Source of the DNA: Globisporangium splendens
Taxonomy: Eukaryota; Oomycota; Peronosporomycetes; Pythiales; Pythiaceae
Length of the DNA stretch: 64,000 bases
Direction: 5' to 3'
Assembly (NCBI GenBank): GCA_006386115.1
Contig: VFIW01000002.1
Coordinates: 1,177,526 to 1,241,525 of the forward strand
Positions 1-64,000 of this stretch are shown one piece after another. Position numbers and translations under genes: made by a program. Numbering within the stretch: the stretch's first letter is position 1; every line of letters starts with the position of its first letter. Below the pieces are notes generated by a model. That model saw only the letters and a program-made list of their open reading frames with translations, was not told the origin of the DNA and ran no database searches.

Positions 1-2
1 TC

Positions 3-729
3 GCGCTCTCCTTTGGCGTGCTCAAGTTCGGCGACTTCACGCTGAAATCTGGTCGCAAGAGTCCGTACTTTTTCAACGCGGGCTTGTTCCGAACGGGCCG
101 CGCGTTGGGCCAATTGGGTAAGTTCTACGCGCAAGCCATCCGCGCGAGTGGCGTGAAGTTCGACGTGCTCTTTGGTCCAGCGTACAAGGGCATCACGCTT
201 TCCGCCGCGGTCGCGATCGCGTACGCGGAACTGTACGATGTCGACATTCCGTTTGCGTACAACCGCAAAGAAGCGAAGGACCACGGCGAAGGAGGTGTCC
301 TCGTCGGCGCCGACATGACCGGCAAGAGGTATGCTTGTCTATGCATCCATGTCGCATTGGAAGGGCGATAGAGTCACTGATCGTTATGCTGTGTTATGCG
401 CTGCTGCTGTGTGTAGAGTCCTGATCATTGACGACGTGATCACCGCCGGTACGGCGATCGTCGAAGCCATGGACATCTTGAAGAACACGAATGCGATCGT
501 CTCGGGTGTGTGCATCTCGCTCGATCGCCAGGAGAAGGTGTCGGTCACGGACACGCGCTCGGCGATCGACCGCGTGAAGGAGAACTTTGGCATCCCGGTG
601 ATCAGCATCGCGAACCTGGATAACCTGGTGGCATTCTTGGAGGCGGCGCCGGCGTCGGACGCGAACGCGCCGTTCCTTCCGATCATCAAGGGCTACCGCG
701 CGGAGTTCGGCGTCTCCCATGCCAATTAG
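3..729 (+). CDS. Orotate phosphoribosyltransferase, 3' part (UMP synthase domain), 2 exons
   Basis: Cytosolic pyrimidine synthesis: joins orotate to PRPP to give OMP. Exons 3-328 and 417-729, with an 88-base GT-AG intron; joining AG|A restores an Arg and keeps frame. The first exon has the substrate-binding stretch [13 protein letters not shown]; the second opens with the PRPP-binding motif [13 protein letters not shown]. 212 residues are visible and the reading frame stays open to the window edge, so the start lies outside. The protein ends at the normal OPRT C-terminus with no OMP decarboxylase domain after it. In oomycetes the two activities are, as far as I know, often fused as OMPDC-OPRT, so the decarboxylase may lie upstream; that part is inference. 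Confidence 0.93.
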
Positions 730-1055
730 ACGCTTCCTTGATCAACTTCAGATTGCACTGCCGCACTTAAGCAATACTCCCTTTTTTTCTTTGGTTGACC
801 CGTAAAGTGCATAGCTCTCGTTACGTGTATTTATGTAAACTAAGTTTATTCATGTACATTCCCGTTGTGCATACTCTTCGTTTGTCGAACCGGACCGTCC
901 CCTCACTTTGCCGGATGGGACCGGACCGTCCGCTGCAAGCAGAGCTGCTGCTCCACACCATAGGCGCCAATCGAACGGCACCAAAGACGCTTCGCTCATT
1001 AGCGGCGGATAATTAGCCACCTCCTCCTCCGTCAATCCCCCGCCGCAGCAGCAGC
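730..1055. other. Intergenic, OPRT to mL49
   Basis: No reading frame with family features. It must hold the 3' end of the OPRT transcript and the promoter of the mL49 gene. A short direct repeat (GGACCGTCC) occurs twice near 893 and 924; its meaning is unknown. Confidence 0.5.
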
Positions 1056-1520
1056 ATGTTCTCCCGCCGTGTGTTGGTGAGTGGCAACGCCATCGAGCGC
1101 GTCGCCAGCAACCGCCAGATCCGCCGCAAGACGCGCCACCCGGCGAACCTGCGCGCGCTGCAGCGCCAGCCGCAAGAGGAGATCGAGGTGCCTGCGCTCA
1201 AGTACGAGCCGACGTATGTGCCAGAGAAGGTGAGCTTCAACGGCTGGTCGCCAGCGCCAGAGTCACCGCTGCCGAACCTGCCGTTCCACGTCAAGCGCAC
1301 GGCGCTGGGTTTGCAGCTGCCGGTGTACAGAGATTACCGAAATGGCCGCACCCGCGTGCTGACCATTCTGCGTCGCTTCAAGGGCGACGAGGAAGAGTTG
1401 CGCACCGAGATGTCCAAGGTGTGCTTAGGCAAAGAAGTCATCGTGCGTCCGGGCCGCCTCGAGGTCGTCGGCGACCACGTGGGCGACCTCAAGAAGTGGT
1501 TGACCGGTCTCGGTTTCTAA
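1056..1520 (+). CDS. MRPL49: Mitochondrial large-subunit ribosomal protein mL49 (Img2 family)
   Basis: A single-exon gene of 154 residues. The C-terminal 65 residues carry the Img2/mL49 fold signature: LPVYRDYRNGRTRVLTILRR, then KEVIVRPGRLEVVGDH, ending KKWLTGLGF. The basic N-terminus (MFSRRVLVSGNAIERV) resembles a mitochondrial targeting peptide. It acts in the mitochondrial 39S-type subunit. Length is normal for the family. It lies on the same strand as the OPRT gene and convergent with the ARID gene, 283 bases away. Confidence 0.88.
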   Translation: MFSRRVLVSGNAIERVASNRQIRRKTRHPANLRALQRQPQEEIEVPALKYEPTYVPEKVSFNGWSPAPESPLPNLPFHVKRTALGLQLPVYRDYRNGRTRVLTILRRFKGDEEELRTEMSKVCLGKEVIVRPGRLEVVGDHVGDLKKWLTGLGF

Positions 1521-1803
1521 GCGGCGAACTGCAGCTCTACGCAATTCCTGCTGCGATTACGCGTCACGCTTTAATCGCAAAGGCAACCCACGTGCCTCGA
1601 AACGAAGAAGATGACGCTCGCTTCTGCATTGCAAACGCCTCTTTAACAAAAAGAAAACTCAAGAAAATGAAGAAAAAACCCAGCAATTTGTACTCCACGC
1701 AGAATGGCCATTTGTATTTGTTTGTTGTGTTGTAATCACAGGAGACCTTCGCTGCTGCTCCACTTGGCATGAGCACCGACTACGAAGGGTCTTCTTTCTT
1801 TGC

Positions 1804-3909
1804 CTACAGCGAGTGCATCCCGTAGACATCGGCGACGACGTTGTTGAGGATGTCCGACACGCTTCGGTCCGAGCACGCGACCAGGATGAGCTCCTTCTCG
1901 ATCGGCAAAAAGTAGGCAAACGTCTGGCGGTTCATCGAGATATTGCACAGGATCGCGACCGCTATCCGAGACGCCTCCGGCTACGACATAGTGGAGATGA
2001 CAACAATGTTAGCGCGAGTGACTTACCAACATATGTACAGCAATATACGTAACTTACGCGGCCAAGACAGGATGTCAACACCGTCGCAATCCGAAACAGA
2101 CAGTTGGGGTGCTTGGCCATGCGGAGCTACTCGACGAAACAAAAGCACAAGCCAGCTGGTTAGCAGCTCAACATACACAAAGTCATGGATCTCTGCTACA
2201 ACGAACCTTGGCAGCGTCACCGACATCCGATAGTCGGAACAGCACTTCCAGCGCTGCGTCTCGAATCTCATGGTCGATCTTCGACGCGTCGTCGAAGTTT
2301 GAATTGGAACCCAAGTTGCGATTGCCCTCTGGACTCACGTACACGACGCCCATGCCCACCCCCGAGGGGTACCCGTCGCTTTCCCACGGCGCCGGCCATC
2401 GACTGTTCTCGTCGTCGTGGTCCTCGCCCTCGTCCTCATCGTCGTCCTCCATGTCGTCGTCTTCGTAGATCTGCACGCCACCAACTTGTTTCTTTCGGGT
2501 GCCAGCGTGGCTGAAATCCTGACGAGAACACGCCAATAGACCGACAACGCGGTTCAGCAAAGCAGGATCCTGCAGCGTTTTGCTGGACGCGAGAGCCTGA
2601 CGAAGCGAGACATCGCGACAGGCATTGCAAAACAATTCGCACGTCCGCAAGAGCACCGAGCGCTTCAATTGCGGTTGCAAAAGCATCCGTGTGAGCTGCT
2701 GCAGCACACACTCAAGTGGCAGCAGCTTTTCCTTTTTCCACAGGTGCGACGACAACTGGTGGTGTGGATGCCAGAGCTCGAGCTTTGCCGGTGGATGCAA
2801 CGAGAAGAAGTCGATGCGCTTCGAGATGTTGCAGAGAATGTCAAGCGCGTGGTCCCCGATCTCAAAGTGGCGTCCATCGATCGAGCGCAGCACGAGGATC
2901 AGGAACACGCAGATCTCTTCGTGATCAGCGAGCAGCTTCTGGTTCTCTGGGACCATCGACAGATTTCGTACAATGTTGAGCAGCAGCAGACCGCGCGCGT
3001 CCAGGAGCTCCCGCTGCCCTATGTCCTCCCCAGCGTTCAGCAGTCGTCGACGAGCGCGCTGCGTCGGCGTGTCGTCAATATCATTTTGCCATAGCTGGTG
3101 CGGCAACAGCGCGCATTGCTGGAGCTGGCGGTAGATCGCGTCGAGAAGCCCCGGCACCGTGTCGACGAGCAATTCGCTTTCCGGATCATTCGGGTTCCCG
3201 TAGGAGAGCACGCTGAGCAAGTTGATCGCCTGCAGCACCTGATCAGGGATATTCGAGTCGAGCGCCAGTACAATGCCGTGCATCGTGCCGAGATCGGGGT
3301 TGTGCTGGTGGCTGCGCTGCATCTTCAGCCGCTTCGACGGATGCGGCAGCGATGTGCCTGCCATGTTTTGCGCCTCCTGCAGCTCGCTCGCACTCGCAAT
3401 ATGGTCATCGTCCGACGCGTACGTGCGCTTCGGTGCGACTGTCAACGGTGGTGCTGTGCTTGGAGGGAGATCGCGACCGAAGAGCTGCTTCTCTTCAAAC
3501 GCATACAGGTATCTACAAGGAGGAAATAGGAAGAGAGATGCCATAGCAAATGGGTATGAATGACGTCAAGATAAACACACAAATACACACACACACACAC
3601 ATACCGCTCGTAGTAGAGCGCGAGTACATAGGGCAGGATGTCGATGTCCATGCACTCCTTCGCGATGATCTGCGGCCATAGTTTGTGCTGTGAGACGTGC
3701 TGGTAGCCGCCCCTCGCGACCACTTCCTCGTACAGCCGCAGCCAGTCGATGGACGCGTTCTTGGGCGTCTTCGGCAGCGTCTGCAGCAGCTGTAGCTCGC
3801 CGCGGGACTCGGCGAAGGACACCAGGTCGCGCAGGATGCGCTCGCGCATCGCGTTGCCGCGGCAGCTCAGCTGCAGCGCCAGCACCGTCGCGCCCGCGCG
3901 GTCGGCCAT
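1804..3909 (-). CDS. ARID domain protein, ARID2/RSC9-like chromatin remodeller subunit, 4 exons
   Basis: Exons on the minus strand: 3909-3605, 3512-2207, 2126-2058 and 1980-1804; introns of 92, 80 and 77 bases all GT-AG and phase-consistent, giving 618 residues. Residues about 20-110 form an ARID DNA-binding domain (IDWLRLYEEVVARGGYQHVS, then WPQIIAKECMDI and LALYYERYLYAFE). The rest is helical ARM-like repeat (QAINLLSVLSYGN, IVRNLSMVPENQKLL, HALDILCNISKRI) with one acidic loop near residue 460. This order, ARID followed by ARM-type repeats, is that of ARID2/BAF200 and yeast Rsc9, subunits of PBAF/RSC. The first intron carries a (CA)n run near its donor. Divergent from the Rab gene. Confidence 0.82.
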
Positions 3910-4405
3910 GCTCGAGCACTTGCTTATTTATTGCCTGCAAGAGCGAACAGTAAGTTGGCATTCACAATGAACGCTGCCCGAACTTAGCTGTTGATATTTA
4001 AACCCAGATGGCTTATTGGATGATTGGGTGTTGAGAAGCTACTCGATCTGGGATTGGATGTCGACTTTTCAGTTGCACGATTGGTTGAAAAGACAAGTAA
4101 ATAGAGTCAACAAGGAGTGATGGTCTCTCTGCACTGTTTCGCTGTTTGCCCGTTTCCCTTCAACATTGCGGAGGAGAAAATGCGCAGCGGACCATTTTGA
4201 AAAGGGACGTGCGCGCCATTTGTCAGTCTGCAGGAACAAGCACGCGCTGACCAGGAGAGCGACGTTGTTCAGCAGGAAGCACGTGCGGCCAGCGGCATTA
4301 GCGCATTGAAGCAGCAGCTCGAGTGAACGCCCGACGTTATTATAGTACAACGCGACATAGGCACCCAGCTGCCCTCTCTGTCTTTTGCTGTATTTGGGAG
4401 CGACC
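3910..4405. other. Divergent intergenic region, ARID gene and Rab32-like gene
   Basis: About 500 bases between two start codons pointing away from each other, so it should hold both promoters. The frame open on the minus strand here is antisense to the acidic repeat of the Rab gene and shows no family features. Confidence 0.5.
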
Positions 4406-5698
4406 ATGCGCAAATACGACACTGTGAGCACCCTTTTTAACAAAGGCGTCGCGCCGTCTGCAGCGACGGATACGTCGCCGTCGGCTCCTCTGATCCTCCA
4501 GCACCGCAGCAGCGACTTGGCGCGCGCCATGGCGGAACAGCAACAACAGCAACAACAGCAACAACGAGAGCATGCGAGTGAGGACGGCGCTGCAACAGAA
4601 AGAGAGTTCTCGGACGACATGGATGGAGTAGCTACGCTGGAAGAAGTGGATGATGACGATACGTACGATGGAAGCCCTCTGGTCTCCGAAGGAAGTAACG
4701 CCGATGATGAAGACGACGACAATGGTGATGAGGATGAAGACATGCAGTTGGCGAATAATGGCGAGGAGGATGTTTCCAAGATGGGCATCGAAGAAGTACG
4801 GCTTCGACTCGCAGAGTTGGAAAACGCGACGGGGCCAACAAAAGAGGAGATCAACGCCATGCTCGCGCAGTATTCCGATTACTCTGATGGGTCCTACGAC
4901 AGCGACTTGGATGGAGAAGGACGTGGCAGTGGCGATAGTAGCAGTTCAGACGACGGCGACAGTGGATCGCACCACCAGGAGACCGTGATCATGAAAGTGC
5001 TGATCGTTGGCAATGCTCGATGCGGCAAAACCAGTACGATCCGGCAGTTCGTGTCCAAGCAGTTCTCGGAAAACTACGTCAGCACCATTGGAGCGGATTT
5101 CGTGGAGAAGATCATCGAGTACGACACGCAGCTCAAGATCAGTCTGCAACTCTGGGACATTGCCGGCCAGGACCGCTTTGCAAAACTCACGCGCGCCTAT
5201 TTCCGAGAAGCCAAAGGCGCATTGATCGTGTGCGACATCACGCGAGGGAACACAATCGACGCCATCGTGAACTGGAAGAGCGAGATTGACTTGTGCAGTA
5301 GAGATCTGAATGACGGCGAAAGCATCCCCGTCGTGATGGTTGCGAACAAGAGCGACTTGCTCGACGACCCAGTCGGTGCGTTGAACATTGGCGTTAACAT
5401 GCAGAAATGCGTCGTGAAGAACGGAATCGTTGAGTGGTTCCGCACGTCTGCGAAGAATGGCGACTCCGTGGACGACGCATTCAAGTGCCTGATTGACCGA
5501 ATGGTGGAGGATCATCGATCGGAAAAGCAGCGCCTGGTTGAAGCTGCAGCAGATTTCGAGAAAGATCGTCGCGACGAAGTTGACGAGGCAAACGTAGCGC
5601 AACATCGTCGACGCGACGACGATATCATCCGATTGGACCAGCCGCCACCCATGAGTTATGGCAACAACTCTAGTCCATTTGGCTGCGAGTGTAACTAA
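4406..5698 (+). CDS. Rab32-subfamily small GTPase with long acidic N-terminal extension
   Basis: 430 residues from the ATG at 4406. The first ~195 residues are low complexity: a polyglutamine run (residues ~43-51), then long Asp/Glu/Ser stretches. The GTPase domain follows with P-loop GNARCGKTS, switch I STIGADF, switch II WDIAGQDRF, NKSD and TSAKN. An Ile in place of Thr in WDxAGQ is a mark of the Rab32/38/29 group, which acts on endolysosome-related and mitochondrial-contact membranes. The C-terminus ends CECN, so two cysteines suit geranylgeranylation but with one residue after them. Ordinary Rabs are 200-220 residues, so the extension doubles the size. Convergent with MED18. Confidence 0.85.
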   Translation: MRKYDTVSTLFNKGVAPSAATDTSPSAPLILQHRSSDLARAMAEQQQQQQQQQREHASEDGAATEREFSDDMDGVATLEEVDDDDTYDGSPLVSEGSNADDEDDDNGDEDEDMQLANNGEEDVSKMGIEEVRLRLAELENATGPTKEEINAMLAQYSDYSDGSYDSDLDGEGRGSGDSSSSDDGDSGSHHQETVIMKVLIVGNARCGKTSTIRQFVSKQFSENYVSTIGADFVEKIIEYDTQLKISLQLWDIAGQDRFAKLTRAYFREAKGALIVCDITRGNTIDAIVNWKSEIDLCSRDLNDGESIPVVMVANKSDLLDDPVGALNIGVNMQKCVVKNGIVEWFRTSAKNGDSVDDAFKCLIDRMVEDHRSEKQRLVEAAADFEKDRRDEVDEANVAQHRRRDDDIIRLDQPPPMSYGNNSSPFGCECN

Positions 5699-5877
5699 AC
5701 AAAAGTTACACAAAGTGCCACGAAAACCAATTTGAGTAGCCAACTAGCAATCCTACAGTCTTTTTTCTTAATATCTTTGTCTGCTACTTACGACCATTGA
5801 GTGCTGTCACCCCATTTGGGCATCCAGGTATTTGGTCCAAGCCTCTGCACTTAGCATGTGTTGGTAGCTTCACAAAC

Positions 5878-7168
5878 CTATGGACGAGGGCGCTTTCGGC
5901 GCACTTCGGCCGCTAGCGTCGCCGTGCTGTGCAGAATCTCCTTGCCCTCCGACGGCCGCTCGATGAAGTACGGATCCAAATCCACGGCAAAGCGGCGGAT
6001 CTTCTGCGACGCCTCGTCGATCTTCTCATCCGTCGTCAGCGCGAAAATCTCCACGAGCAGCGCCTCCACGCGCAGGTTCTCGAGGTCCACGAGCCGATAC
6101 TCGTCTTTTTCATCCTCGTTTTCCAACTGTCAATTGCATCAAATAGGATTAGTTCAATGGCTCATCCACAGACCCATAAGTCATTGTATTACCGCTTTCA
6201 TGCGCGTAGCTTCGATGGTGATGCCATTCGACAACTGCCAGCGCGTACCCAGGCGCATGTATCGATAGCTGTGTCTGCATCCATCCAGAAGACAAACCAC
6301 AGTGTTAGATATCTTCTTATGCACGTACTCACAGACAGCAGCACAAGGAAACAAACCGGAAGCCGAGCGTGTTGAGGAACGCGCGCACGTTCTGGCTCAC
6401 GGAGACCGCGATTTGGCTTCGGAACGGGACCCCAAGCGCCATGCTGCCCACTTGCTCCGACATCTTCTTGCGCTCCCAGCGACCGATATACCGCAATTCC
6501 CTACCAAACCGCATACAAGACGTCTCATTAGCAATCACGTAATCACGAGACACCATCTCGCGAGGAAGCAATAACTCGGCTAAATACCATTTCTGGCCAC
6601 CCTCGAGGGGCATTTCCACAGGTTCGCCTTGGAAAGTCGTCGACCCGGAGAACACATGACGCGCGCGGACTTCATAATGCGGAACGCCTGTGACATAGAC
6701 CGAGCACGTGAATACCCACTAGCTCAGCATTCTCTTGGGCATGGGACTGGCAATGATCCGTTGTACCTTGGATATACTGCGGGCACTTGTCGTCAAAGTT
6801 GTACACGTACTCCTTGTACGCAATATCCTCCTGCGCAACCACCCAGACAGACAGCCACATACACACGCTCACATAAGCGACCGCCATAACAAAGGCACAC
6901 ATGTCGCTCAGAGCAGATCGTTCACCTTGACGACGCTCTCCCCGCACAAGCCGCGCAAGCGCTCCACGAAGGACGGGAAGTGTTTGAAATTCTGCACACA
7001 ACAATAAAAAAGAACGCAGCGTCAGTAAGCACCCTTATATATATGCGCACACACGCGCATATGTGCGCTCTGTGCAATCAGTATTTTCGTCTCTAGTATG
7101 TGCTTTCCGCAGCAACGCACCACTTCGCCCTGGAGCACGCACTCGAAGCTCTTCCCCGGTCGCGCCAT
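5878..7168 (-). CDS. MED18: Mediator complex subunit 18 (MED18), 7 exons
   Basis: Minus-strand exons 7168-7121, 6991-6926, 6830-6767, 6687-6588, 6500-6357, 6268-6193 and 6126-5878, all with GT-AG borders, give 248 residues in frame. Family landmarks appear in order: ECVLQGEV and ERLRGLCGE at the N-terminus, WELRYIG in the middle, NVRAFLNTLGFRYRYM, then the closing VEIFALTTDEKIDEASQKIR and RRFAVDLDPYF. MED18 is part of the Mediator head with MED8 and MED20. The intron at 6501-6587 is 87 bases long and stop-free, so reading through it also keeps frame; I treat it as an intron because splicing restores WELRYIG. Divergent from uL23m, with 265 bases between. Confidence 0.8.
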
Positions 7169-7433
7169 CTTCCCACACAAAAAGAGCTCTTCAGTGACAA
7201 CAGCACAAAAGCGCTGCTCCGCTCTCTGATTTGCTAAAATCATGTTACATTTTCTATTGGCTATATACAATAGTTTGTGCGTTGATGATTGGCGGAAAAG
7301 ATTCGCATCGGAGCCGTTCGGTCTCTCTCAACTCCATTCACTTGCATCGCGCACACCACAGAAGAAACAGGACTTTGTGCCCGCATTCGCGCCACCCCAA
7401 GAAGCCTCTCCTTACGTCAAGCAGCAGAGCAGG

Positions 7434-7772
7434 ATGGTGTGGAACCGCTTGAAATTCCCCAACATGGCCATCACCTTCATGGGCAAGAACGCGCGCACGC
7501 GCCTCCGCGACAACCAGTACGTATTCCGCGTCGAGCCCAACTACACCAAGCACGAGATCAAGGAGTACCTGACCAAGGTGTACAACCTCCCGGTCGTCAA
7601 GGTCAACACCATGAACTACGAAGGTAAGGAGGCTCGTACGCGCTTGCGTGTGTATGCGTGCTAATGGGTCGTTGTGGTGATGGTTGCAGGTAAATTTAAG
7701 CGCGCATTCCGCGGCAAGTACGTATACAAGGAGAAGGATTTCAAGAAGGCCATCGTGACCATCAAGGAATAA
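7434..7772 (+). CDS. MRPL23: Mitochondrial ribosomal protein uL23m, 2 exons
   Basis: Exons 7434-7623 and 7690-7772 with a 66-base GT-AG intron give 90 residues. The chain reads as uL23: RLKFPNMAITFMG, RDNQYVFRVEPNYTKHEIKE, VYNLPVVKVNTMNYEGKFKR and the end KDFKKAIVTIKE. It binds near the exit tunnel of the mitoribosomal large subunit. The frame is open upstream of the chosen ATG but that part shows no conservation; the ATG at 7434 gives the usual short N-terminus. Confidence 0.86.
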
Positions 7773-8849
7773 AAGGAAGCAGGAGATGCAGCGGATGATA
7801 CTTCGAGAAGAGACAGGAGGAGAAGGGAAGGCGTCTATGGATAAAAAGAAAAGAAAAAGTGCGGCAAAGACGCGTTCTGACCGCCTGGTCTGGTTCAAGA
7901 TGCTCGCCTTGCTTGCTCCCCTGTCTGTTGAGTATTTTTCCTTTCTGGCGTCCACCGAGCGAATGGCATGCATTTCAGACCATCAGTGCGTTAGTTGGAG
8001 TCCACTGTGGTGACCAAGCTCGTTTTCATTTCTCAGTCAATCAACTCCACAGCGCAAAAAGATAAAGGATCCAGAGCAGTAGAGGTTTTGCCCTAATCTT
8101 CATCCTCTCACACTTGCATGGACATCCGAATGAAGCAATCCTGCAGACTGATGATAAAGGTCATTACTCTACTCGCTCATACAAATCAGTGCTCCCGAAC
8201 CGACCTCCATGGTTTCTTTCTTGCTCCATCGAGTGAATGAGATGCAGCGAATGTAGCAGTGAACTTGCCTTCGCTTTGGCGGCATGGACCTGATGACTGG
8301 GCTCTGCTATCTTGTGTTATGCCTTAGAGGTCACAGCTCACAAAACGAAGAGCGCAGCTACCTGCAGCAGTGCGCTCGATCGTGTTATCCATTCTCTCTG
8401 CACACAAATAATGCACATTCTCTTGCTGGCGAGTCTCACTCGGCTCGAATTTCTCCACTGCTGCACATTGTGGCCAACCCAAAGTACTGGCGCAAGTACT
8501 GGCATCTGTGCTTCTGTCTCGCATCCTGCGCGAAACGCAACAATCAGCAGAGAGCAATGCAATAGAAATACAGAGAATACAAACAACCAGGAAGCGACTT
8601 TCGTTCCTTGCGTGCGTGTGTGTGTTTGAGATGCCTGGTGTACTATTGTGTACTGGGTTTTCCATGTTAAGCGCGACTTTTGTTGTGTTTTCTTAGCCAA
8701 AGAGTAACAAAAAACAATCCCAAAGCTGCCTCTCTCCGCGGAAAACGACTAGCTACTAGTATAACACATCAACGACCTGCTTTCGCTTTTGTTTCTTCGC
8801 CATCCCTCGAAAGAGAGGCAGCGACAGCGGACGAACACAAAGCGATCGC
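7773..8849. other. Intergenic, uL23m to BTF3
   Basis: About 1.1 kb between two convergent genes. I find no frame with family features, no tRNA and no clear repeat. Confidence 0.5.
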
Positions 8850-9332
8850 TTAGTCTTGCTGGCTCACGTCCTCGAAGTTGTCGACGAGGTCTGGGACGTC
8901 GTCGTCGTCTTCGGCCTCACCGGCAGCGGCGCGGGCGGCTTTTTGCGCAGCGGTGTACGATTCCGCGATCTGCTTGAGGTTGGCGAGGTTGTCTGGACCC
9001 AACTGGTTGATGATGCCTGGCAACAATTCCTGGAGCGACTTGGTCGAGCTGTGGCCCGTCACGGCAAAGGTGTTGGCGGCGATCGCGGCTTGCACCTTCG
9101 GGGCGACGAAGTGGATGACCTGGCCATCGGCCTTGAAAAGGTTCACTTCCTCAACGGCTGGGATCGGCGTCGTGCCGAGCTTCTTCAGCACGGCGTCGAG
9201 CTTCTTGTCATCCGCGGCCGCCACCTTGTGTGGGGCCTTGTACTTTCGGCGCACCGAGCCCTTACCACCGGTACGGACACCACCGAACTTGGCAGCCAAG
9301 CGTTCACGAGCGAGAGCAATTTCGTCAGCCAT
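8850..9332 (-). CDS. BTF3: Nascent polypeptide-associated complex subunit beta (BTF3)
   Basis: 160 residues in one coding exon. The N-terminus has the ribosome-binding segment (ARERLAAKFGGVRTGGKGSV then RRKYKAPHK), followed by the NAC domain (VNLFKADGQVIHFVAPKVQA, FAVTGHSSTKSLQELLPGI) and an acidic tail. NAC sits at the ribosome exit and shields nascent chains. Length matches the family. A plausible intron lies in the 5' untranslated region: an acceptor (TTGTTGCAG) ends four bases before the ATG and a GTGAGC donor lies near 9,507. Confidence 0.94.
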   Translation of the reverse strand: MADEIALARERLAAKFGGVRTGGKGSVRRKYKAPHKVAAADDKKLDAVLKKLGTTPIPAVEEVNLFKADGQVIHFVAPKVQAAIAANTFAVTGHSSTKSLQELLPGIINQLGPDNLANLKQIAESYTAAQKAARAAAGEAEDDDDVPDLVDNFEDVSQQD

Positions 9333-10146
9333 TCTCCTGCAACAACAGTACAGACAGCGCCATCAGTCAACTGATCTCCATGACCACTTGTTGTTGCTGA
9401 TGTCGGCAGCGGCATGCGAAAGGGGAGGAAGGGGAGATCACAGCTGAGCGTGTCGAATCGAAGACCTCCGTTCCATGTTGAGCGATCAATCGGTTGGTTC
9501 CTGCTCACCGGCAAACAGCACACGTCGCTGACCGTCGCTTGCTGCCCCTCTCTGCACTGCGAGCGGCATAGATGCCCCCTGCTTCCCTCCCTCCCTCCCT
9601 GCCACACCGCCTGCCACAACTCAGCCGTTCTTCGTGGACGGCAAAGAACGCACCTTTATGCAGTAGTTGGTTAGTACCAGGCACACCACTCAAATATGAT
9701 CGAGCAGCAGCAACAAGTGCGGCGGCAGGCTGCCTTCGCGAGCCACGCGAGACCAATTGCCAACACACGACACAAATCGGGGTCTCGTGACGAGATCGCT
9801 GTCCAGAAATCGGAGTGCAAGTCGGAGTGCGCAACCATTAAATCGACTCTTTGTATGCGATCCACTATGTGAAAGAGAGTAGGGGTACACATCCAAAGTA
9901 TCCCTAAATAGGGGTTGACTCGCAACTCACCCCACAAGCAATGACAACCAATGGATGAGAACCAGCGCGTTTACGTCGGGTTTTGCAACAGGGGGTCGGA
10001 AAAAAGAGAAGCTCTACGGTTCACCATCAACAGGACCGGTTCACTCTACTTCGCTCAAGCAAACCGTGAACCGTGACGCCACTCACAATACCCTCTCAAA
10101 ATAAACGATGATGCAACAGTTCACAAGGTTAATAGCCTGCTATAGT
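9333..10146. other. Intergenic, BTF3 promoter side and RED 3' end
   Basis: Holds the probable 5' leader and promoter of BTF3 and the 3' end of the RED transcript. No further gene is supported. Confidence 0.5.
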
Positions 10147-11640
10147 TTATTTTCGAGTCTCTTTCGTGTCGATGATCTGCAGAATGCAAAATGATACACA
10201 AAAGAGGATAAAAGAGTGAGTCGGATGCCAGAACAGGACAAGCACCGCGCAGCGTACCTTGTTGATCTTCTCGAGGTCGTTCTGCAGCTTGTTGCCCTGC
10301 TTCTGCTTCTTGCGGCGCTGCTTCTCGCCGTCCTTCATTTCGTCGTCCATGTCCCTGTCGGCCCCCTTGCGCGGTGCCTCTTCATCGTCTTCACTATCGA
10401 GCGCTGCAGCAGCTTGATACTCTGGGTAGCACTCCGAGTATTCGTCCACCTGGAGCCCTGCACGCGCCTCTTTTTGCTTGCGCTCCTGCTCCCTCCGCTC
10501 TCGTTCGGCGTTCGATTGAGTCTCGGCCACTTTCCGGATCGTCTGCTTCCACGCGTGCTCGGCCTCGGCTTCTCGCTTCTGCTCGGCTTGCTCGGCCGCA
10601 TTGATCGAGGCACTCAGATTGCTGAAATACCCAGAGGATGCACCGACAACTGTTGATCTCCGCTCTTCTTTTTCATCGCGCTGATCGATGGGAACGTACT
10701 CACCAACGTCAGGAAATATATCTTCGTCGTCGTCGTCATCGACGGCAGCCCCACCTGCACCACTGTTACTTGCCTTGACCGCTGTTGAGTTTTCGTCTTC
10801 ATTCAGTCCCTCGTGGTTGTCGACGTCATCCCCATCGTCCTTGGTTTTCTCCTTCTTGCGCAGCTTCTTGGTACCCAGGCGCTTGCTGCTGTTAAGCGCA
10901 TCGCCGACCTTGGAGATCACGAGTTCGTCCACGATCCCACTAACCAGCTCATCGACGCTGGGACAATCGTCTTTACTGCGCTGGACGATCGTCGGGACAC
11001 TTTCCAACTCGGTAGACGCCAAGTTGAACGCGTAGTACATGCGTCCAGGGAGAAAGTGCTCAGACTTTCGCTGTGCACCAGATTGCTGCAGCATCGTCGA
11101 CATCGTCGTACTCTGCACTGCGTGGAAATACACCAAGCGACCCATGCGGGACTTGAACGTGATAGGCTTCTCCGCTGACTGTTGCTGTGCCGCTTGGACC
11201 TCTAGACGTGCCGTGCTGCTCGTCTTCGCCTGTTGCGTGGCCTGTAGCAGCTTCTCCTTTTCGCGCTTCAATTGGGCGAGCAGCGCGAAATCCAGACCCT
11301 TCACGAGATGCGTGTGCTCCATGTCGCCGCCGAGAAACTTCGTCTGTTCCGCGTCAAAGTGCGCGTACTCGTCGGCGCTGATCATGTCCGTATGCAGTCC
11401 CTGTCGTCGCTCCGCCGCGCGGTCGCGATACCCCGTGGCGTCCGTTGACTTTCGGGTCTCATCTGACGGTTGCTCCTTCTTCTTCTTCTTGCCTTTCGCC
11501 TTGGGCTTCTTCGACAGCCGCCAGATCTCGTTCAGGTCCGCCTCCGTCATGTTGCGCTTCCCGCCGTACGCTCCGCCGTCATTGCCGCCTCCGCGAGAGG
11601 AAGAGGACGCGAGCAGTGCGCGGAAGTCATTCTGGTTCAT
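10147..11640 (-). CDS. IK: RED/IK spliceosomal protein, 2 exons
   Basis: Exons 11640-10258 and 10176-10147 (81-base intron, donor GTACGC, acceptor TTCTGCAG) give 470 residues. Reading through the intron stays open but adds a hydrophobic insert foreign to the family, while splicing gives EKINKIIDTKE. RED_N features: KSTDATGYRDRAAERRQG, then HTHLVKGLDFALL; RED_C feature: YSECYPEY. A central acidic stretch and an RE/E-K rich helix fit the family. RED is part of the spliceosomal B complex together with SMU1, acting in the nucleus. Confidence 0.9.
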   Translation of the reverse strand: MNQNDFRALLASSSSRGGGNDGGAYGGKRNMTEADLNEIWRLSKKPKAKGKKKKKEQPSDETRKSTDATGYRDRAAERRQGLHTDMISADEYAHFDAEQTKFLGGDMEHTHLVKGLDFALLAQLKREKEKLLQATQQAKTSSTARLEVQAAQQQSAEKPITFKSRMGRLVYFHAVQSTTMSTMLQQSGAQRKSEHFLPGRMYYAFNLASTELESVPTIVQRSKDDCPSVDELVSGIVDELVISKVGDALNSSKRLGTKKLRKKEKTKDDGDDVDNHEGLNEDENSTAVKASNSGAGGAAVDDDDDEDIFPDVGEYVPIDQRDEKEERRSTVVGASSGYFSNLSASINAAEQAEQKREAEAEHAWKQTIRKVAETQSNAERERREQERKQKEARAGLQVDEYSECYPEYQAAAALDSEDDEEAPRKGADRDMDDEMKDGEKQRRKKQKQGNKLQNDLEKINKVRCAVLVLFWHPTHSFILFCVSFCILQIIDTKETRK

Positions 11641-11963
11641 ATTTGTCCTCTCGCTGTCGTCGTTGTTGTCTGCGACAATGACGAAGGCAATGTGTTGATA
11701 CTACCTGGAATTGACAAATAGACTCTGTGTTTTCACCTTGTTAGGGTACCAACACAATAAATAACCGTATTTTAGCTCACATAGTATTCTATAAACCTCA
11801 TAACAGACTTTTGCGTTGTGCCCTACCTGCTTTTGCGTTTGAAGTGACAAATCAGGGGATCAATAGCACAGCATGTGTCAGTTGAGGGTACTTTGAGCCT
11901 TCCACATCCGCACTTTTCCCCCTCATCACATCCGCATCGGAAAAGAACGAGAGGATCAAGAGG
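11641..11963. other. Divergent intergenic region, RED and MPDU1
   Basis: Two genes point away from this 323-base spacer, so it should hold both promoters. AT-rich centre near 11,750-11,800. No gene seen. Confidence 0.5.
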
Positions 11964-12970
11964 ATGACGCTGCTCAAGTACCTGCCGGTGGTGCTGCTGG
12001 CGGCGCTCGCAGCCTCGGCCGCTGTGGCGTCCACTACCACGGAGACGACCACAACCGCTGCCCCGTCGCAGGAGCTCGTGTTCGGCGTGTTCACGCCCGC
12101 GTGCTTCGACGCGTTCTTCACGCACCACGACTTCGCCAACGTGGCGTGCCTCAAGCTCGTGGTTAGCAAGGCGCTCGGGTACGCGATCATCACGGGCAGT
12201 CTCATCCTGAAGCTGCCGCAGATCCTCAAGATCCTGAGCGCCAAGGACGTCACGGGCCTCACGCCCGCGTCGTTCTACATGGAGGTGCTTCTGTACGTGT
12301 CGAGCACAGTGTACAACGTGCTGCGCGGCTACCCCGTGAGTACGTGGGGCGAGAACCTCGTCATCCTCGTGCAGAACGTGATCCTTGTGCTCCTGCTGTG
12401 GACGTACTACATACCCAAGATCGCGTATGCGACGCGCTTCGGTCTGCTCGTGCTCTTTGCGGTGCTCACGGCGGGCATGCTGCTCACACCGCCAGAGTAC
12501 CAGTGGGCGCTCGCGTCCGCGGGCATCCCAGTCAGCATCATTGCGCGTATCCCTCAGGTACGTTTTGTTCGTGTAACAACACTGCAAATGGCGCTATGAA
12601 GGTTGCGATTTGACGCGATTGATATGTGTATAGATTATCTCGAACTTCAAGCAGGGCCACACCGGCCAGCTCGCGTTTGTGACGCTGCTGTTGAACTTTG
12701 GCGGCGGTCTCGCGCGGCTTTTCACGACGCTCCAGGTATAACATTGCATTATGTGCTTTCATGTACTTGCCGCCTCCTGTAATTGTGATCATGGATGCTT
12801 ATGTGCTTTGTATGCGGTGCCTGCTGCTATAGGAAACTGGCGACATTGTGCAGCTTCTTGGCTTTGGCGTCGGAAGTCTCCTCAACGGCACGTTGGTGCT
12901 GCAAGTGCTGATCTTCTGGGGTGCCACGAACAATGCGCTTGCCAAGGCGGCCAAGAAGAAGGCGGACTAA
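11964..12970 (+). CDS. MPDU1: Mannose-P-dolichol utilisation defect 1 protein (MPDU1, PQ-loop), 3 exons
   Basis: Exons 11964-12557, 12634-12735 and 12833-12970, all phase 0 with GT-AG borders, give 277 residues. The N-terminus (LLKYLPVVLLAALAASAAVA) looks like a signal peptide or first membrane segment. Two PQ-loop repeats are seen: LILKLPQILKI and VSIIARIPQIISNFK, between five to seven hydrophobic segments. The end KAAKKKAD is a lysine-rich tail suited to ER retention. MPDU1 is an ER membrane protein needed for use of dolichol-linked mannose and glucose in glycosylation. Convergent with the YL1 gene, 117 bases apart. Confidence 0.88.
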
Positions 12971-13087
12971 GGTGCTTGTGTGCTTGTGCTTGCAACATGC
13001 AGCATGCGATTTTTCTGCATGTGTAGTGGCACATGTGTTTGCCGCAATGGAACAATGCGTTGGCACCAAAAGTAAAGATGCGAGCCT

Positions 13088-14246
13088 TTACGTTGCAATT
13101 TCCTTCTCACCGCCGTCCTGGTCTTCATCTCCCTCTTCTTCCTCCCCATCTTCTTCTTGACGCTGCTGCTCCTGTCGCCGCTCCCGCTTCTTTGGCTTGG
13201 GCTGGTTGAAAATCGATGGAAAGTCGACAGAGTTCAAGAATGTAATGGTCTTTGACGCGCCGATGCGGCTGTGGAAGCGCACCATTTCGCCCGTGAACGG
13301 CGCCTTCGGTGTCATTGTCTCGGCTTTTTTCTCTTCCTCCTGCTGCTCGAGGCGACTGAGCGACTGCATGTTCTCGACCTCAGTGCGCACGGCCTCGGCC
13401 AGCAGTTGCGCCTGTGTGAGTCGGACTCTCGGTGTCGCCATCGCCCCCTTGGCGTCTGTCTTGGCCGCCCGACCAGCGAGCAACCGCGCAGCTTCTTCGG
13501 TGATTTTCTTGCGCAGCTCAGACGACTCGGAGCTTTTCCGCGCCGTCGAGCGCCGCACCATCGGGGCTTCATACTGGAAGCTGGCTGTGGTTGGTGTGTG
13601 GGGCGGCAACGCTGTACTGTTGCTGTTGCTCTGTGATCGCTGCTGCTCGGCTGGGATGTCTTCTGTGGCTGTCATGGACTCGAGTTTCGCCAGCCGAGGC
13701 TTCTTGCGCTGTTGCTGCGTTGGCTCTCGATACACCCCACGCTATTGGTTTCCACATACAACAAGCAATATAAACGCATCGCATGAATGGGTTTGCCTGC
13801 TGGTCACAATGAGGTAGGGAAGAATTGTGATGAAAACAGAAACTAACCTGTGTGCTGCCCGTCGGTCGTTTCCTTACAGGACCGTCGTCTTCATCGGCAT
13901 CGTGCACTTCCTCATCCGGATCCTCCTCTTCATCGAAGTCCGCATCCACGATGTCTTCCTCCTCTGCGTATGCACCAGCATTTCATCGTTAGCTGCACAA
14001 CCCTCTCTTTCTCTCTATGGATCCAACAGAAGCATTGAGTCCAGGCGGCAATGTGCATGTGGACAAAGCAGCCAGCGACGCACCTTCTTCGGTAGAGTAG
14101 TCGTCGTCGTCGTCGTCCTCGCGCCACGCGTCCTGGCCCCAGAAGGTCTCGTCCGCCTCGGCCTCTTCGCCCACGAGCTTCGTGATGCGCGTGCCGCGCG
14201 AGCTCCGCGCAGGAAGAAGCTTCCGCGACTGCTCTGGTCGCGCCAT
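13088..14246 (-). CDS. VPS72: YL1/VPS72 (SWC2-like) histone H2A.Z chaperone, 3 exons
   Basis: Minus-strand exons 14246-14084, 13963-13848 and 13741-13088 (introns of 120 and 106 bases) give 310 residues. Residues ~10-90 are the acidic YL1 N region (RGTRITKLVGEEAEADETFW, then runs of Asp and Glu), which in the family binds H2A.Z-H2B. The middle is basic with RRSTARKSSESSELRKKI. VRFHSRIGASKTITFLN matches the segment that normally precedes the YL1_C domain. That C-terminal domain itself is missing: the protein ends in a Glu-rich tail, and only 117 bases separate it from MPDU1. Expected to be in SWR1/SRCAP-type complexes in the nucleus. Confidence 0.8.
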
Positions 14247-14389
14247 CACTTGCTTGTTTACCAAATGCTTGTTGCCAAAAACTACACAGAAAATGGCGGG
14301 TGATTCCACCAATGAGAACGTGTTGATTGATTTTAAAAGGTAATTGATTGGATGAAAATATACAGAAACAAGCAACGATCACCAAATGC

Positions 14390-16279
14390 TCAGTCCCATC
14401 GCGCCAAGGTGACCTCGTCGTAGATGGCGCCGTTGCGGTTGAGCACAAACTGGATCGTCATCTCCTTCTCTGTCGTCTCGATGCGGCAGTAGCCCCAGTC
14501 GTTGAGGTGGCTCACGCTCCACTCGCCGATGTCCTTCGAGAAGCCCTGGGTCTCGAGCTCTGCGCCAGCCGAGCCAACGATGATGTGCACGGGTCCCACG
14601 CCGTCCTTGGTGCATTTCCCATTCCGCACGGCACAACTGCGCTCGTACGAGTGCTGGTGGCCCACGAGCATCGCGTTTACCTTGTACGTCCACAGTAAAT
14701 CTTCCATTTCTTCGCGCATATACTTTGACACGAGCAAGTCCGCGAGCTCCCCCAATTGCGTCGTGTACATCATGCGGTGCGCCGTCAGCACGACCCACGG
14801 CGTCTGCTCGCGATCAACAGCTTTCAAGTCCGCTTCCAGCCACTTGTACTGCTCGGAGCCACGCGTCCAATCGTGTTCGGATGACATCTGGATCACATGC
14901 ACGCCGCCGTAGTCGAACGAGTACCAGTAGATACCCCTTCCATTCGCAGGCGCATGCCAGCGATGGAACATCGGCACGGAACATTCACCACTCGAGTCGT
15001 CAGTCTGGAAGTTGCCCCATTTCGGACGGAAGGTCATGCCGCCGTCGTGTGGATCGACCGCACCGCTTGGATCGTGATTCCCACCACTCAAGTAGTCGTA
15101 CTCGTGGTTGCCGATACTCACCATGTACGGGATACGCGTCGCGTATGGTTCGATGAGGTGGAAGAACTGATCCCAAATGTGACCATGACCGCGCGCATAG
15201 CTGATGTCCCCAAAATGCAGCAGGAAGCCGTCGTACCCATTGAGCACGTCTTGGTACACGCGCACGGCAGTCGACGTTGCCGACGGTGCGCCGCCATCGA
15301 CACCCATATCGGCGTACGCGATGAACTTGGCGGTCTTCACCGACGGATCTGGACGCGATTGGAACGAGTACACGGCACTCCAGCCATCCTCATCGTTGCC
15401 AAATTGGTAGAAGTACATTTTTCCACTCGCCAAGCCGCGCAAAAACACCTTGTGCATGAAGCCTGGGTCGCGGAACCAGACTTGACTCGTGATGTTGGCC
15501 GGTGCTTCGCACATATCCGCCGCCGTGTACGTCGTCGACGTTCCCGATGATTCGGACGTCAGCTCCGATCTCGTGAGCCCGTATTTCACCTTGGGAGTTC
15601 GTTGCGATGCGGAATTGAACATCACGGCCATCTCATCTTGCTTCTCAGTCAGCGCGATGTGGCCATGCTTGGGCACGTTGAACGACTCCTTCATGCCAAC
15701 CTCGAGTGTGCCGATCGCGACGTGGTCGTTCTGCTCGGGCTGGAAGTTGTAGTATACGACCGTGTAGTTGCAGCGCATCATGTACAGCTCCGAGAAGCGC
15801 ACCGAATTAGTGGCAGCGTCCTGCTGATCCACGTCTCGCTTGGTCAGAATGTCCTTCGGGCTGCGCGTCGGTCCGCAGCTCAGTCCCAGGAAGTCCTTCT
15901 CATGGGGCTTCTCCACGTCAGACCACGTGATCACAAGGTCTTCGCCATCGGCGAGCCGCGCGGGCGAGGCATGGAGCTTCACATGCTGCGAGACACCGTT
16001 GGCACCAATCGAGTAACGCACCCAGTCGCTTGCGTCAGGCAGTCCACCCTGCGGCATCGCATCATCCTTACGAGCCACTGGTTGGTCAAACTGGTTGCGC
16101 CACGTGGGACGTTCAAGCACGTCAAACTCGCTCTTCTCACGCGCCGTCGTCGCACCTCCGAACGCGAGCGCGTCTGCGTGCGTGTACACCATCGCAGGCT
16201 TCTGCGCATTCCCTGCGGACAACAGCACGGTCGCCGTTGCCGCTGCCACGAGCGCATGGCGTCCACACACGCCCACCAT
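14390..16279 (-). CDS. Purple acid phosphatase, secreted, high-molecular-weight type
   Basis: 629 residues, no intron. Residues 1-25 form a signal peptide (LVAAATATVLLSAGNA). Middle: fibronectin-like N-terminal domain (residues ~90-290). The metallophosphatase domain shows the five metal-ligand blocks in order: AYADMG, GDISYA, GNHEYD, VLTAHR and GHQHSYER, with the tyrosine of GDISYA expected to give the charge-transfer band. Function: release of phosphate from esters outside the cell or in the secretory pathway. Size and order match the plant PAP1/PAP27 type rather than the small mammalian type. Confidence 0.9.
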   Translation of the reverse strand: MVGVCGRHALVAAATATVLLSAGNAQKPAMVYTHADALAFGGATTAREKSEFDVLERPTWRNQFDQPVARKDDAMPQGGLPDASDWVRYSIGANGVSQHVKLHASPARLADGEDLVITWSDVEKPHEKDFLGLSCGPTRSPKDILTKRDVDQQDAATNSVRFSELYMMRCNYTVVYYNFQPEQNDHVAIGTLEVGMKESFNVPKHGHIALTEKQDEMAVMFNSASQRTPKVKYGLTRSELTSESSGTSTTYTAADMCEAPANITSQVWFRDPGFMHKVFLRGLASGKMYFYQFGNDEDGWSAVYSFQSRPDPSVKTAKFIAYADMGVDGGAPSATSTAVRVYQDVLNGYDGFLLHFGDISYARGHGHIWDQFFHLIEPYATRIPYMVSIGNHEYDYLSGGNHDPSGAVDPHDGGMTFRPKWGNFQTDDSSGECSVPMFHRWHAPANGRGIYWYSFDYGGVHVIQMSSEHDWTRGSEQYKWLEADLKAVDREQTPWVVLTAHRMMYTTQLGELADLLVSKYMREEMEDLLWTYKVNAMLVGHQHSYERSCAVRNGKCTKDGVGPVHIIVGSAGAELETQGFSKDIGEWSVSHLNDWGYCRIETTEKEMTIQFVLNRNGAIYDEVTLARWD

Positions 16280-18165
16280 CAGGACCTTCTTCTCTTGGCT
16301 TCAGCGCTTCTCTGGAAACAATGGGAACTGATGATGACAGAAACAGATGCGAAACTCCAGCATACAAAAATCAAGATTAAAAATCAGAGATTCCTTGCAA
16401 CCACAACGTATACAAAAACCACCGCTCCAACTTATCCCTCTCACATTCAGTTGACGTAATGTATTAGATTCTATATGTACAAAATACTACCGTGCATGTC
16501 TGCATATATCCGCAGTCTTATTTGAAGTCCGCGGATTCCAAACTCCTCGCATCCTGCACTCGTTGAAACACGCAACCTTATCGATTGGAGGATGCTCCTT
16601 ATAGAAAGAGATTCGACGCAACAGCGCGGCCAAATATCTCACATTGAAGCAGCTCGAGGTGTGCAGAGCCTAGTCACATCACTGTGTTTTCATTTTAAGC
16701 GGGTTGCTGACCAACGACATTTTTAGCTATTGTTCAATTGGCACAAAGACAGTGTTGGCTGTTGACAGATTGCTGTGGATGGGTGCTGCTACGACCATGG
16801 TTTTGAAGTTACGGACTCACTTGATATTCAACGTGCAATGCGAGTCAGTTAGACCGTGGTGTGAAGTCATCTCAATGGGTGTTTGGAAAATGACTTCGAT
16901 TGTTCGTGATAGACAACAGCCAACCGAGTGAAAATCCCATTCACCGTATCGTAACACGCCTTGTGACCGTTCTTGTTCTAATGGAAGAATATTGTGAGAA
17001 TCATTCCCACAGAGGTCTTCCTTTGGCCGTTTGCATGAGTGGACACAATTCATGCATGTGCCGAGAACGCATTTTTTTGACCTTGTGTTCTATCGTAATT
17101 GCAGCAACATCTCTGCCGAACTGCTTGCCCACCACTTTGGTGGAGGATGCGTAGTTTCAAAGAACCAAACGACCTGAACCATGTTCAATAGTAGAATACA
17201 TTGTGATATCGTATCAGGGTTGTTTTCGCCTTCTTTCTTATTGTACGCAGTTTTGCGGGTTGTTTCACGCTCCTTGAAGGAGAACGGCGAGTTATGGGAA
17301 ACCGATTCGATCCAGCCTCGTCAATGTCGTTGTGCCGCACAGCGTTGCTCATAGCTTCGCCCAGTAAATTGCAAAGCGCACCCAACAAAGTTCTATCAGC
17401 ATGCACGATTAGATTCCAAACGCAGGGACTTCTTGACGAATGAATCCCCACATGCACGGACAGCAGCACATTGTAGTACTCAGCACATTGCAGCACTCGT
17501 TGCGGATTTCACTCGTTTCACGGAAGTGCGGACACGAACCTGACTTCATCAATGAGACTGCGGTGCGTCGTTCACAGACCGCAATACACATGACCGCAGT
17601 ATCTAATGCCATCAACATACAGCATATCATTAAGCGAAAATGACATCGCCGAGATACCAAGAGGCCAAATAAAGAAAAAAACGATTCACATCCACTTACA
17701 CCAGTGTTTACGGTGTGTCGCGATTATAGCCAAGGCCAGTCGTGGGATGAGATTGGGATCATGCGATCCTGGCACAATCCCAAAATCCGATCCAAAACCC
17801 CGACGAGATTCCAGCGCAGTCTCGCTACACACATTTATGTATTCTACAGCAACCTACATGCATCCACAACACCCCTCAATGCGTTCAGGCTTCATTTTTC
17901 CTATCAGCCCCAAGCCCTCAAGACTCAAGCACAAGTCCAACAGAACACGTGACACGGTGCGCCAAGTCGAAGCGCATCTTGCAGCCAAAGCAGGGATCTA
18001 CTTTGGAGTTGGAAATTCGGCGTGATGCAGCCACTGGGGAGACCATGGATGTAACGGGTCAACCGTTGCGCTGGCGTACACGTGCGCATCCGTGAGGAAG
18101 CGCAGTTAGGTGTCACACCTAACTTGTTTGTATAGAACTTAGTATAGGACCAGAGAAAGCTGGTC
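16280..18165. other. Gene-poor stretch upstream of the transposon nest
   Basis: About 1.9 kb. Frames are short and broken on both strands and I recognise no family. The 5' part (to ~16,500) is likely the phosphatase promoter. The rest may be decayed transposon, but I cannot assign it. Confidence 0.45.
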
Positions 18166-18769
18166 TGTAAGAGGCTATCCGAGACAGCCTCAAACACAGC
18201 ACGCACGATTGCGCTTGAGAGGAAGACTTGAGAGGAACTTGGCAAAAATGCAACTGAATTGAAATGAGCTTATGGTTCCTCACACTACATATAAAACACC
18301 ACTAGGACTCCTAGAGGTTTTATAACTAAAACCTAAACACACACAATAAAACCTATGAATCTGATATATAAAACCTTGGGTACACTGAGGTTGAACCTAC
18401 GGGATCTTCGAGAAACTTGAAGTACCGCGAAGATTCCCTGCGAAGTGGTTGGCTCACGCCACTCACTTCAGGTGGTAGAGACACGTCCGTCTCATCACCA
18501 GTGTTGTTTCCCCAAGTAGGAACCATCACTCACATGTCTCGAGTACTGTTGTGCGTAATCACGCCGAATCTCAATGATTGCGAGCGACCAACACTCAACT
18601 CAGACACAGATTGCTCTGACGTCAGACGATGACGTCACCTGTGCATGTGGGGATCACTTTTATGTGCTTCACCGAATATCTTCGCACCCACAATGCACTT
18701 CCACAAGGTGGTGTGTGACACACACACAAAGAGCCACCTTGCATGTAATGGCAGCCTTAGCCCATTACA
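18166..18769 (-). repeat. Solo LTR of gypsy family A, minus orientation
   Basis: 604 bases, near-identical over most of its length to the reverse complement of 20,682-21,290. Its ends are TGTAAG...CATTACA on the plus strand and it is flanked on both sides by TGGTC, a 5-base target duplication. No internal region remains on either side, so it arose by LTR-LTR recombination after insertion. Confidence 0.9.
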
Positions 18770-19219
18770 TGGTCCCAACACTGCAGCGATCGTTCCAGTA
18801 TGTGGAAAGAATGAGAGTTTTTTTATTTTGTGTGCTTATGTCGAGCGGTCTGGCTAGACTGCGAGTAAAGCCTAAAACCTTATGCAAAACCCTGATTGTT
18901 GGTTGGGAGAATCCCTACTGTTTTCCTGAGACCTGATTGGTCCAAATCCTGCCTACTTCTGTGTTATTATCCAGTGGTATACGAGACCTATCATACGGAA
19001 TGTTGAGAGGTCTTGATGACAGAAGAGGGGTTAGCACCCACTTGCGGTGCGGACTTAGCTGAAGTACGCACCGTGCACTTGAGAAGGAGGGTCGTGCGTA
19101 CTTAGTGTACGCACGTGAGGGCGTGTGGCAGGAGGCCCCGTTACATGGATTCTCTTATCGATTCACATGGGAACATTGTTACCACACTCCCATTCATCAC
19201 ACCAAATCACACAACATGT
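18770..19219. other. Spacer between solo LTR and piggyBac remnant
   Basis: Nothing recognised except a short repeat of GTGCGTACTT-type sequence around 19,065-19,110 (direct and inverted copies of GTACGCAC), possibly a transposon end. Not strong enough to name. Confidence 0.35.
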
Positions 19220-20245
19220 TCACCGATTTCCTTCATATTGTCGCTGCACCACCTGGCACAGGTGCATACGCTTCGTGTCCTCGGAGCGGTTTGCACAACA
19301 CCGTTCCGCATTGAAATCTCGTGGCTCGTTTGGCTTCTTCATCAGAGAGTAGATCTTGCATGCCCGCTGCCTACGCATTTTCATGTTTCCAATGGCTTGA
19401 CACTCGGGACATTCTTTCGGCTCACGCAGCTCACTCTTCTTTTTCTGCTTCGTCCTCTTGTCAGCGTTTGCGAATCCTACAACATGCGCGGTCAGATGAA
19501 ATAATAAGGTGCTGGAGGATGCAGCAAACACAACTTACCATTTGAATCCCTTCAAGCATGCCCGATGTCACTTCAGCAGGTTGGATGCGCAACTTTTCCG
19601 TGAGCTCGTAGCGCCGCATCGCGCTCTTTCCAGTCGATTTCATCAACTCTCGATACACAATGAAGTCGCCGACAAGCGCCAAATCCACCAGTCCAAAAAC
19701 AGCGATTTGACGTGCTTCTTCGTTCGCAAACTCAGCTGAACTGAAAAGCGTTGGAGGCGCAACTGGTCGTGCACTTCGACGCCTCCCATCCATCGATGAC
19801 AGTCACTGGCAATCTTCGAGCGGGGAACCGTCTGTGGCACACCCTGCGCGTCTCGACGATGGACTGAGTCTTGCTTGCGTACAGTGTCAGTAGCCAGGCA
19901 ATGTACAGGGTGGGAATCCATCCACGAAACGGTCGTCGCCTTTGGCGTCCCCGTAAGAACTGCCATTTTTGATTCACTACGAGAAACTGATTTCTGACGG
20001 GTCTTTCTGCTGTTGACCACGCGCTTCGCGTACCCGATTCGGCTGGTCTGGATCGTGCCAAGGCAGTGCATTTTGAGCTTTGTTAATTTTAGAGTCAAAA
20101 TCACAGATGTGTAGTAGCGGTCGAGAACGACAATACGCCAGCTGTCGCGGCTGCTTGGAAGCACCTTCTGCATGTTGCGAATCACTGCTGCTGGTCCAGC
20201 TTTTGCATCCACCTGGGACTCTCGCAAGTGCTGCGTTTTCCACAA
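19220..20245 (-). pseudogene. PiggyBac-type transposase remnant (DDE_Tnp_1_7)
   Basis: Reading leftward, the main frame (20,245-19,643) has VLDRYYTSVILTLKLTKL, the counterpart of the DNFFTS block, then MGGVEVHDQLRLQRFSVQ, the counterpart of the GGVDxxDQ block. A frameshift near 19,700 moves the next conserved part, FGLVDLALVGDFIVYRE, to another frame, and a further change moves the Cys-rich tail (PKECPECQ, RQRACKIYSLMK) again. The catalytic block reads GGVE where the family has GGVD. N-terminal parts are missing. It is inactive. Confidence 0.75.
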
Positions 20246-20527
20246 TAGACCTCAAACCTGAACATGTTGGAGCATCCATCATCAATATCATCAATTCATT
20301 GTGCGCATACTGTACGATGCAGCATGCACACTTGGTACATAAAACATGGTATACCAGGAGCAGTATGCTGTCTGAGCACAACACGCCACAAAGGGCTTGA
20401 TCCCCCATTTGTGGGATTTCAAAGCCGTGCATGTTCGAGCCGGATTGGGCTTGCTCGTGCTGGGATGCACCCCTCCGTCAAAAGAGACAACCGCCAGCAG
20501 TTCGTGTCCTCATGATGGACTAAAACC

Positions 20528-20681
20528 AGCCATTACATGAAGGTGGATCTGCCTCCAGATCTAGTGTGGAACACACCACCTTCAGGATGCATTGCAGAGA
20601 CACAAATAACAAAGGGATCACGGTAATACAGTCCCACATGCACGTGTGACGTCATTTGATGACGTCACGAGTGTTCTCTGT
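20528..20681 (+). repeat. Divergent LTR fragment upstream of gypsy A
   Basis: The order of landmarks copies the U3 of the adjoining LTR: CCATTACATG, CACACCACCTT, CCCACATGCAC, then two TGACGTCA palindromes, but identity is much lower. Gypsy A appears to have inserted into an older related LTR. The outer boundary is uncertain. Confidence 0.5.
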
Positions 20682-21290
20682 TGTAATGGGCTAAGGCTGC
20701 CATTACATGCAAGGTGGCTCTTTGTGTGTGTCACACACCACCTTGTGGAAGTGCATTGTGGGTGCGAAGATATTGGGTGAAGCACATAAAAGTGATCCCC
20801 ACATGCACAGGTGACGTCATCGTCTGACGTCAGAGCAATCTGTGTCTGAGTTGAGTGTTGGTCGCTCGCAATCATTGAGATTCGGCGTGATTACGCACAA
20901 CAGTACTCGAGACATGTGAATGATGGTTCCTACTTGGGGAAACAACACTGGTGACGAGACGGACGTGTCTCTGCCACATGAGGTGAGTGGTGTGAGCCAA
21001 CCACTTCGCAGGGAATCTTCGCGGTACTTCAAGTCCAAGTTTCTCGAAGATCCCGTAGGTTCAACCTCAGTGTACCCAAGGTTTTATATATCAGATTCAT
21101 AGGTTTTATTTATGCATGTTTAGGTTTTAGTTATAAAACCTCTAGGAGTCCTAGTGGTGTTTTATATGTAGTGTCAGGAACCATAAGCTCATTTCAATTC
21201 AGTTGCATTTTTGCCAAGTTCCTCTCAAGTCTTCCTCTCAAGCGCGAGCGTGCGTGCTGTGTTTGAGGCTGTCTCGGATAGCCTCTTACA
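20682..21290 (+). repeat. 5' LTR of gypsy A
   Basis: 609 bases, starting TGTAATGG and ending CTCTTACA. Contains TGACGTCA at 20,812-20,819 and 20,825-20,832. Two bases after the end a primer-binding site starts: TGGTAGCACTTCG (21,293). Copy of the solo LTR at 18,166 and, up to about its position 460, of the LTR at 34,473. Confidence 0.9.
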
Positions 21291-21397
21291 CCTGGTAGCA
21301 CTTCGTAGTCCTTCCAACGACCAAGTCAAGAGTCTGCATAGGCCGCTTGTGTAGCGTGCGCGGACATTCCAAGACCCCTGTCCGATTGTGAGAAACA

Positions 21398-22441
21398 ATG
21401 GAAGGGATTGAGACGCCGGTGGGCTCGATGCCTGGAGAGACCGTGGAGCTGACGAATGAGCATTTTCCTCATTTGTCGAGCCACGAGTGGGCAGCCCTCG
21501 AGCGTATGCGAGCGGTCATCGGTGAGGCGGCTGTGATCAGTTTGCTGAGGTCAGCGTCACCGGATGAGCAGAGGAATGCGGCTACGAGCTTCATGCATCA
21601 CGAGATCATGAACACTCATCGACAGCCTGCAACTCCTGTCACGACGATGAGAGTGGCGCCTCTGAAGCTCGATGTATCTCCGTACCGTGGCGGAGAAAAC
21701 GAACCTCTAGCGAGATGGTTCGTTGAGTTGGATGCAGCTATCACTGCAAGACAACTACGGGACCCAATGCAGCAAGTGTTGTTTGCGATGTCAAACCTTG
21801 CGGGTTGAGCCAAGAGTTGGGCGTATGGGAAGCGATTGGCGGAGCCACATCGCTTCTACGACCTAGACGACTTCAAACGAGAGCTGAAGAGAGCTTTTGA
21901 GCCTCCGCAGAGCGAATTTCGAGTTCGTGCTGAGTTCTTAAAGCTTCGTCAGGGTAGATACGACCTACGCTCGTGCGCTCAACGAGCACGATACCTTGTG
22001 TCAAGTATCGTGAATGAGCCGATTGATGTCTCAACGCAAATTGTGACACTCATGGCAGGGCTCAATGACGGTCCGATTCGGAACCAGCTGTTCCGCGAGT
22101 ATCCGAAGACGCTGGATGAAGCCATCGAGCGAGCGATGCAAGAAGAATTCAGCATCAAGCAAGCCAAGTTCAACGGTTTCGGCCCTCGCCCTGTTCGACA
22201 ACACGCAGTCACATACGACGGTCCAGAGCCGATGGACATCTCGTATGCCGATGCGACCGCTAACAGACAGCCACGCAATGACGGGAAGTGTTTCCGTTGC
22301 GGCAAGCCCGGTCACATCGCAAGAAATTGCAAGGTGTCCTTGCCAAGCCAGCAAGCGACACACGGTTCGCAATCGAATCGATCAGGCAGAGGCCGACGAT
22401 TCGAGCGTTCCCAACAGCCAAAAAACGGGAACGACCAGTAG
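21398..22441 (+). pseudogene. gag of gypsy A (one nonsense codon)
   Basis: Starts at ATG 21,398 and would encode about 347 residues ending with a CCHC knuckle (CFRCGKPGHIARNC). The capsid-like core reads YRGGENEPLARWFVELDAAI. A TGA at 21,806-21,808 breaks it; the intact copy in element B has an Arg codon (CGT) there, so a substitution at the first base plus one more is enough. The frame continues cleanly on both sides. Confidence 0.88.
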
Positions 22442-22460
22442 GAGCGAGGCTCCCTACTGG
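22420..22460 (+). promoter_or_regulatory. -1 ribosomal frameshift site, gypsy A
   Basis: AAAAAAC at 22,420-22,426 is in gag frame as A_AAA_AAC. Eight bases later a perfect 8-bp stem forms: CCAGTAGG (22,435-22,442) with CCTACTGG (22,453-22,460); the gag TAG lies in the 5' arm. The pol frame is -1 relative to gag. Confidence 0.8.
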
Positions 22461-24164
22461 GCGAACAAAGAGTTCTGTGAATGTCGTGGAAGCGCAGAAC
22501 TCTTGCCCCGATGTGTGCAATGCACATGAAGTTTCCGCGAACAGATGTGAGCGTGTCGAGCAAGAGCCAGCCTTGATAGTCCACAAGGTTAAGGTAGATG
22601 GTTATTCAGAACCTCTACGGGCTCTTGTAGACACTGGTGCGTCGAACAATTTTGTCCGCACACAAGTGGTGAGAAGGCAAGGTTTGGACCTGCCTAACTC
22701 AAACAAGGAAATGATCGTTCGCTTGGCGAATGGATCGAAAGTGATGATGCCTAAGCGCGTGTTGCGTATGGCAATCGAATGTGATGATTTCCGAGGCGAA
22801 GACGAGTTTATAGCACTCGACCTCGATGACAAGTTTGATCTGATTCTGGGAATGCCCTGGCTGAGAAGGTACCAACCGAGCATTGACTGGAAGAAGAAGA
22901 AGATCAGCGTCGACAAGCAAGTCGACGAAGACCTCGGCTGCCTGGCAGCAAGAGAGGTAATTTGGGCATATACCTCTGTGGAAGATGTGTCTAATGAGAG
23001 TCAGGCGTGCGATGGCCCCTCACACTCAAATGACAAGCCCGTGAAGACCACTGGAGGTGGAGTAGTCAGGCGCCAGAAAAAGACTACTCCTGTAGCCAAG
23101 AGCGATGAAGGGTTCCGCTCTGGCAGAAGGAAAGAAGACAAGAAGACCGACGAAGAAGAACGAAGATCTGCAAGCGTCCCTGATCAAGACACAAGAGAAG
23201 CAGAAGATGAAGTGAAGAAAGAAAAACAAGCCACTTCAAGCGAATATGTGAACGTCGTAGTCTACAATGAAGAAGGTGACAGCCAGATAGTGCGTCACGT
23301 ACAAGTTGAAAATCCTCCAAGTCTGGCTCAAGAATTGATTTCCTTGCCGTTGATGAGCAAGAAGACGCTCAAGCGTAGCCTGGCGAAAGGCGAAATTTCG
23401 CAAATTTGTGCGATCGTCGATGAAGCTGCCGACGATGTCATCAACACTGCGGAAGTGTTAGATGAGAAGACACGGAAGGAAAGGTTTGACGAGCAGTCGT
23501 GGGACGCTCTAAAGACAAACCCCGTGTATGGACTTGTCAAGGAATATGCGGACATATTCCCAGACAAAGTGCCTGACGAGTTGCCGCAAGACAGAGGCAT
23601 TCGTCACGAGATAGGCGTTCGAGCTGATCCTGAGAAAGTCAAGGCTATTGACGATTGGCTATTCCTCAGAATGTCAAACAACTACGCCAGTGGTTGGGTT
23701 TGGCGAACTACCTGCACAAATACACACGCAATTACGCAGCGTTAGTGCAACCTCTCACGAGTCTCTTGAAAAAGGACAATGAGTGGGAGTGGTCTGAGGA
23801 ACATCAGGCAGCGTTTGCTGAAGTGAAGAAGAGCTTAAGAGAAGCTCCTGTCCTAGCTCTCGCAGATCATGAGAAGCCGTTCCATGTAGTCTGCGATGCG
23901 AGCGATTATGCCATCGGGTGTGCACTGATGCAACACGATGATGAGAGCAAAGAAAGAGTTGTGTCGTATCAATCACGACAACTCAGGCCCGCAGAAAGGA
24001 ACTATCCGGTCCATGACAAAGAACTTTTGGCCATGAAGTATGCATTGGCAAAGTTCCGAGTCTATTTGCTTGGTGAGGAGCAGTTCGCTATTTACACTGA
24101 TCACGCATCACTGCGGACAGCTGTAAGACGCCTCACCTATCGCAAAGAATGGCGAGATGGTTTT
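22426..24164 (+). pseudogene. pol of gypsy A, 5' part: protease, damaged RT, RNase H
   Basis: After the shift the frame gives KKRERPVGARLPTGR, then an aspartic protease (ALVDTGASNNFV; DEFIALDLDDKFDLILGMPW). Near 23,607 about 660 bases are missing compared with element B, in frame, which removes the fingers and palm including the YFDD site. Another frame break follows around 23,655-23,745. RNase H parts remain (FHVVCDASDYAIGCAL, YTDHASLRTAV). The gene stops at 24,164 where element C is inserted. Confidence 0.88.
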
Positions 24165-24551
24165 TGTAATGGGGCCACCCATTACATGGGTTCCCGGTTC
24201 AGGAGAGTGTGGGTTTTCTCCCACATGGGTTTTACCACCTCTTCCGAACCCACCCACGACGTACAGTTGGAGACACATTAATATGTGTCACTCATGAACA
24301 CTGTACATAGCCATTTGCATATTAGCCAATAAGACTAAGCCGTTAAGATTTAATCCCATTGGATGATAGTCGGACTGGACATCCGATTATCTACCAATGA
24401 GAGACACCGTAGGTTTCAGTCACTACGATTGCATGTTAGCATTTTAACGTTTTAATTCACTTCTCAATTTGCATGGTAACGCGCAAAGCTCCCTTCCTTT
24501 CACCTGCGCTTCCTCAACGCACGTGTACGTCGTGTAACGAGTCCCGTTACA
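24165..24551 (+). repeat. 5' LTR of gypsy C
   Basis: 387 bases, TGTAATGGGG...CCCGTTACA. The first 22 bases fold on themselves (TGTAATGGG, loop, CCCATTACA). About 11 substitutions from the 3' LTR by eye, plus a 36-base length difference. Confidence 0.92.
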
Positions 24552-24601
24552 CCTGGTAGCACTTTGTGGTCCGTCCAACCACAGAGCGGAAGCCGTCAGT
24601 A

Positions 24602-25661
24602 ATGAGTACTGACGAAGAACCGATGATGAATCTCGAACCCGCGGAAACCGCGAGTGCGACGATCAACCGGGAGGATTGCCTCCACTTGAGTGATCTCGAG
24701 TGGAGTGCCTTGCAACGACTGAGGAAGGTCGTTGGCGAAATGGCAATCTTCGCCATCCTCGCCAGCTGCCCGCTGGAGCAGCATCGCCTCACGGCGATAG
24801 GGTTCCTGCAGAAGGAGGCAGAAGACCGTGGAAGAGAAGCAACCCGCGCAGTTACTGCGCAGGTATAACCCCCACGACAAAAGTCTGTGTGGCTTGAAGT
24901 CGCGAAGTATGGCGGAGGAGACAATGAGCCTCTCCTCCGATGGCTCGTCGAAATCGATGCCGCCATTCGCTCCGGACAAATCTACGATCCGGAGCAACAG
25001 GTCGATTTCACGATGTCCAAGCTCGCTGGGAGAGCGGAGAGCTGGGCATTCCGTCGGCGAATGGCCGACCACCACTGCGTCCGCACGCTTGCGGAATTCA
25101 AAAGCGACATTCGAGCCACCAAAGTCGGAATTCCGTACTCGCACGGAATTCCTTGAGATCCGACAGGACAGACGCGACCTTCACGTGTATATCCAACATG
25201 CTCGATACTTGGTATCAAGTATCGTGTCTGAGCCAATCGACATGGCGACGCAAGTCGCCACGTTTATGAAAGGTTTGGTGGATGGTCCCGTCAAGACCTA
25301 CCTGTTCCGGGAATACCCGGAAACGCTAGAGCAAGCAATCGCTCTGGCGCTTCAGGAAGACTTTAGCGCGAAGCAAGCACGGCTTCACGCGTTCCCTTAC
25401 CGCGCCGCGCAGTTCCGACACGCGAGACCTCCTCCACGTTACAGTGGATCCGAACCAATGGATCTCTCGTTGGTTCAAGCTCCGGCGGCTCCGAAGAGAC
25501 CCGTCGACAAGCGCAAGCTGCGGTGCCACCGCTGCCAGAAACTGGGGCACTTTCAATACGAGTGCCGAGCGGCGCAGCCCGCTCCCCGCGTCCGAGACAC
25601 ACATCGGACGACTTCTTCGCGTCCAACGCACGAAGAATCAAAAAACGTCAACCACCAGTAG
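24602..25661 (+). pseudogene. gag of gypsy C
   Basis: ATG at 24,602. Capsid part GGGDNEPLLRWLVEIDAAI aligns with element B. TAA at 24,866-24,868 interrupts, and a single-base shift near 25,105 moves the frame, after which FEPPKSEFRTRTEFLEIRQD and the CCHC knuckle CHRCQKLGHFQYEC are in frame to the stop at 25,661. Confidence 0.85.
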
Positions 25662-25680
25662 ACGCGGGGCGCTCTACTGG
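25640..25680 (+). promoter_or_regulatory. -1 ribosomal frameshift site, gypsy C
   Basis: A_AAA_AAC at 25,640-25,646, eight-base spacer, stem CCAGTAGA (25,655-25,662) with TCTACTGG (25,673-25,680). Compared with element A the last stem pair changes from G-C to A-T on both arms, so pairing is preserved. Confidence 0.8.
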
Positions 25681-28600
25681 CGAATATGCGTCTGGTGTGA
25701 TCGTGGTGCACGAGACGCAAGCCCCCAGCGTGCATGACGCGCGCTGCTGGATTACCACGACTGCGGAGGAGCCGAGAGATCGGCTCATCCAACTTGAGAT
25801 AACCGTAGAGGGATTTACGACCCCTTTGCGGGGACTGCTAGACACGGGTGCGTCGAGCAACTTAGTTCCATCGCATGTCGCTCGTGCACTAGCGAGAGTA
25901 ATTTCGGAGGAATCACGTTCCTCCGAGTCGAAGATCACCGTGCGGTTGGCAACAGGTGCCACCGCCACGGCGGAGAAACACGTGACACGGCTTCGTGTCA
26001 CGCATGATGGACGCCAAACGGAAGGAGACTTCATTTGGCTGGATTTAGATGACAAGTTCGATGTCACCCTTGGAATGCCATGGCTGAAGAAGTATCAGCC
26101 GACCATCGATTGGAATCGACAATCGATCAGTTACCCCGCTATGAAGCGGAACAAGACTAACCGCCCTCTGGTGCGCAACGCGCTGTCGGTTAACAAACAT
26201 GATGCAAGGGTGTGCGATGGCCCCCTTAGCACGATGCCCGATGGAGAAGCCACCCGAAAGTCTAAAGGACAGACTTCGGTTGCTCATCGCTCTGTTCAGA
26301 AGAGCGATGATGAAGGAAAGGTACCGCCAATGGAGACCTCCGATCAAGGCTCCTCATGCGAAGTCATCAGTGTCATGGTCACTGATGAAGATGGATCTCA
26401 TATTCATGAGATGGCGTTAGAAGACCCTCCGAAGGACGCTTCGGAAGTGGTAACGCTACCAATCATGAGCCAGAAACGGTTCATGAAAGAACTGCATCGA
26501 GGCACCCTCGAGCAGATTTGTTACATCGCTCCTCGGGAGGATCGATCAATGCCGAGTCGGCAGTATAGAGACACCCACTCGATGAATGTTTCCTTGCGTC
26601 GTCATCAGTGATGGACACTGATGTGCTCGACGAGCCAACGAAGAAGGAACGATTTCAGGCTCAGGGATGGGAATCCCTGAAGAACAGTCTATTCTACGGA
26701 CTATTGAAGGAGTACGAAGACGTATTCCCAGAAGAAGTTCCCAGTCGTCTTCCGACAGACAAAGGAGTTCGGCATGAGATTGATCTCAAGCCGGGAACAA
26801 AGTACTGCGTCACGAGGCAATGGCCACTGCCTCGAGAGCAAGTCAAGGTGATCGACGAGTTCTTTGAAGCTCGCCGTAAAGCGGGCCAAGTGTGCGAGTC
26901 GAATTCTCCGCGCCGCAGCCCCACCTTCTGTGTCAAAAAGGCCACAGGAGGTTGGAGGATCGTGCATGCGTTCAACAAGTTGAATGCGGCAACAATCCCG
27001 GCGCAAACGCCGATACCTCGCAAAGATGTCATCATTGACAGCATGCAAGGTAGTACTATCTTTAGTACGATCGATTTGAGAGATGGGTTCTATCAAATCT
27101 TGATGCGTGAGAAGGATGTCCCTTTCACAGCAGTCAGCACCCCGAGTGGGATGCTGTGGGAGTGGCTTGTAATGCCACAGGGGCCAACAAATGCTCCCGC
27201 CACGTTCAATAGATGCGTCACGCAACTATTACGTCCAGTGCGAGACTTCGCACCAAGCTATTTTGACGACGTGTTCATACACAGTCGTGCATCGGATGCT
27301 GCATCCGATGTGGAAGTGCACAAAGAGCACCTCCAACAGCTTCTCGACTTGATGCGGAAGCACAAGCTGTACGCCAACATACAAAAGTGTATGCTTGGTG
27401 TTGATGAGATCCCCGTTCTCGGTTGCTTTGTCGGCAAGAACGGAGTGCGTCCTGATCCCGAAAAGATCAAGGCGATCAACGACTGGCCCGTCCCAACAAG
27501 CCAAAAGGATCTTCGCAATTTCCACGGGCTTGCGACGTATCTCCACAAGTACTCGCAGAACTATGCGGGTATCATCCGACCTCTTTCATCATTACTGAAG
27601 AAAGACGTCGATTGGAAGTGGTCCGACGAATGTCAAGAAGCATTCGTCAAGGTGAAACGCAGTCTCATGGAAGCTCTGGCTCTCGCGATCGCCGATCACG
27701 AGCGACCATTCTATGTGGTCTGTGATGCATCCGACTTTGCAATCGGATGCGCGCTCATGCAGCGCGACGATGCAGATCGAGAACGCGTGATCTGCTATCA
27801 ATCGCGTCAGCTGAGCGCAATTATCCGGTTCATGACAAGGAGTTGCTTGCCATGAAGTACGCTCTTACGAAGTTCAGAGTGTATTTGCTCGGAAGTAAAC
27901 GGTTCACTGTTTACACTGACCACGCTTCGCTGCGCACCGCAGTGAAGTCGCCACATCTGTCGCAAAGAATGGCCCGATGGCTTTCTTTCTTTGCGGAGTA
28001 CGAGCTTGACGTCGAGTACAAACCCGGACGGTTCAACGTGATCGCGGATGCATTATCACGTCGCCCAGACTTTGAGTCGAAAGCAAACGACTCAAAGGAA
28101 GACCGTGTGATGGCAATCGCACGAGAAAGCACGCCGACATCGTCGCTCCTTGACGATATCAAAAGAGCGTATGCGACAGACAGCAACATCAGTCGACTTG
28201 TTGCCCACTTGTCAGACCCGTCTGATAAGTCGCTCAAGGCGTTGGATCCGGCTCAACGCGCTCGTCTGCATCGTTATGAGTCATACAACGATGTGTAGTA
28301 CTACCGGACGACGACAGCGACGCACCGCGCACTGCCGTTCCAAACGACAGTGATCTTCGCAACCGTGTGTTCTTTGAGTACCACGACGCGCCTTTCCGCG
28401 GTCATCCAGGACGCGAGAAAACGTATCTCGCGCCTTCCCGCGACTTGTATTGGTCCCACCAATACAAGTGGGTCCGCAAATACGTACGCGCGTGCGAAGT
28501 GTGCCAGCGCGTCAAGCCAGCACCGGTGACCAACGCACCGCTGCGATCACTACCAGTCCCGACGGACTGTTCGAAGTCAGTCTCGATGGATTTCATCTTC

Positions 28601-29984
28601 GGTCTTCCTGCTGACTCCAGCAAGAAGACTGGCATCCTCGTCATCGTGGATCGCTTCAGTAAGATGGTCCATCTCAGTGCTGTCCCTGCTAGCGTCACCG
28701 CAATGCAGACGGCGCAGATATTCCTGGATTCTGTGTTTAGGTTACACGGAATGCCCACTGAAATCGTGTCGGACCGAGATCCACGATTCACAGCTGCCTT
28801 CTGGCAAGAGTTGTTCCGACTCTTGGGCACTCAGCTCAAGATATCGACAGCTGATCATCCGCAGACAGATGGTCAGACCGAGCGTGTAAACCGCACGCTC
28901 GAGGATATTCTGCGCAGCTATGCGCATTCATTCACTCACTGGAATGAATGTCTCCCTCTCGCAGAGTTTGCAATCAACAACTCTGTGCATGCCTCAACTG
29001 GACACACGCCATTCTACGTGAACGCCCTCAGGCACCCACGTGTTCCGTCCATCCTCGGTGGGATGTCCCCTCCGTCGGTGACATCTCCCTTGAGTGGGGG
29101 AGGAGTCCGCGAAGCAGCTGCTTCGGAACAAGCGAAGAGCGCGGAGATCTCGCATCAACATGAGCAGGTAACTGCTCACGCGGCGATCGTCGACAAAGAC
29201 ATCGTTACAACAGTGTTGCAGCGGCAAGCTGTCATCCGCTTCGTCCGCGATTCCATCGCCGACGCAGTGGATAGTCAGAAGGAGCAAGCGGACAAGAGTG
29301 GCCGCGAGAACACGAATGAATTTCAACGAAATTCGTTTGTTTTATTATCGACTGCTAACCTACCTAACAGAGTGGTGAGCAGTGACAGCAACAAGTTGCT
29401 GCCAAGATACATTGGCCCTTTCAAGGTCCTTGAAAGGATTGGGGACGCATACACGTTGGAGCTTCCTCCGACCATGCGTCTACACCCGACGTTCTACGTT
29501 GGGCGTCTCAAAGCGTATCATCGCCACGATGACTCGTTGGTCTCTTCCTCTTCAGGAGACCGTGGTCGCGAAGGATCCCAAGCACAAGCTTGTGATCAGC
29601 CTCGAGCCTCGAGCCTCGAAAGTCGTCCCTCGAGCCGCTCGTGCTTCGGGATCATCTCGCTTAGCTCGGCCCGAAGTCGGAGAACCTCGTTCTCCCGCTC
29701 AGCGTACTTCAGCCGATCAAGAAGACGCTGATCACTCTGAGGATGCGCCTCAGAGTCACGAGCAGGTCTTCCCTCCTCCAGCTCCTCCGTTGCGAGACTC
29801 CGAGGGGAACCAACGCTGGATCGTGGAGAAGATACTTGCTCATCGCGATCGATCGTCGCTAGGGAAGAAGGAGCGCGTCTATCGCGTTCGTTGGCTTGGT
29901 TACCCGCCAGATCGAGATACCTGGGAACCGGCCGCGATGCTCCAAGCCGATGTTCCTGGCTTGGTGCAGCAGTACGAGAGTTGA
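25646..29984 (+). pseudogene. pol of gypsy C: protease, RT, RNase H, integrase, chromodomain
   Basis: Protease GLLDTGASSNLV; RT with KATGGWRIVHAFNKLNAAT and active site SYFDDVFIHS; RNase H YVVCDASDFAIGCALM; integrase with zinc region YKWVRKYVRACEVCQRVK, core SVSMDFIFGLP, FVDRFSKM-type, ADHPQTDGQTERVN; GPY/F-like HPTFYVGRLK; chromodomain RVYRVRWLGYPPDRDTWEP. Breaks: ~26,600, ~27,825, a TAG at 28,296 next to a frameshift, and one at ~29,604 where CCTCGAG is repeated in tandem, so slippage in the repeat explains the shift. Confidence 0.9.
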
Positions 29985-31125
29985 CGCTAATCGACTCTCG
30001 CTTCCACAACTCGCGGATTCGATCTTGCAATCCGCGAGGAAGCATCACGCCGTTGTAACCACGAAGGTGCTCCTCAGTCAACTGAGGATCATCGCTGGTG
30101 CAGATGCGGCAACCCCTCGGTGTGGTCTTGACACCACAGGGAACCCCCAGATCCATGCAGCCTTCATGGATCGCCAACAACTTTCCAAAGGCATTGTGCC
30201 GGAGGAATTTCTCTCGATTATCCCGCAATCGAGAGATGCATTTCGCAGCGTCTTCGTTGAAATTCACAACGAAGGCACTCCACGCTTGCGAAAGAAACAG
30301 CGCTTGTTTCTCAGCGCTGTGAGACTTCTTTGACTTCGACCGACCGTCGAAGAATCACATCGAATGGACCAAATCAATGTAGAATTCCTCGCGCGCCTTT
30401 GGATGGAAGTTCTGTCGAAGGACGAAGCCATCGCCCTTGACAGCACTCACATCGTACAGCGCGTGAGTGCCCGCACGCTGGGTGCCACGATGTGCACGAA
30501 CTCAATTGGGTTTGGGTGCCCACAAATGTCTCCAACTAGAAGGGACGAAATCCATCCCTTCAGAAGGACCCGTTACCGGATCCTTCTCCCCAGCCGGAAA
30601 GGCAAGATAGCGTGGCGACTCGCTATTCCCCGATGACGCAGTAACCTGCGCATCAGATTCGGATTCCACATCGAAGAGCAAGTCCTCGAGTGGATCGACA
30701 GCTTCCAGTTCACAATTGGACGCGTCCAGCGAGAGAAGGATATTTCTCGCTACATTCACCAGGTCGGGATCAGCTGACGCTAATCCTTCCCGACCGAGAT
30801 TTTCCATCGTGTTGGCAGATGCCGCGCTTTCCGACGCTCCGACGTCGGAAATGGCAACCGCCACGGTGGATCCGCTCGTTTCTCCGTGAGGAGATCCCTC
30901 CTCACGACGTTTCTTCCGCGTAGGCTCATTCAAGAGGGCCGCGGACGACGGACGTTTCGCTTCGTTTCGTTTGAGATTCGAACGGTCAACGGAAGAAGAC
31001 TCGGCTTCTTCCTCCTGATCGTCACGCACGACATTCGTCGTGGTGCTACTCATTGGAGTGTTGCAAGGAGTCACCTCCTCGCTACTCGACTCGTAGTCAA
31101 CAGCATCGCTGTCGATCGAAGACAT
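29596..31125 (-). pseudogene. Antisense ORF of gypsy C (two in-frame TGA codons)
   Basis: Reading leftward from ATG 31,125, one frame of 509 codons is broken only by TGA at 30,504-30,502 and at 30,357-30,355. N-terminal part: acidic/serine-rich with basic motif TRKKRREEG. Middle: ALYDVSAVKGDG then REEFYIDLV, matching GLYDISAIRKK and RRFYKELFF in the antisense ORF of element A; further on AWSAFVVNFNED matches SWKTFVRLENEH. End: charged helix QRLLDRLKYAERENEVLRLR, predicted coiled coil. Its last ~390 bases overlap the chromodomain region of pol on the other strand. Confidence 0.65.
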
Positions 31126-31335
31126 TTGTACGAGGTTCACCTCGCACAGCTTGCGGCGTCTGGAAAGCTCTCTGTTGGGCACGGCGCACACTGAGAACTG
31201 AGCCCGCAAGACTCAGTGCTCTGCCTTCTGTGACCAGTTCCTCCGAACAAGGAAGAACACCAAAGAACACAGAAGAACACAAGATGGATTGGTCGCGCGC
31301 GTTTCTACGTGACCAATCGCTTTACGGGGGGATGG

Positions 31336-31758
31336 TGTAATGGGGCCACCCATTACATGGGTTCCTGGGTCAGGAGAGTGTGGGTTTTCTCCCACATGGG
31401 TTTTACCACCTCTTCCGAACCCACCCACGACTTACAGTTGGAGACACATTAATATGTGTCACTCATGAACACTGTACGTAGCCATTTGCATATTAGCCAA
31501 TAAGACTAAGCCGTTAAGATTTAATCCCATTGGGTTATAGTCGGATTGGACATCCGATTATCTACCAATGAGAGACACCGTAGGTTTCAGTCACTACGAT
31601 TGCATGTTAGCACTTTAACGTTTTAATGCACTTCTCAATTTGCACGGTAATGCGCAAAGCTCCCTCCCTTCTCCTTGGACACAGTGTTATCACTGTGCCC
31701 TTCCTTTCACCTGCGCTTCCTCAACGCACGTGTACGTCGTGTAACGAGTCCCGTTACA
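31336..31758 (+). repeat. 3' LTR of gypsy C
   Basis: 423 bases, same ends as the 5' copy. It carries 36 extra bases near 31,666-31,701, within CCCTCCCTT/CCCTTCCTTT sequence, which looks like loss by recombination between short repeats in the 5' copy or a duplication here. Confidence 0.92.
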
Positions 31759-34071
31759 GTTTTCCTTCTTTGCTGAGTATAACTTTGTTGTACACTACAA
31801 GCCCGGCAAGTCCAACATACTTGCTGACGCTTTGTCAAGACGTCCGGACTATGCTCCGAAGAACAAGAGTGACGACACGAACGGAGCGTGCCGACTCTGT
31901 GAAGACGTCAACGCGATTGCTACGGGAATGACAAGCACAGTCCAAGAAGAAATCACTGAGGGCTACAAGCAAGACGAAGCATGTCAAGAACTGATCAAGT
32001 ATTTCAAGAATCCCTCAGATAAGGCACTCCAAAACCTCCCATCAAGAGCAAGATCGCGTGTTCACCGTTACAGCATGCACAATGAGCTGTTGTATTATGC
32101 GGTTGACGAAGGGGATCCAGCGAGGATCGTTGTCCCCAACGACGAAGGTCTGCGTCATCGACTCTTGTACGAGTATCATGACGGTCCTTCGAGCGGCCAT
32201 CTCGGACGTGAGAAAACGTTTCTCAACTTGCCTCGAGATTACTACTGGCCACACATGTACAAGTGGGTGCGCAAGTATGTGAGGACTTGCGAGGTCTGCC
32301 AAAGAGTGAAGCCCTCTGGCTCTACGCAGGCTCCACTTCGTTCATTACCTGTCCCTCAGACAGTTGGAAGTCTGTGAGTATGGATTTCATATTCGGACTT
32401 CCAAGAGACAAACACGGACGCAATGGCATCCTTGTGTTTGTGGACCGATTCAGCAAGATGGTCCATCTTGCGCCTGTTTCGGACGAGATCTCTGCTGAGA
32501 AGACTGCCAAGGTCTTTGTAGACGTCGTATTCCGTCTACACGGACTACCAGTCGAGATCGTGTCTGACCGTGACACCCGTTTCACGTCCAAGTTCTGGCG
32601 TGCACTGTTCGGACTTCTGGACACCAAGTTGTCCATGTCAACAGTGGCACACCCTGAAACGGACGGTCAAACAGAGCGAGTGAATCGTGTCCTTGGAGAC
32701 GTACTGCGCAGCTACGCGACGTCTTTCAAAGAGTGGAGCGAGTTTCTCCCTCTTGCCGAGTTTGCGTTGAACAACTCCACGCATGTCTCAACAGGTCACT
32801 CTCCATTTTATGTGAACTATGGCATTCACCCTCGAGTGCCTGCTTCCATAAACGGTGAGGTCTCTACCTTAAGTGGGGGAGGGACTCCGGCTCATGGAAA
32901 CAAGCCGAAGTCGTCTTACGACCTGAATGCTGCTTCCGAGTTGAAAGCCAATTTTGACTCGATGAAACCCCTTGACGACCTAACAAGTCGTGAAGAGCAG
33001 CAAGTCGATGACTTTATCGTGAGGAGACAAGCCGTTGTGAGGTTTGTTCGAGACGCAATCGCAAAGGCTCAGGATCTGCAAAAGGAACAAGCAGACAAGA
33101 GCGGAAGGAAGAACAAGCAAGTTTATAAGATCAACGATCTTGTATTGCTTAGCACGGCGAACCTGCCTGAACATGCAGTGTCCAACTTGGGAAGCTCGAA
33201 GCTTCTGCCAAGGTTCATTGGACTGTTCAAGGTAGTGAAATGCAATGGGGATGCCTACACGCTAGACATACCTACACGCATGCGTCTACACCCAACATTT
33301 TATGTGGGTAGACTAAAGCCTTACCTTCCAAGTGGATCTGCGGATCCTACGAGATCTTCCACAAACGATCGAGCTGATCGTGAAGCTTCTCCACTTGATT
33401 GCGAAGAGCAAACAGCTCATCGCTCTGGAGATTCTTCTCGGCGTACAGGAGTTGCAGGACGTCGAAGGATTGGTCCTTCACTGTCTCCAGCGCTTGAAGA
33501 CGAGAATGGTACTCACCGCGAAGTACCTTGAGAGCCGAACCTGCATCTTCCACAGAGCGCAAAAGGCGATCGTGAGCCAACTCACGAGACTTCTCGTTCT
33601 TCTGGAGTCGAACAAGTTCGTCCTGAACCTGTTGGAACCGTTCCTCATAACGGGACTCCAAAGCCGAACACTGGGCAGAACCTTCTGTCAGATCGTCGAT
33701 CTTCGACTCATGATCGGCGACAAGGTTCTCGAGACTCTCGCAGCGTTCCTCAAGCGTCGAACAACGCTGCTGCAGCGCCTCGATTTGCCCACGATGAGCA
33801 CTCTTCCACTTCCAGAGTCGCTCAATCGTTTTCGCGTTCAACCCCACCTCCTCTGATCGATCATCAGGGAGAGCGCCGTTGGATCGTTGAGTCGATAGTA
33901 GATCATGAGGATCGATCGACTCGTCGTCGAGGAGAGAAGTCGTTGAACCGTCAACGCTTCTACAGAGTCCGGTGGCTTGGCTATCCACCGGACTCAGACA
34001 CGTGGGAACCTCGAGAGACTCTTCAGTCTGATGTTCCCGACGTGGTTCACAGCTACGAGCAGAGCTTGTAG
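31759..34071 (+). pseudogene. pol of gypsy A, 3' part: RNase H end, integrase, chromodomain
   Basis: Resumes A exactly after element C: FAEYNF-type RNase H end, ADALSRRPDYAPKN, then integrase (YKWVRKYVRTCEVCQRVK; SMDFIFGLPRDKHGRNG; HPETDGQTERVNRV) and GPY/F block HPTFYVGRLKPYLPSG. A one-base loss near 32,358 shifts frame; TGA at 33,529-33,531 replaces the CGA of element B. The chromodomain (RFYRVRWLGYPPDSDTWEP) ends at 34,071. From ~32,360 onward identity with B is far higher than before that point. Confidence 0.9.
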
Positions 34072-34396
34072 TGCTCTTGCGAGCACTAGAACGACGAGAG
34101 CCAAGCTCTTTATGGTCGTTCTCGAGCGTGCCTCCTAGGTTCCCTAGCAAACGCTCGACAAGATGCTCGTTCTCGAGTCGGACAAACGTCTTCCACGACT
34201 CGAGCTTCGCTGTGCTGGACTGGCCTGGATCGTCGCTGCCGGACATCTTGCGCCAAAGGAAGAACAACTCCTTGTAGAACCGACGTCCTCCACGCTTCTT
34301 GCGAATAGCGGAGATGTCGTACAAGCCGGGAGTCGTCCGCTGCCGCTTTGGCTCGGGCTGTTCTTCGCGCTTCGCTTGGTCGCTTGATCGCTTCAT
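33347..34396 (-). CDS. Antisense ORF of gypsy A, intact, coiled-coil protein
   Basis: 349 residues from ATG 34,396, which lies ~60 bases inside the polypurine tract, to a TAG at 33,347. N-terminus is basic and nuclear-signal-like (PEPKRQRTT), then GLYDISAIRKKRGGRRFYKE and LESWKTFVRLENEHLV. Residues ~190-349 are a long predicted coiled coil with leucines at heptad spacing in EALQQRCSTLEERCESLENL. It overlaps the integrase linker and chromodomain of pol on the opposite strand. Antisense codon position 1 faces sense position 1. The frame is open although the sense frame has been broken, which argues against simple mirroring. No known family recognised; function unknown. Confidence 0.6.
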   Translation of the reverse strand: MKRSSDQAKREEQPEPKRQRTTPGLYDISAIRKKRGGRRFYKELFFLWRKMSGSDDPGQSSTAKLESWKTFVRLENEHLVERLLGNLGGTLENDHKELGSRRSSARKSTTSSARSCEPRREHQTEESLEVPTCLSPVDSQATGLCRSVDGSTTSLLDDESIDPHDLLSTQRSNGALPDDRSEEVGLNAKTIERLWKWKSAHRGQIEALQQRCSTLEERCESLENLVADHESKIDDLTEGSAQCSALESRYEERFQQVQDELVRLQKNEKSRELAHDRLLRSVEDAGSALKVLRGEYHSRLQALETVKDQSFDVLQLLYAEKNLQSDELFALRNQVEKLHDQLDRLWKIS

Positions 34397-34472
34397 GGTC
34401 AATTGGAAAGTGAGAGCGGGTGCCTCTTCCGAAAGAAGTAAAGTCCGTGATGGAACTTTAAGGGAGGGATGA

Positions 34473-35114
34473 TGTAATGGGCTAAGACTGCCATTACATG
34501 CAAGGTGGCTCTTTGTGTGTGTCACACACCACCTTGTGGAAGTGCATTGTGGGTGCGAAGATATTGGGTGAAACACATAAAAGTGATCCCCACATGCACA
34601 GGTGACGTCATCGTCTGACGTCAGAGCAATCTGTGTCTGAGTTGAGTGTTGGTCGCTCGCAATCATTGAGATTCGGCGTGATTACGCACAACAGTACTCG
34701 AGACATGTGAGTGATGGTTCCTGCTTGGGGAAACAACACTGGTGATGAGACGGACGTGTCTCTATCACCTGAAGTGAGTGGCGTGAGCCAATCACTTCGC
34801 AGGGAATCTTCGCGGTACTTCAAGTTCAAGTTTCTCGAAGATCCCGTAGGTTCAACCTCAGTGTACCCAAGGTTTTATATATCAGATTCATAGGTTTTAT
34901 TGTGTATGTTTAGGTTTTAGTTATAAAACCTCTAGGAGCCCTTGGGGTTCATTTGTAAGTAGCGACAGGAACCATAACCATTTTTAATTCAGTTGCAAAT
35001 TTTCCTCCAAGCCCTCAAGTCTTCGTTCCTCCCTCCAAGTCGGGAGATCGCTTCCTCTGGCACAAGCGTGTGTGCCGTGTTTGAGGGACTGTTGTGGAAC
35101 AGCGCCCTCTTACA
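34473..35114 (+). repeat. Shared hybrid LTR of gypsy A (3') and gypsy B (5')
   Basis: 642 bases, TGTAATGG...CTCTTACA. Preceded by A's polypurine tract and followed by B's primer-binding site TGGTAGCACTTCG (35,117). Up to ~34,938 it is very close to the LTR at 20,682; after CTCTAGGAG the similarity drops sharply, so the right third comes from a different LTR subtype. Confidence 0.88.
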
Positions 35115-35233
35115 CCTGGTAGCACTTCGAGCGGTCCTTCCAACGACCCAGTGAAGTGAAGAGGTTTGACGACGCGGCTTTAAGCACGTCGCGCATTCCT
35201 GTCCAAGACCCTGCGAGCATCCTTGTGTGGAAC

Positions 35234-36283
35234 ATGGATGCTACAGGAACCCCACTCGGTCCAGCAGTACCGGAAACTGTCGAGTTGACTATTGAGGGTT
35301 TCCCTCATTTGTCTTCTCATGAGTGGATGGCGCTTGAGCGCATGCGAGATGTCATCGGAGAGGCTGCCGTGGTCAGTCTGCTTCGATCGGCGTCTCCGGA
35401 GGACCAGAAGAGCGCGGTGGTCAGCTTCATGCACCACGAGATCATGTCCTCCCGGAAGCAGGTCGCAACCCCTGTTTCCTCACTCAGGACGGTGCCACTG
35501 AAGCTTGACGTCTCTCCGTATCGCGGCGGAGAGAACGAACCTCTCTCACGATGGTTCGTCGAGTTGGATGCAGCCATCGCTGCAAGACAACTGCGAGACC
35601 CTTCGCAGCAAGTGTTGTTCGCGATGTCCAACCTTGCGGGTCGTGCGAAGAGCTGGGCGTATGGTAAGCGCTTAATCGATCTAAACTGCTTCCCCAGCTA
35701 CGACCACTTCAAGACCGAACTCAAGAAGGCGTTCGAACCTCCACAGAGTGAGTTCCGTGCGCGCGCCGAGTTCCTCAAGCTTCGTCAAGGCCGTTTCGAC
35801 CTTTACTCGTATGCACAACGTGCTCGCTACTTGGTGTCGAGCATCGTTGACGAGCCGATTGACGTTCCGACGCAAGTCGTGACGTTCATGACGGGTCTGA
35901 ACGATGGTGCGATTCGGAACCAACTGTTCCGCGAGTATCCCAAGACGCTGGACGAAGCCATTGAACGTGCGATGCAAGAAGAGTTCAGCATCAAGCAAGC
36001 GAAGTTCCATGGGTTTGCGTCGAGACCAATGCGGCAATCAAATGCCATGCATGATGGTCCCGAGCCCATGGACATCTCGTACATTTCCACGCCTGAAAAT
36101 GAGCATCCTCGCAACGATGGGAAGTGTTTCCGTTGCGGGAAGCCGGGTCACATTGCTCGGAACTGCAAGGTGTCTTTGCCGGGTCGGCAAACGACACAGG
36201 GTGTTCGCTCGAACAACCACGATCGTTCTTACGGTCGTCGGTTCGAGCGGTCGCCAGGGCCAAAAAACGGGAATGGACAGTAG
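35234..36283 (+). CDS. gag of gypsy B, intact
   Basis: 349 residues from ATG 35,234. Retrotransposon gag core YRGGENEPLSRWFVELDAAI and FEPPQSEFRARAEFLKLRQG, ending in CCHC knuckle CFRCGKPGHIARNC and a basic tail. A GTG-initiated extension to 35,156 is possible but shows no similarity to copies A or C. Forms the virus-like particle and packages RNA in the cytoplasm. Confidence 0.9.
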   Translation: MDATGTPLGPAVPETVELTIEGFPHLSSHEWMALERMRDVIGEAAVVSLLRSASPEDQKSAVVSFMHHEIMSSRKQVATPVSSLRTVPLKLDVSPYRGGENEPLSRWFVELDAAIAARQLRDPSQQVLFAMSNLAGRAKSWAYGKRLIDLNCFPSYDHFKTELKKAFEPPQSEFRARAEFLKLRQGRFDLYSYAQRARYLVSSIVDEPIDVPTQVVTFMTGLNDGAIRNQLFREYPKTLDEAIERAMQEEFSIKQAKFHGFASRPMRQSNAMHDGPEPMDISYISTPENEHPRNDGKCFRCGKPGHIARNCKVSLPGRQTTQGVRSNNHDRSYGRRFERSPGPKNGNGQ

Positions 36284-36299
36284 GAGCGGGGACTCCTAC
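36262..36299 (+). promoter_or_regulatory. -1 ribosomal frameshift site, gypsy B
   Basis: A_AAA_AAC at 36,262-36,268 in gag frame; stem GTAGGAG (36,280-36,286) with CTCCTAC (36,293-36,299), loop CGGGGA. The TAG stop of gag lies in the 5' arm. After the slip the peptide reads KKREWTVGAGTPTG, matching KKR-V-A-TG in A and C. Confidence 0.8.
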
Positions 36300-39200
36300 C
36301 GGCCCGGAAAAGAGGACTGTGGACGTTGTGGAGACACAGGACTCTGGCCCCTATGTGCATCAAGCACATGCAGTTTCCACTATGAGTGAGAAGAGTGTCA
36401 GTCAAACGTCAAGTTTGATCGTTCACAAAGTTCATGTAGACGGTATTGCAACGCCTCTACGAGCTTTGGTTGACACTGGTGCGTCGAACAACTTTGTTCG
36501 AAATGAAGTGATCGTCAGGCATGGTGTCTTCGTGCCTGATGCGAATGAAGAGAAGACAATGATTGTCCGGTTGGCAAATGGGTCAACTGTGAAGATGCCG
36601 AAGCGCGTGGTGCGCTTGGCAATCAAGTGTGAAGATTTCCGAGGTGAAGACGAGTTTATTTTACTCGACCTCGATGACAAGTTTGACATCATCCTGGGAA
36701 TACCGTGGTTGAAGCGTTATCAACCTAGCATTGACTGGATGAATATGAAGATCTCCGTTGGCAAGTCACGAGATGTTGACTTGTGCTGCACAACAACGGA
36801 TGAAGTTGTGTGGGTGTACACATCTGTGGAAGAGATCCCAGGTGACCCTTGTGATATTGCGGTGTGCGATGGCCCCCCATGTTCACAAGTGGTACCCATT
36901 TTGAAGACGACGAACGGAGGTGGAGCAGTCAGGCGCCAGAAAAAGACTGTCTCCTTTGCCATCGACGACGACAAGGTTCGCGATGGCGTTGACAAGAGTG
37001 GATGGAAGAGGAACAGACACCCTTCCCAAGACAAGAAGAAGACCAGCAAGAGAAGTTTTCGTCAAGAGTTTTGAGTTCCCCTGATCAAGGTACAAGTGGT
37101 GATGACGAAGGGAGTGTCCAAGCACAAGACATTCCAAGCGAGTTTGCGAATATCGCGGTCTACAATGAAGAAGGTGACGTGGATGTAATCCGTCACGTGA
37201 AGATTGAAAATCCTCCAAGTTCAGTCGAAGAGTTGATTTCCTTGCCATCGATGAGCAAGAAGACACTGGAGCGCAGCCTAGCGAGAGGCGATATTGCGCA
37301 GGTGTGTGTGATCGTCGAAATGGTCGACGAAGGCTTCGTCAACACAGCATCAAGTGCGGATGCAGATGTGTTGGACGAAAAGACACGGAAGGAAAGGTTC
37401 GAAGAGCAGTCGTGGGATGCCCTCAAGAAGAACCCCGTGTATGCGCTTGCCAGGGAATATGAAGACATTTTCCCTGACAAGGTGCCGGACGAATTGCCAT
37501 TCGATAGAGGCATCTGTCATGAGATTGATGTACTTCCTGGCACGAAGTACTGCATCACAAGACAGTGGCCGTTGCCAAAGGAACAAGTCGAGGCGATCGA
37601 CGAGTTCTTTGCACAACGTGCTAAGGCTGGTCATGTGCGAGAGAGCAAGTCTCCGCATTGCAGTCCCACTTTCTGTGTGAAGAAGGCAACTGGAGGTTGG
37701 CGCATTGTTCACGCTTTCAACAAGCTGAACGACGCGACAATTCCAGCTCAGACTCCGGTTCCACGCAAGGACATGATCCTTGATGGAATGGTTGGCAGCA
37801 CCGTCTTTAGTGCTATCGATCTGAAAGATGGGTTCTATCAGATTCGAATGCGCGAAGACGATGTCCCACTAACCGCAGTGAGTACCCCGAGTGGTATGCT
37901 GTGGGAATGGTTAGTGATGCCACAGGGACTGAAGAATGCTCCTGCGATCTTCAATCGAATGGTCACGAACATTCTTCGTCCTCTGCGAACATTTGCACCA
38001 AGTTACTTTGACGACATCTTCGTTCATAGTAAGGCCACGAATGGGAAGTCTGATGTCGATGTTCATCTCGATCATCTTCGTCAAGTTTTCCAGGTCATGC
38101 GTGAGAACAAACTCTACGCAAACTTGAAGAAGTGCATGTTCTTCGCCCCCGAGATCCCTGTTCTCGGTTGTTTTGTGGGCAAGAGCGGTGTTCGAGTCGA
38201 TCCGGAGAAGGTCAAAGCTATTGACGATTGGCCAGTGCCTCAGAACGTCAAACAGCTGCGACAATGGTTGGGTCTAGCCAACTACTTGCACAAGTACACG
38301 CGCAATTATGTAGCGTTGGTGCAACCCCTCACACAGCTCTTGAAGAAAGACGTTGAGTGGAAGTGGTCGAAAGACCATCAGACGGCGTTCGAAGAAGTCA
38401 AGAGGAGTCTTCGAGAAGCTCCTGTGTTGGCTCTGTCAAATCACGACAAGCCGTTCCACGTCGTCTGCGATGCGAGCGACTATGCCATCGGTTGCGCCTT
38501 AATGCAACACGATGATGAGGGTCATGAGCGAGTTGTGTCGTATCAGTCACGACAACTCCGACCCGCAGAACGGAACTACCCAGTTCACGACAAGGAACTT
38601 CTGGCGATGAAGTATTCTTTGGTCAAGTTCCGTGTGTATCTGCTTGGCGAGGAGCGCTTTGCTATCTACACTGATCACGCATCTCTGCGTACGGCAGTGA
38701 AGACTCCTCATTTGTCGCAATGAATGGCGAGATGGTTCTCCTTCTTTGCAGAGTACAACTTCGTTGTACACTACAAGCCAGGCAAGACGAACATCTTAGC
38801 CGATGCGCTGTCAAGACGTCCGGATTGCGATCCGAAGACCAAGAGTGAAGACACGGACGGAGCGTGTCGACTCTGTGAAGATGTTCAAGCGATCGCGGTG
38901 CGAGCTGCGACTACAGTGCGAGAAGAGATTGTCGAAGGGTACAAGTCTGACGAAACATGTCAGGACTTGTTGAAGTACTTCAAGGACCCTTCGGACAAAG
39001 CACTGCAAGGTCTTCCGTCGCGCACAAGATCGCGAGTTCACCGCTTCCGAGTACACAATAGGTTGTTGTACTATGCGGTCGAACAAGGGGATACAGCAAG
39101 GGTTGTTGTTCCCAACGACGAAGGTCTGCGTCATCGACTCTTGTATGAGTACCATGACAGTCCTTCGGGTGGCCATCTCGGACGTGAGAAAACGTTTCTC

Positions 39201-41026
39201 AGTCTTTCCCGGGATTACTACTGGCCACACATGTACAAGTGGGTACGCAAGTATGTGAGGACTTGCGAGGTCTGCCAACGAGTGAAACCCTCTGGTTCCA
39301 CGCAGGCACCACTTCGTTCATTGGCTGTCCCATCGGACAGTTGGAAGTCTGTGAGTATGGATTTCATATTCGGACTTCCGCGAGACAAACACGGACGCAA
39401 TGGCATCCTTGTGTTTGTGGACCGATTCAGCAAGATGGTCCATCTTGCGCCTGTTTCGGACAAGATCTCAGCCGAAATGACTGCCAAGGTCTTTGTAGAC
39501 GTCGTATTCCGTCTACATGGACTACCAGTCGAGATCGTGTCTGACCGTGACACCCGTTTCACGTCCAAGTTCTGGCGTGCACTGTTCGGACTTCTGGACA
39601 CCAAGTTGTCCATGTCAACAGCGGCACACCCTGAAACGGACGGTCAAACAGAGCGAGTGAATCGTGTCCTTGAAGACGTGTTGCGCAGCTACGCGACGTC
39701 TTTCAAAGAGTGGAGCGAGTTTCTCCCTCTTGCCGAGTTTGCGTTGAACAACTCCACGCATGTCTCGACAGGTCACTCTCCATTTTATGTGAACTATGGC
39801 ATTCACCCTCGAGTGCCTGCTTCCATAATGGGTGAGGTCTCTACCTTAAGTGGGGGAGGGACTCCGGCTCATGGAAACAAGCCGAAGTCGTCTTACGACC
39901 TGAATGCTGCTTCCGAGTTGAAAGCCAATTTTGACTCGATGAAACCCCTCGACGACCTAACAAGTCGTGAAGAGCAGCAAGTCGATGACTTTGTTGTGAG
40001 GAGACAAGCCGTTGTGAGGTTTGTTCGAGACGCAATCGCGAAGGCTCAGGATCTGCAAAAGGAACAAGCAGACAAGAGCGGAAGGAAGAACAAGCAAGTT
40101 TATAAGATCGATGATCTTGTATTGCTTAGCACGGCGAACCTGCCTGAACACGCAGTGTCCAACTTGGGAAGCTCGAAGCTTCTGCCAAGGTTCATCGGAC
40201 CGTTCAAGGTAGTGAAATGCAATGGTGATGCCTATACGCTAGACATACCTACACGCATGCGTCTACACCCGACATTTTATGTGGGTAGACTAAAGCCTTA
40301 CCTTCCAAGTGGATCTGCGGATCCTGCGAGATCTTCCGCAAACGATCGAGCTGATCGTGAAGTTTCTCCACTTGATTGCGAAGAGCAAACAGCTCATCGC
40401 TCTGGAGATTCTTCTCGGCGTACAGGAGTTGCAGGACGTCGAAGGATTGGTCCTTCACTGACTCCAACGCTTGAAGACGAGAATGGTACTCACCACGAAG
40501 TACCTCGAGAGCCGAACCTGCCTCTTCCACAGAGCGCAAAAGGCGATCGTGAGCCAACTCACGAGACTTCTCGTTCTTCTGGAGTCGAACAAGTTCGTCC
40601 TGAACTTGTTGGAACCGTTCCTCGAAACGGGACTCCAAAGCCGAACACTGGGCAGAACCTTCTGTCAGATCGTCGATCTTCGACTCATGATCGGCGACAA
40701 GGTTCTCGAGACTCTCGCAGTATTCCTCAAGCGTCGAACAACGCTGCTGCAGCGCCTCGATTTGCCCACGATGAGCACTCTTCCACTTCCAGAGTCGCTC
40801 AATCGTTTTCGCGTTCAACCCCACCTCCTCTGATCGATCATCAGGGAGAGCATCGCTGGGTGGTTGAGTCGATTGTTGATCATGAAGATCGACCGACTCA
40901 TCGTCGAGGAAAGAAGCAGTTGAACCATCAACGCTTCTACAGAGTTCGGTGGCGTGAGTATCCACCGGACTCAGACACGTGGGAGTCTCGTCAGACATTG
41001 GAGTCTGATAACCCCGAGTTCCACAA
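36268..41026 (+). pseudogene. pol of gypsy B: protease, RT, RNase H, integrase, part of chromodomain
   Basis: Protease ALVDTGASNNFV; RT KATGGWRIVHAFNKLNDAT and active site SYFDDIFVHS; RNase H FHVVCDASDYAIGCAL and YTDHASLRTAV; integrase zinc region YKWVRKYVRTCEVCQRVK, core SMDFIFGLPRDKHGRNG and HPETDGQTERVNRV; HPTFYVGRLKPYLPSG; chromodomain RFYRVRWREYPPDSDTWES. A frame change between 37,002 and 37,074 and TGA 38,721-38,723 (Arg in copies C and D) are the only breaks. The last residues after 41,026 are copia sequence read in the same frame. Confidence 0.9.
40249..40998 (-). CDS. Antisense ORF of gypsy B, N-terminus lost
   Basis: 249 residues from the first ATG left after the fusion at 41,026. 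Nearly identical to the coiled-coil half of the ORF in element A (ERLWKWKSAHRGQIEALQQR; LVADHESKIDDLTEG), and it runs about 25 residues further because a TAG in A is not present here. Same phase against pol as in A. The missing N-terminal half would have lain beyond the fusion point. Confidence 0.55.
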   Translation of the reverse strand: MSDETPTCLSPVDTHATELCRSVDGSTASFLDDESVDLHDQQSTQPPSDALPDDRSEEVGLNAKTIERLWKWKSAHRGQIEALQQRCSTLEEYCESLENLVADHESKIDDLTEGSAQCSALESRFEERFQQVQDELVRLQKNEKSRELAHDRLLRSVEEAGSALEVLRGEYHSRLQALESVKDQSFDVLQLLYAEKNLQSDELFALRNQVEKLHDQLDRLRKISQDPQIHLEGKALVYPHKMSGVDACV

Positions 41027-41085
41027 GCGCACCAAGCACATCGACATACGCTACCACTTCGTACGCGAGAAGGTCAAAGACGGCA
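41027..41085 (+). mobile_element. Scrap of a plus-strand Ty1/copia element (RNase H end)
   Basis: Encodes RTKHIDIRYHFVREKVKDG, which matches KHIDIKFHHIRDEVKSG at the end of pol in copia element E, so it is the copia RNase H C-terminus. It is fused in frame to the chromodomain of gypsy B on the left and stops at the LTR of D on the right. Confidence 0.8.
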
Positions 41086-41621
41086 TGTAACCGGACACTT
41101 CCGAGTTACGCAGCACGGTACGTGTGTGAGAGAAGCGTATGCAACGCTTCTCTCAAGGACTCTGTTCCGAGAGCGGTTGCCTGCTTCCTGCAGTGCAACA
41201 ATCGGTTACCTATAGGTCTCTATAGAGTAACCGTCGATAACCAAAGGCTTTAGTTAACGGTAAAAATCGAACTGTTTATTTGTTGGAGGTTGCCCTCTGT
41301 AGAACAACCTGGATTATCTTTATGTAACTATGAACAATAGCAATCTCAAATGTAATTACTCCCCATGGGGAAATGAGTGGCTATGAAAGACTAACGCTAG
41401 TTGTCTTATGTGATTGGATGAAATGCATGTTCAATTATATCCAATCGGAGGCGCCGTCACTCAGACTGGCTGCCGGCTCAACCGTGAAGGTTCGAGCAAG
41501 TACGACGAACCTCATGGTTCGGTCTTAAACTTGTTGCGCGTACTCTATGTACCGCAAGGTTCGGTTTGGTTGTGTGGCACAACACAAGTGCGTAACCATG
41601 TTACAGTGTAACCCCGTTACA
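41086..41621 (-). repeat. 3' LTR of gypsy D
   Basis: 536 bases; on the minus strand it starts TGTAACGGGGTTACA and ends CGGTTACA, the same terminal style as A and C. Just outside on the element side is a polypurine tract (minus strand TTTAAGTGGGGGGTGG, 41,622-41,637). The copy at the other end of D is not in the window. Confidence 0.75.
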
Positions 41622-41669
41622 CCACCCCCCACTTAAAGTGCGAAACACTCGAAGGGTCGGTGTGAGAAA

Positions 41670-42093
41670 TGTTAAAGGTCGAAAGCGGTCGATGGACGGA
41701 ATCTAGAAGAGAAGAGCTTGAGATGATAAAATGGAAAGTGAGATTGGCTTAGAGTGTGGTTGCGCCGCAGTGCATGGCGCAAGCCATCACCGTTGGACAC
41801 AAACACTGATGTGTGGATGCGAGCTTCGATCGCTCGCAGCCACAAGAAACTAGTGGTCACTACGCTCCTAGCCACACAAAGTGGGTGGGTGTGGGTACCT
41901 ACGCTAGCCAATCAAAATGCAGAGTCCTACGCTGTCACACTTCGGACCTTATCCCATATGCATGATTACGCACTGTGCAGATGATGATGTCATGGGGTCG
42001 ACAGTCATCTGCACATGAGTGCTGGTCCCGTTGCTGAATGCACAGCGTGGGCACAAGCGCGGCACAGTGTGCCAGCGACTTGGTACACTTAAT
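41670..42093 (-). repeat. 3' LTR of copia E
   Basis: On the minus strand it runs from ATTAAGTGTACC to TTTAACA. The stop codon of pol (TAA, 42,091-42,089) lies within the first bases of the repeat. Direct copy at 46,082-46,505. Confidence 0.9.
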
Positions 42094-43975
42094 AGCCTCC
42101 CTCAACGGGGACAGCAACGATGCCGAGTGCGGTCGTCAAGTCTTGGTGTCTCGGACCTGGCAACCCCTTGGTGAGCAGATCGGCCAACATCTTGGCTGTC
42201 TCGCAGTACACGACTCCCACGGCACCGGACTTCACTTCGTCACGGATGTGATGGAACTTGATGTCGATGTGCTTGGCTCGACCATGGTTGACTGGGTTCT
42301 TGGTCATCTTGATGCATGACTGGTTGTCTTCGTGGATCACGAGCTTGGGGCAGTCGGTGCCGGCAGCAGTGAGGATCTCGCACAGAAGTCGGTGCACCCA
42401 CTTGCCTTCTTGGATCGCCAGGCTGAGCGCAATGTACTCGGCCTCACTCGTCGAGAGCGACACGCTGGACTGTTTCTTGCTGCCCCAGCCGATCGGTCCG
42501 CCGACCATCTTGAACACATAGCCGGAAGTCGACTTGCGATCCGAAACGTCGCCGGCCCAGTCGGCGTCGGAGTAGCACTCGAAGTCGACTTGTCCGCTCG
42601 ACTTGAATCGAATGCCGTGTGACTTGGTGCCTTGCAAGTACCGAAAAATGCGCTTGACCGTCGTCCAGTGCACAACTTGCGGCGATTCCATGAAGCGCGC
42701 AACCATGCCGACTGCGAACGCGATGTCGGGCCGCGTCGCGCACATCAAGTGCATGAGTGCACCGACGGCTTCACGAAAAGGCGCATCGGTGGCAGCCGAG
42801 TCGGGGTCGAACTTGAGCATTTTTGTGCTGATGTCGACCGGACTTGCCGCAGGCTTGCACTCTTCCATGCCGAAACGCCGCAAAATGTCGTCGACGTAAC
42901 GACGCTGGCACAGTGTCACACTGCCATCGTCATCGTCGTGGTCGATGAGCTCGATGCCGAGCACGAACTTGCACTTGCCGCTGTCGGTCATCTCGAAGCG
43001 CTGCTTGAGCTGCTGCTTCACTTGCGCAATGATCTCGACGGAACTTCCGGTCACGATCACGTCGTCGACGTACACCAGGAGCAACGCGCACTGATCATCG
43101 ACGACCTTGAGGTACAGACACGGGTCGAAGTCGGACACGGCAAAGCCGATCGAGCGCACGAACTCGTCGAAAGTCTCGTTCCACACGCGAGACGCCTGCT
43201 TGAGACCATAGATCGACTTGAGCAGCTCGAGGCAGTCGTGGTCGGAGTCGATCTCCATGCCTTCGGGCACCAAGATGAACACGACTTCTTTCATCGCGCC
43301 GTACAGGAACGCCGTCACGACGTCGAGTTGGTCGACGGGCCAGCCGAAGAATTTGGCGAGCGCGATCACGATGCGCAGCGTCACGTACTTCACGACTGGC
43401 GCGAACGTCTCCGTGTAGTCGATGCCGTACTTCTGTTTGAACCCCTTTGCGACGAGTCGAGCCTTGTACTTGTTGATCGACCCGTCCGCGTTGCGCTTGA
43501 TCTTGAAAACCCACTTGGTACCGATAGCGCGTTGACCGGCAGGGAGCTTCGCCGCGCGGAACACACCGTGCAATCTCATCGACTTGAGCTCGGCGCGAAT
43601 CGCATCGCGCCAGTGCACTTGGTCGGGGCCGCTGACAGCTTCTTGAAACGAGGTTGGCGCAGACATGTCGGTCGCAACGACCATGTTCGCGCTTGCGCGC
43701 CACCACTCCACGGGCGAAATGCGCTGCCGAGTCGAACGCCGAGTCGCACCGTCGTCATTGTCGTCCTTTACATCGTCTTCGGTCGGGATTTCGGCCGACT
43801 GCGACGCACCAGCACGGCGTTTGCCAGTGTACTTGAAGTCGGAAAGTCGATAGCCTCCCTCGATGTCGATCGCCTCAAGTCGAGTCAGGAGTTCCGAAAC
43901 GCCACCCGCCGAGTTGTTCAGAAGCGAACCGCCGATCACGGACTCGTCGAAGTTGACATCGCGACTGATCACAAC
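42089..43975 (-). pseudogene. pol of copia E, 3' part: RT and RNase H
   Basis: 627 codons open in this frame. RT: RAIGTKWVFKIKRNADGS, YGIDYTETFAPVVKY, QLDVVTAFLYGAM, IYGLKQASRVWNE and the active site YVDDVIVTG; RNase H: YSDADWAGDVSDRKSTSGY, SEAEYIALSLAIQEG, RAKHIDIKFHHIRDE. It is separated from the integrase frame by a single-base shift at the GGGG run near 43,975. Confidence 0.92.
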
Positions 43976-46077
43976 GCGCTCCCCTCGATGTCATACACGC
44001 GATACGCCTTCGACGCTTCTTCGTAGCCGACGAAAAGACTGGGTCGCGACTTCGCGTCCCACTTGAGCCGCTTCTCCTTCGGCGTCAGAACGTACGCCAA
44101 ACAGCCGAAAACACGCATGTGCTTGACACTCGGCTTGGACTTGTGCACCATTTCGAACGGTGTCTTCGTGTCGGACTTGGGCGATGGCAGGCGATTTTTG
44201 ATGTAAATCGCCGTCATCACAGCTTCGGCCCGGAACGACTTGTCCAAGCGCGCGTGGTGGAGCATGCATCGACCGATGGTCACGATAGTGCGAATCGCGC
44301 GCTCTGCAGTGCCGTTCGCCTGGTGCGCGTACGGAACCGTCACTTGCTGCATGATGCCGCGATCTGCATAGAACTGCTTGATCGAGTTCGTCGCGAACTC
44401 CTTGGCCCCGTCATGGCGAACGAACTTGACACGAGCGCCGAACTGGTTGCCGACTTGTACGATGAACTTTTTGAGCATCGCCTCGCTGTCGGACTTGTGC
44501 TCGAGGCAAAAGCCTTGCATCGAGCCACTGCTCTCGTCGACGATCAGAAGCAAATACTTGCTTCCACCGATGCTGTCGACTTCCATCGGGCCACAGATGT
44601 CGAAGTGCAGCAGTTCGAAGAGTCCGAAACTGCGCTTCTCGTAGTTGGTCTTGAATGGTTATTGGACCATTTTGCCTTGCTGGCAACCGCGACGCGCAGC
44701 CAAATCCGGCGCAAAGTCTGCGTCCTTGACCATGCGCTTGTCGACAAGTTGGCGAAGTGCTTGCACCGACGCATGACCCATGCGCTCGTGCAAAGTCGAC
44801 GCCGAGTTGACCTTCGTCGCCACCATCGCAGACTTCGGTGCCGAACTCGCTGGAACACGGAGCCAGTAGAGACCGTCGACAAAGTCGGCAGTCGCGACCA
44901 CCTTGCGCGAGTTCTTCATCAACACGTTCATGCTCGGACCGTCGAACACGACTTGGAACTTGTTCGCCTTGTTGATCTGCGGGATTGAGAGCAGGTTCTT
45001 GCCGATAGTTGGCACGAACAGCACGTCGTTCACCTCGAGATCGCGCACTCGACCGTTTGGCAGCGCGATCCGCTCGTGCACCGTGCCGACGCCGAGGATC
45101 TTGGTCTTGTTCCCGTTCGCAACGACCAAATCGCCATGGTCGTCCTCGTCCAGGTGCACAAACTTGGACTTGTCGTTGCAGATGTGGTGCGTCGCGCCAC
45201 TGTCGATCGCCCACATCCCGCACTTGTCGTCCTTCGCAGCAGTCATGCTGCATTCCATGGACACGACGAACGCCAGTCGCGTGTCATCGTCGTAGTCGGA
45301 GTAGTCGTCGCGCTCGACGTAGTTGGTCCGCTTGCCCGCGCAGCCGCCCGTGCGCTTGCGCCTTTGCTGCTTGTTCTTGGTCCAGCACCGGTCGACGGTG
45401 TGGCCGACCTTGCCACAAAACGAGCACACCCAAGGCTCGTTCTCGGCAGCAAACGCTTTCGCACGATCTTCGGTCTTGATCACCTTCTTCTCACCCGAGC
45501 GCTTGATATGCTCGTTCGTGAGTGCTTGAACGACGTCTTGCGTCTTGAGATCCGCGTTCCGCATCTCCAAGTTCAGCACGACGTTGTCGTAGCTCTTGGG
45601 CAGACTGCGTAGCAGACAGATTGCCACGTCTTCGTCCTCCATCTTCGCGCCGATGCTGACGAGCTTGGCGTGGATATTGAGAACCTCGTTGCAGTGGTGC
45701 AACAGATTGTCGCCTTCCTTCATCTCGATGCTGAACAACTGGCGTTTGAGGAAGATGCGACCCGCCTTCTGCGAGCCTTCGTGCATCGCCTTCAGTCGTC
45801 CCCACGCGACCCACGCCTCTTCGCAGTCGTCGACGATGTGATGGTACTCAGCGTCGATGTGCAGCAGGAGCAGGCCGAATGCGACGTTGTTCGTACGAAT
45901 GTACTCGTCCTTGATGCGCGCGTCCGTGAACGTGGGTGTCACCTCGCGGTTCACCACGTCCCACACGGACTTGGTCAGGAGCACGCCACGCATGTAGCGT
46001 GCCCACGTCGCGTAGTTGTCGCCGTTGAACTTGGCGATCACGGTATTCTCAGTCATGCTTGTCGTGCTTGGACTCAT
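43969..46077 (-). pseudogene. gag-protease-integrase of copia E (one stop)
   Basis: Gag (UBN2-like) from ATG 46,077 or 46,056: [17 protein letters not shown]; zinc knuckle [14 protein letters not shown]; protease [12 protein letters not shown]; integrase zinc region [15 protein letters not shown] with CQQGK; core FDICGPMEVDSIGGSKYLLL and YAHQANGTAERAIRT. TAA at 44,661-44,659 interrupts between CQQGK and the core. All integrase acidic residues appear in place. One long gag-pol frame is the copia norm, so restoration would need only the two changes noted. Confidence 0.92.
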
Positions 46078-46081
46078 AACC
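46065..46081 (-). promoter_or_regulatory. Primer-binding site of copia E, complementary to a half tRNA-Met
   Basis: Directly next to the 5' LTR the sense strand reads GGTTATGAGTCCAAG. Its complement, CTTGGACTCATAACC, has the form of an anticodon arm with CAU in the loop, as expected for the 5' half of a tRNA-Met cut in the anticodon loop, the primer type known from Drosophila copia. The first gag ATG lies within it. Confidence 0.65.
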
Positions 46082-46505
46082 TGTTAAAGGTCGAAAGCGG
46101 TCGATGGACGGAGTCTGGAAGAGAAGAGCTTGAGATGATAAAATGGAAAGTGAGATTGGCTTAGAGTGTGGTTGCGCCGCAGTGCATGGCGCAAGCCATC
46201 ACCGTTGGACACAAATACTGATGTGTGGATGCGAGCTTCGATCGCTCGCAGCCACAAGAAACTAGTGGTCACTACGCTCCTAGCCACACAAAGTGGGTGG
46301 GTGTGGGTACCTACGCTAGCCAATCAAAATGCAGAGTCCTACGCTGTCACACTTCGAACCTTATCCCATATGCATGATTACGCACTGTGCAGATGATGAT
46401 GTCATGGGGTCGACAGTCATCTGCACATGAGTGCTGGTCCCGTTGCTGAATACACAGCGTGGGCACAAGCGCGGCACAGTGTGCCAGCGACTTGGTACAC
46501 TTAAT
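46082..46505 (-). repeat. 5' LTR of copia E
   Basis: 424 bases, direct copy of 41,670-42,093. Ends in TTTAACA next to the primer-binding site. Confidence 0.9.
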
Positions 46506-46647
46506 GAGAAACGTGTGGATCTCGCGCGTGTGCGCCGAGAAAGGGGAACATTCGTGTATTCCTCGGGAAAGAGCACAGCGGCGACGCGTGCGTTAGTTTC
46601 ACCGAGTGTTGGCACATATAGTCACTGTGCTCGCGCACGTGAGTATC

Positions 46648-48005
46648 ATGGCCACCAACAAAGCTGTCCGCGAGAAGCTCGCGCGACAAAAAGGGGAAGG
46701 CGTCGGCACTCTCGTCGAAACTCTGCGCAAGCGCGAGGAAGACAGAGAGGTCGCGTCGAGCGCAAGACGAACGACGGTCGCCGCGGATGCGGTCGACGTG
46801 CCTGCGGAGAGCGACGGCAGGTCTGCTCTCACATCTGATAGCGCTCCTGATATAAGCAGTGAGTTGCGATTCGGAGACCTCCCTTCCGTGAAGCCGTTGT
46901 TCGCGCGTGCTTTGGAAGAGGAAGAAGGAGGAAAATGACGCCGTTGAGGCTGTCAACAATCGTAAGAGGAAGCACGAAGTCCTCATTACAAACGAAGAGG
47001 CAGGAGTGCGAGCCATCGTTCACGATGAGCTCAAGTACTCACTGCCCGAAATGCCGCCGCCAGAACTATGGCCGGCTGGCAAGACCGCATCGAATCTGCT
47101 CGCGAGAGCTAGACTTTGTGCGCGGGACTATGACGCTCAATTTAAAAAATTGGCGTGAAAAGCGATTGCGGGGTGAAAATGGGGAATTGCGTATTCACCC
47201 GATCCCAGTCGTCCTCTTTGTTGGAGAGACGGAAGAAGAGTGCGATGCCGACTTCATGTCGTGCATCAATAAAATTAAGGGAGGTAGCACTCGCACAGTG
47301 TCGACCGATCCGACAGCGCAACGCAGTCAATGCATGCAATTTGCAGTTGACCGTGTTCGTCTGTTTCGCTCCAAGCAGGGCGGTGGCACGCCTCTGCAAG
47401 CGGGTGGTCGCGCTGGTAACAGGCGACAAATTACTCGCGCGAATGACAGTCCCTCAGTTGCGCCTCAAAGGCGTCAACAAGATCCGGGACGTCTTCGCGA
47501 AGACGCTCAGCAGGCTCCCACGAGCTCTGTGACACATCGTACCCACGCCACTTCACAAGGTAGTGGGTGTTCCCCTTACGCCGCTGCACACGCAGCAGGC
47601 GCTCAACATGGCAGTGGCGCTGTCCCTGCTTGTCAATCAGCGGGACAGGTGGCGCCCTACCGCGCTTCAGCATCGGTGGTTGCACCAGATGCGATGGTTC
47701 AGATGGTTCACGCGAACGCATCGTCTTTGGGGGCGCTACAGCAAGCCGTCCGTACCCTTCGCCAGCAATATCTGGACGAAACCTCGCTGTTGAAACAGAG
47801 GGTGACAGCGCTTGAGACGGAGCTGAAGGAAGCTCGTCAGATGCTGGAGGAGTACCATGTCCGCGGGAAGCACTTCCACGCGAGGTACGCTCCGCGAGTG
47901 AAGGCGCTTTGGGAGAGGCACAACGCGCTCGTGTCTCGACGGGTGGCGTCTGAGCCCCCTGATGAGACCGACGTCCTCCCGGACTGGGATAAAAATCCAC
48001 AGTAG
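46648..48005 (+). pseudogene. Antisense ORF of gypsy D
   Basis: On the strand opposite to D's pol. ATG 46,648 (MATNKAVREKLARQKGEG) runs to ~46,930, then the frame moves twice, at GAAGGAGG (~46,930) and at the A run TTTAAAAAATTGG (~47,145), each time by one base, and stays open to 48,005. Landmarks: NNRKRKHE basic motif, REKRLRGENGELR, HPIPVVLFVGETEEECDADF and a C-terminal coiled coil LLKQRVTALETELKEARQML. No stop falls within the joined frames. It overlaps the chromodomain and linker of pol (47,431-48,005) in the same phase as in A, B and C. Before copia E inserted, its start lay about 200 bases inside the 3' LTR. Confidence 0.5.
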
Positions 48006-49930
48006 CGTCATGGTAGCGTTTCAGCAAACCCACGTAGAACACGGGGTGCGTTGCCATTCTCGTTGGGAGATCGAGCTTGTAATTCAAGTCTCCAATCTTC
48101 TCCACAACAGTATACGGCCCGATAAATCGTGGCAACAACTTACTCCCGCTGGGGAGCGTTGTGACTGCATCGTTTGGTAGGTTTTTAATGCTCAAAAGTA
48201 CTTTATCACCCACACAAAACGTTTGTTTGTTCTTTCTACCCGATTTATCGGCGTAGAGCTTTTGCTTGTCTTGCGCAGCAGCTAGTCGGTCGCGTACGCG
48301 ACGCAACAATGCTGCGCGCTCATCGACAAATTGCCGCGCTGCCGCGACGGCTTTGTCTTGCTTTTTCGTTGCTCTCGCAGCGCGTGCTGCAGAGAGATCT
48401 ATTTCTGCGCCGGTGGGTGACACCGCGCGTCCTTCCATTCGTGGCTGACGCTCGCACGAGCAGTCGCCTGATTCCGTCTGAGACTGGCTATTTTTAGCAC
48501 GAGTACCGTAACTCAGTACCGTGGGTGATCCATCTATAGACACACGAGTACCGTAACTCAGTACCGTGCCCGACATGTCAATACTCTGCGTGCTGTCCGG
48601 TAAGACCGTGACAGATTCGGAACGCGATCGCACAGGCGGCGCATCGCGCGCGTCCACGTGAGCGTCGACGCCACGTCCGGTGACGGAGATCGCGCGCTCG
48701 CATCGAGCGCAGCGAGTTGCCCTCCTACCGCAGAACGTTCGACGCCCTCGAACAGAGTGGCGGGTACGCGCAGGTGCCGCAGCGAGTTAAAGTAGAACGG
48801 AGTCACGGCCGTAGAGGCGTGCTCGCTGCTATTTATAGCAAACTCGGCGTACGGCAGCCAGCGGCTCCAGTCGCGGGGATGATCGACAGCGATGCTGCGA
48901 AGAATATCCTCGACGACACGGTTCACGCGCTCAGTTTGCCCGTCTGTCTCGGGGTGATCGGCAGTGGACAACGCCAGATCTGTGCCGAGCAGGCGAAAGA
49001 GTTCGCGGTAAAACGCGGGTCCCGGTCTGATACAATAGACTCGGGCAAGCCGTGATAGCGGAACACGTGCTCTAAAAATAGGCACGCCGTCTCTTGCGCA
49101 GTGACATGCTTGCGCACGGGTGCAACGTGCACCATTTTGCTCAGTCGATCGACGAACACGACGACGCCTGTGTTGCGCGCCTTGTCTTCCGGGAAACCGA
49201 AGACGAAATCCATGCTGACCGACTTCCAGCAGTCTTGCGGAATCGGCAGCGGCGCTTTGTTCTTGCCCGCAGGCTTCACGCGCTGGCACTGTTCGCATGA
49301 GCGTACATAATTGGCCACCCATTTGTATTGGTGTGGCCACCAAAACACATTAGACACTTGCAAGAAGGTCTTTTCACGCCCGAGATGCCCACTCGCTGGT
49401 GCATCGTGAAACTCATGCAGGATCGAAAGTTTCAGATTCTGGTCATGCGGTACATACACACGCGGGTAATCAAAGTTGGACAGTCGATGCCACAACAACC
49501 CGTCGTGGTAACTAAACCGAGCAAGCTTTGACTCGAGTTTGGCAGGCAATGACTCTTTGGACGAGCCGTCAAAGTGAGCAATCAACAAGCGACATTCATC
49601 GTCCTTTGCATAAAGCGACTGAATGTTGTCCTTGAGCTTTGTTTGCACTCGACTGATGCTCAGATGCATGAGATCAGGAGTGCGCTCCAAACACAGGGCG
49701 TCAGAGCTGTCGTCAACGCTCGACTCGTAATCTGGACGGCGCGAGAGCGCGTCCGCCAGAACATTTTCCTTTCCCGGCTTGTATTCGACCCGAAAGTTGA
49801 ACTCGGAGAAGAATGCAAGCCATCGCGCCATTCGCTGCGATAAATGGGGGGAATTAATCGCGGTCCGCAAGGACGCGTGATCCGTGTACACAACGAACGG
49901 TGTCGCACCCAAAAGGTGGACCCTGAACTT
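47431..49930 (-). pseudogene. pol of gypsy D: RNase H end, integrase, chromodomain
   Basis: From the join: KFRVHLLGATPFVVYTDHAS, SQRMARWLAFFSEFNFRVEY, ADALSRRPDY; integrase zinc region YKWVANYVRSCEQCQRVK; core SVSMDFVFGFPED, ADHPETDGQTERVNRV; HPVFYVGLLKRYH; chromodomain THYLVKWRGYDVSQSSWEP at the end. Single-base frameshifts near 49,010 (within the integrase core) and near 48,660. Confidence 0.9.
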
Positions 49931-49938
49931 AAGAGGGC
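49926..49938. other. Join between eukaryotic and bacterial DNA
   Basis: Left of this point the minus strand reads as RNase H of gypsy D; right of it the minus strand reads as a LysR protein. Both frames stop here without their natural continuation. Base composition, gene structure and codon use all change at the same place. Confidence 0.92.
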
Positions 49939-50297
49939 GCGATGCCTGGATGCCGCGCCACCCAGGTGCGCAGCACGGGCGGCATGATGCCGGTCAGGGC
50001 GGTGGGCGTGGCGCCCAGCCGCAAGGGCCCTGCAGGCAGCTCCGTGTCCGACGCGGCCGAGCGCAGGTCGCGCACGTCGCGCAGGATGGCGCGCGCCCGC
50101 TCCAGGATGCGCACGCCGGCAGGCGTGGGTTTGACCGTACGGCCCGAGCGTGCGATCAACGCGCTGCCCACGTCGGCTTCCAGCGCGCGCAGCCGTTGCT
50201 GCACCGTCGCTGGCGTCAGCCCCTGGTGGCGGGCGGCTTGGGCGATGGAACCCAGTTCCACCACATGCACATACGTCTGCAAAAAGCGTGAGTCCAC
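49930..50297 (-). CDS. LysR-type regulator, C-terminus cut by the join
   Basis: Likely GTG start at 50,297. About 120 residues remain: the winged helix-turn-helix (FLQTYVHVVELGSIAQAARH, GLTPATVQQRLRALEADVG) and the first part of the effector domain (GPLRLGATPTAL). The effector domain is otherwise lost. Divergent from the enolase-superfamily gene with 160 bases between, the usual LysR arrangement, so it probably controls that gene in the source bacterium. Confidence 0.85.
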
Positions 50298-50457
50298 ACC
50301 GGCCTGCCTATCGGGAAGATGGTTTTTCCGTATTCTAAAGATGCGTGAAGATAATTGTTGTTTTCTTTGGGCAGGGGAAGAATACGTCCAGGCGATCAGG
50401 CAGCGCGCGGCGCGCCGATCGGTCCAGCCGATTTCACTGTCATCAAGGAGCTTGCCC

Positions 50458-51585
50458 GTGCCCATCATTGAATCCATAGACGTATGCGCCGCGGCGGTGC
50501 CTCTGGATAAAGTCACCTCGTTCTCCAACCGCACCGTGTCCACCCGCCACTATGGCCTGGTCAAGGTGCGCTCTACCGATGGCGTCGAAGGCATCGGCTT
50601 TTGCTACGTGGGCAGCGCCGGCGGCGCCATTTTCGAGGCCGCCGTCCAGAGCCTGCTGGGACCTGTGCTGCTGGGCAAGGATTCGCATGCGGTCGAAGGC
50701 CTGTGGCAGGCGATGTATCAGGAAGCGCTGTTGCAGGGCCGGCAGGGCACGGTGATGCGCGCATTGAGCGCGCTGGACATCGCGTTGTGGGACCTGAATG
50801 CCAAGACCGCGGGCCTGCCGCTGCACAAATTCCTGGGCGCGATGGAATTGGAATCGGTGCCGGCGTATGCCAGCGGCGGTTATTACCTGGATGGCAAGAC
50901 CCCGCAGCACCTGGGCGAGGAGATGGCCAGCTATGTTGCCAAGGGCTTTGGCGCCGTCAAGATGAAGACTGGCCGCCTCTCGCCCCGCGAGGAAGAAGCG
51001 CGTCTGAAGGCCGCGCGCGAAGCCGTGGGGCCGGATGTCGAGTTGATGATGGACTGCAATAACGCCTGGCAGGACGTGACGCAGGCCATGCAGTACATCC
51101 GCCGTTTCGAGCAATACGAACCGTACTTCATCGAGGAACCGTTCGGCCCGGACGACATCGACAGCCATGCCAAGCTGGCGCGGCTGACGCATCTGCCGAT
51201 CGCCACGGCCGAAATCGGCTACGGCCGCTGGTATCACAAGGAACTGCTGGACAAGGGCGCGGCCGGCATCCTGCAGACGGACGCGGCGGTCTGCGGCGGC
51301 ATCACCGAATGGAAGCGCATCGCGGCCACGGCGGCCAGCTACGGCGTGGTGGTGTGCCCGCACTGGTTTCACGACGTGCATGCGCCGCTGGTCGCGGCCA
51401 CGCCCAACGCGCGCTATGTCGAATTCTTCTGGGACGACCAGGTGCTGAACTTCCGCAAGCTGGTCGACCGCCAACTGACCCACAAGCAGGGCCGCGTGAT
51501 CCTGCATCAGGAGCCGGGGCTGGGATTCGGCTTTGACGAGCGCATGGTCGAACGCTTCGGCAAGTGGACGCGCGTCGGCCGCTAG
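50458..51585 (+). CDS. Enolase-superfamily enzyme, mandelate racemase/muconate cycloisomerase type
   Basis: 375 residues from GTG 50,458, preceded by AAGGAG at seven bases. The barrel shows VKMKTG (KxK catalytic pair), MDCNNAW (metal Asp), FIEEPFGPDD (metal Glu), ATAEIGYG (metal Glu) and CPHWFHDVH (catalytic His region), the order of mandelate racemase. It abstracts a proton next to a carboxylate; the substrate cannot be read from sequence. Followed after 183 bases by a Bug receptor, so an acid sugar or similar carboxylate is a fair guess. Confidence 0.88.
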   Translation: MPIIESIDVCAAAVPLDKVTSFSNRTVSTRHYGLVKVRSTDGVEGIGFCYVGSAGGAIFEAAVQSLLGPVLLGKDSHAVEGLWQAMYQEALLQGRQGTVMRALSALDIALWDLNAKTAGLPLHKFLGAMELESVPAYASGGYYLDGKTPQHLGEEMASYVAKGFGAVKMKTGRLSPREEEARLKAAREAVGPDVELMMDCNNAWQDVTQAMQYIRRFEQYEPYFIEEPFGPDDIDSHAKLARLTHLPIATAEIGYGRWYHKELLDKGAAGILQTDAAVCGGITEWKRIAATAASYGVVVCPHWFHDVHAPLVAATPNARYVEFFWDDQVLNFRKLVDRQLTHKQGRVILHQEPGLGFGFDERMVERFGKWTRVGR

Positions 51586-51768
51586 GCCACTCGCGAGGCG
51601 CCGCGCCAAACGTCACATGCGGTGCGCATGCGGCAGCGGCGCCGGTTCACGCAGGTGTCGTACCGAAGGTCCGCATCCAGGCCGCGCCAGATGGCCGGAT
51701 GCCACAGAGGCAGGCAGTGTCCACATAACCAGTTGCCGGCCTTTGGACCGGCGCGGCAGGAGACAACA

Positions 51769-52749
51769 ATGCAACGTAGGCAATTCATGACCGGCGCCGC
51801 GGCGCTGGGAGCGGCGCTGGTGCTGCCCGCGGTGGCGCGGGCGCAGGAGATGCCGTCCGGGCCGGTGAAGGTCGTGGTCGGGTTTCCCGCGGGCGGCGGC
51901 ACGGATGTGCTGGCCCGTCTGCTGGGGCAGAAGCTGGGCGTGCTGTGGAACATGCCCGTCATCGTCGAGAACCGCGCGGGCGCGGCCGGCATCATCGCGG
52001 CCGAACAGGTCGCGCGCCAGCCGGGCGATGGCAACACGCTGCTGATGGCGCACGTGAATAGCCACGGCATCGCGCCGGGCCTGCAGCCCAAGCTTGCGTA
52101 TTCGGTGGACAAGGACTTCACGCCGATCGCCCTGGTCGGCAAGACGCCAACCATCCTGATCGGGGGTGCCGGGCAACCGGCCAAGACGCTGCCCGACCTC
52201 GTCGCGCTGTGCCGCGCGCAGCCGGGCAAGATCGTGTTCGGCTCAGCAGGCAGCGGATCGGCCCAGCACCTGGCGCTGGAAATCTTCAAGGCACGCGCCG
52301 GCATTGACGTGCTGCACGTGCCCTACAAGGGATCGGCGCCGCTGATGAACGATCTGCTGGGCGGGCATGTGCAGTATTGCTTCGAAGGCATGACGACGGC
52401 CACGCCGCTGATCCAGTCCGGCAAGGCCATCGCGCTGGCGCAGACGCTGCAAAAGCGCTCCAAGAGCCAGCCCAATGTGCCGACGGTCGCGGAGCAGGGC
52501 TACCCGGGCTTCGAGGCCAGCATCTGGTTCGGCATGGTCGGGCCGGGCGGCATGCCCGCTGCCATGGTCCAGCGCATGAGCCGTGACATCGACCAGGTGC
52601 TGGCGATGCCCGACGTGCAGGAAAAGCTGGCGCAGGTGGGTGCGGAAGACGGCGGCGGGGGCGTGCAGCGCTTTGCCGAATTCATGAAGAGCGAGCAGCA
52701 GAAGTACGCGAAGACGATCCAGGACGCGAAGATCGTGGCTGAGGGATAA
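51769..52749 (+). CDS. Tripartite tricarboxylate transporter substrate-binding protein (Bug/TctC)
   Basis: 326 residues; ATG 51,769 with AGGAG at 51,758. Twin-arginine-like or Sec signal MQRRQFMTGAAALGAALVLP ending ARAQ. Bug landmarks: VKVVVGFPAGGGTDVLARLL, VENRAGAAGIIAAEQVA, VPYKGSAPLMNDLLGGHVQ, VPTVAEQGYPGFEAS. A periplasmic binding protein; no membrane subunits are next to it, common for the many orphan Bug proteins of Bordetella and Achromobacter. Confidence 0.93.
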   Translation: MQRRQFMTGAAALGAALVLPAVARAQEMPSGPVKVVVGFPAGGGTDVLARLLGQKLGVLWNMPVIVENRAGAAGIIAAEQVARQPGDGNTLLMAHVNSHGIAPGLQPKLAYSVDKDFTPIALVGKTPTILIGGAGQPAKTLPDLVALCRAQPGKIVFGSAGSGSAQHLALEIFKARAGIDVLHVPYKGSAPLMNDLLGGHVQYCFEGMTTATPLIQSGKAIALAQTLQKRSKSQPNVPTVAEQGYPGFEASIWFGMVGPGGMPAAMVQRMSRDIDQVLAMPDVQEKLAQVGAEDGGGGVQRFAEFMKSEQQKYAKTIQDAKIVAEG

Positions 52750-52767
52750 AGCCAGACACCACGTAAC

Positions 52768-53622
52768 TCAGATGGCTGCCGCCTCCGGATCCACCCAGCC
52801 CGCCGTCGCCGAGATCGAGCGGGCTTTTTCGCTGAGCAGGCGCGCGGTGGCCGATTCCAGGTCGTCATCCACGGCGCCCACCGGCCCCATCAGCGTGATG
52901 GCCGCCTTCATTTCGCCCAGCATGTCGAAGATGGGCGCCGACAGCGACGTGAAGTGCGGAAGCAGCGCGTGGCGGCAACGGCTGATGTGGTGCTTGCGGA
53001 CCTCGTCGCGAATGGCCTGCACATCCGCCATCGTGTAGGCGTTGCCGGCGGTACCGCCGTGGCTTTCCGGCACGGACGAGGCCATCTCCTGTTCCAGCAG
53101 CTCGCGGGTCAGCGCATCCGGCAGGTGCGCCAGGAAATTGCGGCCCAGCGCGGATGACAGCAGCGGCATCACCGTGCCGACGCGCAATTCCAGGAGGGGC
53201 CGGCTGCGGCTGCCCTCGACGCGGTACACGATCGTGGGCCCCTTGTTGCCCCACACCCCCAAGAACACGGTATGGCCGGTGGCCGCGGCCACCTCCGCCA
53301 TGATCGGGCGCGCCGTGGTGAACACGTCGAACTGTTCCAGGGCGGCCAGCCCCAGCCGTAGCGCGTACGGACCGAGCCCGTAATGGCCGGTGTCGGCGTG
53401 CTGCTGCACCACGCCCACCTTCTGGAAGCTCACCAGGTAATAGTGGACATTGGGAACGGTCAGCGCACAGGCATCCGCGATTTCCTTGAGCGGCATCGGG
53501 CGGCCGGTCTTGCGGATGACGTCCAGGATCCGGAATCCCACTTCGATCGACTGGATGCCCCTGCGCGCCGTGGCAGGCGCCTGTTCCGAATTCTTCTCAG
53601 CCTTGCCGGCGGGCCTTGCCAT
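52768..53622 (-). CDS. IclR-family transcriptional regulator
   Basis: 284 residues from ATG 53,622, with GGAGG just before it; a GTG four codons upstream is less likely since the ribosome site would be inside the gene. Winged helix at residues ~25-85 (QSIEVGFRILDVIRKTGRPM, LKEIADACALTVPNVHYYLV) and the IclR effector domain after it. Divergent from the transporter-nitrilase operon, 161 bases away, so it is the likely regulator. Confidence 0.92.
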   Translation of the reverse strand: MARPAGKAEKNSEQAPATARRGIQSIEVGFRILDVIRKTGRPMPLKEIADACALTVPNVHYYLVSFQKVGVVQQHADTGHYGLGPYALRLGLAALEQFDVFTTARPIMAEVAAATGHTVFLGVWGNKGPTIVYRVEGSRSRPLLELRVGTVMPLLSSALGRNFLAHLPDALTRELLEQEMASSVPESHGGTAGNAYTMADVQAIRDEVRKHHISRCRHALLPHFTSLSAPIFDMLGEMKAAITLMGPVGAVDDDLESATARLLSEKARSISATAGWVDPEAAAI

Positions 53623-53783
53623 TGCTGCCTCCACTGTGTGCGTGGCGGCAGTGTAGCAGCGGCCTTTTTTGCCGCTTGGACCGCCGCGCCGGGTTTCCCC
53701 TAGCTTGTGCCGGCGACGGCTTAGCTTTGATAATAGTTAATGCATACAGCAGTCTCAATCTAAAACATCAGGGGAAAGCAAGC

Positions 53784-55436
53784 ATGGAAGCGAATGTCGC
53801 AATGCCCAGGATCGACGCCGGGCCGACGCTGAGCCGCAAGGAAGAACGCCAGGTCGTGGTGGCCTCCACACTGGGAACGTTGTTCGAGTGGTACGACTTT
53901 TTCATCTACGGGACGCTGGCCGTCTTCATGAGCCAGGTCCTGTTCCCGCAGGACAACCCGACTGTCGCGCTGCTGGCCGCCCTGGGCGCGCTGGCCGTGG
54001 GCTTCATCATCCGGCCGCTGGGCGCGGTGATGTTCGGCTACCTGGGCGACAAGCTGGGCCGCAAATACACCTTCCTGATCACCGTCGTCATGATGGGCGG
54101 CGCAACCGTGCTGATCGGCTGCCTGCCCACCTACGAAACCGCGGGGCACCTGTCCTGGATCCTGCTGCTGACGCTGCGGGTGGTGCAGGGGCTGGCCGTG
54201 GGCGGAGAATACGGCGGCGCGGTGATCTACGTCGCGGAACATTGCGAGCCGCGGCGCCGGGGCCTCTTGACCGGCTGGATCCAGATCACCTCGTCGGCGG
54301 GGCTGATCCTGTCGCTGGTCGTGATCCTGTGCGTCCAGGCCTCGATGAGCGCCGAGGACTTTCGCCAGTGGGGATGGCGTTTGCCGTTCATCCTGTCGAT
54401 CGTGATGCTGGCCATCTCGATCTACGTCCGCGCCAAGCTGCACGAATCGCCGGTCTTCACGCGCATGAAGCAGCAGAACCGCCTGTCCAAGAACCCGGTC
54501 AAGGAAACGTTCGGCCAATGGCCCAGCCTGCGGCTCGTGCTGCTGGCGCTGATCGGCGTCACGGCGGGCCAGGGCGCCACGTACTTCACCGGCCAGTTCT
54601 ACGTCATGATCTTCCTGCAGCAGGCCGTGCAGCTTGATCAGACCACCGTCTACACGCTGATCCTGATCGGCTTCATCATCGGCGCGCCGACCTTCGTGCT
54701 GTTCGGCTGGCTGTCGGACAAGGTGGGCCGCAAGTGGATCATGATGGCGGGCCTGTTCATCGGCGCGGTGGGCTACCACGCCATGTTCAACGTCCTGCTC
54801 AACGCCGGCAATCCGGCGCTGGCGCAGGCGATGCAGACGACGCCCGTCCGCGTGCATGCCGACACCACCGGCGGCGCCTGCGATTTTGGGCTGCAGGCCG
54901 CCATGATCGGCAGCCACGCCGACCACAAGAAGGTATGCGTGCAGGCCAAGAAATTCCTGGTCGGCAAGGGCATCAACTTCGAATACGCCGCGCCGATTCC
55001 GGGACAGGAGATCGCGATGAGCGTGGGCGGCGCCACCGTCAACGGCTTTGACCGCGCGGCGTACGCCAAGGCGCTGACCGCAGCCGGCTATCCGGAAAAG
55101 GCCGATCCGGCGCGGATCGACCGCGCCACCATCATCCTGATCCTGGTGCTCATGACCGCCGTCGTCGCCATGGTCTATGGTCCGGTCGCGTCCTATCTGG
55201 TGGAATTGTTCCCCGCGCGCATCCGGTACACGGCGCTGTCCTTTCCGTATCACATCGGCGCCGGCATATTTGGCGGTATCGTGCCCTTTACCGCCACCTA
55301 CCTGGCGCAGGCCAGCGGCAATATCTTCGGCGGCCTGATGTACCCGGTGACGGTGATGGTGATCGTGGGCGTGATCGGCAGCTTGCTGCTGCCCAACACG
55401 CGTGCGAAGGCCATCGACGAAGACCCGGCCCACTAA
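53784..55436 (+). CDS. MFS transporter, metabolite:H+ symporter type
   Basis: 550 residues; ATG 53,784 after AGGGGA. Starts with the typical TLFEWYDFFIYGTLAV and has the loop 2-3 motif GYLGDKLGRKYTF, as well as the second half copy GWLSDKVGRKWIM. About 100 polar residues (near 340-450: VRVHADTTGGACDFG, VAPI.. AIPGQEIAMSVGG area) sit between late membrane segments, longer than in most relatives. First gene of a likely operon; 30 bases before the nitrilase. Confidence 0.9.
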   Translation: MEANVAMPRIDAGPTLSRKEERQVVVASTLGTLFEWYDFFIYGTLAVFMSQVLFPQDNPTVALLAALGALAVGFIIRPLGAVMFGYLGDKLGRKYTFLITVVMMGGATVLIGCLPTYETAGHLSWILLLTLRVVQGLAVGGEYGGAVIYVAEHCEPRRRGLLTGWIQITSSAGLILSLVVILCVQASMSAEDFRQWGWRLPFILSIVMLAISIYVRAKLHESPVFTRMKQQNRLSKNPVKETFGQWPSLRLVLLALIGVTAGQGATYFTGQFYVMIFLQQAVQLDQTTVYTLILIGFIIGAPTFVLFGWLSDKVGRKWIMMAGLFIGAVGYHAMFNVLLNAGNPALAQAMQTTPVRVHADTTGGACDFGLQAAMIGSHADHKKVCVQAKKFLVGKGINFEYAAPIPGQEIAMSVGGATVNGFDRAAYAKALTAAGYPEKADPARIDRATIILILVLMTAVVAMVYGPVASYLVELFPARIRYTALSFPYHIGAGIFGGIVPFTATYLAQASGNIFGGLMYPVTVMVIVGVIGSLLLPNTRAKAIDEDPAH

Positions 55437-55466
55437 CAACAACGCGACAAGGAAGCGAGCAGAGAC

Positions 55467-56429
55467 ATGTCCGTGCAAACCACCTTCAAGGCCGCCGTCA
55501 TCCAGGCGGCGTCCATTCCGACCGACAGCATGGCCTGCGCCCAGAAGGCGGCCGGGCTCGTCCGGCAGGCAGCCGAGCAGGGCGCCCGCGTGCAGGTGTT
55601 TCCCGAGGCCTTCCTGGGCGGATATCCCAAGGGCAACTCCTTCGGCGCGCCCATCGGCATACGCAAACCGGAGGGCCGCGACGCGTTCGCCCAATACCAT
55701 CGGCAGGCCATCCGCCTGGACGGCGAAGAGGTCGCGCTGGTGGCGCAGGCCGCGGCCGATACCGACAGCTTCGTGGTCATGGGCTGCATCGAGGCCGACG
55801 GCGGCACGCTGTATTGCACCGTGCTGTACTTCAATGGCCAGGCCGGCCTGGCGGGCAAGCACCGCAAACTGATGCCCACCGCGGGCGAGCGGCTGATCTG
55901 GGGCTTTGGCGACGGGTCCACCCTACCCGTCATCGACACGCCCTACGGCAAGATCGGCGCGGTGATCTGCTGGGAGAACTACATGCCCATGCTGCGCATG
56001 TACATGTACAGCCAGGGCGTGGCGCTGTACTGCGCGCCCACCGCGGACGACCGCGACACCTGGGTGCCCAGCATGCGCCACATTGCGCTGGAAGGCCGCT
56101 GTTACGTGCTGACGGCGTGCCAGCACCTGCGCCGCAGCGCGTATCCCGAAGACTTCGAATGCGCCCTGGGTGATGCGCCGGACACGGTGCTGATGCGCGG
56201 CGGTAGCGCCATCATCGGCCCGCTCGGCGAGGTGCTGGCCGGCCCGGATTTCTCGGAAGAGACCATCCTGTACGCCGACATCGAGCCCAACCAGATCCTG
56301 CGCGGCAAATACGACTTCGACGTGTCCGGACACTACGCCCGCCCCGACGTCTTCCAGCTGCAGGTGGACACCCGCGAGAAGCGCGCGGTGTCGGCGACCG
56401 GCCCCGCCGCGCCGCAGCAGGAGGCTTGA
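55467..56429 (+). CDS. Nitrilase (carbon-nitrogen hydrolase)
   Basis: 320 residues; ATG 55,467 with AAGGAAG upstream. The Glu-Lys-Cys triad is visible: FPEAFLGGYPKG, KHRKLMPT and AVICWENYMP. The motif CWENYMPMLRMYMY is that of true nitrilases, which turn R-CN into the acid and ammonia. Overlaps nothing; its stop is three bases before the flavin reductase start, so they are translated together. Confidence 0.93.
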   Translation: MSVQTTFKAAVIQAASIPTDSMACAQKAAGLVRQAAEQGARVQVFPEAFLGGYPKGNSFGAPIGIRKPEGRDAFAQYHRQAIRLDGEEVALVAQAAADTDSFVVMGCIEADGGTLYCTVLYFNGQAGLAGKHRKLMPTAGERLIWGFGDGSTLPVIDTPYGKIGAVICWENYMPMLRMYMYSQGVALYCAPTADDRDTWVPSMRHIALEGRCYVLTACQHLRRSAYPEDFECALGDAPDTVLMRGGSAIIGPLGEVLAGPDFSEETILYADIEPNQILRGKYDFDVSGHYARPDVFQLQVDTREKRAVSATGPAAPQQEA

Positions 56430-56432
56430 TCG

Positions 56433-57050
56433 ATGGAGTTCGATTTCAGCGCCTTGCCGGCGCAGACGGTCTACAACATCCTCACCTCGACCGTCACGCC
56501 GCGTCCGATCGCCTGGGTCACCACCGTGTCGGGCAAAGGCGTGGTCAACGCGGCGCCCTTCAGTTTCTTCAACGTGATGGGGCATCAGCCGCCGACGGTC
56601 GCGATCGGCCTGATGCGCCATCCCGATGGCGATTTCAAGGACACGGGCGCCAACATCATCGAGAACGGCGAGTTCGTGGTGAATCTGGTGCCGGAGTCGC
56701 TGGTCCGCGAAATGAACCAGACCTGCGCCGATTACCCGGCCGACGTGGACGAGATGGCCGCGGCCGGCCTGACGGCGCTCGCGTCCACGCATGTCCGGCC
56801 GCCCCGCATCCAGGGCAGCCCGGTGGCGCTGGAATGCGTCAGCCAGGCAACGGTCGTGACCGGCCCGCGCCAGATCGTCGTCATCGGCCGTGTCCTGGGC
56901 GCGCACGTCGAGGACGCCTATGTGCGCGACGCCGAGCGCGGCCACGTGGACACGCCGGCGCTCGGGCTGATTGCCCGCATGCACGGCGGCGGCTGGTACG
57001 CGCGCAGCACGGACACCTTCCAGCTTGCGCGGCCGACGACGCCGGATTGA
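56433..57050 (+). CDS. Flavin reductase family protein (FMN-binding split barrel)
   Basis: 205 residues; ATG 56,433 with AGGAGG in the end of the nitrilase gene. Split-barrel landmarks: TVTPRPIAWVTTVSGKGVVN, AAPFSFFNVMGHQPPTVAIG, NGEFVVNLV. Binds FMN and may supply reduced flavin to a partner oxygenase or act by itself; no oxygenase is in the window. Confidence 0.9.
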   Translation: MEFDFSALPAQTVYNILTSTVTPRPIAWVTTVSGKGVVNAAPFSFFNVMGHQPPTVAIGLMRHPDGDFKDTGANIIENGEFVVNLVPESLVREMNQTCADYPADVDEMAAAGLTALASTHVRPPRIQGSPVALECVSQATVVTGPRQIVVIGRVLGAHVEDAYVRDAERGHVDTPALGLIARMHGGGWYARSTDTFQLARPTTPD

Positions 57051-57054
57051 TCTG

Positions 57055-57080
57055 AAAACGGCCTTCGGGCCGTTTTTTTT
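57055..57080 (+). terminator. Rho-independent terminator after flavin reductase
   Basis: AAAACGGCC, TTCG loop, GGCCGTTTT followed by more T. Ends the transporter-nitrilase-flavin reductase operon. Confidence 0.9.
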
Positions 57081-57082
57081 GC

Positions 57083-57797
57083 GCAAAAGTAAGACATCCA
57101 ACCGGACGCCAACAGCACACCGAATCACAACACCCCGCCAGCGCGCAGCGCACACCGCGACGACGCCCCTCTGGCCGAATGCCGATTGCCGCCGCCCGCG
57201 CGGCAGCAATTCGGCGGCCCCGCAGATATCCTGCCCTGTCCACAGGTCTTGTAGCGCGCATACCAAAGACCCTCTCAGCACGGCGTCGCGGTCACCGTGG
57301 GTGCGAGCGCCGTCGATGCGCCCGAGGGAATCTGAAGGGAGCCGAAGGCGGACGAAGATGACGAGGGGGAGTCCGGAGCGAAGGCTCCGGACCGCAATCG
57401 TGGGCGATCGTGCCCACGGTGGCCGCGGCGGCGGGCGACCTACGAAGCCTGCGGCAAAACCCGCCTGGTCCTCTCCCGTGCGTTTGCGGCCGGAAAGCGG
57501 CTTTTTTACAACGCCGCCGGCGATTTGGCGCAATGCGTCGAGGTTGCGTCAATAACGCCTTCATTTCCCCCGATGCCCCCCAAATCCGGACTGCTAGCAT
57601 CCGTTCGACCGTCGCGAGAACCCTCGACAACTCGACCTCTCCGCCGGCAATTCTCAGACACAACGGACACCATTATTGGGGGCGGATAACCAGGGGCTTG
57701 CGAGCATCTGGCCTGTTTTGGAGGCGGCGCAATTCCGCCGCCGAGGCATCCGCCCGAGCCCGCATTCACACTTGCCCTGGAAGCCGCCGGAGGCAGT
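57083..57797. other. 715-base intergenic region before the chemotaxis receptor
   Basis: No frame with family features on either strand. Contains a perfect 9-bp hairpin at 57,371-57,392 (GTCCGGAGC, GAAG, GCTCCGGAC). The last ~150 bases should hold the promoter of the receptor gene. Confidence 0.5.
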
Positions 57798-59423
57798 ATG
57801 AAAAACATGAAGCTTGGAACCCGCCTGGCGGGTGGTTTCGCCATCTTGCTGGCCATGATCATGGTCATGTGCGTCGTCGGGCTGGTCAGCCTGGCCAACA
57901 TCAACGATTCGGTCGACACGCTGACGCAACGTTCACTGACCAAGGAGCGCCTGATCAACGACTGGGCGCGCAACATCCAGACCGGGGTCACCCGGACCAC
58001 CGCGATCGCAAAGAGCGCCGACGCCAGCCTGGCGGGCTTTTTCACCGAGGAAGCGGCGGCCTCGACCCGCAACTCGTCGGCCTTGCAGCAGAAGATCGAG
58101 CCGCTGATCGAGACCGACGAGGAAAAGGCGCTGTGGCAGGGAATCGGCAAGGCGCGGGCGGACTACTTGCGCACCCGCGACGGCATCTTCAAGGCCAAGC
58201 AGGAAGGCAACGTCGAGGCCGCCAACAAGATCTTCACGCAGGAGTTCCTGCCCGCGACGCGTCAGTTCATCGACAACATCAATCGCCTGTCCGCGCTGCA
58301 ACGCGCCGACATCGATGCGCGGGCCGCGGAGATCGAAACGTCCTACAGCAATGCGAACCTGTGGATGATCGTGATCGGCTCCATCGCGGTGGTGTGCGGT
58401 CTCTTGATGTCCGTGCTGCTCACGCGCAGCATCACCCGTCCGCTGTCCGACGCCGTGCGCGTGGCGCGCACCGTCGCCGCCAACGACCTGACCAGCACGA
58501 TCGTCGCGCGGTCCCGTGACGAGATCGGCCAGTTGATGATGGCGCTGGAGTCCATGAACGCCAACCTGGCCGCTACGGTCGCCCGCATCCGGACCGGTGT
58601 GGACAGCATCGCGTCCGCGTCCGGCGAAATCGCGGCAGGCAATACCGATCTGTCTTCCCGCACCGAACAGCAGGCCGCTTCGCTGGAAGAAACGGCCGCG
58701 TCTATGGAACAGCTGTCCTCCACGGTCAAGCAGAACGCCGATAGCGCCAAGCAGGCCAACCAGCTTGCCGCGGCGGCCTCGGAAACCGCATCGCGCGGCG
58801 GCGCCACCGTGTCCGAAGTCGTCAGCACCATGAACGCGATCTCCGCCAGCTCGGTGAAGATCTCGGACATCGTGTCGGTGATCGACGGCATTGCATTCCA
58901 GACCAACATCCTGGCCCTGAACGCCGCCGTGGAAGCCGCGCGGGCTGGCGAGCAGGGCAAGGGCTTCGCGGTCGTGGCCGCCGAGGTGCGGACGCTGGCG
59001 CAGCGCAGCGCCCAGGCCGCCAAGGAGATCAAGGTGCTGATCGAAGACACCGTCCAGAAGATCGGCCAGGGCTCGGGCAGCGCCGAACGCGCCGGGGCGA
59101 CCATGCAGGAGATCGTCAGTTCCGTGCAACGCGTGACCGACATCATGGGCGAAATCGCCGCGGCCTCGGCCGAACAGGCTGACGGCATCGAGCAGGTCAA
59201 CCGCGCCGTGGCGCAGATGGACGAGGTGACCCAGCAGAATGCCGCCCTGGTCGAAGAGGCCGCCGCGGCGGCGGGATCGATGCAGGATCAGTCGGCAGAT
59301 TTGACGCGGGCGGTGAGCGCGTTCAGGTTGCCGGGCGGGGCGGAGCGGGTGTTGGCGGTTGAGGCGGTGTCGTCCGTCCACGCTGGCGAAACGCCGGCGC
59401 CGCGGCGGCTGGCTGCTTATTGA
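57798..59423 (+). CDS. Methyl-accepting chemotaxis protein
   Basis: 541 residues; GGAGG lies 8 bases before the ATG. Membrane segment ~11-33, a periplasmic four-helix sensor ~34-188, second membrane segment ~189-211 ([20 protein letters not shown]), HAMP ~212-265 and the signalling helices with the conserved hairpin tip [20 protein letters not shown] and [20 protein letters not shown]. No NWETF-like receptor-tether end. It senses a small molecule and controls CheA in the polar array. Confidence 0.95.
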
Positions 59424-59479
59424 TAAGTCCACACCGATAAGCCCACACCGATAATCCCGCACCAAAGACAGCACAAAGA

Positions 59480-59505
59480 AAAAAGCCCCTGATTTCTCAG
59501 GGGCT
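59480..59505 (-). terminator. Rho-independent terminator of the tRNA-Ser gene
   Basis: AGCCCCTGA, loop, TCAGGGGCT followed on the minus strand by TTTTTT. Only the minus strand has the T run, so it belongs to the tRNA rather than to the receptor gene. Confidence 0.85.
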
Positions 59506-59520
59506 TCATTCTTTAATACT

Positions 59521-59553
<33 letters not shown>

Positions 59554-59611
59554 GGGGATACCGTACGCCTGATTTCGAGTCAGGTACATTCGACCACTCT
59601 GCCACCTCTCC
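59521..59611 (-). tRNA. tRNA-Ser (anticodon CGA)
   Basis: 91 bases including the encoded CCA. Acceptor GGAGAGG pairs with CCTCTCC; anticodon arm CCTGA-CTCGAAA-TCAGG gives CGA; long variable arm TACGGTATCCCCGTA; T arm GTGGGTTCGAATCCCAC. Reads UCG. Confidence 0.97.
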
Positions 59612-59845
59612 GTGGCTGGGTTCCGCAGCGGTGAAGTTTCGGTTTAACAAGACTTCACTAAAGATCCCTGGTCGGAAGGATCTTCGTTGTCGGAGCAGCG
59701 AAGCCCGCAATTCTACAGGATTTTTTTCTTTTGTGTAAAGGGGCGGATAAAAGGAAGGGTAAAAGGACCACAACGGGTTTCATCCGGCTTTCAGCCGGGG
59801 CAATCTTTGGCCAGAATTCTTCCCATTCCGCCCTCTGGCCATCCC

Positions 59846-61063
59846 ATGGACCTCATCCTCATCCTGCTGCTCGCCGCGGTGCTGTGCGTGCCCGTCACAC
59901 AAATGCTGGGTCTGGGCGCCATTCCCGGCTATCTGATCGCAGGCATCCTGGTCGGCCCATCGTGCTTCAAGCTGGTCACCAATGTGGACACGATGATCGG
60001 CGTCTCGCAGTGGGGCGTCGTGATGATGCTGTTCATCATCGGGCTGGAGCTGTCGCCCAAGCGCCTGTGGGCGATGCGCAACGAAGTCTTTGTCCTGGGT
60101 TCGCTGCAGATGCTGGTGTGCGGCCTGCTGCTGGGCGTGGTGTTCGGCGCGGCCCTGCGGCATCTGGCCGGCATGGAATGGCAGGCAGCTGTGCTGTGCG
60201 GCCTGTCGCTGGCGCTGTCGTCCACGGCGGTGGCGCTGCGGCTGCTCGACGAGCGCCAGTTGACCCGCGCGCCGCTGGGGCGCTCGGCGCTGGGGGTGCT
60301 GCTGTTTCAGGACATGGCCGCAATTCCGATGCTGGTGGCTGCCGGCCTCTTGGGTTCGGATGGCACGTCGGCTCCCTCCTTCAAGGAAGCCCTGGTCGCC
60401 GTGGCGGTGGTGGCGCTGGCCTACCGGCTGCGTCTCCTGGGCTGGGCAGCCAAGGCGGAATTGAACGAACTGTTTACCGCCGCCGCGCTGCTGATGGTGG
60501 TGGGCGCCGCCCAGTTGTTCGACTATGCGGGCCTGTCGGCCGGCCTGGGCGGATTCCTGGTGGGCGTGCTGATGGCCGAATCGCGCTACCGGCACGAACT
60601 CGAAAAGGCGATCGACCCGTTCAAGGGATTGCTGCTGGGCCTGTTCTTCGTGGCCATCGGCATGTCCATCAACTTGAAGGTGGTGGCCCATCACTGGATG
60701 TTCATCTGCGCCGGCGTGCTGGCCCTGCTGGCGGTCAAGGCCGTCATCCTTTACGGCTTTGCCCGCTTTCTGGGGTTGCCTCGTTATCACCGCCTGCTGT
60801 TTGCGCTGGTGCTGGCCCAGGGCGGCGAGTTCAGCTTCGCCATCTTCAACGAAGCGTGGGACAACCATCTTGTGAACCTGGAGCAGCGCGACGTGTTGTC
60901 GGTGATCGTCGCCGTGTCGATGGGCGTGGTGCCGGTGCTGATCAAGGTGCTGGAGCGCGTGCCCGAAAAGTACGGCGGCATGGCCGGCCTGCCGGTGGCG
61001 GACGCCGCGCCGCCCGCCGACGCCGCGTCATCGTCCCCGGCGGACAAGCCGCCCGCCGCTTGA
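59846..61063 (+). CDS. KefC-like monovalent cation:proton antiporter (CPA2), no RCK domain
   Basis: 405 residues from ATG 59,846, chosen because the protein then starts in the first membrane segment (MDLILILLLAAVLCVPV). About 12 membrane segments; GLGAIPGYLIAGILVGP, FIIGLELSPKRLW, LALSSTAVALRLL and LVLAQGGEFSFAIF are CPA2 landmarks. Full KefB/KefC proteins add a cytoplasmic TrkA-N domain of ~200 residues; here the chain ends in a Pro/Ala-rich tail, so gating by nucleotide or glutathione is not expected. Confidence 0.88.
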   Translation: MDLILILLLAAVLCVPVTQMLGLGAIPGYLIAGILVGPSCFKLVTNVDTMIGVSQWGVVMMLFIIGLELSPKRLWAMRNEVFVLGSLQMLVCGLLLGVVFGAALRHLAGMEWQAAVLCGLSLALSSTAVALRLLDERQLTRAPLGRSALGVLLFQDMAAIPMLVAAGLLGSDGTSAPSFKEALVAVAVVALAYRLRLLGWAAKAELNELFTAAALLMVVGAAQLFDYAGLSAGLGGFLVGVLMAESRYRHELEKAIDPFKGLLLGLFFVAIGMSINLKVVAHHWMFICAGVLALLAVKAVILYGFARFLGLPRYHRLLFALVLAQGGEFSFAIFNEAWDNHLVNLEQRDVLSVIVAVSMGVVPVLIKVLERVPEKYGGMAGLPVADAAPPADAASSSPADKPPAA

Positions 61064-61183
61064 CCCTGCGGCGGGTGAGGGCATGGCATGATGGGCGCCT
61101 TGCCGGGCAGCTACACTTGTAGCCCTGTTCGTTTGCCCCTTTTCGTTTTCCTCACTTATGCGCCCGCTCACAGGAGAAAGCTC

Positions 61184-61964
61184 ATGCTCAAAGGAAAAGT
61201 AGCGCTTGTCACCGGTTCCACCAGCGGCATCGGCCTGGGTATCGCCACGGCCTTCGCCCAGCAGGGTGCGGACATCGTCCTGAACGGCTTCGGCGACGCG
61301 GCCGACATTGAAAAGCTGCGTTCGGAACTGGCCAGCAAGCATGGCGTGAAGGTCATCTACGACGGCGCGGATCTGTCCAAGGGAGCGGCCGTGCGCGAGC
61401 TGGTCGAGAACACCGTGCGCCAGTTGGGCCGCATCGACATCCTGGTCAATAACGCCGGCATCCAGCACACGGCGCTGATCGAAGATTTCCCGACCGAAAA
61501 GTGGGACGCCATTCTGGCGCTGAATCTGTCCGCCGTCTTCCACGGCACCGCCGCCGCCTTGCCGCACATGAAGAAGCAAGGCTCGGGCCGCATCATCAAT
61601 ATCGCGTCGGCGCACGGTCTGGTGGCCTGCTAGCAAGTCGGCCTATGTCGCGGCCAAGCACGGCGTGGTGGGATTCACCAAGGTCACGGCGCTGGAAACG
61701 GCCGGGCAGGGCATCACCGCCAACGCGATCTGCCCGGGCTGGGTGCGCACCCCGCTCGTCGAAAAGCAGATCACCGCGCTGGCCGAAAAGAATGGCGTCG
61801 ACCAGGAAGCCGCTGCCCGCGAATTGCTCAGCGAAAAGCAGCCGTCCCTGCAATTCGTGACGCCGGAACAACTGGGCGGCACCGCCGTGTTCCTGGCCTC
61901 GGATGCCGCCGCGCAAATCACCGGCACGACCGTCTCCGTCGATGGCGGCTGGACGGCGCGCTAA
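61184..61964 (+). pseudogene. 3-hydroxybutyrate dehydrogenase (SDR), frameshifted
   Basis: Starts at ATG 61,184 after AGGAG. LVTGSTSGIGLGIA is the NAD-binding loop; VNNAGIQHTALIEDF follows; then SGRIINIASAHGLVA. At 61,625-61,637 the expected Tyr-containing stretch is shortened: a TAG stop appears in GCTAGC and the rest (KSAYVAAKHGVVGFTKVTAL, the catalytic Tyr-x3-Lys, to the end VSVDGGWTAR) lies in another frame. Two bases are probably missing. Could be a true lesion or a sequencing error. Enzyme interconverts 3-hydroxybutyrate and acetoacetate. Confidence 0.88.
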
Positions 61965-61980
61965 ATCAAGGAAATCCTGA

Positions 61981-62754
61981 ATGCTGTTGTTGCTTTCCCC
62001 CGCCAAGAAGCTGGACTACGACTCGCCGCTGCACATCGAGACGCACACCCAGCCGATGTTCGTGGATCAGGCCGCGGGCCTGATCAAGGTTCTGAAGACC
62101 AAGACCGCCGAGGACATCTCGGCACTCATGAACCTGAGCCCGGCCCTGTCCGAGCTGAACGTCCAGCGCTACGCGCACTGGAAGCGCAGCTTCACGCAGG
62201 CCAACTCGCGCCAGGCCGTGCTGGCCTTCAATGGCGACGTCTACGAAGGCCTGGACGCCGCCACCCTGTCGGCCAAGCAGCTCGACTGGGCTCAGGAGCA
62301 CGTCGCCATCCTGAGCGGTCTGTACGGCGTGCTGCGCCCGCTCGACCTGATGCAGCCCTACCGGCTGGAAATGGGCACGCGGCTGGAGACCCCCAAGGGC
62401 AAGAACCTGTATGAATACTGGGGCAGCACCATCGCGGACTACCTGAACGAGCGCCAGGCCGGCCAGAAGTCGCCGGTCATCATCAACCTGGCCTCCGAGG
62501 AGTATTTCAAGTCGGTGGACCAGAAGGTGCTGAAGGCGCGGGTGGTGCAATGCGTGTTCCAGGACTGGAAGAACGGCGCCTGGAAGATCATCAGCTTCCA
62601 TGCCAAACGCGCACGCGGGCTGATGGCGCGTTACGCGATCCAGCACAAGGTCGCCAAGCCGGAAGGGCTGCAGGGCTTTGATCTGGAAGGCTACGCGTAC
62701 GACGCATCAGCGTCGTCGGCAGACAAGCTGGTGTTCCGCCGCAAGCTGGACTGA
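61981..62754 (+). CDS. yaaA: Peroxide stress protein YaaA (UPF0246)
   Basis: 257 residues, 16 bases after the dehydrogenase. Starts MLLLLSPAKKLDYDSP; also has VLAFNGDVYEGLDA, LSGLYGVLRPLDLMQPYRLE, NLASEEYFKSV and FHAKRARGLMARY, all typical of YaaA, which lowers free iron in peroxide stress in E. coli. Length normal. Confidence 0.95.
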   Translation: MLLLLSPAKKLDYDSPLHIETHTQPMFVDQAAGLIKVLKTKTAEDISALMNLSPALSELNVQRYAHWKRSFTQANSRQAVLAFNGDVYEGLDAATLSAKQLDWAQEHVAILSGLYGVLRPLDLMQPYRLEMGTRLETPKGKNLYEYWGSTIADYLNERQAGQKSPVIINLASEEYFKSVDQKVLKARVVQCVFQDWKNGAWKIISFHAKRARGLMARYAIQHKVAKPEGLQGFDLEGYAYDASASSADKLVFRRKLD

Positions 62755-62773
62755 CGGAGTTGTCGAGCGGGGA

Positions 62774-62841
62774 GGGTGTCAGACACCCCGGAAGCGGTGC
62801 GGTCGCTTGAAGACTGTCTCGTTGGGGTGTCAGACACCTGG
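62774..62841. repeat. Pair of GGTGTCAGACACC palindromes
   Basis: Two copies of the 13-base palindrome about 50 bases apart between yaaA and the FUSC gene, in otherwise gene-free sequence. Looks like a short dispersed element. Confidence 0.6.
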
Positions 62842-62870
62842 TTGGAGCTGCTCGGGCTTCGCCTTTTCAC

Positions 62871-62914
62871 AAAAAAATGCCGGCCTGGCATCTGCGCCAG
62901 GCCGGCATTTTTTT
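62871..62914. terminator. Bidirectional rho-independent terminator
   Basis: AAAAAAATGCCGGCCTGGC and its mirror GCCAGGCCGGCATTTTTTT form a 13-bp stem with A and T runs on the two sides, serving yaaA and the FUSC gene, which converge. Confidence 0.92.
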
Positions 62915-62939
62915 GCCCGCGGAACCGGCGAACGCCAGC

Positions 62940-64000
62940 TTACGAAGCCGCGGCCGCCACGGGCGGCGCATGCAGCGGGTCGGCCAGCGCCAGCAGTTCC
63001 TGGCGGATCATGTGAGTGGCCTTGAGCATCTGCTTCACGGGATAGACCAGCGCGGCCTGGTCGCCGGCGGTGTCGAACTGCGTGGGGAGGTCCAGCGGCA
63101 CGCGCGGGCTGCTTTCGTCCAGCAGGACGGTCATGCCGTCCAGGGCCTGCTTGATGGGTTCGGGCGTGGCGGGCAGCGCCGCCAGAATGGGAATCGCGGC
63201 GGTGATCTGCGAGGCCAGCACGTGGTTCTGAATCAGCAGGTTGTTCAGTTCCGGCACGTCCACCTGATGCGACTTGGGTTCGCTCATCATCCGGTAGAAC
63301 GCCTCGGCGAAATTGCTGAAGGCGATGTGCACGTTCTTGCGCGCCAATCGCCAGGCCAGGTCGGCGTCGGTGACGGCCGGCGTCTCGGCAGCGGCTTCGC
63401 CCACCGGCGCGCCGTGCGCCTGCATGGCTTCGACGTAGCGCAGGCCGGCCAGCAGATACTCGCGGTTGGCGCGGGTCGCGGCCGAGGCCAGCGGCTTCAG
63501 GTAACGCGCCTCCCACCACGGCAGGATGTAGCTGCAGACCAGCGCCAGCGCGCAGCCCAGCAGCGTGTCGATGGCGCGTTCGCCGATCACCGACATGGAC
63601 ACGGTGCCTGGCGACACGAAGTGAAACACCAGCACCACGAACAAGGTGTTGAAGATTGCGCTGGCCATGTAGTTCAGCTGCACCAGGCTGTTGCCCATGA
63701 TGCATGCGCCCAGCAGCACGGCGAACAGGATGCTGGGCTCGTCGGTCACGTTAAAGAGCAGCAGCGCGGCGATGCAGCCGATCAGGGTGCCCATCAAGCG
63801 CCAGCCATTGCGCTGGCGCGTCAGCGCGAAGCCCGGCTTCATGATGATGACGATGGTCAGCATGATCCAGTAGTTGTGCGCCGAGAACTCGGGCGACAGC
63901 CAGCGGCTGGCCAGCGTCATCGCGATGGCCGCGGCGGCCGTCACGCGCAGCGCGTAGCGGAAATGCGGAGAATCCAGCCGCAGGTTGCTGGTCAACAGGC
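62940..64000 (-). CDS. FUSC-family inner-membrane protein, C-terminal part
   Basis: The frame is open to the window edge, so the start is outside; about 353 residues are visible. LRLDSPHFRYALRVTAAAAI begins the second FUSC membrane block with five to six hydrophobic segments (NYWIMLTIVIIMKPGF, GTLIGCIAALLLF, SAIFNTLFVVLVF), then a cytoplasmic helical tail. YccS/aromatic-acid-efflux proteins have two such blocks in ~700 residues, so roughly half is missing. Confidence 0.9.
   Translation of the reverse strand, partial: LLTSNLRLDSPHFRYALRVTAAAAIAMTLASRWLSPEFSAHNYWIMLTIVIIMKPGFALTRQRNGWRLMGTLIGCIAALLLFNVTDEPSILFAVLLGACIMGNSLVQLNYMASAIFNTLFVVLVFHFVSPGTVSMSVIGERAIDTLLGCALALVCSYILPWWEARYLKPLASAATRANREYLLAGLRYVEAMQAHGAPVGEAAAETPAVTDADLAWRLARKNVHIAFSNFAEAFYRMMSEPKSHQVDVPELNNLLIQNHVLASQITAAIPILAALPATPEPIKQALDGMTVLLDESSPRVPLDLPTQFDTAGDQAALVYPVKQMLKATHMIRQELLALADPLHAPPVAAAAS

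Follow-up and report, generated by a model that had tools for sequence, protein, structure and literature searches.

What is the long open reading frame that runs against pol at the 3' end of a gypsy-type retrotransposon in Globisporangium splendens, and is it a gene? The window analysed here is a stretch of 64,000 nucleotides from this plant-pathogenic oomycete, whose draft genome has been published (PMC7163027); searches of its own genome covered 53.3 Mb in 195 contigs. We conclude that positions 33347–34396, read on the minus strand, are almost certainly a genuine protein-coding accessory gene antisense to pol of a chromodomain Ty3/gypsy element, here called element A. The features of the locus are as follows.

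20679–21234 and 34470–35024, plus strand: LTRs of element A, 93% match between the two
29596–30267, minus strand: partial copy of a related antisense gene in element C
33136–33324, plus strand: integrase SH3_Tf2-1 domain of A pol, finishing just past the antisense stop
33347–34396, minus strand: antisense gene, 349 codons, MKRSSDQ... to ...RLWKIS*, ATG at 34396–34394 and stop TAG at 33349–33347
33347–33879, minus strand: antisense residues 174–349, long helix or coiled coil, opposite the SH3–chromodomain linker of pol
about 33880–34041, plus strand: pol chromodomain (PF00385) of A, coordinates transferred from element B with an offset of 6977
opposite 33880–34041, minus strand: antisense residues 119–173, opposite the chromodomain (low-confidence model; pol constraint)
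34069–34071, plus strand: natural pol stop TAG
34073–34396, minus strand: antisense codons 1–108, beyond pol, with a basic NLS-like start and a conserved helical N-terminal domain (from dN/dS, conservation and modeling)
34398–34413, minus strand: TCACTTT-CC-AATTGAC, resembling an INR+FPR core promoter and separated from the ATG by a single base
34460–34472, plus strand: polypurine tract-like AAGGGAGGGATGA of A, by sequence inspection
34603–34623, either strand: candidate upstream element in the LTR, a pair of TGACGTCA palindromes 13 bp apart
40249–41016, minus strand: what is left of the B copy of the antisense gene (codons 120–349), without start or stop

The 3' LTR of A opens with TGTAATGG at 34473, as judged by inspection. 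Element C (about 24165–31758) is nested within A and has its own LTRs at 24165 and from 31336. Element B is a second copy, 3'-truncated at about 41016. Its ORFs give the order RVP_2, RVT_1, RT_RNaseH, H2C2, rve, SH3_Tf2-1 and Chromo, so that protease, reverse transcriptase, RNase H, integrase and a C-terminal chromodomain follow one another as in a chromodomain Ty3/gypsy element. By eye, B pol passes at 41010–41090 into a tail resembling Copia RNase H, apparently the junction of two elements. Among described oomycete elements, Chronos is likewise a Ty3/gypsy element with a chromodomain (PMC5348765, in its available text); the comparison is by host and domain. As to the second, archaeal/plant-type RNase H of Chronos, the RNase H matches listed for the two B pol ORFs are all of the RT_RNaseH type.

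About 240 of the 349 antisense codons overlap pol. The antisense frame stays open upstream to an ATG at 34666 within the 3' LTR (439 codons). The ATG at 34396 nevertheless appears to be the better start, because nine of ten divergent copies of the L048 type have one or two stops upstream of it and because an MKR(S/P) start is common to A and the L048-type copies; the tenth, L054, has no upstream stop over its matched part. A preliminary description of the locus, made from the letters alone, had reported that pol of A was already interrupted where the antisense frame was open, and A pol indeed carries an extra premature stop at 33529–33531. It had also reported a copy in B. An open frame of 249 codons is present there and extends 25 codons beyond the normal stop position, but the copy is not intact: it is a truncated remnant that has lost its stop and lacks codons 1–119, and therefore has neither the start nor the N-terminal domain.

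Openness was followed across A and L009–L047, the 40 best DNA matches among 375 candidates (B was excluded as truncated, L001–L008 as duplicates, and L054, cut in the other orientation, from all counts). Copy numbers are lower bounds: at least 40 places by DNA search, scored out of 375 candidates, and at least 96 by protein search, scored out of 905. The whole antisense frame is stop-free, in frame and with its ATG in 31 of the 40 copies. By segment, 32 are stop-free beyond pol and 38 in the overlap, with nine and two stops, respectively, summed over all copies. The five remaining frames have stops in 40/40 copies in both segments, although in the pol frame this is mostly just the natural stop. 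Among the divergent copies (12 fetched, 11 counted), the antisense frame is stop-free in 11/11 beyond pol and 9/11 in the overlap. The preliminary description had proposed an intact gene for a basic, coiled-coil and possibly nuclear protein and had held that antisense stops as frequent as in other frames would speak against it; over the 40 copies the gene withstands that comparison. Many of these antisense genes also figure in the depositors' AUGUSTUS annotation, for which transcriptome data served as hints; they do so as gene predictions rather than transcript observations.

Comparison of dN/dS in both frames, proposed in the same description, also supports the gene. Gapped codons and stops were left out of every count, and L013 out of the first set. 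Beyond pol, antisense dN/dS is 0.28–0.37 against 0.67–1.07 in the shifted frames (A, L031 and L058 each versus L056; A versus L051). Six close pairs with 5–14 differences gave antisense values of 0.32–0.59, with one shifted frame lower than the antisense frame in two of the six. Codon-position counts alone are non-significant in this segment (p 0.07–0.16, three divergent pairs).

In the overlap, pol second positions lie opposite antisense third positions. For A–L031, overlapping 60-codon windows from residue 170 gave antisense dN/dS of 0.11–0.34 and pol dN/dS of 1.7–3.3, and the linker windows of L031–L056 agree (0.11–0.36 and 1.2–3.0). Upstream, pol dN/dS is 0.07 for both pairs; in the control stretch, where the antisense phase is read on beyond the antisense stop, dN/dS is 1.5–3.8. 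Substitutions at pol positions 1, 2 and 3 number 42, 72 and 27 in the linker and 17, 13 and 81 upstream for A–L031 (p about 3e-17), and 43, 73 and 33 versus 19, 10 and 81 for L031–L056 (p about 1e-16); both p values ignore relatedness, and the two tests share L031. Replaced residues in A–L031 are more conservative in the antisense protein (mean BLOSUM62 −0.14) than in pol (−0.98). Antisense constraint is also indicated by A–L009, where 13 of 20 coil differences are antisense-synonymous and 18 are pol replacements. In the integrase–chromodomain linker, constraint is thus stronger on the antisense gene than on pol, and the antisense protein sequence has been kept by selection over the deeper divergences.

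This pattern does not extend to every stretch or every pair. A–L031 windows starting at residues 110 and 140 are pol-driven, and the antisense stretch opposite the chromodomain evolves mainly under pol constraint. The preliminary description had carried the gene through both the chromodomain and the linker; antisense constraint is seen in the linker portion, while the portion opposite the chromodomain is constrained mainly through pol. In the L058–L031 overlap (22 differences) only pol constraint is seen: 20 of the antisense changes are replacements and 2 are synonymous (3.1). A–L056 (0.97) and L048–L057 (0.68) show little antisense constraint there, and in L031–L015 just one of seven coil differences is antisense-synonymous. 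The selection signal stems mainly from the deeper split. L048–L057 and L058–L059 look mosaic, their N-terminal and coil parts resembling different subfamilies, a pattern suggestive of exchange by recombination among the elements. Since the copies are related and mosaic, the copy pairs are not independent.

The predicted protein falls into three parts. The model has helices at residues 38–51, 61–76 and 80–86, which make up the N-terminal domain, and a single 168-residue helix at 181–348. Mean pLDDT is 72.4 and pTM 0.28; pLDDT is below 50 at residues 1–20 and 88–175 and mostly 90 or more in the long helix. In this layout the low-confidence stretch therefore lies opposite the chromodomain and the coil opposite the pol linker. 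A coiled coil of about 160 residues had been noted at the outset, and the final 170 residues contain 54 heptad windows against a shuffle average of 4.7. No similarity to known DNA-binding families was found for the antisense protein. Matches to bZIP (PF00170) fall short: P0001 reached E 0.42 and 11.2 bits, under the cut-off of 27.6 and in the zipper half only, and P0017 reached E 0.15.

Directly upstream of the gene is a candidate promoter. The oomycete core promoter consensus combines an INR, YCAYTYY, with an FPR, MWTTTNC (PMC3599244, in its available text). The motif at 34398–34413 matches the INR exactly and the FPR at six of seven positions, with a 2-nt spacer, and would give a 5' UTR of only about 15 nt. 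In 42 of 51 copies the core TCACTTTNCAAT directly precedes the ATG. A related INR+FPR pattern has four zero-mismatch matches in the window. Exact INR+FPR-like motifs also occur at 46141–46153 and 41729–41741, both on the minus strand, the former followed 64 nt downstream by a 472-codon ORF that begins at 46077. Farther upstream of the antisense gene are paired TGACGTCA palindromes, which we take to be CRE-type sites. The window contains nine TGACGTCA sites where 1.9 would be expected, and eight of these form pairs 13 bp apart; the four pairs, in or near LTR sequence, begin at 18617, 20647, 20812 and 34603. A pair (12–14 bp) lies upstream of the antisense gene in 43 of 51 copies.

The preliminary description had treated the gene as one of element A. 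It is present in A but not peculiar to it: C and two further families have antisense genes at a similar position whose N-terminal domain is related. An intact C-type copy, L060, has a 536-codon antisense gene, and the C copy of the window has 71 genomic matches, a figure that counts fragments and six distant places. Beyond pol, L060 against four copies gave antisense dN/dS of 0.29–0.43 and shifted-frame values of 0.88–1.58. Opposite the chromodomain pol is constrained (0.12–0.16), and in the linker (17–29 differences) antisense values are 0.26–0.40 and pol values 0.39–0.80, equal in one pair. The L067/L065 and L068 families have similar antisense genes adjoining a pol that is, by pieces, 36–77% identical to B or C pol. 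A, C and L067 share an identical overlap phase, and in all three the antisense gene stops no more than 32 nt from where the motif FYVGRLK.Y ends; a search for this landmark in L068 found none. By eye, a possible zinc-binding pattern, H..C...C...C..C, is seen in the L060 protein (residues 320–342) and the L067 type and is absent from the A type.

Of 76 A-type proteins, 67 show the N-domain pattern, as do 11 of the 16 C-type ones; those alone were used to build two profiles. With the A profile, 14 of 16 C-type proteins (E 0.00095–0.38) outscored every unrelated ORF among the 374 in the window, the best of which reached 0.46; the C profile placed 5/5 A-type sequences (E 0.014–0.04, short of the HMMER inclusion line) above the best unrelated one (2.4). 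The cross-family scores are thus modest. Sixteen relatives with 40–72% identity came from metagenomic sources, most with an identical start. In a 13-sequence alignment, FF.WR.....DDP.Q.......SW..FV.LENE is kept with few exceptions, and the start is kept except in P0066. The listed members of 59 NCBI clusters sum to 277, and C-type proteins were also found in G. ultimum.

The comparison first offered had been HBZ of HTLV-1, for layout only, but a nearer parallel exists. Antisense accessory ORFs are established in plant LTR retrotransposons and reported in Boty of Botrytis (PMC7264820, PMC11963269 and PMC8365987, in the portions available), and the kind is therefore known. Closest is aORF-3R of plant and fungal LTR retrotransposons (in plants, Grande gene23, RIRE2, Retand ORF4 and PvRetro13 ORF2), of which Grande gene23 is reported to be nuclear with its own promoter (available text of PMC7264820). 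The G. splendens gene resembles aORF-3R in that its start and codons 1–108 lie between the pol stop and the polypurine tract, and in its conservation in most copies of the family (31/40, best matches of 375 candidates). The antisense promoter here is a motif match. Unlike the described layout, the remainder of the gene overlaps pol; the word "overlap" is absent from the main text of the Retand paper. The host is an oomycete, and the protein is unrelated to the plant ones as far as tested: TRP28/Transposase_28 (PF04195), which marks Retand-type ORFs, was not among the matches listed at E ≤ 1 in scans of antisense proteins. By description, brtn of Boty-like elements in Botrytis cinerea is likewise an additional antisense gene in a gypsy-type element (PMC7264820 and PMC8365987, in part).

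HBZ, and with it APH-2, shares the antisense position at the 3' end and the coiled coil. The HTLV-1 LTR has sites bound by CREB-type factors (PMC10186651, available text), against which A shows CRE-like motifs in its LTR, the TGACGTCA pair, and NLS-like residues in the protein. The antisense protein has no bZIP match above the cut-off, the likely start in A is outside the LTR, and homology is not claimed. No description of an antisense gene in oomycete elements was found in the open-access literature (subscription papers mostly lay outside it), and the Chronos paper, in its main text as available, never uses the word "antisense" (PMC5348765), in agreement with what had been supposed. Within the literature covered, three things appear new: the protein family, its occurrence in this host lineage and the deep, reciprocal overlap.

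A kept protein suggests a hidden gene in these mobile elements, probably a regulatory one. Leftward transcription would start from the gene's own INR+FPR core promoter adjoining the polypurine tract, a step we consider somewhat probable, and LTR sequences including the paired TGACGTCA sites would act as upstream control. The product would enter the nucleus through its basic N-terminus and dimerise through the coiled coil, while the small N-terminal domain may contact DNA or a chromatin partner; the protein would then regulate LTR transcription or integration of the element. Gene and mechanism together are very probably the best account of the locus. A nuclear regulatory role as such is tentative, falling a little below an even chance, and feedback on the LTR specifically is rather doubtful. 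Bolder still, and on balance improbable, is an ancient HBZ-like regulator family of oomycete chromodomain gypsy elements, of independent origin, that encodes order opposite disorder and whose nuclear coiled-coil product, made from a promoter next to the 3' LTR, feeds back on the paired CRE-like LTR sites. If so, the antisense coil would face the free integrase linker and the disordered antisense stretch the chromodomain.

Other functions are conceivable. Instead of regulating transcription, the protein might be a cofactor of integration or nuclear import, for example guiding the integrase–chromodomain complex. The NLS-like residues, the coiled coil and the fact that in three families the gene ends by the integrase SH3 domain would suit such a role, which we regard as a minority possibility, as shared position need not imply a shared complex. 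Self-restriction of copy number is unlikely: in yeast, Ty1 p22 does this by acting on Gag (PMC8458377, in part), and Pfam scans of the antisense protein gave no Gag similarity, even though a coiled-coil oligomer is likely and A, L009, L037 and L040 keep the antisense frame despite a broken pol, which may be chance. Function of the transcript instead of the protein, for example as double-stranded RNA with the sense RNA, has been proposed for plant elements (available text of PMC7264820) and would fit the promoter-like motif; with selection acting on the encoded amino acids, it is very unlikely here. Capture of a host gene in antisense orientation is equally hard to credit and found no support. 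Position and phase are common to A, C and L067; among the six remotest C-query matches, five were fetched (C97:28599 was left out), of which four adjoin gypsy pol and one a Copia-like sequence. The weakest reading, a frame passively kept open by pol, whose codon usage and amino acids would leave no room for stops in the antisense phase, accords with the chromodomain-opposed stretch and with some close pairs that look pol-driven, but it is already contradicted by the 108 conserved codons beyond pol, by linker substitutions that peak at pol second positions, and by simulation, in which pol-weighted change gave about four antisense stops on average and the 151 A–L031 substitutions gave none in only 0.4–1.4% of 3000 Monte Carlo runs under each of three models.

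To our knowledge, few antisense overlapping genes have evidence of selection from both frames. The many copies and more than one family provide it here, and constraint alternates along the locus, the sense gene dominating in one stretch and the antisense gene in the next. Oomycetes thereby join the lineages with antisense retrotransposon genes, with a recognisable protein family to look for. They also offer a system for testing the role of such genes, which is unsolved in plants (PMC7264820, in the text available).
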